Shown here in pieces: positions 1 to 44,806 of a stretch of 44,806 nt of DNA. The translations under genes and the position numbers were made by a program. The stretch comes from a virus: positions 1 through 44,806 of IMG/VR virus record IMGVR_UViG_3300027792_000005; one strand, written 5' to 3'. Within the stretch, counting starts at the first letter, position 1, and each line of letters starts with the position of its first letter. The notes beneath the pieces are model-generated. The model was not told the DNA's origin. It saw only the letters and a list, made by a program, of their open reading frames with translations, and did not search any database.

Positions 1-127
1 ATGTCGGAGTTAAGGCAGAAACTACCGGTATATCCTTTGGCAAAATGTTTGGTGCTATTGCTGCGGGTGCTATACTTGCTAAAATTGGTCATTCTTTAGC
101 TAATTTTGCTAAAGATGCAATAACAGC
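1..127. repeat. Left copy of 127-bp terminal direct repeat
   Basis: Bases 1-127 are identical to 44680-44806. The repeat lies inside the tape-measure gene and keeps its frame, so the two ends overlap and the sequence is circular (unit 44,679 bp). A length of 127 equals a common largest assembly k-mer, so this is most likely an assembly overlap and not a packaged terminal repeat. Confidence 0.97.
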
Positions 128-2249
128 AGCATCCAAAATTGAAGGTATAAAAGCAGCGTTTGACAAACTTAACCAACCAAATTTATTAGGCAATATCCAA
201 AAAGCTACACGAGGCACAGTCACAGACCTTGAATTAATGCAACGTAGTGTAATGGCTAATAATTTCAAAATACCGCTTGAACAACTTGCAACTTATTTTA
301 AATTTGCTACAAATCGGGCTATTGAAACCGGACAATCAGTTGATTATCTTGTGGAAAGTATAATAACAGGCGTGGGTAGAAAATCAGTTTTAGTTATGGA
401 TAATCTTGGGATTAGTGCGGTTGAATTACAGCAAGAAGTCGCAAAAGTTGGAGATTTTGGTAAAGCAGCAGGGATAATTATTCAAAGAGAACTTGCAAAA
501 GCTGGTGACGTAGCCGATACATTAGCAACAAAAACGGCAAGAATATCAACAGCATGGGGGAATTTTCAAACTGCGGTTGGACAATCAATTGTAAGTTTTG
601 GAAGCGGGTTAGCACAACTTTTAGGCTTTGTAGATTTAGCAGCTTTAATAAATGACCAAACAAGAAGAATGAAAGAGTTTTTCGGTGTTGTTGACAAAGG
701 TTATTCAAGTCTAAAATCAAGTAAAATTGATATATTCACAGGCTTAGGTGAAAAAGAAAGAAAACAATCCTTAATAGATGAAACAAAACGATTAAATATA
801 TTATTGGCTCAAAAGGCTGCATTACCTAAACCGCAAAAAGTACGAACAAGTTTCGGTACAACAGAAACTATAATAAGCCCTAAAACTAAAAAAGAACGTG
901 CAGAATTAGAAGAACACATCAAAAATGTAAAAGCCAATATGGCAGCAATAAATCAAATTAATGCTGATATTGCAAAAGGCACAAGAGATATAAACGGCAA
1001 TCTTATTAAACAAGCTGATACAACTGCAAATATTGACGCTTTAAAAGCGGATTTAGCAACTAAAGAAAAAGAATTATTAGCAATACAATCAAAAGGTGGA
1101 AAGGCGGGTATTGAAGAATTAAAAGCTGCTACGCTTGCAAGGGACGAAGTTAAAGGAACATTAGAGGCTTTAAAGCCAGCCAAAGAAGATGAAATAAAAC
1201 TCACGAATAAATTAGAAGCCGAATTATCTAAATTAACCGAGCAGTATAATAGTTTAGCAGATGCAAGTTCGCCACAAGCTCAAAAGTTAGCCGCTAAAAT
1301 TGCTGGATTGCAAGCTGAAACTGATAAAATAAAAGAACAAAAAGATGAACTTTTATTATTAGAGAGGCAAAAATTAGCAGCACAAAAAGCCCCTATTAGT
1401 GGTTTATCTGGTGCGGTCAAAGCTTTGCCAACTATACAAACAAGCCTTTTCGGTGGTAAAAACGTATTAAGTGATATATATAAAAAGATGGTGAAAGCGC
1501 AAGATGAAATAAATAATCTGAATTTAACTTTAAGTGCGAGCGTTTCACCGGAAGAAATAAATACTCTTGAAACTAAAATAAAATTATTACAAGAAACTTA
1601 CGATAAATTAAAAGCTGTTTATGATTTACAAAACTTTCAAATTTCACAAGGCGTAAAACCTTTAGCTGAATTAGCCCCAGATAAGTTAGAAAAGGTAGAA
1701 AAACCTGATAAAATTAAAGAAGATAATCCAGCTAAAAAATCTTTCGAAGAATTACACCCAGTAATGTTAGGCACGTTAAATATTGCTAATGATTTGCGAG
1801 ATGTTTCTTTGCAATTTACTAATACTTTAAGCAACGGCATTACTGGAATGATAACAAAGGCTATGACATTAAAAGATGTATTGAATGACATTGCAGGGAT
1901 GGTATTATCGAGTATAATTCAATTTGGTGTTAAAGCTGGATTAACTGCCCTCACAGGCGGTGCTGGTGGCTTTTTTAGCGATGTATTCGGGAATGTAATG
2001 CCATCTGCTCCAACAGTTCCAACAGTAGCGGGCGTTAATATTGGACAGCCATCGGCAAGTCAAGGTAGTGATATTAATGCTTTAACTCGTAAAATGGATT
2101 CATTAATCCAAGCTACAATAAACACAAATGAGATTCTTATAAATAAAGATATGACTGTTAATATAGCACAAGGGAAAGGTGGAATTGAGTACCTTAAAAA
2201 TATTACACGTGGTCAAGATTCCTTAACCAGAGCTGGGTTTAAGCCATGA
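1..2249 (+). CDS. Phage tail tape-measure protein (3' part; starts at 44379)
   Basis: This is the C-terminal 749 codons of an 849-residue protein that starts at 44379 and crosses the circle junction; codons here begin at base 3. Just after the join there is an Ala/Gly-rich hydrophobic stretch (MFGAIAAGAILAKIG). Then comes a conserved tape-measure domain and long charged coiled-coil segments (about 730-1700). A second hydrophobic Gly-rich segment near the C-terminus (about 1880-2010) is typical of proteins that set tail length and help pass DNA into the cell. The position after the tail tube and G/GT genes and before the tail-tip gene is the usual siphovirus order. The stop overlaps the next start by 4 bases (ATGA). 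An 850-codon tape measure suggests a tail of roughly 120-130 nm by the usual rule of thumb (inference). Confidence 0.92.
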   Translation, partial: VGVKAETTGISFGKMFGAIAAGAILAKIGHSLANFAKDAITAASKIEGIKAAFDKLNQPNLLGNIQKATRGTVTDLELMQRSVMANNFKIPLEQLATYFKFATNRAIETGQSVDYLVESIITGVGRKSVLVMDNLGISAVELQQEVAKVGDFGKAAGIIIQRELAKAGDVADTLATKTARISTAWGNFQTAVGQSIVSFGSGLAQLLGFVDLAALINDQTRRMKEFFGVVDKGYSSLKSSKIDIFTGLGEKERKQSLIDETKRLNILLAQKAALPKPQKVRTSFGTTETIISPKTKKERAELEEHIKNVKANMAAINQINADIAKGTRDINGNLIKQADTTANIDALKADLATKEKELLAIQSKGGKAGIEELKAATLARDEVKGTLEALKPAKEDEIKLTNKLEAELSKLTEQYNSLADASSPQAQKLAAKIAGLQAETDKIKEQKDELLLLERQKLAAQKAPISGLSGAVKALPTIQTSLFGGKNVLSDIYKKMVKAQDEINNLNLTLSASVSPEEINTLETKIKLLQETYDKLKAVYDLQNFQISQGVKPLAELAPDKLEKVEKPDKIKEDNPAKKSFEELHPVMLGTLNIANDLRDVSLQFTNTLSNGITGMITKAMTLKDVLNDIAGMVLSSIIQFGVKAGLTALTGGAGGFFSDVFGNVMPSAPTVPTVAGVNIGQPSASQGSDINALTRKMDSLIQATINTNEILINKDMTVNIAQGKGGIEYLKNITRGQDSLTRAGFKP

Positions 2250-3634
2250 TAAACTATTACGTTAAAATAAATAATGTTGATGTTTCTGCATATATTAGGA
2301 ATGATATTTCGGCTATCCCTTTTATCGATACTAATGACGACTATTCATTAAGAAATACAAGACTTGATATTGATGTCGATTCTAGCTTGACACCTACTAT
2401 CGGGCAAAGTGTAGAAATATTACGTGAAGCAGTGACTATATTTTCAGGATATATCCACAACATCCAAAGAGATAGGGTTGCAGGACTTTATAATTTAGAA
2501 TGTTATTCTCTGATATTCAAATTGAATCAGCATACATTTGACCCAGAATTAATAAAAGTTTATTTGGCTGATTTGGTCGCGGGAACTACAAAAACAGCCA
2601 CATCGTTTGATGACGGATATATGGCTTGTGCTTCACATGGATTAACTGTTGGTGACGTTATTATACTTTATACAGCCGATTTTAATGAGTGTATCCCTTA
2701 TTATTACTACGTTGTTAAGGAGGTTGGTGATGGTTGGTTCAAATTCACAATCTCAACATTATTAGGCTATGTTATGCCCGAGACAGGGCGAGATTATGAC
2801 TTTGCAAAAGTTACTGCTACGAGTGGGTTTGTGCCTTGTGTTTATAGTCTAAACTACAATAACATTAGTTTAAGCCAAGTTTTAACTTATATTTTCTCTT
2901 TAGTAGGTGCAACATTAGATATAACTGCATTTACAACAAGTACATTTAATGGTATAACTTTGGATAAAATAGGTTTTGACGATAGAATGTTAATGATGGT
3001 AAACCAAAGCTCCACACGAAGGCAAGAATATGATACTGATAACAGCGCATGGCAAACATCACCCGACATACAAAACTCTTATTTAACATGTTTTGAACTA
3101 TTAAGTGAAATTTTATGTAATATGAAACTACAAATTTATCCGACTTCATTAAACACTTATAAAGTTGAAAATTTAATAGATTCTTATGTAAAAACTACAC
3201 GATGGGGATTAAGCGAACTTTCAGAATTGCCAAGAGGCGGTGATATAGTTGGAAATGTTTTAGACAGAATCCTTTACCCTCGTTTTGGTTTTGATTCAAG
3301 ATTTAAACCTGTTACATCTGATTATCCTTTTGGTTTTTATAAAGAATATGACCACGTTTTCACAATATCTTATAATAACCAAAGTTCATATAATAATTTA
3401 GTATATTTAGATATGACCACTATTGCAGACGACTATTATGGCGGTGGATATGAGGGTTTGTTATTTATACCATCAATACAATTAGCATCAAAAATTGATG
3501 ATATTACAAAAAGCAAATACCGAGAAACAAATGTCATTCCAGTAGATTTAACTGCAAAAGCTTGTTTGAATTGTTACATAGAGCAAGACTTAAATTACGA
3601 TACTATGAAAGTTGAGGAGGTAACTTACACATGA
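2246..3634 (+). CDS. Tail-tip / distal tail protein (putative)
   Basis: 462 residues, rich in aromatics and beta-strand-forming sequence, with no signal peptide. It starts inside the tape-measure stop codon (ATGA overlap) and is followed by another 4-base overlap, so it is translationally coupled within the tail operon. By position (first gene after the tape measure) and by its start (MINYYVKINNVDVSAYI), which resembles distal-tail or baseplate-hub proteins, it probably forms the ring or hub at the tail tip. Exact family is uncertain: it could be a Dit-like or Tal-like hub subunit. Confidence 0.6.
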   Translation: MINYYVKINNVDVSAYIRNDISAIPFIDTNDDYSLRNTRLDIDVDSSLTPTIGQSVEILREAVTIFSGYIHNIQRDRVAGLYNLECYSLIFKLNQHTFDPELIKVYLADLVAGTTKTATSFDDGYMACASHGLTVGDVIILYTADFNECIPYYYYVVKEVGDGWFKFTISTLLGYVMPETGRDYDFAKVTATSGFVPCVYSLNYNNISLSQVLTYIFSLVGATLDITAFTTSTFNGITLDKIGFDDRMLMMVNQSSTRRQEYDTDNSAWQTSPDIQNSYLTCFELLSEILCNMKLQIYPTSLNTYKVENLIDSYVKTTRWGLSELSELPRGGDIVGNVLDRILYPRFGFDSRFKPVTSDYPFGFYKEYDHVFTISYNNQSSYNNLVYLDMTTIADDYYGGGYEGLLFIPSIQLASKIDDITKSKYRETNVIPVDLTAKACLNCYIEQDLNYDTMKVEEVTYT

Positions 3635-4065
3635 GTATTTTTGGAACAGGAAGTTTTATGTTTACAGGTACAGGTTCGCCGGATTCAACAGCAAGAACGC
3701 TTAATCATAGCCGTTTATCGCCTGAATTTCAGCAACCTGATTTAATAGAGTTAACAAACCCTTTGACTGGGGAAAAATATTATAATTTGCGTGGCAACTA
3801 TGCAACTTTTATAGTTGAGGAATTAGTTTTCAAGGAAACAACACCGGCAACATTTGCAACAATGATTTTTTCATATATTGGCAAAGATGTTACTAATGTA
3901 AAGCCTTACGGAAGCGTTATAATGGACGTAACAGGCGGTACGCCGGCAGTTTTTACGGTTGTATCTGCCAAACCTTACCCATTTGCAGAGTTGGACGATC
4001 GGCAAAAGATTGTAATTGAGTTCCGGTCTAAAAAATATATAGATTTGGCGGCATCTTTAGCATGA
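3631..4065 (+). CDS. Small tail-tip protein, paralogue A
   Basis: 144 residues, coupled to both neighbours by 4-base overlaps. Residues around NPLTGEKYYNLRGNYATFIV match NPLNGEMSF..IQYYDTFVV in the next gene, so the two look like tandem paralogues of a small beta-rich tail-tip component. No enzymatic motif is visible. The function is inferred from position between the putative hub and the fibre gene. Confidence 0.6.
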   Translation: MSIFGTGSFMFTGTGSPDSTARTLNHSRLSPEFQQPDLIELTNPLTGEKYYNLRGNYATFIVEELVFKETTPATFATMIFSYIGKDVTNVKPYGSVIMDVTGGTPAVFTVVSAKPYPFAELDDRQKIVIEFRSKKYIDLAASLA

Positions 4066-4523
4066 CAACAGTTTTCAAATATGGCTTAGATGAGTATGAA
4101 TTAGACTACACAGTCGAAACACCCGATTTTTCTTATCCTATTATCATCCTAAGGAATCCTTTGAATGGTGAAATGTCATTCAAGGGTATCCAATATTATG
4201 ATACTTTTGTTGTTAGATGCCACTTATGGAATTATGAGGACGATGCGGAAGATAAATTTACAGATATTTATGCGTTACGTGGTAAAAAAGTATATTTTAA
4301 GCCACATTTAGACGAAGATTATATAAAAAACTTAAATGGTGACTACGTTTATTTTTGGATTACAGATGTAACACCCTATAAATTAGCATTAGCTACTTAT
4401 GATTATTTTATAGTAAGATTAGTTTCATCAACTTTTATTAACTCAACAGTATCAACTTTGTATGTAGATGAAAACGGCGAAGTTTATATAATAGATGACG
4501 AAGGAGGTTTCATACATGAATAA
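4062..4523 (+). CDS. Small tail-tip protein, paralogue B
   Basis: 153 residues, with 4-base overlap with the preceding gene and 8-base overlap with the fibre gene. It shares the NPL-x-GE ... Y-x-TF-V signature with the preceding product, suggesting duplication and divergence. Acidic and Tyr-rich. The C-terminus carries the downstream ribosome site: GAAGGAGG lies within its last codons. Likely structural; no specific family recognised. Confidence 0.58.
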   Translation: MTTVFKYGLDEYELDYTVETPDFSYPIIILRNPLNGEMSFKGIQYYDTFVVRCHLWNYEDDAEDKFTDIYALRGKKVYFKPHLDEDYIKNLNGDYVYFWITDVTPYKLALATYDYFIVRLVSSTFINSTVSTLYVDENGEVYIIDDEGGFIHE

Positions 4524-6954
4524 AAAAATATTAATATTTATTTTACTATTAACAAGTTTAGTTTTTGCACAAACCAGAATACAGGATTTGCAGGCTGTTA
4601 ATACGCTTAAAAATGGTGATTTATTCCTAATTACACAAGACAATACAGGATTAACTCCCGGACAGTACAACGGCAGAAAAATGGCTTTTAGTTATCTTTT
4701 AGCACAGTTACAAGATTCGATAATTACAGTATTGGATACTTTAACTTTTGTTCGTACGTTTGGCAACCAGACTATTAACGGAATAAAAACATTTAGCTCG
4801 GATATTCTAACCACAGCCACAAAAGGAATAAAATCAGTAAATTACAAAACAGGCTTTATAACCGGAACTGGGTATGCGATAAGTAAAGGTTTGACAGGAT
4901 ACACAGCCGAATTTGATAACTTGTTTATTCGTGGTTCTTTGACTGCAAATGAATTTATCCGCAATCAAACGCAAGTAAACAATGGTGATTTAATGATTGC
5001 CAACGGTGCACAGGTTAAGGGAATATCTAATAGATTCCAAGAATCAGGCTACATTACAACAATTGATGGCAAAATATTGACAACATCCGGCGGTACTTCA
5101 TTAATTACTGCTGGTTATACACGTAGGGCAGAGGTTGAGTTTCAAGACGCTGACGGCAAAACTATAATGCCATTCAAGAAAAATGACTTATTTATGATCC
5201 AACAATATACTTTAGACGGTAAGAATATTATAAAAACGATTAAAGGGATATTTGTTGAAGTTCGTGGCGCAGAAATGAATTACTTTGTTGATTACACAGA
5301 GGGGACTTTAAGCGTTGGCGACTTTGTAGCACAAGTTGGCAATACAACAGATACAACTCGGCAGAATTTAATTAGATTAATTGTAAATGGTGAAAATGCG
5401 CCACGTATAGAATTATTAAGCGGTATTGACTCTTTTAGTAAGCTTATTGATGGCACGGCAACAAAAATTATTTTGGGCAAATTAGACGGCGAAAAATGGG
5501 AAGGCATACCGTTAAGCGGGTTCGGTCTATTAGCAAAAACTGGCGCAAGTTATTTACAACAAGGGAACTATTCAGGCAAGGTTGTAGTCGGCTCGGGCGA
5601 TGTTGATTCATCTTTATTAGCACAAAAAACTTTAATTGATGCAAAACTTGATAGTGCAGGAGTTGGTTCATTAGCTTACCAAGATTTAGTGAATTTGGCT
5701 CTTTTAGATTCAACAATTATACAAAGAGGGTTTATAAAAACTTCTTTGGTAGAAACGGATGCTCTACTTGTGACAGGGTACGGTACTTTCGGAGATTATC
5801 AAGATTCGGTTAATACAGCAATACAGGCTAAATTAGATAGCTCTGGGGTTGGCTCTCTGGCTTATGAGGATTTAGTAAATATTGCTTTAGTTGATACTAC
5901 TCTTATTATCGGTGGATATGTTAAGACATCATTAATAAATACAAATGCTTTGATTGTTTCTGGGTATGGCACTTTCGGGGATTACCAAGACTCTGTTAAC
6001 GCTGCTATTCAAACAAAACTTGATAGTTCCGGTGTTGGTTCTTTAGCATATGAGGACTTGGTCTCATTAGCTTATCTGGACACAACAGTTGTAATTGGCG
6101 GTTATCTAAAAAATACTTTAATCAATACTAAACAATTAATCATACGAGGTTCAACATTAGAAAGTGTATTGGGTGGGCAATCTGATTCTATTGCGGTAGG
6201 GTATAATAAAAATAAGACAAGTATTGGGAGTACACCACCTGCTAATCCAGTTAATGGCGATATTTGGCTAAGTACAGAATATACAGACCCACCATATATT
6301 GATAATGCACAATATAGATATGACGGTTCAGGATGGGATATATTTCTCGGTGCTGGCACTGGTATAGCAACTTACATAGATGAAACTGGTATTTATACAG
6401 GTACTTTAACTGCAAATCAAATTTACGCTGTTGGCATAACCGCAGATTCGATAAAAACAGGTACTTTATCAGGTGTTACAGTGCAAAGTAGTAATGGTGA
6501 TAATAGGGTTGTATTAAGCAATGGCGATGCAATAGATTTTTATTATGGTGGGGATTTACAAGGCACTATATCAGGATATTTTAGTTCACCAATTAACCAA
6601 ATACAAATAACAACCGGCTTAGTAGAAATAACAGGAGCATTGCGGACAAGCGGTGACCTTATAAGTTTAAGCGGTATTTATGCAACAGATATAATAGAAT
6701 CAGTAGCGGGTTTTGGTATATCTGGAGGCGGGGCTGGCATAAGTACTACAAAAACTTGGAGTGATTCTGATTCAACTCATACAGTGACTATTGAAGGTGG
6801 TATAATAACAGGTTGGACTACTGTTGCAAATTCACCATCTGTAGCGTCAAAAACTTTGAATAAACAAAATAATATTTTTGCAATATTGCCACGTAATATT
6901 GAATTTAACCAAAAAAATACGTATAATAAATTAACAAATTTGAGGTTAAAATGA
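4516..6954 (+). CDS. Repetitive tail fibre / tip protein with N-terminal signal peptide
   Basis: 812 residues from the ATG at 4516. That start is chosen because GGAGG sits just upstream and because it begins a classic signal sequence (MNKKILIFILLLTSLVFA, then Q); a start at 4495 would bury the signal. The middle contains two complete and one partial 62-residue repeats (see 5647-6170). After them comes a TLTANQIYA...ADSIKTGTL segment like those in phage central tail/fibre proteins. The last ~110 residues share a module with the lipoprotein encoded next (FYY-x-G-x-LQG-x-I-x-G-x-FSSP). A cleavable signal on a virion fibre is unexpected, because tail assembly is cytoplasmic. The signal may instead act as a membrane anchor, or the product may be exported. 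Fibre role is inferred from position and repeats. Confidence 0.7.
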   Translation: MNKKILIFILLLTSLVFAQTRIQDLQAVNTLKNGDLFLITQDNTGLTPGQYNGRKMAFSYLLAQLQDSIITVLDTLTFVRTFGNQTINGIKTFSSDILTTATKGIKSVNYKTGFITGTGYAISKGLTGYTAEFDNLFIRGSLTANEFIRNQTQVNNGDLMIANGAQVKGISNRFQESGYITTIDGKILTTSGGTSLITAGYTRRAEVEFQDADGKTIMPFKKNDLFMIQQYTLDGKNIIKTIKGIFVEVRGAEMNYFVDYTEGTLSVGDFVAQVGNTTDTTRQNLIRLIVNGENAPRIELLSGIDSFSKLIDGTATKIILGKLDGEKWEGIPLSGFGLLAKTGASYLQQGNYSGKVVVGSGDVDSSLLAQKTLIDAKLDSAGVGSLAYQDLVNLALLDSTIIQRGFIKTSLVETDALLVTGYGTFGDYQDSVNTAIQAKLDSSGVGSLAYEDLVNIALVDTTLIIGGYVKTSLINTNALIVSGYGTFGDYQDSVNAAIQTKLDSSGVGSLAYEDLVSLAYLDTTVVIGGYLKNTLINTKQLIIRGSTLESVLGGQSDSIAVGYNKNKTSIGSTPPANPVNGDIWLSTEYTDPPYIDNAQYRYDGSGWDIFLGAGTGIATYIDETGIYTGTLTANQIYAVGITADSIKTGTLSGVTVQSSNGDNRVVLSNGDAIDFYYGGDLQGTISGYFSSPINQIQITTGLVEITGALRTSGDLISLSGIYATDIIESVAGFGISGGGAGISTTKTWSDSDSTHTVTIEGGIITGWTTVANSPSVASKTLNKQNNIFAILPRNIEFNQKNTYNKLTNLRLK
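5647..6170 (+). repeat. 62-residue tandem repeats inside the fibre gene
   Basis: Unit 1 is 5647-5832, unit 2 is 5833-6018 (186 bp each) and unit 3 starts at 6019 and fades after about 6160. Each begins LDS(A/S)GVGSLAY and contains a GYGTFGDYQDSVN(T/A)AIQ segment, except that unit 3 lacks the latter. The DNA copies have diverged at third positions while the protein is conserved, so selection acts on the repeat fold, probably a trimeric shaft. Confidence 0.9.
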
Positions 6955-7307
6955 GATATTTAATATTATTATTTTTACTGGGTTGTAATTCTAATATTGA
7001 GCCAATAAGCTCTAATTATAACTCTGACAAAGGGATAAAATTTTATTATGAAGGTGAATTACAGGGCGAAATCACAGGTAAATTTAGCTCACCACTTAAA
7101 CAAATACAGATGAAAACTGATTTAGTTGAAATTGATGGGTCTGTTCGTTCAAATGGTCAAATAATATCAGATAAAATTGTTACTAATACAATTTTAATAA
7201 ATGGGCTAAAGCCTTTAACGGCGTTAAGAGAATTTACAGATGGTGAAGGGAAAAAACATAAAATAAATATAAATAATGGGCTTATAACATTATGGGAAAT
7301 AAAGTGA
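6951..7307 (+). CDS. Putative lipoprotein sharing the fibre C-terminal module
   Basis: 118 residues with a short lipoprotein signal (MRYLILLFLLGC, lipobox LLGC, Cys12). It starts within the fibre gene's stop region (ATGA overlap). From about residue 29 it repeats the fibre C-terminal module: KFYYEGELQGEITGKFSSP followed by a QIQ-x-K-TDLVEI core. It therefore looks like a duplicated fibre end placed behind a lipobox. It may anchor or mask a surface receptor, or act in superinfection exclusion. Function unknown. Confidence 0.6.
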   Translation: MRYLILLFLLGCNSNIEPISSNYNSDKGIKFYYEGELQGEITGKFSSPLKQIQMKTDLVEIDGSVRSNGQIISDKIVTNTILINGLKPLTALREFTDGEGKKHKININNGLITLWEIK

Positions 7308-8086
7308 AAAAACTAATTTTAATTTTACTATTTTTAATACCTACTTTTGGGCAAGCTGATACGCTTAATACACGTTTAACCGCAAAGCAACTTGGCGACA
7401 TATTCATGTGGGCAAGAGTATATTCAGCAAGGCAAACTTATGTAGGCTCACAGTATGCCACAAACGATAGTACAAAAGACGGTAAAACGTGGGCGAGTGC
7501 AGTAGCAAGTTTAACAGAGGCTATTGCAAAAGCAAATTTGAACTTACCGAGAAACAGCACAAACCCAGTTGCAATAAAAGTTAGTGATTATTTTATAAGC
7601 GACTCAATTTATACTTTGCCAGCTTATACGGCGGTTTATGCGCCTTTAGGTGAATATACTAATAAAACATCATGGACTTTTGGAACTGGCTCATTTGTTA
7701 TAGATGTCACTAATTTAGGTGGTGTATCGGCTATTAACAATATCACAGGCTTACAAGATAGTTTAAATAATAGACCAAGAACTTATAGATATGCTACAAC
7801 AGGGAAAACATCAAATACTACTTTAACGAATGTTGTGCCGGCTGGTTGTAGAGTAAAAGACGTAGTAATTACTAATACGACCGCAAATGCAGTTTATGTC
7901 AATATTGGTTCGGGTGCTGGATTAACAGATGTGGCTAATAATATTGAAGTACCAGCAAGCGATTTTGTAGTATTCCAACCCAATAATATATTTAGCGCAT
8001 CGGCAACACAAACATTATACTTGCATTCAGCTAATTGGAATAGTGCAAGTTTGAATATAATTATGATTTTTGAAAAATTATTTTAG
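7292..8086 (+). CDS. Secreted adhesin-like protein with C-terminal beta module
   Basis: 264 residues with a signal peptide (KKLILILLFLIPTFGQA). The ATG at 7292 is used; a GTG at 7304 overlapping the previous stop is an alternative that would start directly with KKLIL. A central YVGSQYATNDSTKDGKTW segment resembles the start of beta-helix repeats. The last ~95 residues (NTTLTNVVPAG...VKDVVITNTTANAV...LYLHSANWNSASLN) match the C-terminus of the next gene. That suggests a portable assembly or receptor-binding module. Likely surface or virion adhesin; exact role unknown. Confidence 0.6.
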   Translation: MGNKVKKLILILLFLIPTFGQADTLNTRLTAKQLGDIFMWARVYSARQTYVGSQYATNDSTKDGKTWASAVASLTEAIAKANLNLPRNSTNPVAIKVSDYFISDSIYTLPAYTAVYAPLGEYTNKTSWTFGTGSFVIDVTNLGGVSAINNITGLQDSLNNRPRTYRYATTGKTSNTTLTNVVPAGCRVKDVVITNTTANAVYVNIGSGAGLTDVANNIEVPASDFVVFQPNNIFSASATQTLYLHSANWNSASLNIIMIFEKLF

Positions 8087-8097
8087 GAGAATAAAAA

Positions 8098-9348
8098 ATG
8101 GCAGGAAATAGTAGAAATGTAGCACCAATGATAGATGGGGTGCCAGTAAATGAAATTTTTACATCTTTTGACGGTTGGGGCAACCCTAAAGGCGGCATGA
8201 GTTTTGATGGTATAAACGACTACACAACAACACCTTCAAATGCAAACCTTAGTTTAGATACTGATTTCACAATAGAAAGATGTGTATCTTTTAGAAGTTT
8301 AATAAATTCGTCTTTGACAACAAAATGGGTTGTTGCTGGGAACCAAAGGACATATTTGATAGATATATATAACAGTTCTTTACGTTTTATAGTTAGCGAA
8401 GATGGAGTCACAAACAAAGAACTTGCTTTTAATATAAGCTCTTACTCTACAAACAAAATGCTTTATTTTTTATTTGTTTATAAAGCATCACAAGAAATGG
8501 CTATTTATATAAATAATGTAAAGGTTGCATCTAGTATAGAATCAATTCCGAGTAGTATATATATAGGGGATGCTAATCTAATTGCCGGTTATTATGCCGA
8601 TGGTGGTAGATGGTTAAATGGTAATGATTATATGACACGCTTTTTCAACTGCATTTTAACCGAATCCGAAAGGCTACATTACTTTAACAACGGCAAACCT
8701 TTTGAAGCACCTATCCTCGATTGGCATCTGGGGGGGGAGCAAACAATATTGACAAGTGGCACTTTGACAATCGGTAAAAAGTATAGGATAGTAAATTATA
8801 TATCAGATGATAATTTCACTAATATTGGGGCTTCTTCAAATGCAACAGATATAGAATTTATTGCAACTGGGACGACACCAACAAAATGGACTAATTCAAG
8901 TCAATTAAAAAAACTCGGTTGCACTTATGAAATACTACCCGAAAATATGGGTAGATTAGGGGTTTTCGATTCACAAAACGGAAATCACGGAACTACTTTG
9001 GGAAGTCCTGTTTCTTTGACAGCAGGACAAAGAGCTAACACATATCGGGATATAAAATTAACAATTACAGGGAATACTACACTTACAAATGTTATTCCTA
9101 AAGGGTACAAATTAAAAGATGTTATAATAAATAATACTACTGCCAACGCTGTCACTATTTCTCTTGGAACTCAATCAAGCGGTACAGAGGTTATTAACGC
9201 ACAGGCTTGCGGGTCCGGACTTAGCGATGGTGTTTTAGTGCAAAAAATTTACAGCTTAACAGCAGACCAAACTTTATTTATCCACTCAGCGGGTTGGAAT
9301 AGTTCAAGCTTAAATGTAACATTTATTTGTGAAAGGATAGGAGGCTAA
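8098..9348 (+). CDS. LamG-like receptor-binding protein (putative)
   Basis: 416 residues with a clear ribosome site (AGGAG) and no signal peptide. Domains: a LamG/concanavalin-like fold from about residue 25 to 205 (GGMSFDGINDYTTTPSNANL ... MAIYINNVKVAS), then a small phage module (DDNFTNIGASSNATDIEFIA ... TGTTPT), then the C-terminal module shared with the preceding gene (NTTLTNVIPKG...IHSAGWNSSSLNV). LamG folds bind carbohydrate or protein ligands, so this is a good candidate for host recognition. A run of eight G at 8730-8737 lies inside the gene, a possible slippage site. Confidence 0.65.
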   Translation: MAGNSRNVAPMIDGVPVNEIFTSFDGWGNPKGGMSFDGINDYTTTPSNANLSLDTDFTIERCVSFRSLINSSLTTKWVVAGNQRTYLIDIYNSSLRFIVSEDGVTNKELAFNISSYSTNKMLYFLFVYKASQEMAIYINNVKVASSIESIPSSIYIGDANLIAGYYADGGRWLNGNDYMTRFFNCILTESERLHYFNNGKPFEAPILDWHLGGEQTILTSGTLTIGKKYRIVNYISDDNFTNIGASSNATDIEFIATGTTPTKWTNSSQLKKLGCTYEILPENMGRLGVFDSQNGNHGTTLGSPVSLTAGQRANTYRDIKLTITGNTTLTNVIPKGYKLKDVIINNTTANAVTISLGTQSSGTEVINAQACGSGLSDGVLVQKIYSLTADQTLFIHSAGWNSSSLNVTFICERIGG

Positions 9349-9349
9349 A

Positions 9350-9601
9350 ATGAGAATTGAATATAAAGAAGATGTATTAGGGAAAACAAGTACTCATTAT
9401 GATATTAAATCTACCATACAGGAAAAGGATTTAGTTGTTGTGGGTGATTTAGTAATCATAACCAATAATAAAGATGACAAAGAAGTGATAGAAATACTTG
9501 CTGATTCAAGATATTATTTTGCAAGCGTTTTTAATTTGTCTGCTAAAGATTTTGAAGAAGAACCAGACATAACAGAACTAAAAACGAGTTATAAAAAATG
9601 A
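9350..9601 (+). CDS. Hypothetical 83-residue protein
   Basis: Preceded by GGAGG and one base after the adhesin stop; overlaps the next start by 4 bases. Small, acidic, with beta-strand-like hydrophobic runs (DLVVVGDLVIITN). No signal peptide, membrane segment or recognised family. Likely a small accessory protein of the tail/lysis operon. Confidence 0.6.
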   Translation: MRIEYKEDVLGKTSTHYDIKSTIQEKDLVVVGDLVIITNNKDDKEVIEILADSRYYFASVFNLSAKDFEEEPDITELKTSYKK

Positions 9602-9819
9602 TATTAGGTCATGTTTCAATAGCTTATATTGGTACTTATTACCTGACTGGTTCAACCGGGCTTTCAATAATAGCGGGTGTATTAACAAATATACCCGATT
9701 ATTTTTATTATATACAAAAAGATTATAGTAAAATATATAATACTTTGCATAAGCCACATACTAAATTTAGCGGTTGGAAACTTTGGTTTTTGATTGGAGG
9801 CAACTCATGGACTATTTAA
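9598..9819 (+). CDS. Small membrane protein, YdjM-like N-terminal fragment?
   Basis: 73 residues with one or two hydrophobic segments. The pattern GH near the N-terminus, then IPD and HKPHT, recalls the start of membrane-bound YdjM/DUF457-type metal-dependent hydrolases, which are much longer. The next reading frame overlaps by 13 bases and is also a membrane protein, so the pair could be a split or degenerate version of one gene. The resemblance is weak. Confidence 0.45.
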   Translation: MILGHVSIAYIGTYYLTGSTGLSIIAGVLTNIPDYFYYIQKDYSKIYNTLHKPHTKFSGWKLWFLIGGNSWTI

Positions 9820-10199
9820 TAACTTTTATAGTGGTACACTTAATAATCGGACGGCACGATGCTACAAAAGAACAGTCTAAAAAAGTTGATGGTACTTACG
9901 AACCTTTTTACGAACATGAGGGGTATAATTGGCACTTAGTAACAACTGCAATGTGGGTTAGTTTATTTTGTTTGATTGCTTATTTAACAAGGGACTGGAA
10001 ATATTTATTATTAAACATCGGCTTCTTTCAACTTGATTTAAATTATTATTTATGGGAAAAAGTAATCAATCCAGCGTCTTATTTTATGCCAGAAAGGATG
10101 GACTGGTTTATAGCTCCGCATTATCTTTTTGGAATACAAATAAATCCAATGCGTTGGATTCATAAGGAGAAATTCACAGTTTATAATTTTGGCGTATAG
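9807..10199 (+). CDS. Polytopic membrane protein
   Basis: 130 residues from the ATG at 9807, supported by GGAGG at 9796-9800; an upstream ATG at 9774 lacks a site. Contains hydrophobic segments near residues 2-14, 45-62 and 68-80, with His and Asp residues between them. Position before the lysis-like genes would suit a lysis accessory or holin, but the length and His content also fit the hydrolase-like idea noted for the preceding gene. No family recognised with confidence. Confidence 0.55.
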   Translation: MDYLITFIVVHLIIGRHDATKEQSKKVDGTYEPFYEHEGYNWHLVTTAMWVSLFCLIAYLTRDWKYLLLNIGFFQLDLNYYLWEKVINPASYFMPERMDWFIAPHYLFGIQINPMRWIHKEKFTVYNFGV

Positions 10200-10243
10200 T
10201 ACTTTTTACAATTAGCAATAACATTTACATTAATAGGTATATT

Positions 10244-10486
10244 ATGAAATATTTATTATTTATATTATTAATTTCTTTAGCTTTTACACAAGATAAGAAA
10301 AAAGATTTAGAAAATGAGTTTAAGTCTTTGAGTGATAAATTAATTGTAGCTAAAGCAAATATGTACGATTTAGAAAGGAACAAAAAATTACTTGAAAAAC
10401 AAATAAATGATATTGAATTAAGATTGCTTGCAATTCAAAAAGAATATAAATCAATATCAGAAAAAAAAGAAGAAAAAAAGAAATGA
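10244..10486 (+). CDS. Signal-anchored coiled-coil protein, possible i-spanin-like
   Basis: 80 residues: an N-terminal hydrophobic signal or anchor (MKYLLFILLISLAFTQ) and then almost entirely charged coiled coil (about residues 17-80), ending in KKEEKKK. An N-terminal membrane segment plus periplasmic coiled coil is the architecture of Rz-type inner-membrane spanins, and the gene lies between tail and endolysin genes. No paired outer-membrane lipoprotein is nested in it, so the assignment is tentative. Confidence 0.5.
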   Translation: MKYLLFILLISLAFTQDKKKDLENEFKSLSDKLIVAKANMYDLERNKKLLEKQINDIELRLLAIQKEYKSISEKKEEKKK

Positions 10487-10513
10487 TAACTATTGAAATT
10501 ATAGGGAGCGAGT

Positions 10514-10702
10514 ATGAGCCAAGACGAAATAAACAATATGAAATTGGATATTGGATTGATAAAAAAAGATGTGGGAATGATTTTGGAACAGATTAAAAAA
10601 TATGATTTGAGATTCGAAAGGTATGATAAAATCTATTATTGGTTAATAGCTGTTTTCGTAATTTTTGAAGTAATTATCAAATTTATACCGATTAAGCCGT
10701 GA
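10514..10702 (+). CDS. XhlA/holin-like small membrane protein
   Basis: 62 residues: an amphipathic, coiled-coil-prone N-terminal half (MSQDEINNMKLDIGLIKKDV) and one C-terminal membrane segment (WLIAVFVIFEVIIKFI). This is the layout of XhlA-type haemolysin/holin accessory proteins. GGGAG precedes the start. The stop overlaps the next start (GTGA). Role in lysis inferred from architecture and position. Confidence 0.5.
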   Translation: MSQDEINNMKLDIGLIKKDVGMILEQIKKYDLRFERYDKIYYWLIAVFVIFEVIIKFIPIKP

Positions 10703-10836
10703 ATATTTTTGATATTATCCAAATAAGTTTGCTAATATTCGCTATTGCAGTGGGTATTATCAATATAGTATTAAAATCAATATTAATTAAACACTATAAG
10801 GAGTGTAGAAATGTCAAAGAAAGGCGGGACGCGTAA
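10699..10836 (+). CDS. 45-residue single-membrane-segment peptide
   Basis: Starts at a GTG overlapping the previous TGA stop. The peptide begins NIFDIIQISLLIFAIAVGII and has a basic tail (KECRNVKERRDA). One membrane segment with a positively charged end is compatible with a small holin or holin regulator. No homologue is recognised. Confidence 0.4.
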   Translation: MNIFDIIQISLLIFAIAVGIINIVLKSILIKHYKECRNVKERRDA

Positions 10837-10867
10837 AGGTGGAAAAGGGAAACCAACACCTAAATAG
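10811..10867 (+). CDS. 18-residue basic Gly/Lys peptide
   Basis: ATG preceded by AAGGAG with good spacing. It encodes MSKKGGTRKGGKGKPTPK, overlapping the end of the preceding small gene and the start of the next one in a different frame. The strong ribosome site argues that it is translated, but a coupling leader for the next gene is also possible. Confidence 0.4.
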   Translation: MSKKGGTRKGGKGKPTPK

Positions 10868-11216
10868 GTTATATGTAGCTTTAATATTATTCAGTAGTGC
10901 AATTGTGCTACTGAAATTTTTAATGTTATGGATTGGTGAACTATCATGGGAGTTTGATGGTTTGCTGAATAATTTTGAATTTGGTTTATTATTCTGTTTT
11001 ATAATTTACTATACAACTGAAATAAATCGAATTTATATAGTTTTTTTCTTTGAATGTTTTATTAAAATTGCGTGTAGCGTAAATGATTGGCTTGAACCTG
11101 ACCTGGATTTGTACGATTATGTTTTCGCAGCTATACATTTAAGTTTAATTATATTTTTAATAACAGAATCAATTTATTTTTTAACAAACGAAGGGGATAC
11201 AAATGGACGAGTTTAA
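10839..11216 (+). CDS. Four-segment membrane protein
   Basis: 125 residues from a GTG (10839) that overlaps the tiny basic peptide gene. Hydrophobic segments lie near residues 11-32, 45-58, 63-80 and 92-112. Acidic C-terminus. The gene overlaps the next start. It sits in the predicted lysis cluster; a holin or superinfection-exclusion role is possible but not shown by any motif. Confidence 0.55.
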   Translation: MEKGNQHLNRLYVALILFSSAIVLLKFLMLWIGELSWEFDGLLNNFEFGLLFCFIIYYTTEINRIYIVFFFECFIKIACSVNDWLEPDLDLYDYVFAAIHLSLIIFLITESIYFLTNEGDTNGRV

Positions 11217-11616
11217 AAACTTAGAACCAAAGGGCTTCCAAATGAATGAAGTCAAAATCAATATCGGACAAAAAGAATTTGAACCGATAACAAACAAATT
11301 ACCAATAACAGATTTTACTGAACTGTTAATATTTCTTTTCGCTCTTGGTGAACTTTACTTGCATGTAATGGAAGATGAGAAAGTCACAATTGGCGATATT
11401 CAGCATATGCCTGAATTAATAAGATTAATTCCAAAATTTAATGCTGCATTTGAAGGAATTAAAAATATAGGTGGTCAAGTTGTAGATGAGATTACCGAGC
11501 AAGAATTGCAGGAGTTAAAAACAGCCGTTAAAAATGCTAAACTGCCCGAAAAATGGTTGGCTAAAATAGATATTTCTTTAGATATTGCTAAAAAATTAAA
11601 CGAGTTATTCCAATGA
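11203..11616 (+). CDS. Hypothetical 137-residue protein
   Basis: Mostly helical, acidic, with one moderately hydrophobic stretch (LLIFLFALGELYLHV). Overlaps both neighbours (14 and 4 bases), so it belongs to the same translational chain as the lysis genes. GAAGGGG precedes the start. No recognised family. Confidence 0.6.
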   Translation: MDEFKNLEPKGFQMNEVKINIGQKEFEPITNKLPITDFTELLIFLFALGELYLHVMEDEKVTIGDIQHMPELIRLIPKFNAAFEGIKNIGGQVVDEITEQELQELKTAVKNAKLPEKWLAKIDISLDIAKKLNELFQ

Positions 11617-11918
11617 AAACAATATTTAATTTTCTAAAAAAAAATGTATGGGAAGGGATTTTGGCAGTGGGTGCTTTTGTGCCTGATATTGTTAATTATG
11701 TGACATCGGTTGCACCTGATTACATACCGAGTCTTTTAGAACAATTACCACAGCATACGTTATTAGCTAAATTAGCCGTCCCATTAGCTTTGTATATTAA
11801 ATATAAAAAGCATACCACGGCATATAAAAAAGACGAGTTACCGTCTGGTCTTACCAAATTTTATGATAAGATACCAGATTCTTTGACCGGAGTTAAAGGG
11901 AGCGCAAATGTTAAATAA
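11613..11918 (+). CDS. Possible holin (two hydrophobic segments)
   Basis: 101 residues. Hydrophobic stretches at about residues 13-30 (WEGILAVGAFVPDIVNYV) and 50-62, with a basic loop and tail. It ends 11 bases inside the endolysin gene, the usual holin position. The membrane segments are weak, so this remains a candidate only. Confidence 0.45.
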   Translation: MKTIFNFLKKNVWEGILAVGAFVPDIVNYVTSVAPDYIPSLLEQLPQHTLLAKLAVPLALYIKYKKHTTAYKKDELPSGLTKFYDKIPDSLTGVKGSANVK

Positions 11919-12333
11919 AGAAAAACTTACCGAGCTTATAAAATCGGTGTTGACTAAGAATAAATTTGACCAAATAGAAACACGTACAAAGCTTTTATTA
12001 GCCACTTGTGCTGTCGAATCAGACTTTGGTCGATATAACTATCAAATTGGCTCAAACGTGGCTCGTGGCGTGTTCCAGATGGAAGAAAAAACATATAATT
12101 GGGTTTATGATAAATACAAAGATAGATACCCATTGAAAGATTGGAATTTCATACATGATTTAGAGGAAAGTATTTTAATTTGTAGTTTACTTTACAAAAT
12201 TTATCCCGAGTCATTGCCAGAAAACACACCGGACGGCATTTGGTATTATTATAAAAAGTATTTTAATTCAGATTTAGGGGCTACCACAAGAGAAAAGTTT
12301 AATAAAGCTTGTGAAAAACATTTTATATTTTAA
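11908..12333 (+). CDS. Endolysin, lysozyme/transglycosylase-like
   Basis: 141 residues. Residues 34-40 (CAVESDF) carry the catalytic-type Glu37 of the lysozyme/SLT fold, followed by ARGVFQME (52-59), corresponding to the G-x-x-QM substrate-groove motif. No signal peptide, so release needs a holin. It is the last gene of the late operon and is followed by terminator hairpins. It should cleave the peptidoglycan glycan backbone; whether as hydrolase or lytic transglycosylase cannot be told. Confidence 0.75.
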   Translation: MLNKEKLTELIKSVLTKNKFDQIETRTKLLLATCAVESDFGRYNYQIGSNVARGVFQMEEKTYNWVYDKYKDRYPLKDWNFIHDLEESILICSLLYKIYPESLPENTPDGIWYYYKKYFNSDLGATTREKFNKACEKHFIF

Positions 12334-12341
12334 TCACTACT

Positions 12342-12397
12342 GGCGGTAAGCCCTAACCGCCCTACCCCCTCAAATCGTGGGGTTTTTAAGCCCCACG
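12342..12397. terminator. Two hairpins between converging operons
   Basis: Stem 1 is GGCGGT (12342-12347) with ACCGCC (12356-12361). Stem 2 is CGTGGGG (12376-12382) with CCCCACG (12391-12397), plus T/A pairs inside the loop. They lie between the endolysin stop and the stop of the leftward methyltransferase gene, so they can end transcription from both sides. No long T-run follows either, so efficiency is uncertain. Confidence 0.7.
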
Positions 12398-12402
12398 TCT
12401 GA

Positions 12403-13020
12403 TTATCTATTACTATCAAAAAAAGCTTTTGCAAAACCTTGCGAACATAATGAACGGAAATCAGAATCGTTTTTAATAAAAGGCTTTGCGAATTCAAATT
12501 CAGGCATAAAATCAATTGCTGATTTATGTAAAAATGCAAATGAAGGCTTATTTCTTTTTGGTCTGATATAAAGATTTGGGTTTTTTGGCACATCTTCCCA
12601 ATTTTTATAAATAGGTTTTGGCATATTGAAAACTCCCCATAATGCAGTTTTTTTAGTCCAAGGGCTACCATATTCCCAAGGTTGGTATATAGCTTTTGGT
12701 TCGCCAATAACATCTTTTAATTTGCCATTATAAGGGTTTTCTATTACCCAAAATATGGGTTTTGCCGCATTTATTATTCTTAAACAATGGTTAACTAAAA
12801 ACATCCCTTTCTCAATATCATTAGCTTTGTGGAATCCGGCGGCAGTTGAAAATTCAGTGCAAACTGGATTGGCAATAATACCATAAACATCCTTATCAGG
12901 TGTATAATTCTCAACACCAATTTCTTTGCCGATTAAAATAACTTCATACTCATTATTTAATTGATAGTACCTACTATCCGAACCTATATCAGCGCACAAA
13001 TGCAATATTTTCTTTTTCAT
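12403..13020 (-). CDS. DNA cytosine-methyltransferase-like protein
   Basis: 205 residues, short for a C5 methyltransferase. Motif I-like HLCADIGSDS (7-16), motif IV-like NPVCTEFS (51-58) with the catalytic-type Cys54 (usual form PCQ-x-x-S), and motif VI-like IENP (93-96). A separate target-recognition domain is not evident. It is the last gene of the early operon. Such phage proteins can protect phage DNA from host restriction; activity and target are unknown, and a non-catalytic or related nucleotide-modifying role is possible because motif IV is atypical. Confidence 0.65.
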   Translation of the reverse strand: MKKKILHLCADIGSDSRYYQLNNEYEVILIGKEIGVENYTPDKDVYGIIANPVCTEFSTAAGFHKANDIEKGMFLVNHCLRIINAAKPIFWVIENPYNGKLKDVIGEPKAIYQPWEYGSPWTKKTALWGVFNMPKPIYKNWEDVPKNPNLYIRPKRNKPSFAFLHKSAIDFMPEFEFAKPFIKNDSDFRSLCSQGFAKAFFDSNR

Positions 13021-13025
13021 ATTAT

Positions 13026-13211
13026 TTATCCTTTGATAATTGGTTCATAAAACATTTCATCTAATCTATTTCTTGTAATACTAATCCCTTTTGCAACCTC
13101 ATGTTTACCGCTTTTCTCAAAAAAATCCCATTGTTTTTTTAATAATCCCATAATTTCATCAATGACATTTTGTGAAATTATCTTTTCTTTTGTGTTAATT
13201 ATTGTTATCAT
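13026..13211 (-). CDS. Hypothetical 61-residue protein
   Basis: Small, basic and mostly helical (IDEIMGLLKKQWDFFEKSGK). It begins inside the end of the upstream gene (17-base overlap) and ends 5 bases before the methyltransferase start. No recognised family. Confidence 0.55.
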   Translation of the reverse strand: MITIINTKEKIISQNVIDEIMGLLKKQWDFFEKSGKHEVAKGISITRNRLDEMFYEPIIKG

Positions 13212-13530
13212 TTATCTTATCCTCGTTTTTTATTCCAATATCTTCATGTAAATGTACGCTAACCAAACTATACTTCTTATCAAGTATTTTATTTGGAATA
13301 AATAGTAATACCCAGCTAAATAAAAAATTAATAATCTTAACAATAAAATTCATACTTAAATGTAATTTGTAATCATGTTCGGTTAATAAAATACCACCAC
13401 AACGCGGGCATTTTACATTAATAAAATCTTTAATAGAATGACTGATAAAATCCGAACTAATCTCGAAGCCACAATTTTTAGTATCACAAGTAATAATTGT
13501 TGGTTTTACATTTTCAATTATTTTTCTCAT
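13195..13530 (-). CDS. Zinc-ribbon membrane protein
   Basis: 111 residues. CDTKNC (15-20) and CPRCGG (about 40-45) form a four-cysteine zinc ribbon. A hydrophobic segment follows (FIVKIINFLFSWVLLFIP), then a polar Asp/Asn-rich tail. One of a group of small membrane proteins at the end of the early operon. Function unknown. Confidence 0.6.
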   Translation of the reverse strand: MRKIIENVKPTIITCDTKNCGFEISSDFISHSIKDFINVKCPRCGGILLTEHDYKLHLSMNFIVKIINFLFSWVLLFIPNKILDKKYSLVSVHLHEDIGIKNEDKINDNNN

Positions 13531-13691
13531 TTTACTCTCGTTTTATCGAATTTAATAATATTCTCAAACTGTAATTGCTTAACTTGCTTCTCAAGTGTTT
13601 GGATGCGCTCTGTAAAAACAAAACTGTAAATTACAATCCCCAAAATAAACCCAACAATTAGGGCTAACAATAATTTTATATCATTTTTCAT
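13527..13691 (-). CDS. 54-residue membrane-anchored coiled coil
   Basis: Starts MKNDIKLLLALIVGFILGIV, one membrane segment, then a short coiled coil (ERIQTLEKQVKQLQFEN). ATGA-type overlap with the next gene downstream and overlap with the gene upstream support translation as part of the chain. Function unknown. Confidence 0.6.
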   Translation of the reverse strand: MKNDIKLLLALIVGFILGIVIYSFVFTERIQTLEKQVKQLQFENIIKFDKTRVK

Positions 13692-13977
13692 TTCTTGCCT
13701 CCAGTGGGTTCATTAATTTGCATTTTTTACAATTCTCTAATAAAATATCTATTTCAAATTGCCTTAGAATTTCTTCGATATTTTCAAAAGCAATATGAAC
13801 AGGTAGATATTTATATTCTATTATTTCTAAAGCATATTGTTTGCGGGTTTTATTAGGTAGATTACTTTGTTTATCAGCATTATAAGCATTTTCAAATTTT
13901 TCGCTCCAATATTTATTACATGGGAACTCTCCAATAGTCTTTTTGTATTCTTCAATAACATTTAATAAATTATTCAT
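13681..13977 (-). CDS. Hypothetical 98-residue protein
   Basis: Start set at 13977, because ATGAGGCTGAAAATG places the GAGG ribosome site immediately before it; the upstream in-frame ATG is part of that site. Helical, with a C-terminal CKKC pair. No recognised family. Confidence 0.6.
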   Translation of the reverse strand: MNNLLNVIEEYKKTIGEFPCNKYWSEKFENAYNADKQSNLPNKTRKQYALEIIEYKYLPVHIAFENIEEILRQFEIDILLENCKKCKLMNPLEARNEK

Positions 13978-14281
13978 TTTCAGCCTCATTGTTTATGCCA
14001 TTGTTTAATATTGAAAAAACCATGCAAAATAATAAAAAATTTATAACCAATACTAATAGTAACAATACTATTTGACTAACATAATCTAATCTTGTGGTAA
14101 CATCTGAAAAATCAATTAACTTAATATAAGCCTGTATTATCCCCAATATTTCAAATGGTTTTTCATGCAACCAGCTTAAAGACCACCAAAAACAATTGAA
14201 TATCAACATTGATAAAAAACCTGATAATAAAAAAATTGCCGAATATCTAAAATATTTTTTAATGGAATATAATTTACTCAT
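13970..14281 (-). CDS. Two-segment membrane protein
   Basis: 103 residues. Hydrophobic segments near residues 13-32 (YSAIFLLSGFLSMLIFNCFW) and 68-92, with an amphipathic region between. Preceded by the recurrent ATGAGGTGAAAA ribosome motif. Possibly targets the host envelope; no family recognised. Confidence 0.6.
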   Translation of the reverse strand: MSKLYSIKKYFRYSAIFLLSGFLSMLIFNCFWWSLSWLHEKPFEILGIIQAYIKLIDFSDVTTRLDYVSQIVLLLLVLVINFLLFCMVFSILNNGINNEAENE

Positions 14282-14294
14282 TTTTCACCTCATT

Positions 14295-14555
14295 TTATTT
14301 TTCCAAAGATTTATAAACATTATATATTGTATCAAGTTGTAATTCTCTTAATTTTATAACACTATCTAAGTCTTTAAATTTTACAGTTTCAGTCTTATAA
14401 TATATACTTCGTATTGATAATGGTCGGGATATTCGTGAATTTATTTCAACCGTTTGGTTTGCCATGTTAATTTCTATTTTTTCTACTGTTTTCCTTGCAC
14501 AAGAAAGAAAAAATAAAATTATAAATATAGAAAACACTATTATACTATTTTTCAT
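14295..14555 (-). CDS. Small early lipoprotein
   Basis: 86 residues with a type II signal peptide ending in the lipobox FLSC (MKNSIIVFSIFIILFFLSC), then a charged domain. An early-expressed phage lipoprotein is often a superinfection-exclusion factor (family knowledge from other phages), but nothing here shows which step it would block. Overlaps the upstream gene by 4 bases. Confidence 0.6.
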   Translation of the reverse strand: MKNSIIVFSIFIILFFLSCARKTVEKIEINMANQTVEINSRISRPLSIRSIYYKTETVKFKDLDSVIKLRELQLDTIYNVYKSLEK

Positions 14556-15049
14556 TTTTTAACCTCATTTTTATTTTTTATAGGTTTCATTAGTATGCTA
14601 CATTTAATGGATTCTGCAAATTTAGCACTATCAAGCTTTGATAATTCAATTAATTCCTGATATGCCATTATTTCGATTGTATCTGGTGGCACATATACGC
14701 CTTTTAATAATTTTATTTGGTTCTCTAACTCTTTTATCTGTTCTTTTCTAAGTTCAGTTCTTGTTTTTAGCGGGTCAGCGATATACTTAGAAGAGTGGGT
14801 TTTATACAGCTCTGGTTTATCTATATCTAAAAAATCATATATCGCTTCAATATGCGCATCAAATTCTTTAGTTTTGTATTCTAAAGCCTTGTACAAGCTA
14901 TCTTGCCTTGCTATCATTTCAGTTCTTAAATCTTCTTCGCTTTTTTTTAATAAAAACCCTCCAACAATAACGTCAACAACTATAAGAATAAATGATATAA
15001 GTATCAAAATATAAACAATTGACTTTGTTTTATCTACATCTATTTTCAT
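14552..15049 (-). CDS. Membrane-anchored coiled-coil protein
   Basis: 165 residues. An N-terminal membrane segment (about residues 11-33) is followed by long charged helices (about 35-120). Preceded by ATGAGGTAGAAAATG. Architecture suits an envelope-tethered structural or exclusion protein. No recognised family. Confidence 0.6.
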   Translation of the reverse strand: MKIDVDKTKSIVYILILISFILIVVDVIVGGFLLKKSEEDLRTEMIARQDSLYKALEYKTKEFDAHIEAIYDFLDIDKPELYKTHSSKYIADPLKTRTELRKEQIKELENQIKLLKGVYVPPDTIEIMAYQELIELSKLDSAKFAESIKCSILMKPIKNKNEVKK

Positions 15050-15281
15050 TTTCTACCTCATTTTTATTTGTTATAGGTAACCAAATATTATTAATACTAA
15101 TACATAACCAAGCGTGTGATTTACTATAATAAATTTCTTCAACTATCTGCTTAACTTTGTCTATTTGGTTAGTAGTTTTTACTTCTATTGTATAATTAGA
15201 ACGGCATACAACAGAATAATCAGAACGTTTTAGCCCTAAAGTTTTTAATTTATCTCTTATTTGTTTTGCAACTTCTTTCAT
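15030..15281 (-). CDS. LPD29-like small protein (weak)
   Basis: 83 residues from 15281, the ATG following GAGGTTAAAA. The start (KQIRDKLKTLG...YSVVCRSNYTIEV) resembles LPD29, a small domain of mobile-element proteins whose pattern is IR-x-x-LK ... SVR ... I-x-V. The match is by eye and weak. Function unknown. Confidence 0.5.
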   Translation of the reverse strand: MKEVAKQIRDKLKTLGLKRSDYSVVCRSNYTIEVKTTNQIDKVKQIVEEIYYSKSHAWLCISINNIWLPITNKNEVENENRCR

Positions 15282-15289
15282 TTTTAACC

Positions 15290-15370
15290 TCAAATTAAAA
15301 TTATTATTAATAAAACTGCTATTATAAACAGAATAAAAAGTAAATCATTCGGGCGATTCATATCTAACAT
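15290..15370 (-). CDS. 26-residue membrane peptide
   Basis: Starts MLDMNRPNDLLFILFIIAVL; one membrane segment fills the C-terminal half. It overlaps the end of the upstream gene, and its own stop (TGA) is embedded in the ribosome site of the next gene. Too short for the usual gene finders. Translation is plausible but unproven. Confidence 0.4.
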   Translation of the reverse strand: MLDMNRPNDLLFILFIIAVLLIIILI

Positions 15371-15524
15371 TATACACCCCTTGACAAAATTCAATTAATT
15401 CTTTTATTCCAGCCGGATAAAATATTATTTCCTTTGGTAAGCCTAACGTAGCCTGCTCAATATCAACAGCTAATTGATAAGCTTTTTCTAAACATTCTTT
15501 TTGTGTTGGGAGTTTCTTATCCAT
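15345..15524 (-). CDS. Hypothetical 59-residue protein
   Basis: ATG at 15524 is preceded by GAGGTTAAA. Helical and acidic (ECLEKAYQLAVDIEQATLGL) with two Cys. Begins 2 bases after the upstream gene and overlaps the membrane peptide by 26 bases. No recognised family. Confidence 0.55.
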   Translation of the reverse strand: MDKKLPTQKECLEKAYQLAVDIEQATLGLPKEIIFYPAGIKELIEFCQGVYNVRYESPE

Positions 15525-15525
15525 T

Positions 15526-16056
15526 TTAACCTCTTAATTTTTTTAATTCGTTTTCAAGATATATTTTTATTTCTTTCAAACTTTTTGATTTATTATTCGA
15601 GTAACTATTTAATTTATCATAAATATCGCTTCCTCTAACTTCCTCAATTTTAGCTTTGTACTGGTTTGCGATTGTAATATTTCGGGAATGTATTCCGTAA
15701 ATATGTTCACCTGTATTCTCAAGGCAAATTCCATTCTCTAAGGAGTAGCGCAAAAATAAAGTTTTCTTACCAGCAATATGATGCGCTCCCATAACATAAG
15801 AGCCTCCGATTTGCCGCCCTTCTCTACCGGATATTTCGCTTTTATAGCCTGCTCTCAACTTGATTATTTCAGCCCACAAATCGTCACATTCTTTTTTTAA
15901 GTCGGGTTTATGAATCTTAACCTTAGTTTTATCCTTGGAAACTTTTACTTTAGGCTTAAAAAATATCGCGTTAATATCTTCAATACTGTAAAACTTACCT
16001 TGATATATCGGGAGTTTTTTTATTAAAGATTTTGCAATTGGTAAGGTTATTTTCAT
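15526..16056 (-). CDS. NinG/HNH-like recombination nuclease
   Basis: 176 residues. An early CDDLWAEIIKLRAGY segment precedes a core containing SGREG, MGAHHIAGKK, FLRYSLENGICL and EHIYGIHS. The spacing of His-His, Asn-Gly and His residues matches HNH-type nucleases of the lambda NinG (Rap) kind, which cut branched recombination intermediates. The zinc-ligating Cys pair usually found near SGR is largely absent, so metal binding may differ. A NinB-like gene lies 1.0 kb upstream in the same operon. A truncated relative of its N-terminal part is at 16574-16705. Confidence 0.6.
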   Translation of the reverse strand: MKITLPIAKSLIKKLPIYQGKFYSIEDINAIFFKPKVKVSKDKTKVKIHKPDLKKECDDLWAEIIKLRAGYKSEISGREGRQIGGSYVMGAHHIAGKKTLFLRYSLENGICLENTGEHIYGIHSRNITIANQYKAKIEEVRGSDIYDKLNSYSNNKSKSLKEIKIYLENELKKLRG

Positions 16057-16087
16057 TCTAAAATCCTATTTTTTTTATACTTAATAT

Positions 16088-16408
16088 TTAAGATTGCCAT
16101 CTGCCAACCGATGTAATCTCATCTGCAAATTTCTTTGCATCTATAAAGGAATGGAAATAATAAGTTTTAGAATATCCCCCTTCATAATGTAGTATAACTT
16201 CTGGGTTCTCATATATTACATCATTTTTTAGTGTATGATATACTGGGACTTCAAGACCTACATAGTCATGCCAAATCTCTCTATAAATGCCTCTTTTGCA
16301 CCAAACAATACCTAAAAATTTGGTTTCTTTTTTGTAATAATACCATTTTGTAGGGCAGAAATCGTGGCATTCAACTTTAATTAATTTATCTAAATTATAT
16401 TTATTCAT
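16088..16408 (-). CDS. Hypothetical 106-residue protein
   Basis: Rich in aromatic residues (KWYYYKKE, IYREIWHDYVG). Preceded by GAGGTAATAA and overlapping the upstream gene's end by 8 bases. No signal, membrane segment or family recognised. Confidence 0.6.
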   Translation of the reverse strand: MNKYNLDKLIKVECHDFCPTKWYYYKKETKFLGIVWCKRGIYREIWHDYVGLEVPVYHTLKNDVIYENPEVILHYEGGYSKTYYFHSFIDAKKFADEITSVGRWQS

Positions 16409-16577
16409 TTATTACCTCGTGATATGCAGAATAAAATATGCCTTTATCAAAGTATTTTATCGCTAAGTTTAACATTTCTTTATTTTTTAATGTATTACTA
16501 AAAAGCTCATCTTTAATTTTAGCTTTTACAGGTTCTTTTGTGACAATAGTCACTAATATTTTAACTTTGTTTTTCAT
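16401..16577 (-). CDS. Hypothetical 58-residue protein
   Basis: Lys-rich, starting MKNKVKILVTIVTKEPVKAK. The start overlaps the upstream stop (ATGA) and its end carries the ribosome site of the next gene. No recognised family. Confidence 0.5.
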   Translation of the reverse strand: MKNKVKILVTIVTKEPVKAKIKDELFSNTLKNKEMLNLAIKYFDKGIFYSAYHEVINE

Positions 16578-16705
16578 CTAACTTTTATCAATTTAGCATG
16601 CTCTTTGACTACTCTCGACCAAAATTCATCACAATCTTTGCGTAAATCAGATTTATAACCTTTATATCTAACTTTTTTAATTACTCTTTTGCCAACTGCA
16701 TACAT
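16574..16705 (-). CDS. 43-residue truncated NinG-like fragment
   Basis: From the ATG at 16705 the peptide contains KSDLRKDCDEFWSRVVKEHA, closely matching KPDLKKECDDLWAEIIKLRA of the NinG/HNH-like protein 0.5 kb downstream, but it stops before the nuclease core. It overlaps the upstream gene by 25 bases and couples to the next by ATGA. It is probably a remnant of a duplicated gene that is still open and translated. Confidence 0.5.
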   Translation of the reverse strand: MYAVGKRVIKKVRYKGYKSDLRKDCDEFWSRVVKEHAKLIKVR

Positions 16706-16884
16706 AGTGCTGGAATAATGTTTGCAACAACCTGCCCGCCCATTTCTCGGCAAATATTTTTTGCAAATTTTCCCGCAACTGCCTTTCTCGCCATGCTGGT
16801 CAACAGCATGACAGAAAAAATACTCATTATCTTTTTCTGGGTTTTATATCCATTGTTGTTATTGCTTTTAGTGTTTGTTAGCAC
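16681..16884 (-). CDS. Hypothetical ~67-residue protein
   Basis: No ATG at the expected place: a GTG at 16884 (or TTG at 16887) follows directly on the upstream TAA. A later ATG at MSIFSVMLLTSMARK is also possible. Basic and moderately hydrophobic in the middle. Function unknown. Confidence 0.4.
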   Translation of the reverse strand: MLTNTKSNNNNGYKTQKKIMSIFSVMLLTSMARKAVAGKFAKNICREMGGQVVANIIPALCMQLAKE

Positions 16885-16887
16885 CAA

Positions 16888-17097
16888 TTATAATAAGAAG
16901 CCTACACCTGTCCTTGCTTTGTGGCATCTCATACACAATCTTTCTCCCTTTTTATAGTAGCTTTTGCCTGTATTGTCTTGCCATCCTGTCATTGCTATTG
17001 TTGCATCACCACCACATTCAGTACAAATATAACTAGTGGTAACAGCAGGTTGCTTCAATGGCTTAGTTTCTGCTTTTTTTGAAGTTTTCTTTTCCAT
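16888..17097 (-). CDS. Zinc-ribbon protein, copy 1
   Basis: 69 residues from the ATG at 17097, after AAGGATAT; a start at 17139 would add 14 residues with no ribosome site. Lys-rich N-terminus, then CTECGG ... CMRCHKARTG, a four-cysteine zinc ribbon. The C-terminal ~45 residues are nearly identical to the protein at 30842-31072 on the other strand (CTECGGDATIAMT-x-WQDNTG shared). Confidence 0.65.
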   Translation of the reverse strand: MEKKTSKKAETKPLKQPAVTTSYICTECGGDATIAMTGWQDNTGKSYYKKGERLCMRCHKARTGVGFLL

Positions 17098-17098
17098 T

Positions 17099-17581
17099 TT
17101 AATATATCCTTTCCTCATTAAATTTCTCAACAAATACATTTTCTTTTATCCCAAAATTTTCTATTTCTTTGAGATAATCGCACATTTTCTTATTACTTAA
17201 CTTACTTGTTGACCTGACATAAAAAACATGTAGAACTTTATCAATTATTCCATATTTACAGCCTTGATACTCTCGGAAATAAACCTGACCTGAATTAAAC
17301 CAATCAAGAAATTCAGATGCTGAATTAAAAGTTTTTTTGTCTGATAAAAACATATCCCCCAAAAAAATGTGCGCTTCGTTTGCAGTTGGGAAATTGCCAT
17401 TATCCACAAAAGCCTTCAAAACAACTCCCCAATAAAATGCGTTAATATTATTAGAGCGGAATTTTTCTTTTGACATCGGGTATAAATACAGCCTCCCGCC
17501 CTCTACGATGCTTTGCAAGCGAGTTTTGAGCGCAATTGATAAAACTATTAAGCCTTGCAATTTTTCAGCGTAATAGCTCAT
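17099..17581 (-). CDS. NinB-like recombination protein
   Basis: 160 residues. The segment NNINAFYWGVVLKAFVDNG, then EAHIFLGDMFL and RSTSKLSNKKMCDYLKEIE follows the pattern of the NinB/Orf family, whose members bind single-stranded DNA and assist recombinase loading in lambda-type recombination. The start overlaps the upstream stop. Together with the NinG-like gene, SSB and annealing protein it forms a lambda-nin-like set. Confidence 0.6.
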   Translation of the reverse strand: MSYYAEKLQGLIVLSIALKTRLQSIVEGGRLYLYPMSKEKFRSNNINAFYWGVVLKAFVDNGNFPTANEAHIFLGDMFLSDKKTFNSASEFLDWFNSGQVYFREYQGCKYGIIDKVLHVFYVRSTSKLSNKKMCDYLKEIENFGIKENVFVEKFNEERIY

Positions 17582-17814
17582 TCTACGCCATGCGGATAAA
17601 GTATATATACGATTAAATATTTATTTAAATTAAACTCCTCGTCGAATCGCGCAAACATAGCATCACATGAGTTTAACTCCTTGTCTTTAACCGGTGTTAA
17701 ATTATAAAGAGCATTACATTTTTTATTATTGACCATTATTTCACATTCGCCAATGTTAAGATTTTTATTTATTTTTTGGACTCTATAATGTCGGGCTTTA
17801 TATATTTTTTGCAT
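17578..17814 (-). CDS. Hypothetical 78-residue protein
   Basis: Preceded by GAGGTTAAA and coupled to the NinB-like gene by a 4-base overlap. Basic N-terminus (MQKIYKARHYRVQKINKN), three Cys. No recognised family. Confidence 0.55.
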   Translation of the reverse strand: MQKIYKARHYRVQKINKNLNIGECEIMVNNKKCNALYNLTPVKDKELNSCDAMFARFDEEFNLNKYLIVYILYPHGVE

Positions 17815-17821
17815 TTTAACC

Positions 17822-18100
17822 TCAACTCAAATGGGAAATTGTTTCTTGAATCTTTTCAAATCTGCTTCTTATTTTTGTTTTCTCCGTATCAATTAGCCTG
17901 CAAAAAACATTACCGGCACTATAATCCTGACTAAAATAAACATTATCAGGCAACTTTATTTCACCTTCATAAATTTCATTCCCATATTTCAAATAATATC
18001 GGGAAACAAGACTTCTCAAAAGGTCTATTTCCATTCGCATCATAGAAATTAAAGTATCAATTTCCTCTAAAACTTGTTTGTTTTTGTCTAAAGCTTTCAT
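17822..18100 (-). CDS. Coiled-coil protein, 92 residues
   Basis: Starts after ATGAGGTTAAAAAA. Two charged helices (residues 1-38 and about 68-92) flank a polar middle. Function unknown. Confidence 0.55.
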   Translation of the reverse strand: MKALDKNKQVLEEIDTLISMMRMEIDLLRSLVSRYYLKYGNEIYEGEIKLPDNVYFSQDYSAGNVFCRLIDTEKTKIRSRFEKIQETISHLS

Positions 18101-18123
18101 TTTTTTAACCTCATTTTTATTAA

Positions 18124-18378
18124 TTATTTCTTTTTTCTTCTCATGCCTTTAGGCATTTTTAACAATTCTTGGAATTTCTCATCATCGACAACTTCCTCAT
18201 GTGAAGAATGCCCAGACGTTTTCACAAATACCACAGCACAATTTAATCTTCCGTTTTTAAACATCTGATAAATTGATTGCCTGCTTCTATACCCAAGCAT
18301 TTTGAATGCTTCAGGTATAGTGATTGTCTTTTCTTTATCTAACTTGCTTCTCATTTCTTTGTCTAAATTGGTTTTCAT
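18124..18378 (-). CDS. Helix-turn-helix DNA-binding protein
   Basis: 84 residues. TITIPEAFKMLGYRSRQSIY (about 19-38) followed by QMFKNGRL is a MerR/excisionase-type helix-turn-helix; the tail is Lys/Arg-rich (MPKGMRRKKK). It is the first gene behind the promoter at 18400-18430. It could be an early-operon regulator and a candidate binder of the GACATTGTAA sites (inference). Confidence 0.6.
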   Translation of the reverse strand: MKTNLDKEMRSKLDKEKTITIPEAFKMLGYRSRQSIYQMFKNGRLNCAVVFVKTSGHSSHEEVVDDEKFQELLKMPKGMRRKKK

Positions 18379-18399
18379 AAATTTCCTTAAATGGTTGTT

Positions 18400-18430
18400 T
18401 AAACTTACTAATAATTATTTACAATGTCAA
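18400..18430 (-). promoter_or_regulatory. Early promoter with GACATTGTAA element
   Basis: On the minus strand: TTG (18430-18428), 20 bases, then TAAGTTTA (18407-18400). The -35 part reads TTGACATTGTAA, the same as the promoter at 22944. Spacing and -7 element match the Bacteroidota TTG...TAnnTTTG pattern. It fires the HTH gene and the genes down to 12403. Confidence 0.65.
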
Positions 18431-18508
18431 GCTAAAAATTGCTATAATTCATAAATATTTCTTATCGATTTTGGTAATTTAGCCTTATAATTACCAGTAC
18501 AAACGTGA

Positions 18509-18613
18509 TTAACAAAAAAACATTTCTAAATATCTCGCTCCACATTTCGGGCAAATTAATTCTTGCAAGCGCGGATAAATTTTAATTTCTTTTGATTTCT
18601 GTTTTAATTTCAT
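18509..18613 (-). CDS. 34-residue zinc-binding peptide
   Basis: ATG at 18613 preceded by AAGGAA. The peptide ends LICPKCGARYLEMFFC, with a CPKC pair and a terminal Cys. It overlaps the end of the preceding gene by 32 bases. Small zinc-ribbon-like peptides are common in this genome, which supports it, but translation is unproven. Confidence 0.4.
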   Translation of the reverse strand: MKLKQKSKEIKIYPRLQELICPKCGARYLEMFFC

Positions 18614-18797
18614 CGCTAAAAAATTCCTTTAGCATATTGATAACTTTTGTTTTAAGCGGAATTTTAACTCTATCTTGCTTTAATTGTAAAGGATGATGTT
18701 CTAAGCAGTGCCGTTCTAAATCAGCATAGCGGTTGTGGAAAGTTGGGATATAGGTACATTCAGTACAACACAATTCGGGTTTTTCTAACTCATACAT
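18582..18797 (-). CDS. C2H2-like zinc-finger protein
   Basis: 71 residues. CTEC (11-14) followed 15 residues later by HCLEHH gives a C-x2-C ... H-x4-H arrangement like a slightly long classical zinc finger, then a Lys-rich C-terminus. May bind nucleic acid. Preceded by GAGGTCAAAA. Confidence 0.55.
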   Translation of the reverse strand: MYELEKPELCCTECTYIPTFHNRYADLERHCLEHHPLQLKQDRVKIPLKTKVINMLKEFFSDEIKTEIKRN

Positions 18798-18833
18798 TTT
18801 TGACCTCTAATAATTTTATAATATCTTCCTCTA

Positions 18834-18998
18834 TTAATTTATGTTATCAAACATCCGGATAACTTTTATTATTTTTTTTGCATCCTCAAAAGAAATAAGT
18901 ACTCCGTATTCACATTCATGTTTTGCTTCTTCCTCAATTTGTATTTCTATATCTTTTATTATTTCTTCTATTTCAAATAACTTTTCTAACTTATTCAT
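18834..18998 (-). CDS. Hypothetical 54-residue acidic protein
   Basis: Starts after GAGGTTAAGTA; mostly acidic helix (LEKLFEIEEIIKDIEIQIEE). Its first base overlaps the last base of the upstream stop. No family recognised. Confidence 0.5.
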   Translation of the reverse strand: MNKLEKLFEIEEIIKDIEIQIEEEAKHECEYGVLISFEDAKKIIKVIRMFDNIN

Positions 18999-19321
18999 TA
19001 CTTAACCTCATCTTTTAATTGGCTAACTTTTGCTTTAATACTTCTAAATATACCGGAATTTTTGGAAGCTAACTTAACAATATTATTATGTAAGTCATCC
19101 CTTTCTTTACAAAAATCACATATATGGAATGATTCAGGCTCACAGACTATTCGGCGTGCATCGTAACAATCTTCATAAGAAGATGTATAATTATGTATAT
19201 CACATCTTTTAATTGTATTTCTTTTAGCCTTATTAATTTTTATTTCTTTTTTATTCTTGAAATATTGTTGTAATAATTCTATAATATCTTTACTAAGTGA
19301 TTTTTTTTCTAATTCATTCAT
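18998..19321 (-). CDS. Cys-rich hypothetical protein
   Basis: 107 residues. Helical, basic N-terminus, then CDIHNY, CYDARRIVC and HICDFC, enough Cys/His for a zinc site. Coupled to the upstream gene by overlap. Function unknown. Confidence 0.55.
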   Translation of the reverse strand: MNELEKKSLSKDIIELLQQYFKNKKEIKINKAKRNTIKRCDIHNYTSSYEDCYDARRIVCEPESFHICDFCKERDDLHNNIVKLASKNSGIFRSIKAKVSQLKDEVK

Positions 19322-19550
19322 TATAGATGTCCAGTTTAGTTTGTAATTTTGTTATTTCAACAGCTTGTTTTGAGGTTAATTTATAAAGATTTTTAATAAA
19401 ATATTCTCTTGATTCAATTATTGTTTGCAAAGTCATATTGTTATCTTGCAAAACTTTGTTATATTCTTTAAGTCTTTTATTTATTTTTAATAATGTAAAA
19501 GTCACATAAATAAAACTTGCTAAAATAAAAGCTAAAATATATATTGCCAT
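19314..19550 (-). CDS. Membrane-anchored coiled-coil protein, 78 residues
   Basis: N-terminal membrane segment (MAIYILAFILASFIYVTFTL) and a charged coiled coil to the end. Preceded by AAGGTGTAAA. Same architecture as the genes at 13527 and 14552. Function unknown. Confidence 0.55.
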   Translation of the reverse strand: MAIYILAFILASFIYVTFTLLKINKRLKEYNKVLQDNNMTLQTIIESREYFIKNLYKLTSKQAVEITKLQTKLDIYNE

Positions 19551-19639
19551 TTTACACCTTGTATTTTAATTAAAAATTTATTATTTTTGTCTAACCTCAT
19601 TTTAAGAGCGGAGCGAAGCATCAAATAATATCTTTTCAT
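19532..19639 (-). CDS. Possible 35-residue basic peptide
   Basis: An open frame starting MKRYYLMLRSALKMRLDKNN spans the hairpin at 19607-19658 and overlaps the start of the next gene. No ribosome site is visible. Listed because it would fill an otherwise empty gap; it may not be translated. Confidence 0.2.
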   Translation of the reverse strand: MKRYYLMLRSALKMRLDKNNKFLIKIQGVKWQYIF

Positions 19640-19658
19640 TTAGACTTTCGACTCCGCT
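19607..19658 (+). terminator. Hairpin with T-run on the plus strand
   Basis: AGCGGAGCGAAGC (19607-19619) can pair with CTTTCGACTCCGCT (19645-19658), apart from single mismatches, across a 25-base loop. On the plus strand the stem is followed by TTTTTT, so it could stop plus-strand (antisense) transcription in this minus-strand operon. On the minus strand it would be an intra-operon stem-loop, perhaps for processing. Confidence 0.45.
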
Positions 19659-19668
19659 TTTTTATTCA

Positions 19669-19848
19669 TTAAAAAGACAACTCCATTTTATAATTATCAA
19701 TCGCTTTCCGTAGATTATCGATAATTAAAAGCATTGTATAAGGGTTGACTTCAATTTCTTTTGCAATTAATGTTTGATGCAATTCTTTTAATTCTGTTAT
19801 CTGTTTTGATAAGTAGGCAATCTCTTTATCTTCTAATTTTCTGCTCAT
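19669..19848 (-). CDS. Hypothetical 59-residue helical protein
   Basis: MSRKLEDKEIAYLSKQITEL begins a continuous charged helix. The start overlaps the upstream stop by 4 bases. No family recognised. Confidence 0.5.
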   Translation of the reverse strand: MSRKLEDKEIAYLSKQITELKELHQTLIAKEIEVNPYTMLLIIDNLRKAIDNYKMELSF

Positions 19849-20021
19849 TTTATACCACCATACAAATAATTATTACTTTGACATTTTCTTAACCATTTAG
19901 ACGGCTTTTTTATACGCTTTAGCTTTCTTGTTTTTTGCCAATCTACCAACATCTGCCGGATTGCTTCCTTGTCTTTCCAGTAGAAAGAATCTATAAAATC
20001 AATCCATTCTTGTTCAGCCAT
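19845..20021 (-). CDS. Hypothetical 58-residue basic protein
   Basis: Starts after GAGGTAGTAAA. Trp-rich N-terminal half (EQEWIDFIDSFYWKDKEA) and strongly basic middle (KTRKLKRIKKPSKW), suggesting nucleic-acid contact. No family recognised. Confidence 0.5.
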   Translation of the reverse strand: MAEQEWIDFIDSFYWKDKEAIRQMLVDWQKTRKLKRIKKPSKWLRKCQSNNYLYGGIK

Positions 20022-20058
20022 TTTACTACCTCATTTATTTTATTATTAATTCTGCATA

Positions 20059-20352
20059 TTAATATAAGCCATTTTTTAGTACATCTTCAATACTATCAAG
20101 ACTTTTTGAATAATTAGAACAAAAAAATGATTTTCCTGCTATACCAGATATTTCATCTATACATATTAAAAGTTTTCCTTCTGGTGAAACACGTTCGATA
20201 GAAATATAATAACTTTTAGCTAAGAAAATTATCTTAAAATGTCCGCTTCTTAATTCGATAAGTTGATAATCACGCCCATGATAATTAGAAAATCGATTTG
20301 TAATAAGAATTTTTCTAAAAATATTAAATATTTTATTGGGTTCTCTATTCAC
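20059..20352 (-). CDS. Hypothetical 97-residue protein
   Basis: The start is a GTG at 20352 with AAGGAG eight bases upstream. Basic N-terminus and beta-strand-rich middle. No family recognised. Confidence 0.55.
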   Translation of the reverse strand: MNREPNKIFNIFRKILITNRFSNYHGRDYQLIELRSGHFKIIFLAKSYYISIERVSPEGKLLICIDEISGIAGKSFFCSNYSKSLDSIEDVLKNGLY

Positions 20353-20408
20353 TATAATTCTCCTTATTATTAATTCTGCAAACTATTTATTTCTGTGATT
20401 TTAACCAT

Positions 20409-20807
20409 CTAAAAAGGCAATTGATTATCTTCATCTGATTCTGGTATATTTGCTTGACTGCCTGTTGGCTCATGCGCTTCTCTATTTATAACTTTAGATA
20501 ATATATTTACCTTTTCAGCAATAATTTCAGAAACTTTCACTTTCACACCTGTGTTATTTTCGTATTCTCGGTTGCATATTCTACCTTCTACATGCACTTG
20601 AACACCTTTAAGAAGATTGCTAACCATAAAATCGCTCGGCTTGAATAACACTATGTTATGCCAAGTTGTTCCATTTACCCAAGTTTCATTTTTCTTAACA
20701 GAATGAGTCGTCGCAATAGAAAAACTTGCAATAGTTAAATTTGTCGTTGTGGTTTTTATTTCGGCATCTCTGCCTAAATTGCCAATTAATAGAGCTTTGT
20801 TATACAT
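20409..20807 (-). CDS. ssb: Single-stranded DNA-binding protein
   Basis: 132 residues. OB-fold signature MYNKALLIGNLGRDAEIKTT, central W-x-NGTTWHNIVLF, and VHVEGRICNREYENNTG. The acidic C-terminus ESDEDNQLPF matches the partner-binding tail (DDD-x-PF type) that recruits replication and repair proteins. It sits directly downstream of the nuclease and annealing genes, so it serves both replication and recombination. Confidence 0.93.
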   Translation of the reverse strand: MYNKALLIGNLGRDAEIKTTTTNLTIASFSIATTHSVKKNETWVNGTTWHNIVLFKPSDFMVSNLLKGVQVHVEGRICNREYENNTGVKVKVSEIIAEKVNILSKVINREAHEPTGSQANIPESDEDNQLPF

Positions 20808-20816
20808 ATTTAGCCT

Positions 20817-21590
20817 TTAAGTTAAGTTATCAAAATTTATTTGGTTAATACCACCTTTGTAATATTCAAGTCCTTCATGGCAAAATTGAAGATATGGGCA
20901 TTTAGCCCCATACTTATTTTTAAGACAATTTTCATGTTTAGGATTAGCATCAAAAAAAGGGTCTGAAATAAAATTTATTAATATGTTTTCTAACCAATTG
21001 AATGAACGATATTTTGCTTCAACTACAATACTTTTTATCACATGATAATATAAATCAATAATTATATACTCAAAGGGGAATATTATCTCTGTGTTTTTCC
21101 ATAAAATATAAGGGTAAAATATTGATTGTAACAAATCTTCTTTTGTAGGATGTATAGTTTCACCTCTCCAATCCATAAAAGCCCAAACTTTATTCATATC
21201 GCCTGTTGTTTTCAAATCCTGTAATTTTGTAACACCATGATAATCTATTTCACCTTGTAAAATAAATAAGTCATGTTCGTATTCGATTTTGACAAACGGC
21301 GTCCCGCCGGCTTCAAATTTAGGTGCTACTAATTCCGCACATCTTTTACAATTCTCAACATCTCGCAATCTTGCATCTGTCATTTTTTTTCTGCCACCGA
21401 GTTCTAAATCTTCTTGATTATTTTCTTTAAAACCCCAAAGATAACCCTCTGTTAAAAGTCCTAAATTTTGTGCCTCTGTTGTTTCAGTTTCTTTCTCAAT
21501 GCTTAACTTGTATTTTTTAGGGCATAATAAAAACTCTTTCAAATTTGATTGATGAATTACAGGTTTACCGTTCCGACTATATTCTCGCAT
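20817..21590 (-). CDS. PD-(D/E)XK exonuclease, Cas4/RecB-like
   Basis: 257 residues. GEID (113-116), then DLK (125-127), are the catalytic acidic/Lys residues of the PD-(D/E)XK fold. Cys23 (LLCPKKYKL) plus Cys222, Cys231 and Cys237 form the four-cysteine iron-sulphur arrangement of RecB/AddB/Cas4-type nucleases. It follows the Rad52-like gene (14-base overlap counted from the upstream end), so it probably resects DNA ends for single-strand annealing. PDDEXK_1 family call is by motif. Confidence 0.82.
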   Translation of the reverse strand: MREYSRNGKPVIHQSNLKEFLLCPKKYKLSIEKETETTEAQNLGLLTEGYLWGFKENNQEDLELGGRKKMTDARLRDVENCKRCAELVAPKFEAGGTPFVKIEYEHDLFILQGEIDYHGVTKLQDLKTTGDMNKVWAFMDWRGETIHPTKEDLLQSIFYPYILWKNTEIIFPFEYIIIDLYYHVIKSIVVEAKYRSFNWLENILINFISDPFFDANPKHENCLKNKYGAKCPYLQFCHEGLEYYKGGINQINFDNLT

Positions 21591-22308
21591 CGCTTTTTAA
21601 CCCTTTTATTTTTTCAGAAATTTCTTTTTTTATCGTTAATTCGTCAAGACCTTTATTAATAAAATCTTGTAAAATACCACTACTTTTTTTAGTCAATTCA
21701 AAAACATCCGTGAAATCATCTATCGTAATTTTTAATAAATCTAACATTTCTATTTGCTGTTGTGTTAATTCTTGAGGTATTATTATATTAAAAGGTTCAT
21801 ATTTATCTTCGAGTTCTCTGTTCAAATCTCTACCAAACCATTTACCTAAAGTACGTGCTGCATTCTTAATACATTCAGCTTTTAGATGTGGGTAATCTTT
21901 AACAAGAGTATTGGGAATTTTATCTCGAACATTTGTTATATCACCACTTCCGCCTTTAGCTTTAGATACATATTGAATCATTGTTCCGGCAGCGCCTATC
22001 CGGCAAAGCCACATTCTAGCAACCGGATGGAAATAATGTAGTTCTATTTCCCCTATTATTTCGTTTGCCACAATTTTAGTAGTAAAATTTTTTGTTTGCC
22101 ATAATCCAAAAAACATTTCATCAAGTTTCATTTCAACAAATGAAATCGGGATATAATTAGAATTGCCAGCATGAGTATTCACCATTATTTCATCTTTTGG
22201 CGGTTGTTTATGCAATGCTTTCTGGAAATTCTGCAATCCGTCTTTTATTTTCAAATCTTCTAATTTAGCTGTTTCATTTGTAGCAATTGTTGCTAATTTA
22301 TTCTCCAT
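21577..22308 (-). CDS. Rad52/Sak-like single-strand annealing protein (putative)
   Basis: 243 residues from 22308, chosen because AAAGGTGAG precedes it. YIPISFVEMKLDEMFFGLW and the later CIKNAARTLGKWFGRDLNR match the Rad52-type pattern (Y-[IV] ... LNE-x-FG-x-x-W and a conserved Ala-rich helix ending in LG-x-x-LG-like residues). The order annealing protein, nuclease, SSB is the standard phage recombination module. The family assignment needs profile confirmation. Confidence 0.62.
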   Translation of the reverse strand: MENKLATIATNETAKLEDLKIKDGLQNFQKALHKQPPKDEIMVNTHAGNSNYIPISFVEMKLDEMFFGLWQTKNFTTKIVANEIIGEIELHYFHPVARMWLCRIGAAGTMIQYVSKAKGGSGDITNVRDKIPNTLVKDYPHLKAECIKNAARTLGKWFGRDLNRELEDKYEPFNIIIPQELTQQQIEMLDLLKITIDDFTDVFELTKKSSGILQDFINKGLDELTIKKEISEKIKGLKSDARI

Positions 22309-22318
22309 TAACTCACCT

Positions 22319-22642
22319 TTATTCAATTGTTATTATTTTTTTAATTAAATCAATCGAAACAGATTCAAATAACCGGTCTGTTTGGCAATCAACTGTAAAA
22401 TCATATAAATCGATGTAGCAAATATCGGGAGCGTGTAGTTGCTCGAATTGGAAATTGCAATACTCAATTTCAAAGCCATTTGAGTTACATTTTATTTCTG
22501 CACCATATGAAAAATCTATCGTTTCCTCAAATTCAAGGTCTTCAATATTTGCAGTTGGGTAATTTGAAAAATAATTTTTATCGCCTGGTTTGAAGTAAAC
22601 ACTTAACTGAATGTTTTTTGCTATGTTATTATTGATATACAT
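22319..22642 (-). CDS. Hypothetical 107-residue protein
   Basis: Starts after ATGAGGTAAAAA. Acidic, beta-rich, with several Cys and Tyr (FEIEYCNFQFEQLHAPDICY). Sits directly upstream of the annealing protein. No family recognised. Confidence 0.6.
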   Translation of the reverse strand: MYINNNIAKNIQLSVYFKPGDKNYFSNYPTANIEDLEFEETIDFSYGAEIKCNSNGFEIEYCNFQFEQLHAPDICYIDLYDFTVDCQTDRLFESVSIDLIKKIITIE

Positions 22643-22662
22643 TTTTTACCTCATTTTTTAAT

Positions 22663-22890
22663 TTATATTTGAAACCCTTCTGGATATTTAGTTTGTACCT
22701 TTCTGATTTCACCGCCTCCGCTTATTGTTGATTTACCACATTTTTTACATTTCATATTCGGTATTACATTGTCTTGATAATAGCGGTCATCATAACCTGA
22801 ATTATTCATTTCTTGATATTGGCAAAATTCACATTCCATTAAGGCAGTGAAATCTCTGCGATGCTGGCTAATTATTTCTTTGATTTTCAT
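22663..22890 (-). CDS. Zinc-ribbon protein, 75 residues
   Basis: Start at 22890 after ATGAGGTTAAAA (the upstream in-frame ATG is part of that motif). CEFC and CKKCGK form a four-cysteine ribbon. First gene behind the promoter at 22914-22944, so a regulator is possible. Confidence 0.6.
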   Translation of the reverse strand: MKIKEIISQHRRDFTALMECEFCQYQEMNNSGYDDRYYQDNVIPNMKCKKCGKSTISGGGEIRKVQTKYPEGFQI

Positions 22891-22913
22891 TTTTAACCTC
22901 ATTTTTGTTTATA

Positions 22914-22944
22914 CAAATATACTATTTTTTATTTACAATGTCAA
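22914..22944 (-). promoter_or_regulatory. Early promoter, near-perfect Bacteroidota type
   Basis: Minus strand TTG (22944-22942), 20 bases, TATATTTG (22921-22914). The -35 side reads TTGACATTGTAAATAA. It is the clearest member of the set. Transcription should start near 22907, just ahead of the zinc-ribbon gene, and run into the recombination genes. Confidence 0.75.
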
Positions 22945-23006
22945 TAGATAAAATATCTATTATGCTATTAATATCGGCTTAGTTGATAGTTATACAGAAA
23001 ACCGGC

Positions 23007-23468
23007 TTACTTTTTACCATATTCCATAACATATTTTTTAGCTTCCTCTTTTGTAACATATTTACCATCCCAATCAAAGTAAACTGTTTCTACATTGCTG
23101 GCGTCAATCAATTCGCAAATAATTTGTTTCTGTTCCGGTGTATCGTGTTGTTGCATCGCACTAAAAGACACCCCAAGCTCGACATACTTTTTAAGTAGTT
23201 CTTTTGCTTTTTCTGTTTTTATTTTCCATGCTTTTAACGTCCCCCACTTTAATGTAATCATGTCGCGTTCTTCCGCCGGTTTCTGTATAACAAGCGCATC
23301 AAGTTGACGGCTGTTTTTATCCTCAAAATATTTTACTGCCGCATTTCTCAATGTCCCTATTATTCCGTTTAGTCTTTCATCTGGGTCATCAATCAATAAA
23401 TTAGGGAATTCTTGCCAAAATATTCTCTCTAATTTTGTTGATGGTTCTTTCCTTCCTCTTACATCCAT
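23007..23468 (-). CDS. Hypothetical 153-residue protein
   Basis: Basic N-terminus with LNGIIGTLRNAAVKYFEDKN and an acidic helical C-terminus. It is the last gene of the replication segment, ending before the promoter at 22944. Possibly replication-linked by position; no motif supports a specific function. Confidence 0.6.
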   Translation of the reverse strand: MDVRGRKEPSTKLERIFWQEFPNLLIDDPDERLNGIIGTLRNAAVKYFEDKNSRQLDALVIQKPAEERDMITLKWGTLKAWKIKTEKAKELLKKYVELGVSFSAMQQHDTPEQKQIICELIDASNVETVYFDWDGKYVTKEEAKKYVMEYGKK

Positions 23469-23486
23469 TTTACACCTAGTAGTTGT

Positions 23487-23777
23487 TTACTTATTTATTT
23501 CTGTTTTTGCTAATTTTACATTTTGGAAGCCAAATTTTTCATTATACGCAATTACTAAATCTTTTGTTAACTCTTGCCGTTTTAAATTTTCGTTTATTCT
23601 TTCTTGTTCAGTACGGTTTCTGTATGATAGCCAACTTTCATTCGTTTTATCCCAATCAGCATTATTTACTAACTCAATAGCTCTATCGGTCATAGCAAGC
23701 GAACATAAATATTTGCCATCAATAGTAATTATTTCCGAATTATCAGTATAAAGAAGTTTTTTCTTTTCGTAATCCAT
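23487..23777 (-). CDS. Hypothetical 96-residue protein
   Basis: Starts after AGGAGTAAATAAAA. Polar helical sequence ending KLAKTEINK. The same nine residues end the next gene upstream because both stop inside copies of a 28-bp direct repeat. Function unknown. Confidence 0.55.
   Translation of the reverse strand: MDYEKKKLLYTDNSEIITIDGKYLCSLAMTDRAIELVNNADWDKTNESWLSYRNRTEQERINENLKRQELTKDLVIAYNEKFGFQNVKLAKTEINK
23491..23518. repeat. 28-bp direct repeat, copy 1
   Basis: Identical to 23794-23821. Both copies cover the last codons and stop of adjacent minus-strand genes, giving identical C-termini (KLAKTEINK). Confidence 0.95.
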
Positions 23778-23789
23778 TTTTATTTACTC

Positions 23790-24017
23790 CTATTTATTTA
23801 TTTCTGTTTTTGCTAATTTTAGAAATTTGTTTAATAATTCATCGTCTCTTAAATTATTCCATTTTTGTGATTGTGAGCCTAAATATTGGCTTGCACTTTT
23901 ATAAACCAAATCATAAATTTTTTCTTTCGGATAATTCAAAGACTTGGCAGTAACTAAAATCCAAATACTTAATTTAAGTAAAGGATTAATTTCAATAAAT
24001 TCCATTAAACTGTTCAT
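23790..24017 (-). CDS. Hypothetical 75-residue protein
   Basis: Overlaps the end of the helicase gene by 26 bases; start at 24017 or 24005. Hydrophobic start (FIEINPLLKLSIWILVTAKS), then polar. Ends KLAKTEINK from the 28-bp repeat. The position right after the helicase recalls small replication accessory proteins, but no motif supports this. Confidence 0.5.
   Translation of the reverse strand: MNSLMEFIEINPLLKLSIWILVTAKSLNYPKEKIYDLVYKSASQYLGSQSQKWNNLRDDELLNKFLKLAKTEINK
23794..23821. repeat. 28-bp direct repeat, copy 2
   Basis: Second exact copy of 23491-23518, 303 bases apart, a distance divisible by three. Confidence 0.95.
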
Positions 24018-25296
24018 GCAGGTAATCGTACTCCCTAAATTTATTTTGGAAAAACTTACTTAAAAAACATCTGCCGGAATGTTCAGTGTGTCGTGTATCT
24101 TCGAGTTTAATAATGTAAGTGTTCTCGTCTCCTTTCACTTTTTCTTTCACACCAGCAACTGATAAAAAATCCAAACTTGTGTAAGTACTTGTTTTTGCAA
24201 TTGAAAAGGCATAATCACAATCCCTACGCAATGCCAAACTTTCTGCTATTTCACCTTGCCGATTCTGTTGTGAAAGAACACAAACAACGATATTTAATTC
24301 TTTCGCCATCTCCTTAAAGAATTTGCTTAAATAAGCCACCTGGCGCTCTCTGGTATCGAATTTAGACTCTGTATTAACTAACCCTATGTAATCGATTAAA
24401 ACGTACTGTACGCCTTTATTTCGGATAAGTTTTTTAACCATGCGAAAAATTTCTTTTTCATTCATTATTTTATCAATAATATTAATATTCGTATTGTTAA
24501 AGATTGATAGTGATTCTTTCCTGTAATTTTCAAAATTATAATGTATTTCATCTTTAAATTTTTTAGGGTTGCGGAAATAATTATAATTAAAGCCGACAAT
24601 ATTTGAAATAGTTTTCCAAATTATTTCTTTTGTGGTCATTTCGTGGTTAAAAATTGCAACTGGAATATTTTGATTTATTGCAAAATCGATACTAAGCATA
24701 TTTGCAAATGTAGTTTTACAAGATTTTTTTTGCCCTTCAATAGAAAACATATTACCAGCCATTAAACCGCTTGTAAGTGTGTTAAATGAAGGGAAATAAG
24801 TACTTATAAAACCATCTTCATATTCAAGTAATGATTTTTCTATTGTTAAATCAAATGTTTTATTGATTTCTTTGTCGAGTTGTATAACACTTTGTTCGGG
24901 AACGGCTATTAACCCATCCAAACCATCTTTTAACTGTTCAACATATTCGTAATAGTCATCATTTTTTGAATTACTGATATTAAATTGTAAAAATTCATTA
25001 ATTTTTCTTTTTTGATAAAGATTAAATATTTCTCTTTCACTAAAATTAGAATTATTCACAGGAATAAATCTTAAATTTGTCATCAAATATTTAAGATCAA
25101 CTTTGCCTCTAACTTCACTCCAAAGGGAATCCGTTGCAATCACTTTATTAGCAGATGCAAGATTTAATATACCTTCCCAAATATATTGATTAACACCTGT
25201 AAACATTACTGGACTCAAATATTCGCAATTGTCTAAATAATTATTGTTTTCCAAAACCTTAGCGAATAGTTCAAATTCTGCTTCTAAATTATTCAT
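23992..25296 (-). CDS. dnaB: Replicative DNA helicase, DnaB family
   Basis: 434 residues. An N-terminal helical domain precedes a RecA-like motor: P-loop EGQKKSCKTT (187-196), FNHEM (216-220) with the catalytic-type Glu219, Walker B VLIDYIGLV (299-307), and the SQQNR motif (342-346). The P-loop has Cys193 where a Gly normally precedes the catalytic Lys, which is unusual. It overlaps the initiator gene by 8 bases, the lambda O-P type arrangement in which the initiator loads the helicase. Should unwind DNA at the fork as a hexamer. Confidence 0.88.
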   Translation of the reverse strand: MNNLEAEFELFAKVLENNNYLDNCEYLSPVMFTGVNQYIWEGILNLASANKVIATDSLWSEVRGKVDLKYLMTNLRFIPVNNSNFSEREIFNLYQKRKINEFLQFNISNSKNDDYYEYVEQLKDGLDGLIAVPEQSVIQLDKEINKTFDLTIEKSLLEYEDGFISTYFPSFNTLTSGLMAGNMFSIEGQKKSCKTTFANMLSIDFAINQNIPVAIFNHEMTTKEIIWKTISNIVGFNYNYFRNPKKFKDEIHYNFENYRKESLSIFNNTNINIIDKIMNEKEIFRMVKKLIRNKGVQYVLIDYIGLVNTESKFDTRERQVAYLSKFFKEMAKELNIVVCVLSQQNRQGEIAESLALRRDCDYAFSIAKTSTYTSLDFLSVAGVKEKVKGDENTYIIKLEDTRHTEHSGRCFLSKFFQNKFREYDYLHEQFNGIY

Positions 25297-26077
25297 AGTA
25301 AACCTTTCTGGTATCTGTTCCGCAATAATCTACACTCGGTTTATTTGGATTATTAATATCTTTTTTCTTAATATAATTTTCTTTAAGTATAGCATTATCA
25401 ATATTAAATTTTGCAAAACCTCTTTGTAAAAACTCTTCTAAAGTCCATTTATAATTGAACCAAAAATCGGGGTTCTTGACAATTTCCGAATAATTCGATA
25501 TAGCTTGCATTATCTCCGACTCTTTATTATCTCTTAAAAGGCTGTTTAGTAATGTAATTGATTTTTTACTAAGATTTTTATGTTTTATTATATCTTTAGA
25601 GTTCCAAAATTCTAAAAAAGTAGTATAATCTTTAATATTAATTGTATTATTAAAAGATTTATTATTATCTTTAATCTTTTGTTGATACCCCCCATCAATA
25701 TTTGTTGATACCCCCTCAATTATTTGTTGATACCCCCTCAACGTCTGGTTGATACCTATATAGATTTTTCTTTTATCTATTTCTTTGCTATTTGGCTTGA
25801 AAACATAATCTATTTTAATATAACCAAATTTGGCTAATAAGTTAATCCATTTTGAAATCGCTTGCGGTGTTACTTGATATAAAGTAGCAAAATAATTATT
25901 AGAAGCCCAACAATAACCGGTTGTGTGTGCTAAGGCAGTGAGTTCACCATATAAAAGTTTTGCATTGGCGCACAAGTTTTTATCATAGCGTACATCGGCA
26001 GGCGTAACAGAATAATAAGATTTGGATTCATTAACTAAAAGTTCAACTTCTTCACGAGTATAAATCGCTTTATCCAT
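25289..26077 (-). CDS. Replication initiator, lambda O-like (HTH domain)
   Basis: 262 residues. YSVTPADVRYDKNLCANAKL leads into a winged helix-turn-helix (WASNNYFATLYQVTPQAISK, about residues 57-76), as in HTH_36/DnaD-like initiators. The linker after it is encoded by 22-bp iterons (25681-25769). The C-terminal half (about 150-250) is helical and could contact the helicase encoded next. Preceded by GAGGTATT and by a structured leader (26096-26158). Predicted to bind the iterons within its own gene and open the origin. Confidence 0.75.
   Translation of the reverse strand: MDKAIYTREEVELLVNESKSYYSVTPADVRYDKNLCANAKLLYGELTALAHTTGYCWASNNYFATLYQVTPQAISKWINLLAKFGYIKIDYVFKPNSKEIDKRKIYIGINQTLRGYQQIIEGVSTNIDGGYQQKIKDNNKSFNNTINIKDYTTFLEFWNSKDIIKHKNLSKKSITLLNSLLRDNKESEIMQAISNYSEIVKNPDFWFNYKWTLEEFLQRGFAKFNIDNAILKENYIKKKDINNPNKPSVDYCGTDTRKVYYE
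25590..25680. other. AT-rich stretch beside the iterons (unwinding element?)
   Basis: This segment is almost entirely A and T, with alternating TAT/TTA runs, and abuts the iterons. In lambda the equivalent AT-rich segment next to the O iterons is where the duplex opens. It also codes for an Asn/Lys/Ile-rich linker of the initiator. Confidence 0.5.
25681..25769. repeat. 22-bp iterons, putative replication origin
   Basis: GTTGATACC recurs at 25681, 25704, 25726 and 25748 (spacings 23, 22, 22). The first three copies extend to GTTGATACCCCC followed by an (A)TCAA arm, so each is a short dyad (TTGA...TCAA). Because the period is not a multiple of three, the same DNA is read as GYQQ, GVST, GYQQ and GIN in different phases. 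That shows conservation at the DNA level. This mirrors the four iterons inside lambda gene O. Confidence 0.8.
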
Positions 26078-26095
26078 AATACCTCAAAACAAAAA

Positions 26096-26158
26096 AGCCT
26101 TGCAAATTCATCATACGGAAACCACCCGAGAAAGTGGATATGACAAACAAACAAGGCT
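26096..26158 (-). promoter_or_regulatory. Structured leader with terminator-like end before the initiator
   Basis: Minus strand: outer stem AGCCTTG (26158-26152) with CAAGGCT (26102-26096), middle stem TCATA (26143-26139) with TATGA (26115-26111), inner stem CCAC (26137-26134) with GTGG (26125-26122). The outer stem is followed by TTTTTTGTTTT, then GAGG and the initiator ATG. A three-part stem with symmetric internal loops ending in a T-run directly before a ribosome site looks like an attenuator or an unclassified cis-regulatory RNA. Confidence 0.6.
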
Positions 26159-26315
26159 CTATAATAAACTTTTTTCTCGTACAAAATTTTAGCTGTTTTC
26201 CGATTAACTAAAATCAATTGTTTCAAAAATACAAAAAATAAATTAAAAATCAAAATAAAAACTAAATTATTTTTCATACTCATTTCTGCATTTTACTGCA
26301 TATTTAGCTCAAAAT

Positions 26316-26341
26316 AGCCTGTTTATATGCTAAAACAGGCT
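26316..26341. other. Perfect 9-bp hairpin
   Basis: AGCCTGTTT (26316-26324) pairs with AAACAGGCT (26333-26341) around an 8-base loop. No T-run on either side. It could be a protein-binding dyad or part of the leader RNA. Confidence 0.55.
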
Positions 26342-26370
26342 GATAATTGGTGTTTTATGCAATATAATAC

Positions 26371-26385
26371 TTAATATCTTTTCAT
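26371..26385 (-). CDS. Four-codon minigene (possible leader peptide)
   Basis: CGGAGG, five spacer bases, then ATG AAA AGA TAT TAA (MKRY). The ribosome site is one of the strongest in the genome yet serves only four codons, just upstream of two hairpins and the initiator. It may be a translation-coupled control element or a decayed gene start. Confidence 0.3.
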   Translation of the reverse strand: MKRY

Positions 26386-26397
26386 ATTAAACCTCCG

Positions 26398-26562
26398 TTA
26401 TTTTTTGCGATTTTCATCAATAATCGTTTTAGATATTAATTTAAGTAATTCATCTTTCTTAACTAACCGCTTAATCTCGGCTTTTACTTGCTCAAAAGTA
26501 CCGCCTTGCCAACCGAGAATTTTTATTATTTCAGTAAGATATATTTCTTGTAATTCACTCAT
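26398..26562 (-). CDS. Hypothetical 54-residue protein
   Basis: MSELQEIYLTEIIKILGWQG begins a helical, Lys/Glu-rich peptide. Coupled to the upstream gene by a 4-base overlap. No family recognised. Confidence 0.55.
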   Translation of the reverse strand: MSELQEIYLTEIIKILGWQGGTFEQVKAEIKRLVKKDELLKLISKTIIDENRKK

Positions 26563-26819
26563 TTATTTCCCTCTTTTAACCATCCATTTTTTATAGCATA
26601 TTCTGTAAGGTGTTCATCTATTGCAGGAACACCCAATCGGGTACTTATTGAAGCTAAGCCTTTCCCAAAATTTGGGGGTATCTCTGAAAATGGGACTATC
26701 GCCCATGCCTCAAATGCAATTGCACAAAGCTCTCTATTCGAATATTCACCAGTAATTTTCCCGTCAATAAAAATTGGATGCCACTCGCGTTCGAGTTCTC
26801 TTCCTATTGGGTTTAACAT
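26559..26819 (-). CDS. Hypothetical 86-residue protein
   Basis: Preceded by AGGAGAATAAATAAA. Mixed sequence with two Cys-free halves (FIDGKITGEYSNRELC..., LASISTRLGVPAIDEHLTEY). No signal or membrane segment. Function unknown. Confidence 0.55.
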   Translation of the reverse strand: MLNPIGRELEREWHPIFIDGKITGEYSNRELCAIAFEAWAIVPFSEIPPNFGKGLASISTRLGVPAIDEHLTEYAIKNGWLKEGNK

Positions 26820-26862
26820 TTTATTTATTCTCCTTTATTATTAATTCGTAAGTAAAATTATT

Positions 26863-27237
26863 TTACACTATCTTTTCAATAAATTTATTAAAGTAATCTG
26901 CATTATCTGCATCTCTTTCTGAAAATGCAGTCATTTTATTAGCTATTTGTAAAATTTGTTCTAAAATCATTATTTTGTCGGGATGTTTTGCATGTTCTAA
27001 AGCATTATCGCAAAAATCCATTAAAGCAAAATATAAAGAATTCACATTCGGCAATAAAAGCTTTTTATCGTCTTCCGCTTCTATTAATTTTAGAATTTTG
27101 ATATAATTATCAAATTTGCATTCACTTACATAAATGTTGATTAAATTTTCAATTAGCGTTACCAAAGTTTGTTCACACTCCCAAAATTTGGATGCGCCGT
27201 AAAAAACTGCTAATCTGAATAAATTTTCTTTTGCCAT
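26863..27237 (-). CDS. Hypothetical 124-residue helical protein
   Basis: Starts after GAGGTGAT. All-helical appearance with several Leu-rich amphipathic segments (IENLINIYVSECKFDNYIKI). Lies between the methyltransferase and the replication genes. No family recognised. Confidence 0.58.
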   Translation of the reverse strand: MAKENLFRLAVFYGASKFWECEQTLVTLIENLINIYVSECKFDNYIKILKLIEAEDDKKLLLPNVNSLYFALMDFCDNALEHAKHPDKIMILEQILQIANKMTAFSERDADNADYFNKFIEKIV

Positions 27238-27243
27238 ATCACC

Positions 27244-27870
27244 TCAAAATAATGTTAATTGACTTTTATATTCTGCAAATCTTTTTTCTTGTGCTTCAAA
27301 GTAATCTTTGTCTATTTCATAACCGATAAAATCTAATCCGGCTTTATCTGCAGCAATACGACTTGACCCGCTACCTAAATGGGTATCTAAAATTAAATCA
27401 TTTGGCTTTGCGTATTTGTGAAGTAACCAAGCATAAATTTTAATTGATTTTTGAGTTGGATGTATTCTTCCTTCCGATGTGGTTATTGCAATATTTTCTT
27501 TGTAAATCCTTGCAGGTGTATCAAATGAAGTCCAAGCAAAATCTGCATCTGCATAAGTATTTCCGTGTATCGTTTTATCCCAAACAATAAAGCACCTACA
27601 AGGCGGTAAATTAAAATAGTTTCCGCCCCAAACAATTTGATTTTTAGATACTCTTTTTAATTGCTCAAAATACTCTTCGGTAGGTGTTGCATTATCCCAT
27701 TCTTTTACTTTTTTGTTTTGGCTTTTTATAAAAGGCGATACACTTCCCCCATCAACAAGTCTTTTACCCAATCCATAAGGTGGGTCAACTATTGCAAGGT
27801 CAGTGAAATTATCGGGCAATTCCCGCATAAAATGCATACAATCACCTAATTTTACTATACTTGTTGACAT
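27244..27870 (-). CDS. DNA N6-adenine/N4-cytosine methyltransferase
   Basis: 208 residues. DPPYGLG (29-35) is the catalytic motif IV; HPTQK (137-141) and LDTHLGSGSS (161-170) are the downstream target/SAM-binding motifs. This gives the beta-class order (DPPY before the SAM motif). No large recognition domain and no restriction partner nearby, so it is a solitary methyltransferase, probably protecting phage DNA or marking it for replication or expression. Preceded by GAGGTGAAATAAAATAAAT. Confidence 0.87.
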   Translation of the reverse strand: MSTSIVKLGDCMHFMRELPDNFTDLAIVDPPYGLGKRLVDGGSVSPFIKSQNKKVKEWDNATPTEEYFEQLKRVSKNQIVWGGNYFNLPPCRCFIVWDKTIHGNTYADADFAWTSFDTPARIYKENIAITTSEGRIHPTQKSIKIYAWLLHKYAKPNDLILDTHLGSGSSRIAADKAGLDFIGYEIDKDYFEAQEKRFAEYKSQLTLF

Positions 27871-27882
27871 ATTTATTTTATT

Positions 27883-28317
27883 TCACCTCGTTAGTATTGT
27901 TAAATTTTCTGCAGAATGTATTAAGCCCCAATCTACACCTGTTAACATCGGGCGGTTAAAACGGTCATTTGGATTTTTATCAAGCTTCAAATCAACATCC
28001 GAGAATGTTGTTTCTTTCTGCATATTACCGCCACGAGTTGATTCTTTCTTGTGCGGGTTAAACGGTTTCTTTGACTCTACATAAATATGCGGTGCAAAAT
28101 TAACACCATCGGCATTTTTGCCGGTTAAACAAACTCCAAATCTTGCATCCAATTCTTTGCAATCTGGGTTTTGAGTACATTCTTTTTCTTGACTAAAAAA
28201 ATAGCAATCAATACAAGATGGGACTTCGACAAGGCACTCTCCACCCTCTTTACATTTATCCTCCAGCTTGCAATTTTCGCAATCATTAGGCTGGGAAAAT
28301 TTTGGTATTATATACAT
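27883..28317 (-). CDS. Cys-rich hypothetical protein
   Basis: 144 residues. Eleven or so Cys in the first 65 residues, mostly as C-x2-C or C-x4-5-C pairs (CENCKLEDKC, CIDC), suggesting two or more metal sites. C-terminal part polar with KPFNPHKKESTRGG. Preceded by GGAGGTTAAAA. No family recognised. Confidence 0.6.
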   Translation of the reverse strand: MYIIPKFSQPNDCENCKLEDKCKEGGECLVEVPSCIDCYFFSQEKECTQNPDCKELDARFGVCLTGKNADGVNFAPHIYVESKKPFNPHKKESTRGGNMQKETTFSDVDLKLDKNPNDRFNRPMLTGVDWGLIHSAENLTILTR

Positions 28318-28319
28318 TT

Positions 28320-28514
28320 TTAACCTCCAAATTTTTCTTTGAATAAATCTTTAACTCTGTTTAAGTAATAATGGTCTTCATATCCAGCATTTTCAATAAG
28401 TTCATTAATGCCGGAATTAAAACTTTCAATACTACCTTTTAATTCAATTTCACAATCTTCAATATCTTGAATTTGATATTGTACTTTCCAAAGTAGTGTA
28501 TTAGGTTTGCTCAT
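28320..28514 (-). CDS. Hypothetical 64-residue protein
   Basis: The ATG at 28514 is preceded by GGAGGTGGGAT; an upstream start at 28550 has no site. Acidic helical peptide (IQDIEDCEIELKGSIESFNS). Overlaps the membrane peptide stop. Function unknown. Confidence 0.55.
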   Translation of the reverse strand: MSKPNTLLWKVQYQIQDIEDCEIELKGSIESFNSGINELIENAGYEDHYYLNRVKDLFKEKFGG

Positions 28515-28600
28515 ATCCCACCTCCAAAGAAAAGAATATAAATTAAACAAAGTAAAACGCAGATAAAAAATAAATTAACGTAAAAACTAAATCTTTTCAT
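28511..28600 (-). CDS. 29-residue membrane peptide
   Basis: MKRFSFYVNLFFICVLLCLI and a Gly-rich end; one membrane segment. Starts after GAGGCTGAAA and its end contains the ribosome site of the next gene. Could be an early membrane-active peptide. Confidence 0.45.
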   Translation of the reverse strand: MKRFSFYVNLFFICVLLCLIYILFFGGGI

Positions 28601-29072
28601 TTTCAGCCTCGCTATATATTTCAGTAATGGCATGATTAAAAACAAATTTGCAGGACCGTTGATTCAAATCTATATTTTCAACACGACTCACATTAATAAA
28701 TTTTTTTATTAAGCGTGTACTAATAGAATATTTTAAGTTGCTGATTTTTTCATTTAATTCTTTTTGTAGTATTTCAATAGACTTTCTCTCTGTTATCTCC
28801 TCATCTGTAAATTCAAAACCATGTGTGAAAGAAGAGCTAACTTTCCCTGTGGCTTTTTTAACTTCCATTACATCATATTCAGGTTTTTGTGCTGGTTTTA
28901 TATCATTAACAACCAAATCTTTAATTTCACTAACAACAACATTTAAACCAGCATAATTTTTTGCATAATATTTATAAACATCAAAATAATCATTTGCAGA
29001 CGAAACGCAAAATCTATGTAATAATATTGATGATTTGCGCGTGGGTTTGTGTATCTCAATTTCATATAACAT
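28587..29072 (-). CDS. Hypothetical 161-residue protein
   Basis: Start at 29072 after GGAGGCTTAAA; an upstream start at 29129 would overlap the preceding gene without a ribosome site. Mixed sheet/helix N-terminal half, helical Lys/Glu-rich middle (ERKSIEILQKELNEKISNLK). Function unknown. Confidence 0.58.
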   Translation of the reverse strand: MLYEIEIHKPTRKSSILLHRFCVSSANDYFDVYKYYAKNYAGLNVVVSEIKDLVVNDIKPAQKPEYDVMEVKKATGKVSSSFTHGFEFTDEEITERKSIEILQKELNEKISNLKYSISTRLIKKFINVSRVENIDLNQRSCKFVFNHAITEIYSEAENEKI

Positions 29073-29073
29073 T

Positions 29074-29247
29074 TTAAGCCTCCAATAATTTTTTATTAAT
29101 ACAAAATTTATAAATCTGATAATTGTCAAAACGATTCAATACCGCTAAAATATAAATATTTTTAGCTTCGCCTGCAGATGGGCGCATACCAGACTCGGAA
29201 AGGATTAATTCCGAGCCGTCTTTGAATTTTAATATCATTCCGTTCAT
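29074..29247 (-). CDS. Hypothetical 57-residue protein
   Basis: MNGMILKFKDGSELILSESG, then a helix; coupled to the upstream gene by a 4-base overlap and ending one base before the next start. No family recognised. Confidence 0.55.
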   Translation of the reverse strand: MNGMILKFKDGSELILSESGMRPSAGEAKNIYILAVLNRFDNYQIYKFCINKKLLEA

Positions 29248-29561
29248 TTAAGACTCCCAATTTTAATAAAATTTTGTAATTCGTGTACATATTCAATATT
29301 AATAAATTCACTAATTCGCGAATAATAATCCTCTAAATTTAAAAATTTTAACCAATTTTGAGTAATAGGGATCGGCAAGTAATTATTCTTACCTCTAACC
29401 ATCTGTTTTTCTCCAGTGCAATCAATGTAATAAGTAGTAATATGCTTATCGTCCAATTCGCAAACTGTAAGATAATTATTTAAAAATTCGCTATCAGCAT
29501 TTTCTAAATTATGATGAATATAATTACCGATTTGCAATTCATCTGGTTTTAAATATTTCAT
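29244..29561 (-). CDS. Conserved-looking 105-residue phage protein
   Basis: Start at 29561 after ATGAGGTATAAA. DELQIGNYI and YLPIPITQNWLKFLNLEDYY resemble a small protein often seen in Bacteroidota phages and prophages (IGN-x-[IV] ... PI-x-LT-x-x-WL), remembered by pattern. Function unknown; supports the host inference. Confidence 0.6.
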   Translation of the reverse strand: MKYLKPDELQIGNYIHHNLENADSEFLNNYLTVCELDDKHITTYYIDCTGEKQMVRGKNNYLPIPITQNWLKFLNLEDYYSRISEFINIEYVHELQNFIKIGSLK

Positions 29562-29585
29562 TTTATACCTCATTTTATACCCCTT

Positions 29586-29783
29586 TTAGAAATTCCGGTA
29601 AACTTCTTTCCCATGTTCTACTAATTTATTCTCCCATAGTCTCATGGGAGACTTAGCTCTGTATGTTTCAAATACCCTGCATTTGTAAGGTGCATTATCG
29701 CATTTAACCTTTGCTGATTCAAAGGTTTTTTCTGTATCAAACATAAAATCTCCATGTTCATTATGGAATGTAAATTTTGCCAT
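29586..29783 (-). CDS. Hypothetical 65-residue protein
   Basis: AAGGAGAAAAAA precedes the start. Basic, with FHNEHGDFMFDTEKTF and two Cys. No family recognised. Confidence 0.55.
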   Translation of the reverse strand: MAKFTFHNEHGDFMFDTEKTFESAKVKCDNAPYKCRVFETYRAKSPMRLWENKLVEHGKEVYRNF

Positions 29784-29795
29784 TTTTTTCTCCTT

Positions 29796-30002
29796 TTACC
29801 CTATTAATAAATTAATTATTTTTATAATTTTTTCAGAATCTTCTTTTGTAAATGTATTTTTAATAATTAACTCGGTAGTATCAACATCTTTAATTAACAT
29901 AAAAGCAAATAATTTTTCAATCATAGTGGTAGGACTGCAATTCGTGAACTCTTTCGTAAAAACTTCTTTGCCAAATTCGTTTGTTTTTGTTAAGTTTTCC
30001 AT
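29796..30002 (-). CDS. First early gene, 68 residues, unknown function
   Basis: The ATG at 30002 follows GAGGATAAA. A longer frame from 30038 is open, but its ATG lies inside the CUGAUGA core of the hammerhead-like element and has no ribosome site. Sequence is helical with an FAFMLIKDVDTTELII hydrophobic core. As the first product of the leftward operon it could act very early against the host; no motif shows how. Confidence 0.55.
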   Translation of the reverse strand: MENLTKTNEFGKEVFTKEFTNCSPTTMIEKLFAFMLIKDVDTTELIIKNTFTKEDSEKIIKIINLLIG

Positions 30003-30019
30003 TTTATCCTCATTATTAT

Positions 30020-30065
30020 AGTTTTCGCTTCTGCTCATCAGTTACGGACTTTCACCGTAATAACT
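30020..30065 (-). ncRNA. Candidate type III hammerhead ribozyme in the early leader
   Basis: Minus strand, 46 nt. Stem III AGUU (30065-30062) with AACU (30023-30020); H17 = A (30061), cleavage predicted after it. Stem I UUACGG (30060-30055) with CCGUAA (30047-30042), 7-nt loop. Core CUGAUGA (30041-30035). Stem II GC (30034-30033) with GC (30028-30027), loop AGAA, including the conserved G10.1-C11.1 pair. Core GAAA (30026-30023). Every conserved core base is present; the cleavage triplet is UUA, allowed by the NUH rule. Stem II has only two pairs and stem III four. It sits between the promoter (30133-30163) and the first early gene, so cleavage would trim the 5' leader. Confidence 0.72.
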
Positions 30066-30132
30066 CCGTGACTTTTTTCAAAGCTGCAAACGTCAATCAA
30101 TATGGAAAAAACAATTAATTTTAATCTCTGTG

Positions 30133-30163
30133 TAAATATACAATGTAAATTATACATTGTCAA
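30133..30163 (-). promoter_or_regulatory. Leftward early promoter with overlapping dyad operator
   Basis: Minus strand TTG (30163-30161), 20 bases, TATATTTA (30140-30133). The spacer carries a perfect inverted repeat, ACAATGTA (30140-30147) with TACATTGT (30153-30160), which could bind a dimeric regulator between -35 and -10. Transcription should start near 30126, giving a leader of about 120 nt that includes the ribozyme candidate. Confidence 0.7.
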
Positions 30164-30233
30164 TAGAAAAGTGTAAAAAAGATTAATTATTTTTCAAAAA
30201 GTTTGATTTTAGCATAAAATAGCAAAAAATAAT

Positions 30234-30264
30234 TTGCTTTTTTGTTAAAATAATAGTAGATTAC
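30234..30264 (+). promoter_or_regulatory. Rightward early promoter (weaker match)
   Basis: Plus strand TTG (30234-30236), 20 bases, TAGATTAC (30257-30264). The -7 element departs from TAnnTTTG in the last bases. It overlaps TTACAATGTC (30261-30270), the reverse of the GACATTGTAA element in the leftward promoters, so both directions may answer to one regulator. Reads into the gene at 30295. Confidence 0.5.
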
Positions 30265-30294
30265 AATGTCCAAAAAATAAAATGAGGTGTAAAA

Positions 30295-30651
30295 ATGGTT
30301 AAAATATTAGTATTAAACATCCACGATGGCGGAGATAAAATTTTACGTGTTTATTTACCACCAGATTTTGAACAAGCTCAAAAAGATTATGAAATGTTAG
30401 AAAAGGCTGTGGATAATACTGGTGACCGCGATTGTGAAGTTATAGATTGTGAATTGTTCGCTGGGAAAACAGTATCACATGCCATTTTACTTGGAAAATA
30501 TATTAAGTATGTTATGGATTGTGAAGGTACAGATTATATAACTTACCAAGATAGTAGATACAAATCGGAAGTTGAATTTAGCCATGAAGAATGGCAAATA
30601 TTAGAAGAAATATCAAAAAGATGTAATTACGAAGAAAATGAGGACAAATAA
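30295..30651 (+). CDS. Hypothetical 118-residue protein
   Basis: Starts after ATGAGGTGTAAAA. Acidic; begins MVKILVLNIHDGGDKILRVY, then DFEQAQKDYEMLEKAV. First gene of the rightward early run; overlaps the next start by one base. No family recognised. Confidence 0.6.
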   Translation: MVKILVLNIHDGGDKILRVYLPPDFEQAQKDYEMLEKAVDNTGDRDCEVIDCELFAGKTVSHAILLGKYIKYVMDCEGTDYITYQDSRYKSEVEFSHEEWQILEEISKRCNYEENEDK

Positions 30652-30845
30652 TGAGTGAAGAAACTAAAGAATTCAAAGATGTATCTGAATTAAACAAATT
30701 TATCCAGCAAACTCACAAAAAATCAATTGGCGAACATAAGTGTCTAATCTATATTTATGACGGTTTTTACATTCGGCACACTAAAAGGAAATTATGGGGC
30801 TGGATATATGAATATTGCAAAGGAATTTATAGAGGTGAACAATGA
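30651..30845 (+). CDS. Hypothetical 64-residue protein
   Basis: Basic, aromatic-rich C-terminal half (YIRHTKRKLWGWIYEYCKG). Coupled to both neighbours by overlaps. Function unknown. Confidence 0.55.
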   Translation: MSEETKEFKDVSELNKFIQQTHKKSIGEHKCLIYIYDGFYIRHTKRKLWGWIYEYCKGIYRGEQ

Positions 30846-31072
30846 ATCCATGCAGAAAATGCAGTAAAGATTTTGAATGCGGTATGCCAAAGCAATGGAG
30901 AATCGATTGCGTAGTAGAGATAGGGAACAAATGCACAGAGTGTGGCGGTGATGCAACAATCGCCATGACAGCATGGCAAGATAATACAGGGAAACAATAT
31001 ATAAAAAAAGGCGAAAGACTGTGTATGAAGTGTCATAAAGCAAGAACCGGAATAAAATTAAAATTCTTTTAA
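30842..31072 (+). CDS. Zinc-ribbon protein, copy 2
   Basis: 76 residues with CRKC and C at the N-terminus, then CTECGGDATIAMTAWQDNTG ... CMKCHKARTG, the four-cysteine ribbon nearly identical to the one at 16888-17097 on the other strand. Probably two zinc sites. Likely DNA- or protein-binding regulator; role unknown. Confidence 0.65.
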   Translation: MNPCRKCSKDFECGMPKQWRIDCVVEIGNKCTECGGDATIAMTAWQDNTGKQYIKKGERLCMKCHKARTGIKLKFF

Positions 31073-31101
31073 TATTTATTATAAATTTATGGGAATAAAC
31101 A

Positions 31102-31569
31102 ATGAATGATTTTTTATTAGTTGATAAAAAGACAGGTTACATGGATGAACTTTACGGCGAATGGTATAAATGCCCTAACTGTGATAATGTTTATATAGAT
31201 TATCATAATAATTTTTGCCAGAAATGCGGTGAAAGAGTTATAGTTTTGCCAGAATCTGATTGTTTCAAATGTCAACATGCCTTTGAATTAAATAAGCTCG
31301 AATGCGAAAAATGTTCTATTTATGCCGGTTCTTCTTATGAGAGTAAATTCAAACATATAAACGAGGTAAAAATGAAATTTGATAGTATATCAAAATTACA
31401 AAAAGACAAAAATGAATTAGAAAACCGAATTCTAATAGAATTAAACAATTTCCAGAATAAATACAAACTTTCAAGACTTGATATAAGTATTGAACACTTG
31501 GATACAACATGGGGTGCCAAAGAAAGAATAATTGAGATTATAAATTTAAAAATACAAGCAGAATTATAA
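31102..31569 (+). CDS. Zinc-ribbon plus coiled-coil protein
   Basis: 155 residues. CPNC, CQKC, CFKC and CEKC pairs make two zinc ribbons (residues 24-74). The C-terminal half is a helical region. An internal ATG at 31372 has a perfect CGAGGTAAAAATG start motif, so a second, shorter product (about 65 residues) may be made, or the gene is a fusion of two. No family recognised. Confidence 0.6.
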   Translation: MNDFLLVDKKTGYMDELYGEWYKCPNCDNVYIDYHNNFCQKCGERVIVLPESDCFKCQHAFELNKLECEKCSIYAGSSYESKFKHINEVKMKFDSISKLQKDKNELENRILIELNNFQNKYKLSRLDISIEHLDTTWGAKERIIEIINLKIQAEL

Positions 31570-31603
31570 ATGAGTATAATAAGCATAAAAGAAACTGGCA
31601 ATA

Positions 31604-31690
31604 ATGGAAAGTTATCTTAAAACTAATCAAGCTGAACATAAAATAATCCGGTTAAGAGTAGATTATTTGCCATATACAAGAGAAATATAA
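31604..31690 (+). CDS. Possible 28-residue peptide
   Basis: MESYLKTNQAEHKIIRLRVD and a short tail. The ribosome site is weak. It overlaps another 16-codon frame (31570-31620). Low support. Confidence 0.25.
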   Translation: MESYLKTNQAEHKIIRLRVDYLPYTREI

Positions 31691-31719
31691 ATTATCCCTA
31701 AAAATGATTGGAGTAATAA

Positions 31720-31842
31720 ATGGAAATAAAACATTATATAATTATGATATTAAATATTATAGTTATAATACTTAATATTAAAATAATAATTTCTACACGA
31801 AAGAATAACAAAGCCATAGACAAACTTAATAAGTATATGTGA
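31720..31842 (+). CDS. 40-residue membrane peptide
   Basis: GGAGTAATAA precedes the ATG. MEIKHYIIMILNIIVIILNI is a membrane segment followed by a basic tail (STRKNNKAIDKLNK). Function unknown. Confidence 0.45.
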   Translation: MEIKHYIIMILNIIVIILNIKIIISTRKNNKAIDKLNKYM

Positions 31843-31880
31843 TAATTTGGTTGGCTGGATTAAATTATACGAGTATAAAA

Positions 31881-32195
31881 ATGGATATAAACCAAAAGCT
31901 GAAAAATAGATATGAAATTATTAATAATACTATTGCAGAAATAAACGAGAGGCAATACAGTTTCCGAATAGAATCAAGCGAAGGGTATGATTCGGCAAAA
32001 TATATATTAATCATTTACGATGCTTTAGGCAGGAAAATTTTTGAATATGAAGATAATTCTTTTACGCAAAGAACAAATTATTTGGTTTTTTTGGAATTGG
32101 CATTAACAGAATATAAAGAAACAATACCGATAATAAGAGCTATTAAAAAAAGTCTGATAGATGCTAAAGTGTCAGATAGTTTTTTAAAAAAATAA
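31881..32195 (+). CDS. Hypothetical 104-residue protein
   Basis: ATG at 31881 after ACGAGTATAAAA; a GTG at 31839 would add 14 residues. Helical N-terminus (NQKLKNRYEIINNTIAEINE) and a beta-hairpin-like YILIIYDALGRKIFEYED. Last gene before the late promoter. Confidence 0.55.
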   Translation: MDINQKLKNRYEIINNTIAEINERQYSFRIESSEGYDSAKYILIIYDALGRKIFEYEDNSFTQRTNYLVFLELALTEYKETIPIIRAIKKSLIDAKVSDSFLKK

Positions 32196-32203
32196 AAAAA
32201 TAC

Positions 32204-32232
32204 TTGACATTAAAAAATAAATAAGTTATATT
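32204..32232 (+). promoter_or_regulatory. Late promoter for the packaging/structural operon
   Basis: TTGACA (32204-32209) and TATATT (32227-32232), with exactly the TTG-N20-TATATT spacing of the early promoters, but without the GTAA half of the GACATTGTAA element (it reads GACATTAAAA). That difference could separate late from early control. Confidence 0.65.
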
Positions 32233-32249
32233 CCCGCAAAATAAAAAAT

Positions 32250-32281
32250 GGAGTTTGCTGCATAATAGCAGCCACTTTATG
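32250..32281 (+). promoter_or_regulatory. Ribosome site and hairpin before the small terminase
   Basis: GGAG (32250-32253) is too far from the ATG at 32279 unless the hairpin GCTGC (32257-32261) with GCAGC (32268-32272) folds, which would bring the effective spacing to about nine bases. The same GGAG overlaps a tiny frame MEFAA (32248-32265). Confidence 0.4.
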
Positions 32282-32716
32282 AAAATAGCACCAAAAAATA
32301 TAAAAACTGCGAAAGTTGTAACTACTCCAAAGCAACAAACTCCCTTCAAAGGTAAAGCTCCAATTATAAGCAGTCCAGAGGAATTAAACGAAAAGATAAA
32401 CGAGTATTTTGCCGATACGTCAAGAAAGATGACAGTAGCGGGTCTATGTGAATTTTTAGGATTTGAATCAAGACAATCATTTTACGACTACGAAAAGCGG
32501 GAAGGCTATTCTTACACAATAAAAAGGGCGCGTCTAAAAATAGAAAGATATTACGAAGAAAAACTATTAACACCATCTATTCAGACAGGTTGCATCTATA
32601 TGCTTAATACGCTCGGGTATGATAAAACAAGAAATTTAGAACCTGAATATCCCAAAAAACCAGATTTATCCCAATTAAGTAATGACGATTTAATTAAACT
32701 TGCAAAAGGTTTATAA
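32279..32716 (+). CDS. terS: Terminase small subunit
   Basis: 145 residues from the ATG at 32279; a TTG at 32255 has GGAG too close. Contains MTVAGLCEFLGFESRQSFYD (helix-turn-helix) followed by YTIKRARLKIERYYEEKL, the pattern of phage small terminases of the gp3/DNA-packaging type. Overlaps the large terminase start by one base. Recognises the packaging site and recruits TerL. Confidence 0.82.
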   Translation: MKIAPKNIKTAKVVTTPKQQTPFKGKAPIISSPEELNEKINEYFADTSRKMTVAGLCEFLGFESRQSFYDYEKREGYSYTIKRARLKIERYYEEKLLTPSIQTGCIYMLNTLGYDKTRNLEPEYPKKPDLSQLSNDDLIKLAKGL

Positions 32717-34128
32717 TGTTGACAATTGAAGAAAGAAAAGAACTAAAGCGATACGCAAATATAGAGCTTGCTAAGCGTTCTTTTTGGCATTATAACCAAA
32801 CTAAATACCCAAATGCTTATAAAGACGACCGTTTATTTTTAAAAGAAATTTCAGATACTATGCAACAGTTCTATGAGAATAAACTAATTAGAGAAGACGG
32901 TAAGCCTTACGACAGGTTAATAATAAACGCACCACCACGTCATTACAAGACTCTGACAGCATCTAATTTTTGTGAATGGGTCTTAGGCAAGAACTCTAGT
33001 GAGCGGGAAATGGTTGGTAATTATAATGAGAAGTTATCGACCAGATTTGGCAAGAAAGTACGTGATTCTATACAGGAAATAAACGCAAGTAATAATAAAA
33101 TAGTTTTCCATGATATTTTTAATGCCACTATTAAACGTGGTAATTCGGCAGCACAACTCTGGAGCTTAGAAGATCAACATTTTAGTTTTTTATCCACAAG
33201 CCCGACAGGAACGGCAACAGGCTTTGGTGCGACATTATTAATTATTGACGATATGATAAAATCCGCATTAGAAGCTTTTAACGAGAATAGGTTAGAAGAG
33301 GTTTATGATTGGTATAAAGATACAATGCAATCACGTTTAGAAGAGGGCGGGAAAATAATTATAGTAATGACCAGATGGGCTATTAATGATTTATGCGGGA
33401 AGTTATTAAAAGAGTTTCCGAAAGATTGGTTTCTGCTAAGTTATAAAGCCTTCGACGGTGAAAAGATGCTTTGTCCAGAGGTGTTGAGTTTGGACACCTA
33501 CAAAGATAGAGTTAGAATTTTAAGCCCAGAAATAGCGGCCGCAAATTACAACCAAATCCCGATTCAAAGTGAAGGGAGGCTTTATAAAAAATTCCTTACT
33601 TATACAGAATTGCCAAGCGGTGTTGTATATAATTACACAGATACGGCAGACGAAGGCAATGATTATTTATGTTCAATTAACTTCATTAAATATATGGGTC
33701 AAGCTTATATAGTTGATATTCTTTATACAAAGGAAGGAATGGAAATAACCGAGCCAGCAACAGCAAGAATGTTGCAAAAAGATAGAGTTTTTGAAAGTTT
33801 TATTGAATCAAATTCAGGTGGTCGTGGCTTTGGCAGAAACGTAGAAAGAATTATAAAAGAAAATATCGATAAAGGGATAAACAAATCTAAACCTAATATT
33901 ATACCTTTCTACCAAAGCAATAATAAAAAAGCTCGCATATTAGCAAGTTCGGGATGGGTGCAAGAAAACGTAATTTATCCTGCAAATTGGCACGTTCGTT
34001 TCCCAGAATTCCACGAGCATGTTACAAGTTATCTAAAAGAAGGTACTTCTAAGACTGACGACCCAGAGGATGTATTAGCAGGGATTTTTGAAAAAGTATG
34101 TACAGAATCATTTTTGAGTTGGAGCTAA
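32716..34128 (+). CDS. terL: Terminase large subunit
   Basis: 470 residues. ATPase: PPRHYKT (73-79) as the variant Walker A, LLIIDD (174-179) as Walker B and VMTRW (217-221) as the coupling motif. Nuclease: acidic residues at D309 (YTDTADEG), E364 (FIESNSGGRG) and D448-D449 (KTDDPEDVLAG). Together these give the standard motor-plus-headful/cos nuclease enzyme that pumps DNA into the prohead through the portal. Directly between TerS and portal. Confidence 0.95.
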   Translation: MLTIEERKELKRYANIELAKRSFWHYNQTKYPNAYKDDRLFLKEISDTMQQFYENKLIREDGKPYDRLIINAPPRHYKTLTASNFCEWVLGKNSSEREMVGNYNEKLSTRFGKKVRDSIQEINASNNKIVFHDIFNATIKRGNSAAQLWSLEDQHFSFLSTSPTGTATGFGATLLIIDDMIKSALEAFNENRLEEVYDWYKDTMQSRLEEGGKIIIVMTRWAINDLCGKLLKEFPKDWFLLSYKAFDGEKMLCPEVLSLDTYKDRVRILSPEIAAANYNQIPIQSEGRLYKKFLTYTELPSGVVYNYTDTADEGNDYLCSINFIKYMGQAYIVDILYTKEGMEITEPATARMLQKDRVFESFIESNSGGRGFGRNVERIIKENIDKGINKSKPNIIPFYQSNNKKARILASSGWVQENVIYPANWHVRFPEFHEHVTSYLKEGTSKTDDPEDVLAGIFEKVCTESFLSWS

Positions 34129-34129
34129 A

Positions 34130-35599
34130 ATGTATCTAAGCCAGACAGATATAATAATTCAAGACATTGTTAGAGGAAAAAACACAGCAAATGACGATTT
34201 TTTCACAACATTGATAAATGAAGATAAGCAAAGCGATTATAAAAAGAGAATGATAGAAGGCATTCGATATTATGACGGTGACCACGATGTTTTATACGAT
34301 AAAAAAGAGTTTTATATAGCGGAAGGCAACAAAGTTGAAGATACAATTACACCTAATTCGCATATTGAAAACAGATGGTTTACATTGGTTGTTGACCAAG
34401 TTGCAAATTATATTTGTGCAAAGCCAATCACATTTAATCCTAAAAATGAAGCTGAAAAAGTTGAGTATGATAAACTTAACGAATGGTTAGATGTATATTT
34501 TGATAAAATTATACTTAAATGGGTGAAAGGTGCATGTAAAAAACAAGTTGAATGGTTACATTTCTTTTTTGATGAAAAAGGCAATTTCCAATATGTAATA
34601 ACTCCGGCAGAGGAAATAATCCCAATTTACGACACTGTTTACGAATCTGTTTTAGTTGCTTTAATTCGGTACTATACAATTAAAGTAAGAAAAGATAATA
34701 AAGACACCACTTATACAAATTTAGAATATTGGACAGAAAACGGCGTAGAATATTGGAGTAATGAAAGCGGGAAGTATATCCAGCAAGATGGGAAGGCACA
34801 TTATACAAATCAATATAAAAATGCCAACCAAGTGCTTAAAGAAGAAAACAAAGGCTGGGGAAAAATTCCATTTGTGCCTCTTTATAATGACAATGAACAA
34901 ACTGATTTGCAAAAGATTAAAAATCTAATTGATGCTTACGATAGGATCGTATCGGGTTGGTTCAATGATTTAGAACAAGTAAGGGAAACTATGCTTGTTA
35001 TTAAGGACGCTGGTTCATTATTAGATTCTGGGGCGGCAAAAAACGGAATAACAGAGCTGGGAATGGTTCGAAATAATATGAAACTTTACGGTATTATAAA
35101 AGTTCGTGGCACTGGGGATGTAAAGGGATTACAATTAGACATTCCAGTTGAAGCTAAAAAAGAACTATTATCAATATTAAGAAAGAATATATTCCAAATT
35201 TCTCAAAGTGTAGATATTGAAGAACTAAAGGCTGGTGATAAAACAGGAATCGCAATTAAATTAAGTTATGAACCATTAGACGAGAAAGCAAATAGCAAAA
35301 TATTAGAGGTTAAAACAGCTTTAGCAGATGCTATGTACTTTTTTATCGAGTACCTTAAAATTGATGGTCAAATTAAAAATATTAAATCAGAAAATATTGA
35401 ATTTGTATTTAATAAAACAATCGTACAAAATGAATCTGAATTAATTGATAATATAAATAAATCTGAATTATCACAAGAAACAAAGCTTGAATTAAACCCA
35501 TTTATAACAGATGTTGTGAAAGAATTAGAAAGGATTACAAACGAGAAAGAAAAAGAAATTGAAACTTATAAGGTAAAATTAGACGATGCCATCGTATAA
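34130..35599 (+). CDS. Portal protein, SPP1 gp6 type
   Basis: 489 residues. EGIRYYDGDHDVLYDKKEFY, the following RWFTLVVDQVANYICAKPI and a C-terminal acidic coiled coil match the SPP1-type (phage_prot_Gp6) portal. Overlaps the MuF-like gene by 14 bases. Forms the dodecameric ring for DNA entry and the head-tail joint. Confidence 0.9.
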   Translation: MYLSQTDIIIQDIVRGKNTANDDFFTTLINEDKQSDYKKRMIEGIRYYDGDHDVLYDKKEFYIAEGNKVEDTITPNSHIENRWFTLVVDQVANYICAKPITFNPKNEAEKVEYDKLNEWLDVYFDKIILKWVKGACKKQVEWLHFFFDEKGNFQYVITPAEEIIPIYDTVYESVLVALIRYYTIKVRKDNKDTTYTNLEYWTENGVEYWSNESGKYIQQDGKAHYTNQYKNANQVLKEENKGWGKIPFVPLYNDNEQTDLQKIKNLIDAYDRIVSGWFNDLEQVRETMLVIKDAGSLLDSGAAKNGITELGMVRNNMKLYGIIKVRGTGDVKGLQLDIPVEAKKELLSILRKNIFQISQSVDIEELKAGDKTGIAIKLSYEPLDEKANSKILEVKTALADAMYFFIEYLKIDGQIKNIKSENIEFVFNKTIVQNESELIDNINKSELSQETKLELNPFITDVVKELERITNEKEKEIETYKVKLDDAIV

Positions 35600-36482
35600 G
35601 GAAATATTAAATAAGGCAGATAAAAACGAGCAAATTGAAAGAAATTTAGCGGATAAAGATATTATAAAACAATACCAAGAATATTATAATAACATTATTA
35701 GCTCAATAGATAAATTTGTTGTTGTGAATGGGTTTGTTTACTTGTATAATAAAAAATTCAAAGAAAAATTATTTAACTTAAAAAATAAAATAAATCAAAA
35801 AGTTAGTGAATTAAATAAAACAATAATAAATTATTCAAATAGTCAAATAAATAGCCAATATAATTTAGGTATTGAAAATATTCTTTCCGCTTCAAAAGAA
35901 TTAAATGTAAATTTTACTTTTGTAAAAGATGCGGTAGAATATGCAAAAAATAATAATGAATGGTTAGAATTACTAAAAGATGCCAACGCAAATTTAATTT
36001 CAAATATAAATTATCAACTTGAATATAATTTAAGACAAAACACAAGACAGGAAGTGATTGCTGGATTGATTAAAGGCAAACCTTACTCTGCTATTCAAAA
36101 AGAAATAAAGAATCGGTTTGAAATATCGGCTACTCGTGCGGGTACTATTGCAAGAACTGAAATGCACAAAGCACAAATAAGCGGACGATTAGAAGGTATT
36201 AACAGAGCTGGAGATGCTGCGGATAAATTAGGTTTAGAATATACTAAGATTTGGCGTCATTATGGACGGTCAACAGGTGCGAAGCCTAAAGGTGGTTACA
36301 AACCAAGAGCTGATCACGTAGCAATGGACGGCAAGGCAGCTGATAAAGACGGTATCTTTGTATTGCCATCTGGGGTTAAAACAACAGCCCCGGGGCTTAG
36401 TGGTGAACCAAGCGAAGATATTAACTGTACATGTTCTTTGCAGTTCCAAATAAATTTTGATAAAATGGCAAAAACAGCATGA
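35586..36482 (+). CDS. MuF-like minor head protein
   Basis: 298 residues. Helical N-terminal half, then SATRAGTIARTEMHKAQISG (about 181-200), the signature of Mu F/SPP1 gp7 head morphogenesis proteins, and a C-terminal DHVAMDGK ... INCTC segment (243-283) typical of the family. Usually packaged in small number and important for head assembly or DNA entry. Confidence 0.88.
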   Translation: MPSYKEILNKADKNEQIERNLADKDIIKQYQEYYNNIISSIDKFVVVNGFVYLYNKKFKEKLFNLKNKINQKVSELNKTIINYSNSQINSQYNLGIENILSASKELNVNFTFVKDAVEYAKNNNEWLELLKDANANLISNINYQLEYNLRQNTRQEVIAGLIKGKPYSAIQKEIKNRFEISATRAGTIARTEMHKAQISGRLEGINRAGDAADKLGLEYTKIWRHYGRSTGAKPKGGYKPRADHVAMDGKAADKDGIFVLPSGVKTTAPGLSGEPSEDINCTCSLQFQINFDKMAKTA

Positions 36483-36598
36483 AAGAATTTAATAAAATAA
36501 ATATAAACAACCGCATTAGTATTGTGCGGGTACAAAATCAAGAATCCAAACAAGGACTGAACCTTGTAAAAAAATGTAGGAGAAAAGGAAATGGATAA
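36479..36598 (+). CDS. Possible 39-residue basic peptide
   Basis: Starts at the MuF stop (ATGA) and overlaps the scaffold start by 8 bases. MKEFNKININNRISIVRVQN and a Lys/Arg-rich end. The same DNA forms two hairpins (36511-36566), so it may be a structured leader and not a gene. Confidence 0.35.
   Translation: MKEFNKININNRISIVRVQNQESKQGLNLVKKCRRKGNG
36511..36566 (+). other. Two hairpins before the scaffold gene
   Basis: CCGCA (36511-36515) with TGCGG (36525-36529), and CAAGG (36551-36555) with CCTTG (36562-36566). No T-run follows. They may protect or process the mRNA for the highly expressed scaffold/capsid genes. Confidence 0.45.
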
Positions 36599-37214
36599 CT
36601 TAAAAACAATCTTAGGTGAGTTATACACGCCTGAAATCGAAGCCAAATTGCAAGGCAAAAACTTTATTATTGACGATGGGAAAATGATACCTAAGTATCG
36701 ATTTGATGAAATCAATGAGCAGAAAAAAGGATTGCAAGAACAGATTGATAAACATGTTAATGATTTGACCGAGATTAAAAAACAAGTTAAAGGCAGTGAA
36801 GAACTCGAAACTAAAATCAAAGAGATTCAAAAAGCTAATGATGAGTTAGTGGTCAAACATAATCAAGAATTTAGGAACTTAAAGGCAGATGTAAAACGGA
36901 AGGAATTATTAGCAACTAACGGAGTTGTGAACACAGATGCAATCGATGTATTACTACCTAAATTTAAACACCTTGAATATAAAGAAGAAACTAATGAAGT
37001 AATCGGCTTTAACGAAGAGTTTGAAAAGATTAAAAGTAATCCAACATTCCACAGTTTAATTACAACAGTGCAGAGAGTTGGGACAGGTTATCATGAACAA
37101 GTTCCGGCTACGAAAATAACCCTGACCGAGCAGGACAAATTAAAAGCTCGGGATATGAATTTAGACGAAGATTCATATTTAGAATTAAAACAAAAATTTC
37201 CAGACAAAATTTAA
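36591..37214 (+). CDS. Capsid scaffold protein (GP20-like)
   Basis: 207 residues. A central charged coiled coil (about residues 40-105, YRFDEINEQKKGLQEQIDKH) and polar C-terminus, located between MuF and capsid genes, as in phage_GP20 scaffolds. GGAGAAAAGGAA precedes the start. Should guide capsid assembly and then leave or be degraded. Confidence 0.82.
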   Translation: MDNLKTILGELYTPEIEAKLQGKNFIIDDGKMIPKYRFDEINEQKKGLQEQIDKHVNDLTEIKKQVKGSEELETKIKEIQKANDELVVKHNQEFRNLKADVKRKELLATNGVVNTDAIDVLLPKFKHLEYKEETNEVIGFNEEFEKIKSNPTFHSLITTVQRVGTGYHEQVPATKITLTEQDKLKARDMNLDEDSYLELKQKFPDKI

Positions 37215-37225
37215 GGAAAAATTAA

Positions 37226-37714
37226 ATGGCAAGTTTAAAATATGGATGTATAACAGGTAATGTCATGGTGAAAGAGTATCCGGTAGCGGCAAGCCAATAC
37301 TTTTATCACGAAGGCACCAACTTTGTATATCTTGACGGCAGCGGGAATGCAACATTAGCATTAAACGCAACAACTACTCTTATAGGCTATGCTTTAGTCC
37401 CAGCAGGTCGTGGAGCGGGCACAAGTGATACTTATTGGAAATCGAGTGCAACAGCTGGAGCGGATAAAATAGCGGTTGTAATCGACCCTAAAGCAGAGTA
37501 TGTATTACCAGCAACTGGCACACCAACGGCAGCAATGCGTGGCAACGCTTGCGATATTATTGCAGTAAATGATGGTAATGCTACAACAGTTGACGTTGCA
37601 ACAAGTTCGACAGATGTATTAATAATTGTAGATTTAGGTGACAAAGCCCCTAATGGTAGTGCAACCGATGTGATTGTACGTATTAACCCAACAAAATTCC
37701 AAGCAGATACCTAA
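37226..37714 (+). CDS. Head decoration / capsid-stabilising protein (putative)
   Basis: 162 residues, beta-rich with Ala/Thr/Gly-rich loops (NATLALNATTTLIGYALVPA). No signal or membrane segment. Placed between scaffold and major capsid, the usual position of a decoration protein (lambda D/SPP1 gp12 role). Family not certain. Confidence 0.65.
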   Translation: MASLKYGCITGNVMVKEYPVAASQYFYHEGTNFVYLDGSGNATLALNATTTLIGYALVPAGRGAGTSDTYWKSSATAGADKIAVVIDPKAEYVLPATGTPTAAMRGNACDIIAVNDGNATTVDVATSSTDVLIIVDLGDKAPNGSATDVIVRINPTKFQADT

Positions 37715-37726
37715 TAGGAGGATAAA

Positions 37727-38710
37727 ATGGCTGAACAACAAAGAAGTGATTTTACGAAAGGCATGTTGAAAGATTTATATGCTTATACGTTAGAAAAAGA
37801 AAAATATGTACCGCAAGATATGGTACACCCTTTATTATTTGATATTAAAACAGCAACTGGTGCATTTGAGAAACATACCACTGTAATCGGTGCTGGTAAT
37901 ATGGTAATCAAACCGGAAGGGGAACAAATCAAATTCGGTAGAGTTGGTGAGGGTTTCACAGTCCAATCAACTTGGGATAGCTACTCTGGCGGTTTAGAGT
38001 TTACGATGGAAGATGTTCAAGATATGCCGAAAGAAAAAATGGCAAATGTTTTGGAAGAGTTTGCAAGCACAATGATTGAGGGTTACATGCAATCTAAAGA
38101 AAATTTAGCTGCTAATGTTTTCAATTATGGTGGATATACTGCTGGCAACGCAATCTTTAATGGCAGTGTAAAAGGGAATGCAGACCCATCTGGCGATTTA
38201 TGTTATGATGGGAAACCTTTCTTTAATTTATCCGGTAATCTTAGACCTTTATATCCGGGTGCAACGGCAACTCATTACAATGGCTTATCTTTAGGTTTAG
38301 ATGCAACTAATATTCAGACAGCACATACTTTAATGACTGATACAAACGCTGTTAATTCACGTAGCCAAAAAGTAAAATTAATGCCGAATACATTACTTGT
38401 TTCCCCATCTTTAGTATGGACAGCAAGTACATTAATGAAAACAGCACAGCAAGTTAATAGTGCTAATAACAATATTAACACAGTTCAAGGATTATATAAT
38501 ATTGTGCCTTGGAATTATTTAACAACTTCAACATTCTGGGCAATTGGTCAAGCGAAAAAAGGTATTGTATTCTGGGAAAGAATGCCATTAACTTTTGATT
38601 TCTTTGGTGACCCATTAACAGGCGGTTATAAAGCTACTGCAATCGCTCGATTTGGTATTGAAGTAAACGACTTTAGATATTGGGTTGGTTCAAACGCCCC
38701 AACAAGTTAA
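37727..38710 (+). CDS. Major capsid protein
   Basis: 327 residues with a strong GGAGG site. The N-terminal arm (QQRSDFTKGMLKDLYAYTLE), a long helix with MEDVQDMPKEKMANVLEEFA, and a C-terminal FGIEVNDFRYWVG segment fit an HK97-fold coat protein related to the Mu gpT group. Followed at once by a terminator-like hairpin, consistent with a highly expressed gene. No cleavage site is evident. Confidence 0.85.
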   Translation: MAEQQRSDFTKGMLKDLYAYTLEKEKYVPQDMVHPLLFDIKTATGAFEKHTTVIGAGNMVIKPEGEQIKFGRVGEGFTVQSTWDSYSGGLEFTMEDVQDMPKEKMANVLEEFASTMIEGYMQSKENLAANVFNYGGYTAGNAIFNGSVKGNADPSGDLCYDGKPFFNLSGNLRPLYPGATATHYNGLSLGLDATNIQTAHTLMTDTNAVNSRSQKVKLMPNTLLVSPSLVWTASTLMKTAQQVNSANNNINTVQGLYNIVPWNYLTTSTFWAIGQAKKGIVFWERMPLTFDFFGDPLTGGYKATAIARFGIEVNDFRYWVGSNAPTS

Positions 38711-38715
38711 TAACT

Positions 38716-38740
38716 GGGGAGTTTTTACTCCCCTTTAATT
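38716..38740 (+). terminator. Partial terminator after the capsid gene
   Basis: GGGGAGT (38716-38722), loop TTTT, ACTCCCC (38727-38733), then TTTAATT. The stem is strong but the T-run is only three bases before A, so it probably reduces, and does not stop, read-through into the connector and tail genes, which have no other promoter visible. Confidence 0.75.
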
Positions 38741-38751
38741 AAAGGTTAATT

Positions 38752-38991
38752 ATGCGAAAGAAAAAAGAAAATATCGAAGTTGAAGAACAAATTCTAACAC
38801 ATAAAGAAATAGAAGTTGAAAAGATTGATGAAATATTAACAACTAATATTAACGAATGTGCAGATTTGCAAAAACAAGGTTATCAAGTAATAGAACAAAT
38901 TGCAATTGGTAACAAATTGGAATATAAATTAAAACGGGTAAGTTGTGGTTCAATTCCACAAGGCGGAAGCGTCCCTGACAGGAGTTTATAA
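38752..38991 (+). CDS. Hypothetical 79-residue protein
   Basis: Acidic helical start (KKENIEVEEQILTHKEIEVE), then a compact C-terminal part. AAAGG precedes it; it shares one base with the next gene. Location suggests a head accessory; no family recognised. Confidence 0.55.
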   Translation: MRKKKENIEVEEQILTHKEIEVEKIDEILTTNINECADLQKQGYQVIEQIAIGNKLEYKLKRVSCGSIPQGGSVPDRSL

Positions 38992-39956
38992 TGGGTTATA
39001 CAAATTTCCCACACGGATTAACAAGTTTTGGAATACCAGTATTAGGTGGCGGTGTTCCTATATGCTTAGGTGATACATATTTTGTCGATTATTCTATCGG
39101 TAACGATACTTTATTTGACGGCAAGAGTCCAGACCATCCATTCAAAACATTTGGCGCGGCTAATGATGCGGTTAAAACCAATAATGATGATTTAATCATT
39201 ATAAAAGGCATTTCAGGGATTGTTGAAACAAGTATGGTAACATTATCAAAAAGCAGAGTAACCGTTTTCGCTACTAATGGTAATCACCATTACGGACAGG
39301 CTGGTAAAATCAGTTTAACAGCAACAACTGGAGCTACTAATATAGCAACAATATTAAACACAGGGGTTAGGAATAATTTTTATGGTATAAAATTTATTAA
39401 TGAGTCCACAGTAGCACAAGGTTTGTATTGCTTTGCCGATGGTGGTGAATATGCAACTTTCCATAATTGTGAATTTTATAAGTCAACTGATTTAGATGAA
39501 ACAACAGCATCTGAATTTTTACTTAATGGCGACTCTACACAATTCTATAACTGTACATTTGGTTCATTAGTGAATATTATAGCTGATAATAAAATTAGAC
39601 CAAATGTTTCAGTGACAGCAACTTTAGACGGTAAAAAATGCAGAGATGCTTATTTTGAAAATTGTTTATTCTTATCAAAATCTGCTGGGACTGAACATGT
39701 TGATGTTTACGGTGCTAATGCAACAGATGTTGAAAGAATGTTGTTGATGAAAAATTGTACATTTGTAAGTAATACTTTAGGTGCTGCAACTCCTGCTCAT
39801 GCGGTTGGTTTTGGTGCTTTACAAACGGAAGGCGTAGTATTATTACAAAATTGTACATCTGTAGATCATACAGTAATGGCACAAGCTGGAGTCGGTATTT
39901 ATGTATCTGGTGCAGTTCCAACATTTGCAACAACAGGTGTGGCGGTAGCATCATAA
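38991..39956 (+). CDS. Right-handed beta-helix protein in the head cluster
   Basis: 321 residues. DTYFVDYSIGNDTLFDGKSP followed by HPFKTFGAANDAV is the usual opening of phage parallel beta-helix proteins (D-G-x-S/T ... PFKT-x-x-AA). Repeated strand-turn units with C-x-F-x-x-S (NCEFYKS, NCTFGS, NCLFLS, NCTFVS) mark successive coils from about residue 155 to 270. Such folds bind or cut sugars, or decorate capsids. Being between capsid and connector genes suggests a head-surface fibre; a catalytic Asp/Glu set cannot be assigned. Confidence 0.7.
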   Translation: MGYTNFPHGLTSFGIPVLGGGVPICLGDTYFVDYSIGNDTLFDGKSPDHPFKTFGAANDAVKTNNDDLIIIKGISGIVETSMVTLSKSRVTVFATNGNHHYGQAGKISLTATTGATNIATILNTGVRNNFYGIKFINESTVAQGLYCFADGGEYATFHNCEFYKSTDLDETTASEFLLNGDSTQFYNCTFGSLVNIIADNKIRPNVSVTATLDGKKCRDAYFENCLFLSKSAGTEHVDVYGANATDVERMLLMKNCTFVSNTLGAATPAHAVGFGALQTEGVVLLQNCTSVDHTVMAQAGVGIYVSGAVPTFATTGVAVAS

Positions 39957-40126
39957 TGAAAGATAGAGTAATTTGTGCAGTATGCAAATCACCAGCCCCC
40001 GATGAATATTCTATCGGGGGTGTCTATTATTGTCTTGAACATTATGAAAAGAAAAAAGAAGAACAAAATAAGAAAGACGATAAAAGGTTTTTAGGTGTTA
40101 AATTAAAGAAATTTACAGGTGACTAA
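39956..40126 (+). CDS. Small zinc-ribbon protein, 56 residues
   Basis: Start at 39956, overlapping the previous stop. CAVCKSPAPDEYSIGGVYYC with a following His gives a C-x2-C ... C-x3-H zinc site; Lys/Glu-rich tail. Ends one base before the next start. Role in the head cluster unknown. Confidence 0.6.
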   Translation: MKDRVICAVCKSPAPDEYSIGGVYYCLEHYEKKKEEQNKKDDKRFLGVKLKKFTGD

Positions 40127-40699
40127 ATGAAAAAAATATTATTTATGATTTTATTCTTAGGCTTTGTTTTCGCACAAAATACTGATAAACAAACGGTTGT
40201 AAAAAGTGCAAACCAAGCTTTAATAGATAGTTTTGAAAAAACGCTTGAATTATTAAGAGTTAAAATTATATCAGGCTCAACAACTGAAACAGCCCCAGTA
40301 TTTTCACGTTATACCGTACCTGATTCATTATTCACAGCGGGAGCGACAGATACAACGACCACAGTTTGGAAAAATGCGGGTGCAGTAATCGATATGAGAG
40401 GCTATACACAACTTAATATATTTATGACGATTGATATAAACACAACAGTTGATTTTAGAGTTCGTGCTATTGGAATGATTAACGATTCAACAGGAACTTA
40501 TCCATTCACAATTGAAACAGTATCAAGTACCGACGTAAAGGTTTCACCTGAATATATTGAGTTTAATACAGATGCTGACCAATTAGCAGTATTAAAAATA
40601 CAAACTGACGGAGTGCCTTACGTCCAAATTCAATATAGTGCGGGTACTGCCGGAAGTGGTAAAATTTTGAGTTCTTATAAAAATAAAATTTGGAAATAA
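40127..40699 (+). CDS. Secreted beta-sandwich-like protein in the head-tail cluster
   Basis: 190 residues with a classical signal peptide (MKKILFMILFLGFVFA, then Q), followed by a helical linker and a beta-rich domain (about 60-185) with repeated Thr/Val strands. A Sec signal between head genes is unexpected; compare the genes at 4516, 6951, 7292 and 10244. Possibly a virion-associated or released decoy protein. Function unknown. Confidence 0.6.
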   Translation: MKKILFMILFLGFVFAQNTDKQTVVKSANQALIDSFEKTLELLRVKIISGSTTETAPVFSRYTVPDSLFTAGATDTTTTVWKNAGAVIDMRGYTQLNIFMTIDINTTVDFRVRAIGMINDSTGTYPFTIETVSSTDVKVSPEYIEFNTDADQLAVLKIQTDGVPYVQIQYSAGTAGSGKILSSYKNKIWK

Positions 40700-40700
40700 C

Positions 40701-41306
40701 ATGGCTGGTGGCACTAAAATATCACAATTGCCAACTAATTTGGTAAGAAGCGAATCGGATGATATTGTATGGGATGATTTAAGAATTGTCCCGAGTTCTT
40801 TCGATTATGCGGGAGTTGCTGACCCGACTTTATATGATTATCAGCCGACAGGTTCGGGGATAGTTTTCAAAGTTTATAAATTTGATAAAGACGATGTAGG
40901 CTATGCAACTGTCCAAATGCCACACGGCTATAAAGAAGGCTCTGCTTTAAGACCCCATATACATTGGACACCATGCAATAGAGGTACTACCGAAGGCACG
41001 GCAAAAGTAGGATGGAAAGTAGATTATACTTTTGCAAATATTAGTAGTAATTTTATTGCAGGCCAAACAGTAGATTTACAAGATGCTTGCCATGGTGTTA
41101 ATGATAAACATGAAATTACAAATTCTGTTTCTGTTAGTGGCACTGGCTTAACTATATCACATATGATATTATTAAGAATTTATAGAAGCGACACAGGGAC
41201 AGACGATACGTGGGCGGGTACAGGCGCACAAGCTCCAGCTTTATTAGAATTTGATATACATTATCAAAAAGATATGATAGGAAGCCGACAGGAATTAGTA
41301 AAATGA
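40701..41306 (+). CDS. Structural-type phage protein, 201 residues
   Basis: No signal peptide. Contains VGYATVQMPHGYKEGSALRP followed by HIHWTP, a pattern recalled from other Bacteroidota and environmental phage structural clusters. Beta-rich; His and Trp residues could bind metal or sugar. Lies between head and connector genes, so probably a virion component. Confidence 0.55.
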   Translation: MAGGTKISQLPTNLVRSESDDIVWDDLRIVPSSFDYAGVADPTLYDYQPTGSGIVFKVYKFDKDDVGYATVQMPHGYKEGSALRPHIHWTPCNRGTTEGTAKVGWKVDYTFANISSNFIAGQTVDLQDACHGVNDKHEITNSVSVSGTGLTISHMILLRIYRSDTGTDDTWAGTGAQAPALLEFDIHYQKDMIGSRQELVK

Positions 41307-41368
41307 GCAGAGAACATAAACATTATATAGCAATCAACAGCTTAAAATTAACATTTTGGGGTGAGTAA
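41303..41368 (+). CDS. 21-residue coupled peptide
   Basis: MSREHKHYIAINSLKLTFWG and one more residue. The start overlaps the previous stop (ATGA) and its stop overlaps the connector start (TAATG), and its end carries the GGGGTGAG site used by the next gene. It may exist mainly to couple translation. Confidence 0.4.
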   Translation: MSREHKHYIAINSLKLTFWGE

Positions 41369-41931
41369 TGCCAATTACAACTTTAGCAACGCAAAATAAA
41401 TTATTAGGTTACACAACAGGTGCGGATTTAACAAGAGATGCCTTAATTACTGCATTAATCCCAATGATACAAGCGACTGTTTTTAATTATTGCGGTTATA
41501 CGCGTTTCCTAAATAGAATGGTACAATATGAAGCGTCAACATTTGCGTTTATTTCTGGTACACCTGCAACGATAACAGATTCAGCATCGGGCTTTGTAGA
41601 TGCTTATTTTGTCACTGGTGATTATAAAGTTTTAGGTTCAATTCACAACGATAAAGTTGTAAATGTAAAAACAGTTGCAGCGGGAACGCTTACTCTTGAA
41701 ACTGGGGAAACTTTGACTACGGAAGCGGCTGGAGAGTCCATAATAATGACTAAAATTGCTTATCCCGCTAATATAGATTTATTAGTATCTCAATACATGC
41801 AAAAATTTATTACACCGGAAGGCAAATCGTCTAATATTTTATCGGGCGAAAGTTTGCCGGGCGGTTATTCGTGGACTGGCAAAAATGAATCAGATATTAT
41901 GAAAATTTTTGATGGATATAGGAGTTTATAA
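41368..41931 (+). CDS. Head-tail connector (adaptor) protein
   Basis: 187 residues. N-terminal helices (GADLTRDALITALIPMIQAT, then YCGY) resemble gp6/gp15-type adaptor proteins, and the position directly before three small joining proteins fits. Middle portion beta-rich. Should bind beneath the portal. Confidence 0.7.
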   Translation: MPITTLATQNKLLGYTTGADLTRDALITALIPMIQATVFNYCGYTRFLNRMVQYEASTFAFISGTPATITDSASGFVDAYFVTGDYKVLGSIHNDKVVNVKTVAAGTLTLETGETLTTEAAGESIIMTKIAYPANIDLLVSQYMQKFITPEGKSSNILSGESLPGGYSWTGKNESDIMKIFDGYRSL

Positions 41932-42254
41932 TGCCCTTATCGAGTTATTATAAACCATATACTAAAAGAACAATCACATATGCTAATGATGGTGGCGGTG
42001 GTCAAACAGAAACCCCAGTTGACACAACAATACAAGGTTATCTTTGGAATATGAGTTCGCATCAAATTCTTGCAAGCGCACAAATTAAAGAAAATGCTGA
42101 ATGTTTTTTTGCTACTAACGAAGCTTTAACTTTAGCAAATAAAATTGTTGACGCGACTACTTATTCAACTACAAAAACTTATGAAGTTGTGGGCGAAAGT
42201 AATAACTATCCGAATGAATATATAATTTATAAACTCAAGACTATATCAATATGA
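41931..42254 (+). CDS. Head-tail stopper (head closure) protein
   Basis: 107 residues, beta-barrel-like (TIQGYLWNMSSHQILASAQI, later TKTYEVVGE). Size and order match SPP1 gp16/HK97 stopper proteins that close the head after packaging. Overlaps both neighbours. Confidence 0.65.
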   Translation: MPLSSYYKPYTKRTITYANDGGGGQTETPVDTTIQGYLWNMSSHQILASAQIKENAECFFATNEALTLANKIVDATTYSTTKTYEVVGESNNYPNEYIIYKLKTISI

Positions 42255-42664
42255 TAAAAATTGATTCATATATACCGCAATTCCAAATCAAGATTAATAA
42301 TCTACTTTCTGAAAAGTTGGAAGTTATTGGAGCGCAAAGTGTAACATGGGCGCAAGATGAATTAAATGCAAAAGTTTATAATGTTTGGACAGCCGATAAA
42401 GGTTATGAGTTAACAGAAAATCTATTAAACTCTGTTTCTTATGTTACTGATAAATCAGCATCGGCAAACAACAAACTCGAAGCTCCGAACTATCCGGCAG
42501 TAAGAATTGGTTCAAATGTTGAGTATGCTTTAAGAATTGAATTTGGTTTTAATGGTCAAGATAGCTTGGGCAGGACATACAATCAGGCTGCTAAACCGTT
42601 CCTTAGACCAATATTAGACCACAAAGATGAGATTAATAAAATAATGGCGGTACGTAATGATTAA
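42251..42664 (+). CDS. Tail-completion protein, HK97 gp10-like
   Basis: 137 residues. Contains NYPAVRIGSNVEYALRIEFG and AAKPFLRPILD, the signature of the HK97-gp10/gpZ-type family (Y-[AS]-x-x-x-E-F-G ... PFL-RPA). Acts at the head-tail joint or tail end. Confidence 0.78.
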   Translation: MIKIDSYIPQFQIKINNLLSEKLEVIGAQSVTWAQDELNAKVYNVWTADKGYELTENLLNSVSYVTDKSASANNKLEAPNYPAVRIGSNVEYALRIEFGFNGQDSLGRTYNQAAKPFLRPILDHKDEINKIMAVRND

Positions 42665-43058
42665 AGCGATGCGGACAGGTTTTTATAATTGGCTAATAGC
42701 CACAAGTAACTTTAAGACAGCAATTACAACAGCCACAACAACGAGATTACATTATAATATTGCACCTGAAAGTTCTGTTGTTCCTTTTTGTGTATTCGAT
42801 ATATTAACAATAAACGCAGATAGTGATACTGTAAATAAATTTTATGAATTTCTTTTGCAAGTAAGAATAGTTTCAAACACTTTAGATAATAGAGATACTG
42901 TTGAAGGGTATCTTTACGATTTAGTAGATGCAAGTAACCCAACAATAACAGGATATTCAGTAAGATATAAAAACAGGCTTAAAACAATGGATTTAGGCAA
43001 GATAGATAATTATTTCAATACAATAGTACAATACAAGTTCATTATACAAAAATCTTAG
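42657..43058 (+). CDS. Tail terminator protein
   Basis: 133 residues, alpha/beta (PFCVFDILTINADSDTVNKF, EFLLQVRIVSNT, DTVEGYLYDLVD), matching the size and fold pattern of lambda gpU/SPP1 gp17-type tail terminators. Located between the gp10-like and major tail genes. Confidence 0.68.
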   Translation: MIKAMRTGFYNWLIATSNFKTAITTATTTRLHYNIAPESSVVPFCVFDILTINADSDTVNKFYEFLLQVRIVSNTLDNRDTVEGYLYDLVDASNPTITGYSVRYKNRLKTMDLGKIDNYFNTIVQYKFIIQKS

Positions 43059-43068
43059 GAGTAAAAAA

Positions 43069-43836
43069 ATGGCAAACGAAAAAAGCACAGGTAACACGGT
43101 AATATTTAATTGGGATTCAAACCCAATAGCCTGTAAATCAATAACATTTAGTAAAGATGCAACAGTTGAAGATACAACTACAACAGCAACAGCTGCTACT
43201 GGTATGGAATCAACACCAATAAGAATAAAATGCGGGATAACAATTAATGCTATTGCTTATGATGGTAGTTCAAATGAAATTACAGGGAATACACTTGCAA
43301 TAACCTTTGGCGGTACTGCATTCCCAGTCCAAACTTTAACTTACGATAAACAATACACAGTTGAAGATGTGACAACGACCGCCGTTACAGCCCCTTGGAT
43401 GGAATCATTAGGTATAAGATTCAAAGCAACAACGGTGTTAACGGCATTTATGCGTAGAGATGTAGCCGATAGGATTACAACAACGCCGACAAACGTAGCT
43501 ACTGTAATAACTTTAGCCACAGGTGTAACAATCACAGGAAACGCTTTAGCAACTACCGAAACTTTAGAAAGTGATGTGGTTGGTATGACAAAAGTTAATT
43601 TGACTCTTGAATGGCAAGGTGTACCAACAGAGGTTGGATTGGGAGCTATAACATTAAACACAGCTGAAGATTTTGAAGTTATTAATGAAACAGGAACATC
43701 TACGAATAAAGAAGTTACCGGTTCAGCTAAATTCTTTGGATTGTCGGTAACTGCCGGATATAATGAAGTAACTAAAATAGTTTACACAGGTGAAGCACAA
43801 GGAGTCATAACCCATGCGTTGTATGCTAACACTTAG
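43069..43836 (+). CDS. Major tail (tube) protein with internal duplication
   Basis: 255 residues, preceded by AGGAGTAAAAAA. Beta-rich. Two related segments, TVEDTTTTATAATGMES (about 28-44) and TVEDVTTTAVTAPWMES (about 100-116), followed by IR-x-K, show an internal repeat of about 72 residues. A third domain follows and could decorate the tail surface. Location directly before the G/GT chaperones supports the call. Confidence 0.8.
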   Translation: MANEKSTGNTVIFNWDSNPIACKSITFSKDATVEDTTTTATAATGMESTPIRIKCGITINAIAYDGSSNEITGNTLAITFGGTAFPVQTLTYDKQYTVEDVTTTAVTAPWMESLGIRFKATTVLTAFMRRDVADRITTTPTNVATVITLATGVTITGNALATTETLESDVVGMTKVNLTLEWQGVPTEVGLGAITLNTAEDFEVINETGTSTNKEVTGSAKFFGLSVTAGYNEVTKIVYTGEAQGVITHALYANT

Positions 43837-44152
43837 TCGTAGGTCTGCCGAAGATGTTTTAAATTTATCCGAGTTTGCAAAGGATAAAGAAGCTAATGAG
43901 CTTTTGGTCGTTCAATCCTATGCTTATATGGTTAGTGATTCATATAAGGCAACCTATTATAAAACATCATGGTTTAATATTTTTCGGAAATTAAAACATA
44001 TGAAATTTATTAAACCTAATGCTAAGTGGATACTTAAAAATTATGGTATTGAACAAATTACCGAAGCCGTTGCTGAAATTAATAAAATAGAAAATACTAA
44101 AAAAAAAGTAGCAGAAAATCAGATGCAAAACCAATCAGTCGAGAAGTCATAA
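43814..44152 (+). CDS. Tail assembly chaperone G
   Basis: 112 residues, helical (DVLNLSEFAKDKEANELLVV, later WILKNYGIEQITEAVAEINK). Overlaps the tail tube gene by 23 bases; AAGGAG lies 11 bases before the ATG. Lies between tube and tape measure and contains a run of nine A near its end, the expected frameshift position. Binds the tape measure while the tail forms. Confidence 0.82.
   Translation: MRCMLTLSRRSAEDVLNLSEFAKDKEANELLVVQSYAYMVSDSYKATYYKTSWFNIFRKLKHMKFIKPNAKWILKNYGIEQITEAVAEINKIENTKKKVAENQMQNQSVEKS
44099..44108 (+). promoter_or_regulatory. Programmed -1 frameshift slippery site (A9 G)
   Basis: Zero frame reads ACT AAA AAA AAA GTA. The -1 frame has a TAA at 44098-44100 and is then open from 44101 to 44376, so that frame becomes accessible exactly in the A-run. 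This is the arrangement expected for lambda-type G/GT frameshifting. Confidence 0.85.
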
Positions 44153-44379
44153 AAAATGAGATTGCGATAGTGTACAATATGAACCCAAATCTGGTGGAAA
44201 AATTAGACGTTGTGGAATATTCTAATCGAGCGTTTCATGCCTTTAATCATTTAGCTTTATTGGCAGGCGGTGAGTTCAAAACTATGACACCAGATGAAGA
44301 ATGTATTAAAGATAAAACATTTTTAGAGATAAGTAAAAATAATCCAATGTTCTCTGAATTTTTTAAGAGTGTAAACTAA
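44101..44379 (+). CDS. Tail chaperone T extension (GT fusion by -1 frameshift)
   Basis: Read through the A-run in the -1 frame, this adds about 90 residues to G, giving a GT product of about 188. It contains NPNLVEKLDVVEYSNRAFHA and FLEISKNNPMFSEFF, a helical T-like domain. It ends in the tape-measure start (TAATG). An independent start at 44170 (GTG) or 44179 is possible, but no ribosome site is seen. Confidence 0.82.
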   Translation, partial: KKSSRKSDAKPISREVIKNEIAIVYNMNPNLVEKLDVVEYSNRAFHAFNHLALLAGGEFKTMTPDEECIKDKTFLEISKNNPMFSEFFKSVN

Positions 44380-44806
44380 TGGCTGATGAAAAGATTGCTG
44401 GTGGGTATGTTGAAATTGTTGCTAATACTACAAAACTCAATAAAGGTTTAAACGATAGTGTAAAAGATGCTGAAAAGGCGGCTAAACAGATTGAGAACGC
44501 TTTTAAAAAAGGTACTATAAAACTTGACGATCGCCTTGCTAAAATGAGTGTTAAAGAATTACAAGCGGAATATAAAAAGTTTGAAAATGCAGTTGCAAAA
44601 GATATTAAAATGGGTTTATCACAAGCGGAAGTTAAAAGGACAATTTCAGACTTAAACTTAGTAAAAAGCAAGCTAGAAGATGTCGGAGTTAAGGCAGAAA
44701 CTACCGGTATATCCTTTGGCAAAATGTTTGGTGCTATTGCTGCGGGTGCTATACTTGCTAAAATTGGTCATTCTTTAGCTAATTTTGCTAAAGATGCAAT
44801 AACAGC
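44379..44806 (+). CDS. Phage tail tape-measure protein (5' part; continues at base 1)
   Basis: Starts in the T stop codon (TAATG). The first ~100 codons lie here: MADEKIAGGYVEIVANTTKL, then charged helices with SVKDAEKAAKQIENAFKKG. The frame runs to the window end and continues in phase at base 128 after the repeat, giving 849 residues in all. Confidence 0.93.
   Translation, partial: MADEKIAGGYVEIVANTTKLNKGLNDSVKDAEKAAKQIENAFKKGTIKLDDRLAKMSVKELQAEYKKFENAVAKDIKMGLSQAEVKRTISDLNLVKSKLEDVGVKAETTGISFGKMFGAIAAGAILAKIGHSLANFAKDAIT
44680..44806. repeat. Right copy of 127-bp terminal direct repeat
   Basis: Exact copy of bases 1-127; see the left copy. Marks where the circular contig was opened. Confidence 0.97.

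Follow-up and report, generated by a model that had tools for sequence, protein, structure and literature searches.

Hundreds of bacterial hammerhead ribozymes, many of them associated with prophages and commonly with a stem II of two base pairs, were described by Perreault et al. in 2011 (PMC3088659). Prophage examples cleave both in vitro and inside E. coli; those around ardA, and others in Clostridium scindens, Azorhizobium and Agrobacterium, lie between phage genes, sometimes with several on one transcript (PMC3088659). In the haloviruses HF1 and HF2, 13 nt separate a hammerhead from the start codon of the early-operon gene that follows it, and mapping placed the 5' end of the transcript no more than 3 nt from the cleavage site (PMC3088659). 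Neither a stem II of two pairs nor a place in an early operon is, then, new for phage hammerheads (Perreault 2011, PMC3088659), a class recognized since about 2011.

The sequence analysed here, referred to as the window, is a virus record of 44.8 kb (44,806 nt) that carries genes of a tailed phage. A replication initiation protein, a DnaB-like helicase, an SSB and methyltransferases are encoded in its leftward early operon, and its rightward late genes begin with the terminase. Read on the minus strand, positions 30065 to 30020 almost certainly form a complete type III hammerhead, a predicted self-cleaving ribozyme. The 5' strand of stem III, AGUU (30062..30065, with U16.1 included), is followed by the cleavage-site residue A17 (30061), which completes the triplet UUA, then by the stem I hairpin UUACGG-UGAAAGU-CCGUAA (30042..30060), the catalytic core CUGAUGA (30035..30041), a 2-bp stem II, GC/GC, with the loop AGAA (30027..30034), the core GAAA (30023..30026, with A15.1 at 30023), and the 3' strand of stem III, AACU (30020..30023). 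Stems I, II and III have 6, 2 and 4 pairs, every one of them Watson-Crick, in the helix order of type III: stem I is closed by the 7-nt loop UGAAAGU, and stem III, whose four pairs include U16.1-A15.1 (U30062 with A30023), is open. The core positions C3-U4-G5-A6-N7-G8-A9, G12-A13-A14 and A15.1-U16.1 are all present, and UUA is an allowed, suboptimal form of the NUH cleavage triplet. The initial annotation had claimed a complete motif, with all core bases and three paired stems, and a cleavage bond at 30061/30060; the sequence is exactly as it described, and the predicted cut is correctly positioned.

Rfam family RF00008 (Hammerhead_3) has the same topology, the same core CUGAUGA/GAAA, an NUH cleavage site and a short stem III, while the window is set apart by its 2-bp stem II and a loop I of the form UNNNAGU. 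The sTRSV hammerhead, also used for an energy comparison with the window, is likewise of type III, with a 4-bp stem III and a 6-bp stem I bearing a 7-nt loop; unlike the window it has a 4-bp stem II, and it serves the rolling-circle replication of a satellite RNA. The HHphage ribozymes of HF1 and HF2 share with the window their position ahead of the first gene of a polycistronic transcript from the early region, but they are core variants from archaeal viruses, whereas the window carries the consensus core in a bacterial phage (PMC3088659). The prophage hammerheads around ardA and in the three bacteria named above are of mixed types I, II and III and have other neighbouring genes; their likeness to the window is drawn from placement (PMC3088659). 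A remark in the initial annotation that hammerheads are known in some phages is borne out by the published prophage and HF1/HF2 examples, and because of the hammerheads of Perreault 2011 the window is best regarded as a further case of a known kind, with support from that work for the role proposed below (PMC3088659).

The sequence CTGATGA occurs twice in the window, once on each strand. Under a dinucleotide model, the expected number of such cores flanked by stems of at least 4/2/3 pairs, in type I or type III order, is 0.0025 for each strand of a window if G-U pairing is accepted and 0.0002 if every pair must be Watson-Crick, the actual site having 6/2/4; these figures uphold the earlier statement that the motif is very unlikely by chance. 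Chance expectation alone would not settle the identity of the site, given the number of windows that such a scan covers. Rfam lists nothing above threshold at the site, where RF00008 reaches 12.0 bits against a gathering cut-off of 48.5. A scan of 17 loci with relatives of the site likewise gave no Rfam match at the gathering threshold, and the relative L132 scored 16.4 bits with RF00008, for which the cut-off is 48.5. Because the curated Rfam models miss this group of ribozymes, automated annotation overlooks it.

Viral contigs were scanned with the pattern CTGATGAGC-N3..6-GCGAAA, followed by a stem test, which returned 19 hammerhead-like sites, among them the window's own copy and L002, a contig that came from a terminase search; six cores with permuted letters returned none. 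A 7-nt loop I ending in AGU was common to many of these sites. A second scan of viral contigs used a fixed geometry, AGTC-N5-CTGATGAG-N6-CGAAA, and found 36 contigs, of which 35 yield complete type III hammerheads, stem I having 6 bp and stem II 2 bp, the columns AGTC, CTGATGAG and CGAAA being invariant by construction and excluded from the evidence. The same architecture was present in each of the three genome contigs hit by a narrower pattern, which come from a Butyrivibrio, a goat-colon bacterium and a Prevotellaceae MAG. When the spacing of stem II in the pattern was altered, 29 new contigs were hit; seven contain a type III hammerhead, all with a different loop I, one more contains a type I hammerhead, and the remaining 21 show what chance matches look like at that specificity.

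On this basis we define a compact group of phage type III hammerheads, represented by model R1, with a 6-bp stem I, loop I of the form UNNNAGU, a 2-bp stem II of G-C and C-G, a 4-nt loop II that is mostly A-N2-A, and a short open stem III, an architecture that the window shares. The cleavage triplet is mostly GUC, with UUC, CUC and GUU also occurring, and is a common rather than a defining feature. In L142 and L150, stem I and loop I are identical to those of the window, while stem III reads CCGU/ACGG, compensated on both sides. The window also matches the family in features that no search pattern specified: the first U of loop I, the first and last A of loop II, the length of stem I, and the distance to the Shine-Dalgarno (SD) sequence. 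The second pair of stem II was left unspecified in the second-scan pattern, yet it is C-G in 28 of 28 relatives. The concern first raised over the shortness of stems II and III is therefore partly answered, a 2-bp stem II being the rule in the family; the 4-bp, A/U-rich stem III of the window remains weak.

Covariation was assessed in 28 distinct members, from which model R1 was built with the window left out. Across these members every cell of stem I is paired (100%), and five of its six pairs show changes on both sides; the covariation score is 0.582, as compared with 0.117 in shuffles and at most 0.104 with the pairing partners slid. Stems I and III both covary strongly. Applied to the window, model R1 scores the site at 56.2 bits (E = 8.4e-17), with the next best place in the window at 7.7 bits, and this makes the window the lowest-scoring clear member, other sites of the same architecture having scores of 59.7-75.4 bits. 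A covariance-model check, as suggested in the initial annotation, thus gives a negative answer with the Rfam models (12 bits against 48.5) and a positive one with the family-specific model. As judged by comparison of sequences, the relatives settle the identity of the site as a hammerhead, and a covarying family with exactly the same architecture supports the reading of a hammerhead ribozyme in a 5' leader.

Two readings in which the site is no ribozyme at all are bounded by these results. A chance resemblance within an ordinary structured leader would fit with the lack of anything above threshold in Rfam and with a minimum-energy fold of the leader that is a different one, but the dinucleotide-model expectation is far below 1, a model derived from relatives detects the site at 8e-17, and the site agrees with the family at positions left free by every search pattern; we consider such a coincidence very improbable. 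Alternatively, the dyad TTACGG-N7-CCGTAA might act in the DNA as a repressor site, or the leader might hold some other non-ribozyme element, for example a riboswitch-like hairpin. The TTACGG dyad is indeed perfect, and another perfect dyad of operator character lies over the promoter at 30140-30160. However, the window has no second TTACGG dyad within two mismatches, the relatives vary the stem sequence freely while keeping its pairing, as an operator would not, and the FMN riboswitch model reaches just 9.2 bits against a cut-off of 66.2, so that an operator or riboswitch-like element is also highly unlikely.

The hammerhead lies within a divergent intergenic stretch of 292 bases, with two overlapping sigma-70-like promoters upstream, TTGACA-17-TATATT (30135..30163, minus strand) and TTTACA-17-TATAAT (30177..30149, minus strand), each with 11 of 12 consensus bases, and an SD sequence, GAGG (30008..30011, minus strand), and an ATG downstream. 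The first gene of the leftward early operon (29796..30002, minus strand) encodes a protein of 68 amino acids with no recognised family; the SD sequence and the layout seen in the family favour ATG 30002, 17 nt from the ribozyme, as its start over another in-frame ATG, 30038, which falls within the ribozyme core. The location claimed originally, with a promoter on one side and the first early gene on the other, is accordingly correct: the promoter at 30163..30135 lies upstream, and the SD sequence and ATG 17 nt downstream. A short upstream open reading frame, GTG AAA GTC CGT AAC TGA, overlapping ATG 30038, is possible on paper, but the ribozyme family accounts for the same bases better. Separately, a perfect inverted repeat, ACAATGTA-N5-TACATTGT, covers the early promoter at 30140-30160, between the -35 and -10 elements of the promoter at 30163..30135; it is present as a single copy within three mismatches in the window and has an operator-like look.

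Placement is a consistent property of the family. A start codon preceded by an SD sequence occurs no more than 45 nt downstream in 29 of 34 members, the frequency at positions drawn at random on the same strand being 11.8% (binomial p ~2e-22, although relatedness among the contigs makes the true p larger). In the usual arrangement, 5-40 nt lie between the end of the upstream gene and the ribozyme, and 10-37 nt between the ribozyme and the start of the next gene. The 17 nt to ATG 30002 in the window fit this layout, but the window's hammerhead follows a promoter, not a gene. The suggestion in the initial annotation that a position at the head of an early operon is unusual does not hold, since most relatives also directly precede a gene and a hammerhead in the leader of an early operon had already been reported in 2011 (PMC3088659). 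L142 and L150, among the closest in sequence to the window, are found directly behind a gene, with no SD-preceded start close downstream; a role at the 5' end is therefore not universal in the family, and the placement of these two may point to 3'-end processing as a second use.

The best explanation, to which we assign a probability of about 0.72, is that the site represents a true type III hammerhead of the compact subfamily, one that would cut the phage transcript just upstream of the gene's ribosome-binding site. The early leader would start near 30128 or 30142, and a cut between 30061 and 30060 would release a leader piece of ~65-80 nt that ends in a 2',3'-cyclic phosphate. The mRNA of the early operon would then carry a 5'-OH and open with the stem I hairpin, after which come the SD sequence and ATG 30002. 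Such an end may protect the mRNA from decay that depends on a 5' tri- or monophosphate or on unpaired nucleotides at the 5' end, as is generally the case for RNase E/RppH and RNase J, and cleavage would yield a uniform 5' end whichever promoter is used. Sequence, family, covariation and placement were observed; cleavage in cells and an effect on the stability or translation of the mRNA are what we infer.

Several features distinguish the window's copy from its relatives. Its UUA triplet is unique among the members seen, the residue at the cleavage site being C in almost all relatives and the triplet nearly always GUC. In one pair of designed ribozymes that differ only at the cleavage-site base, GUA cleaved at 0.02 per min, a rate about 12-fold lower than the 0.25 per min of GUC (PMC4191386). 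Stem III is a weak, A/U-rich helix of four pairs, and the minimum-energy fold of the leader in context is a different hairpin, better than the hammerhead fold by 8.3 kcal/mol, the second largest such penalty in the family. Because of the UUA triplet, the weak stem III and the competing fold, cleavage of the window's hammerhead may be slow. These peculiarities, together with the lowest score among the clear members, could also mean that the ribozyme is decaying or already slow: by descent it would truly belong to the family, but it would no longer cleave fast and would by now matter little to the early mRNA. We judge this rather unlikely: decay would not for long keep all of the core bases and all of the pairs intact, as they are here, A is allowed as the H of the NUH triplet, and stem I can fold first during transcription.

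The competing hairpin covers both the SD sequence and the ATG, and the computed cost of opening the SD-ATG region falls from 6.2 kcal/mol in the uncut leader to 1.2 kcal/mol after the cut, a drop matched by just one of 60 shuffled upstream sequences. These values raise the idea of a translational switch, in which the ribosome-binding site stays hidden in the alternative hairpin until cleavage of the leader frees it, and folding of the ribozyme decides early expression. This, too, appears improbable, since it depends on a single sequence for which no covariation is available, and none of 29 other members showed a change in opening cost above 1.6 kcal/mol; unmasking of the ribosome-binding site is accordingly rejected as a general mechanism of the family. 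For this phage in particular, one might conceive of a kinetic switch, in which a hammerhead with a slow triplet and the hairpin are mutually exclusive folds, self-cleavage unmasks the early ribosome-binding site, and folding or the magnesium level times translation of the early operon, but we hold that version to be doubtful. A compact hammerhead acting upstream of the ribosome-binding site remains the preferred reading.

Other observations concern the wider set of viral contigs. L126 and L135 (records G003 and G004) carry two and three hammerheads per phage contig, ~330-600 nt apart and flanking small genes, comparable to the prophage transcripts that carry several. A second compact type III form, with a 4-nt loop I, UAGU, and a 4-bp stem II, occurs just before a start codon in L181, L199, L182, L188 and L196. 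The form of loop I is coupled to the length of stem II, 7-nt UNNNAGU going with 2 bp and 4-nt UAGU with 4 bp, and no Watson-Crick pseudoknot is apparent; this coupling suggests a possible tertiary contact between loop I and loop II. L150 (2250-2335) and L133 (minus strand), two otherwise different records, share an element, GTCCTAGGCAYGAC...AAACTRCCT, directly 5' of the hammerhead, with no Rfam match at the gathering threshold. Type I hammerheads occur in the viral contigs L007, L052 and L032, and the first two of these share a GGAGTCTCCCCC...GAATAACTGGAGACCTA tail after the hammerhead.

Searches of cultured phages by blastn with five family members gave no convincing copy; a match in MT838164 was rejected, its core being broken and its position being inside an apparently coding stretch. 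No close relatives of the phage itself were found by blastn in phages, by its first early protein, or by its helicase. Its distant terminase relatives are L002 and also L074. L002 has a canonical type III hammerhead with a 4-bp stem II (3923-3975, minus strand), separated by 18 nt from the next gene, which encodes 393 aa, is of unknown family and belongs to L002's own leftward operon; terminase is all that the two records have in common, and no synteny with the window is claimed. The hammerhead in L074 lies opposite plus-strand ORFs, and nothing was built on it.

The compact group, which may have been described earlier outside the open-licence literature, is uniform and covarying and, in many gut-type phages, keeps a fixed position upstream of ribosome-binding sites; the window adds to it an example from the start of an early operon. 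Its members make up a clean set of natural copies, one of them in Butyrivibrio, with which the proposal that self-cleavage is a maker of phage mRNA 5' ends could be put to a direct test.
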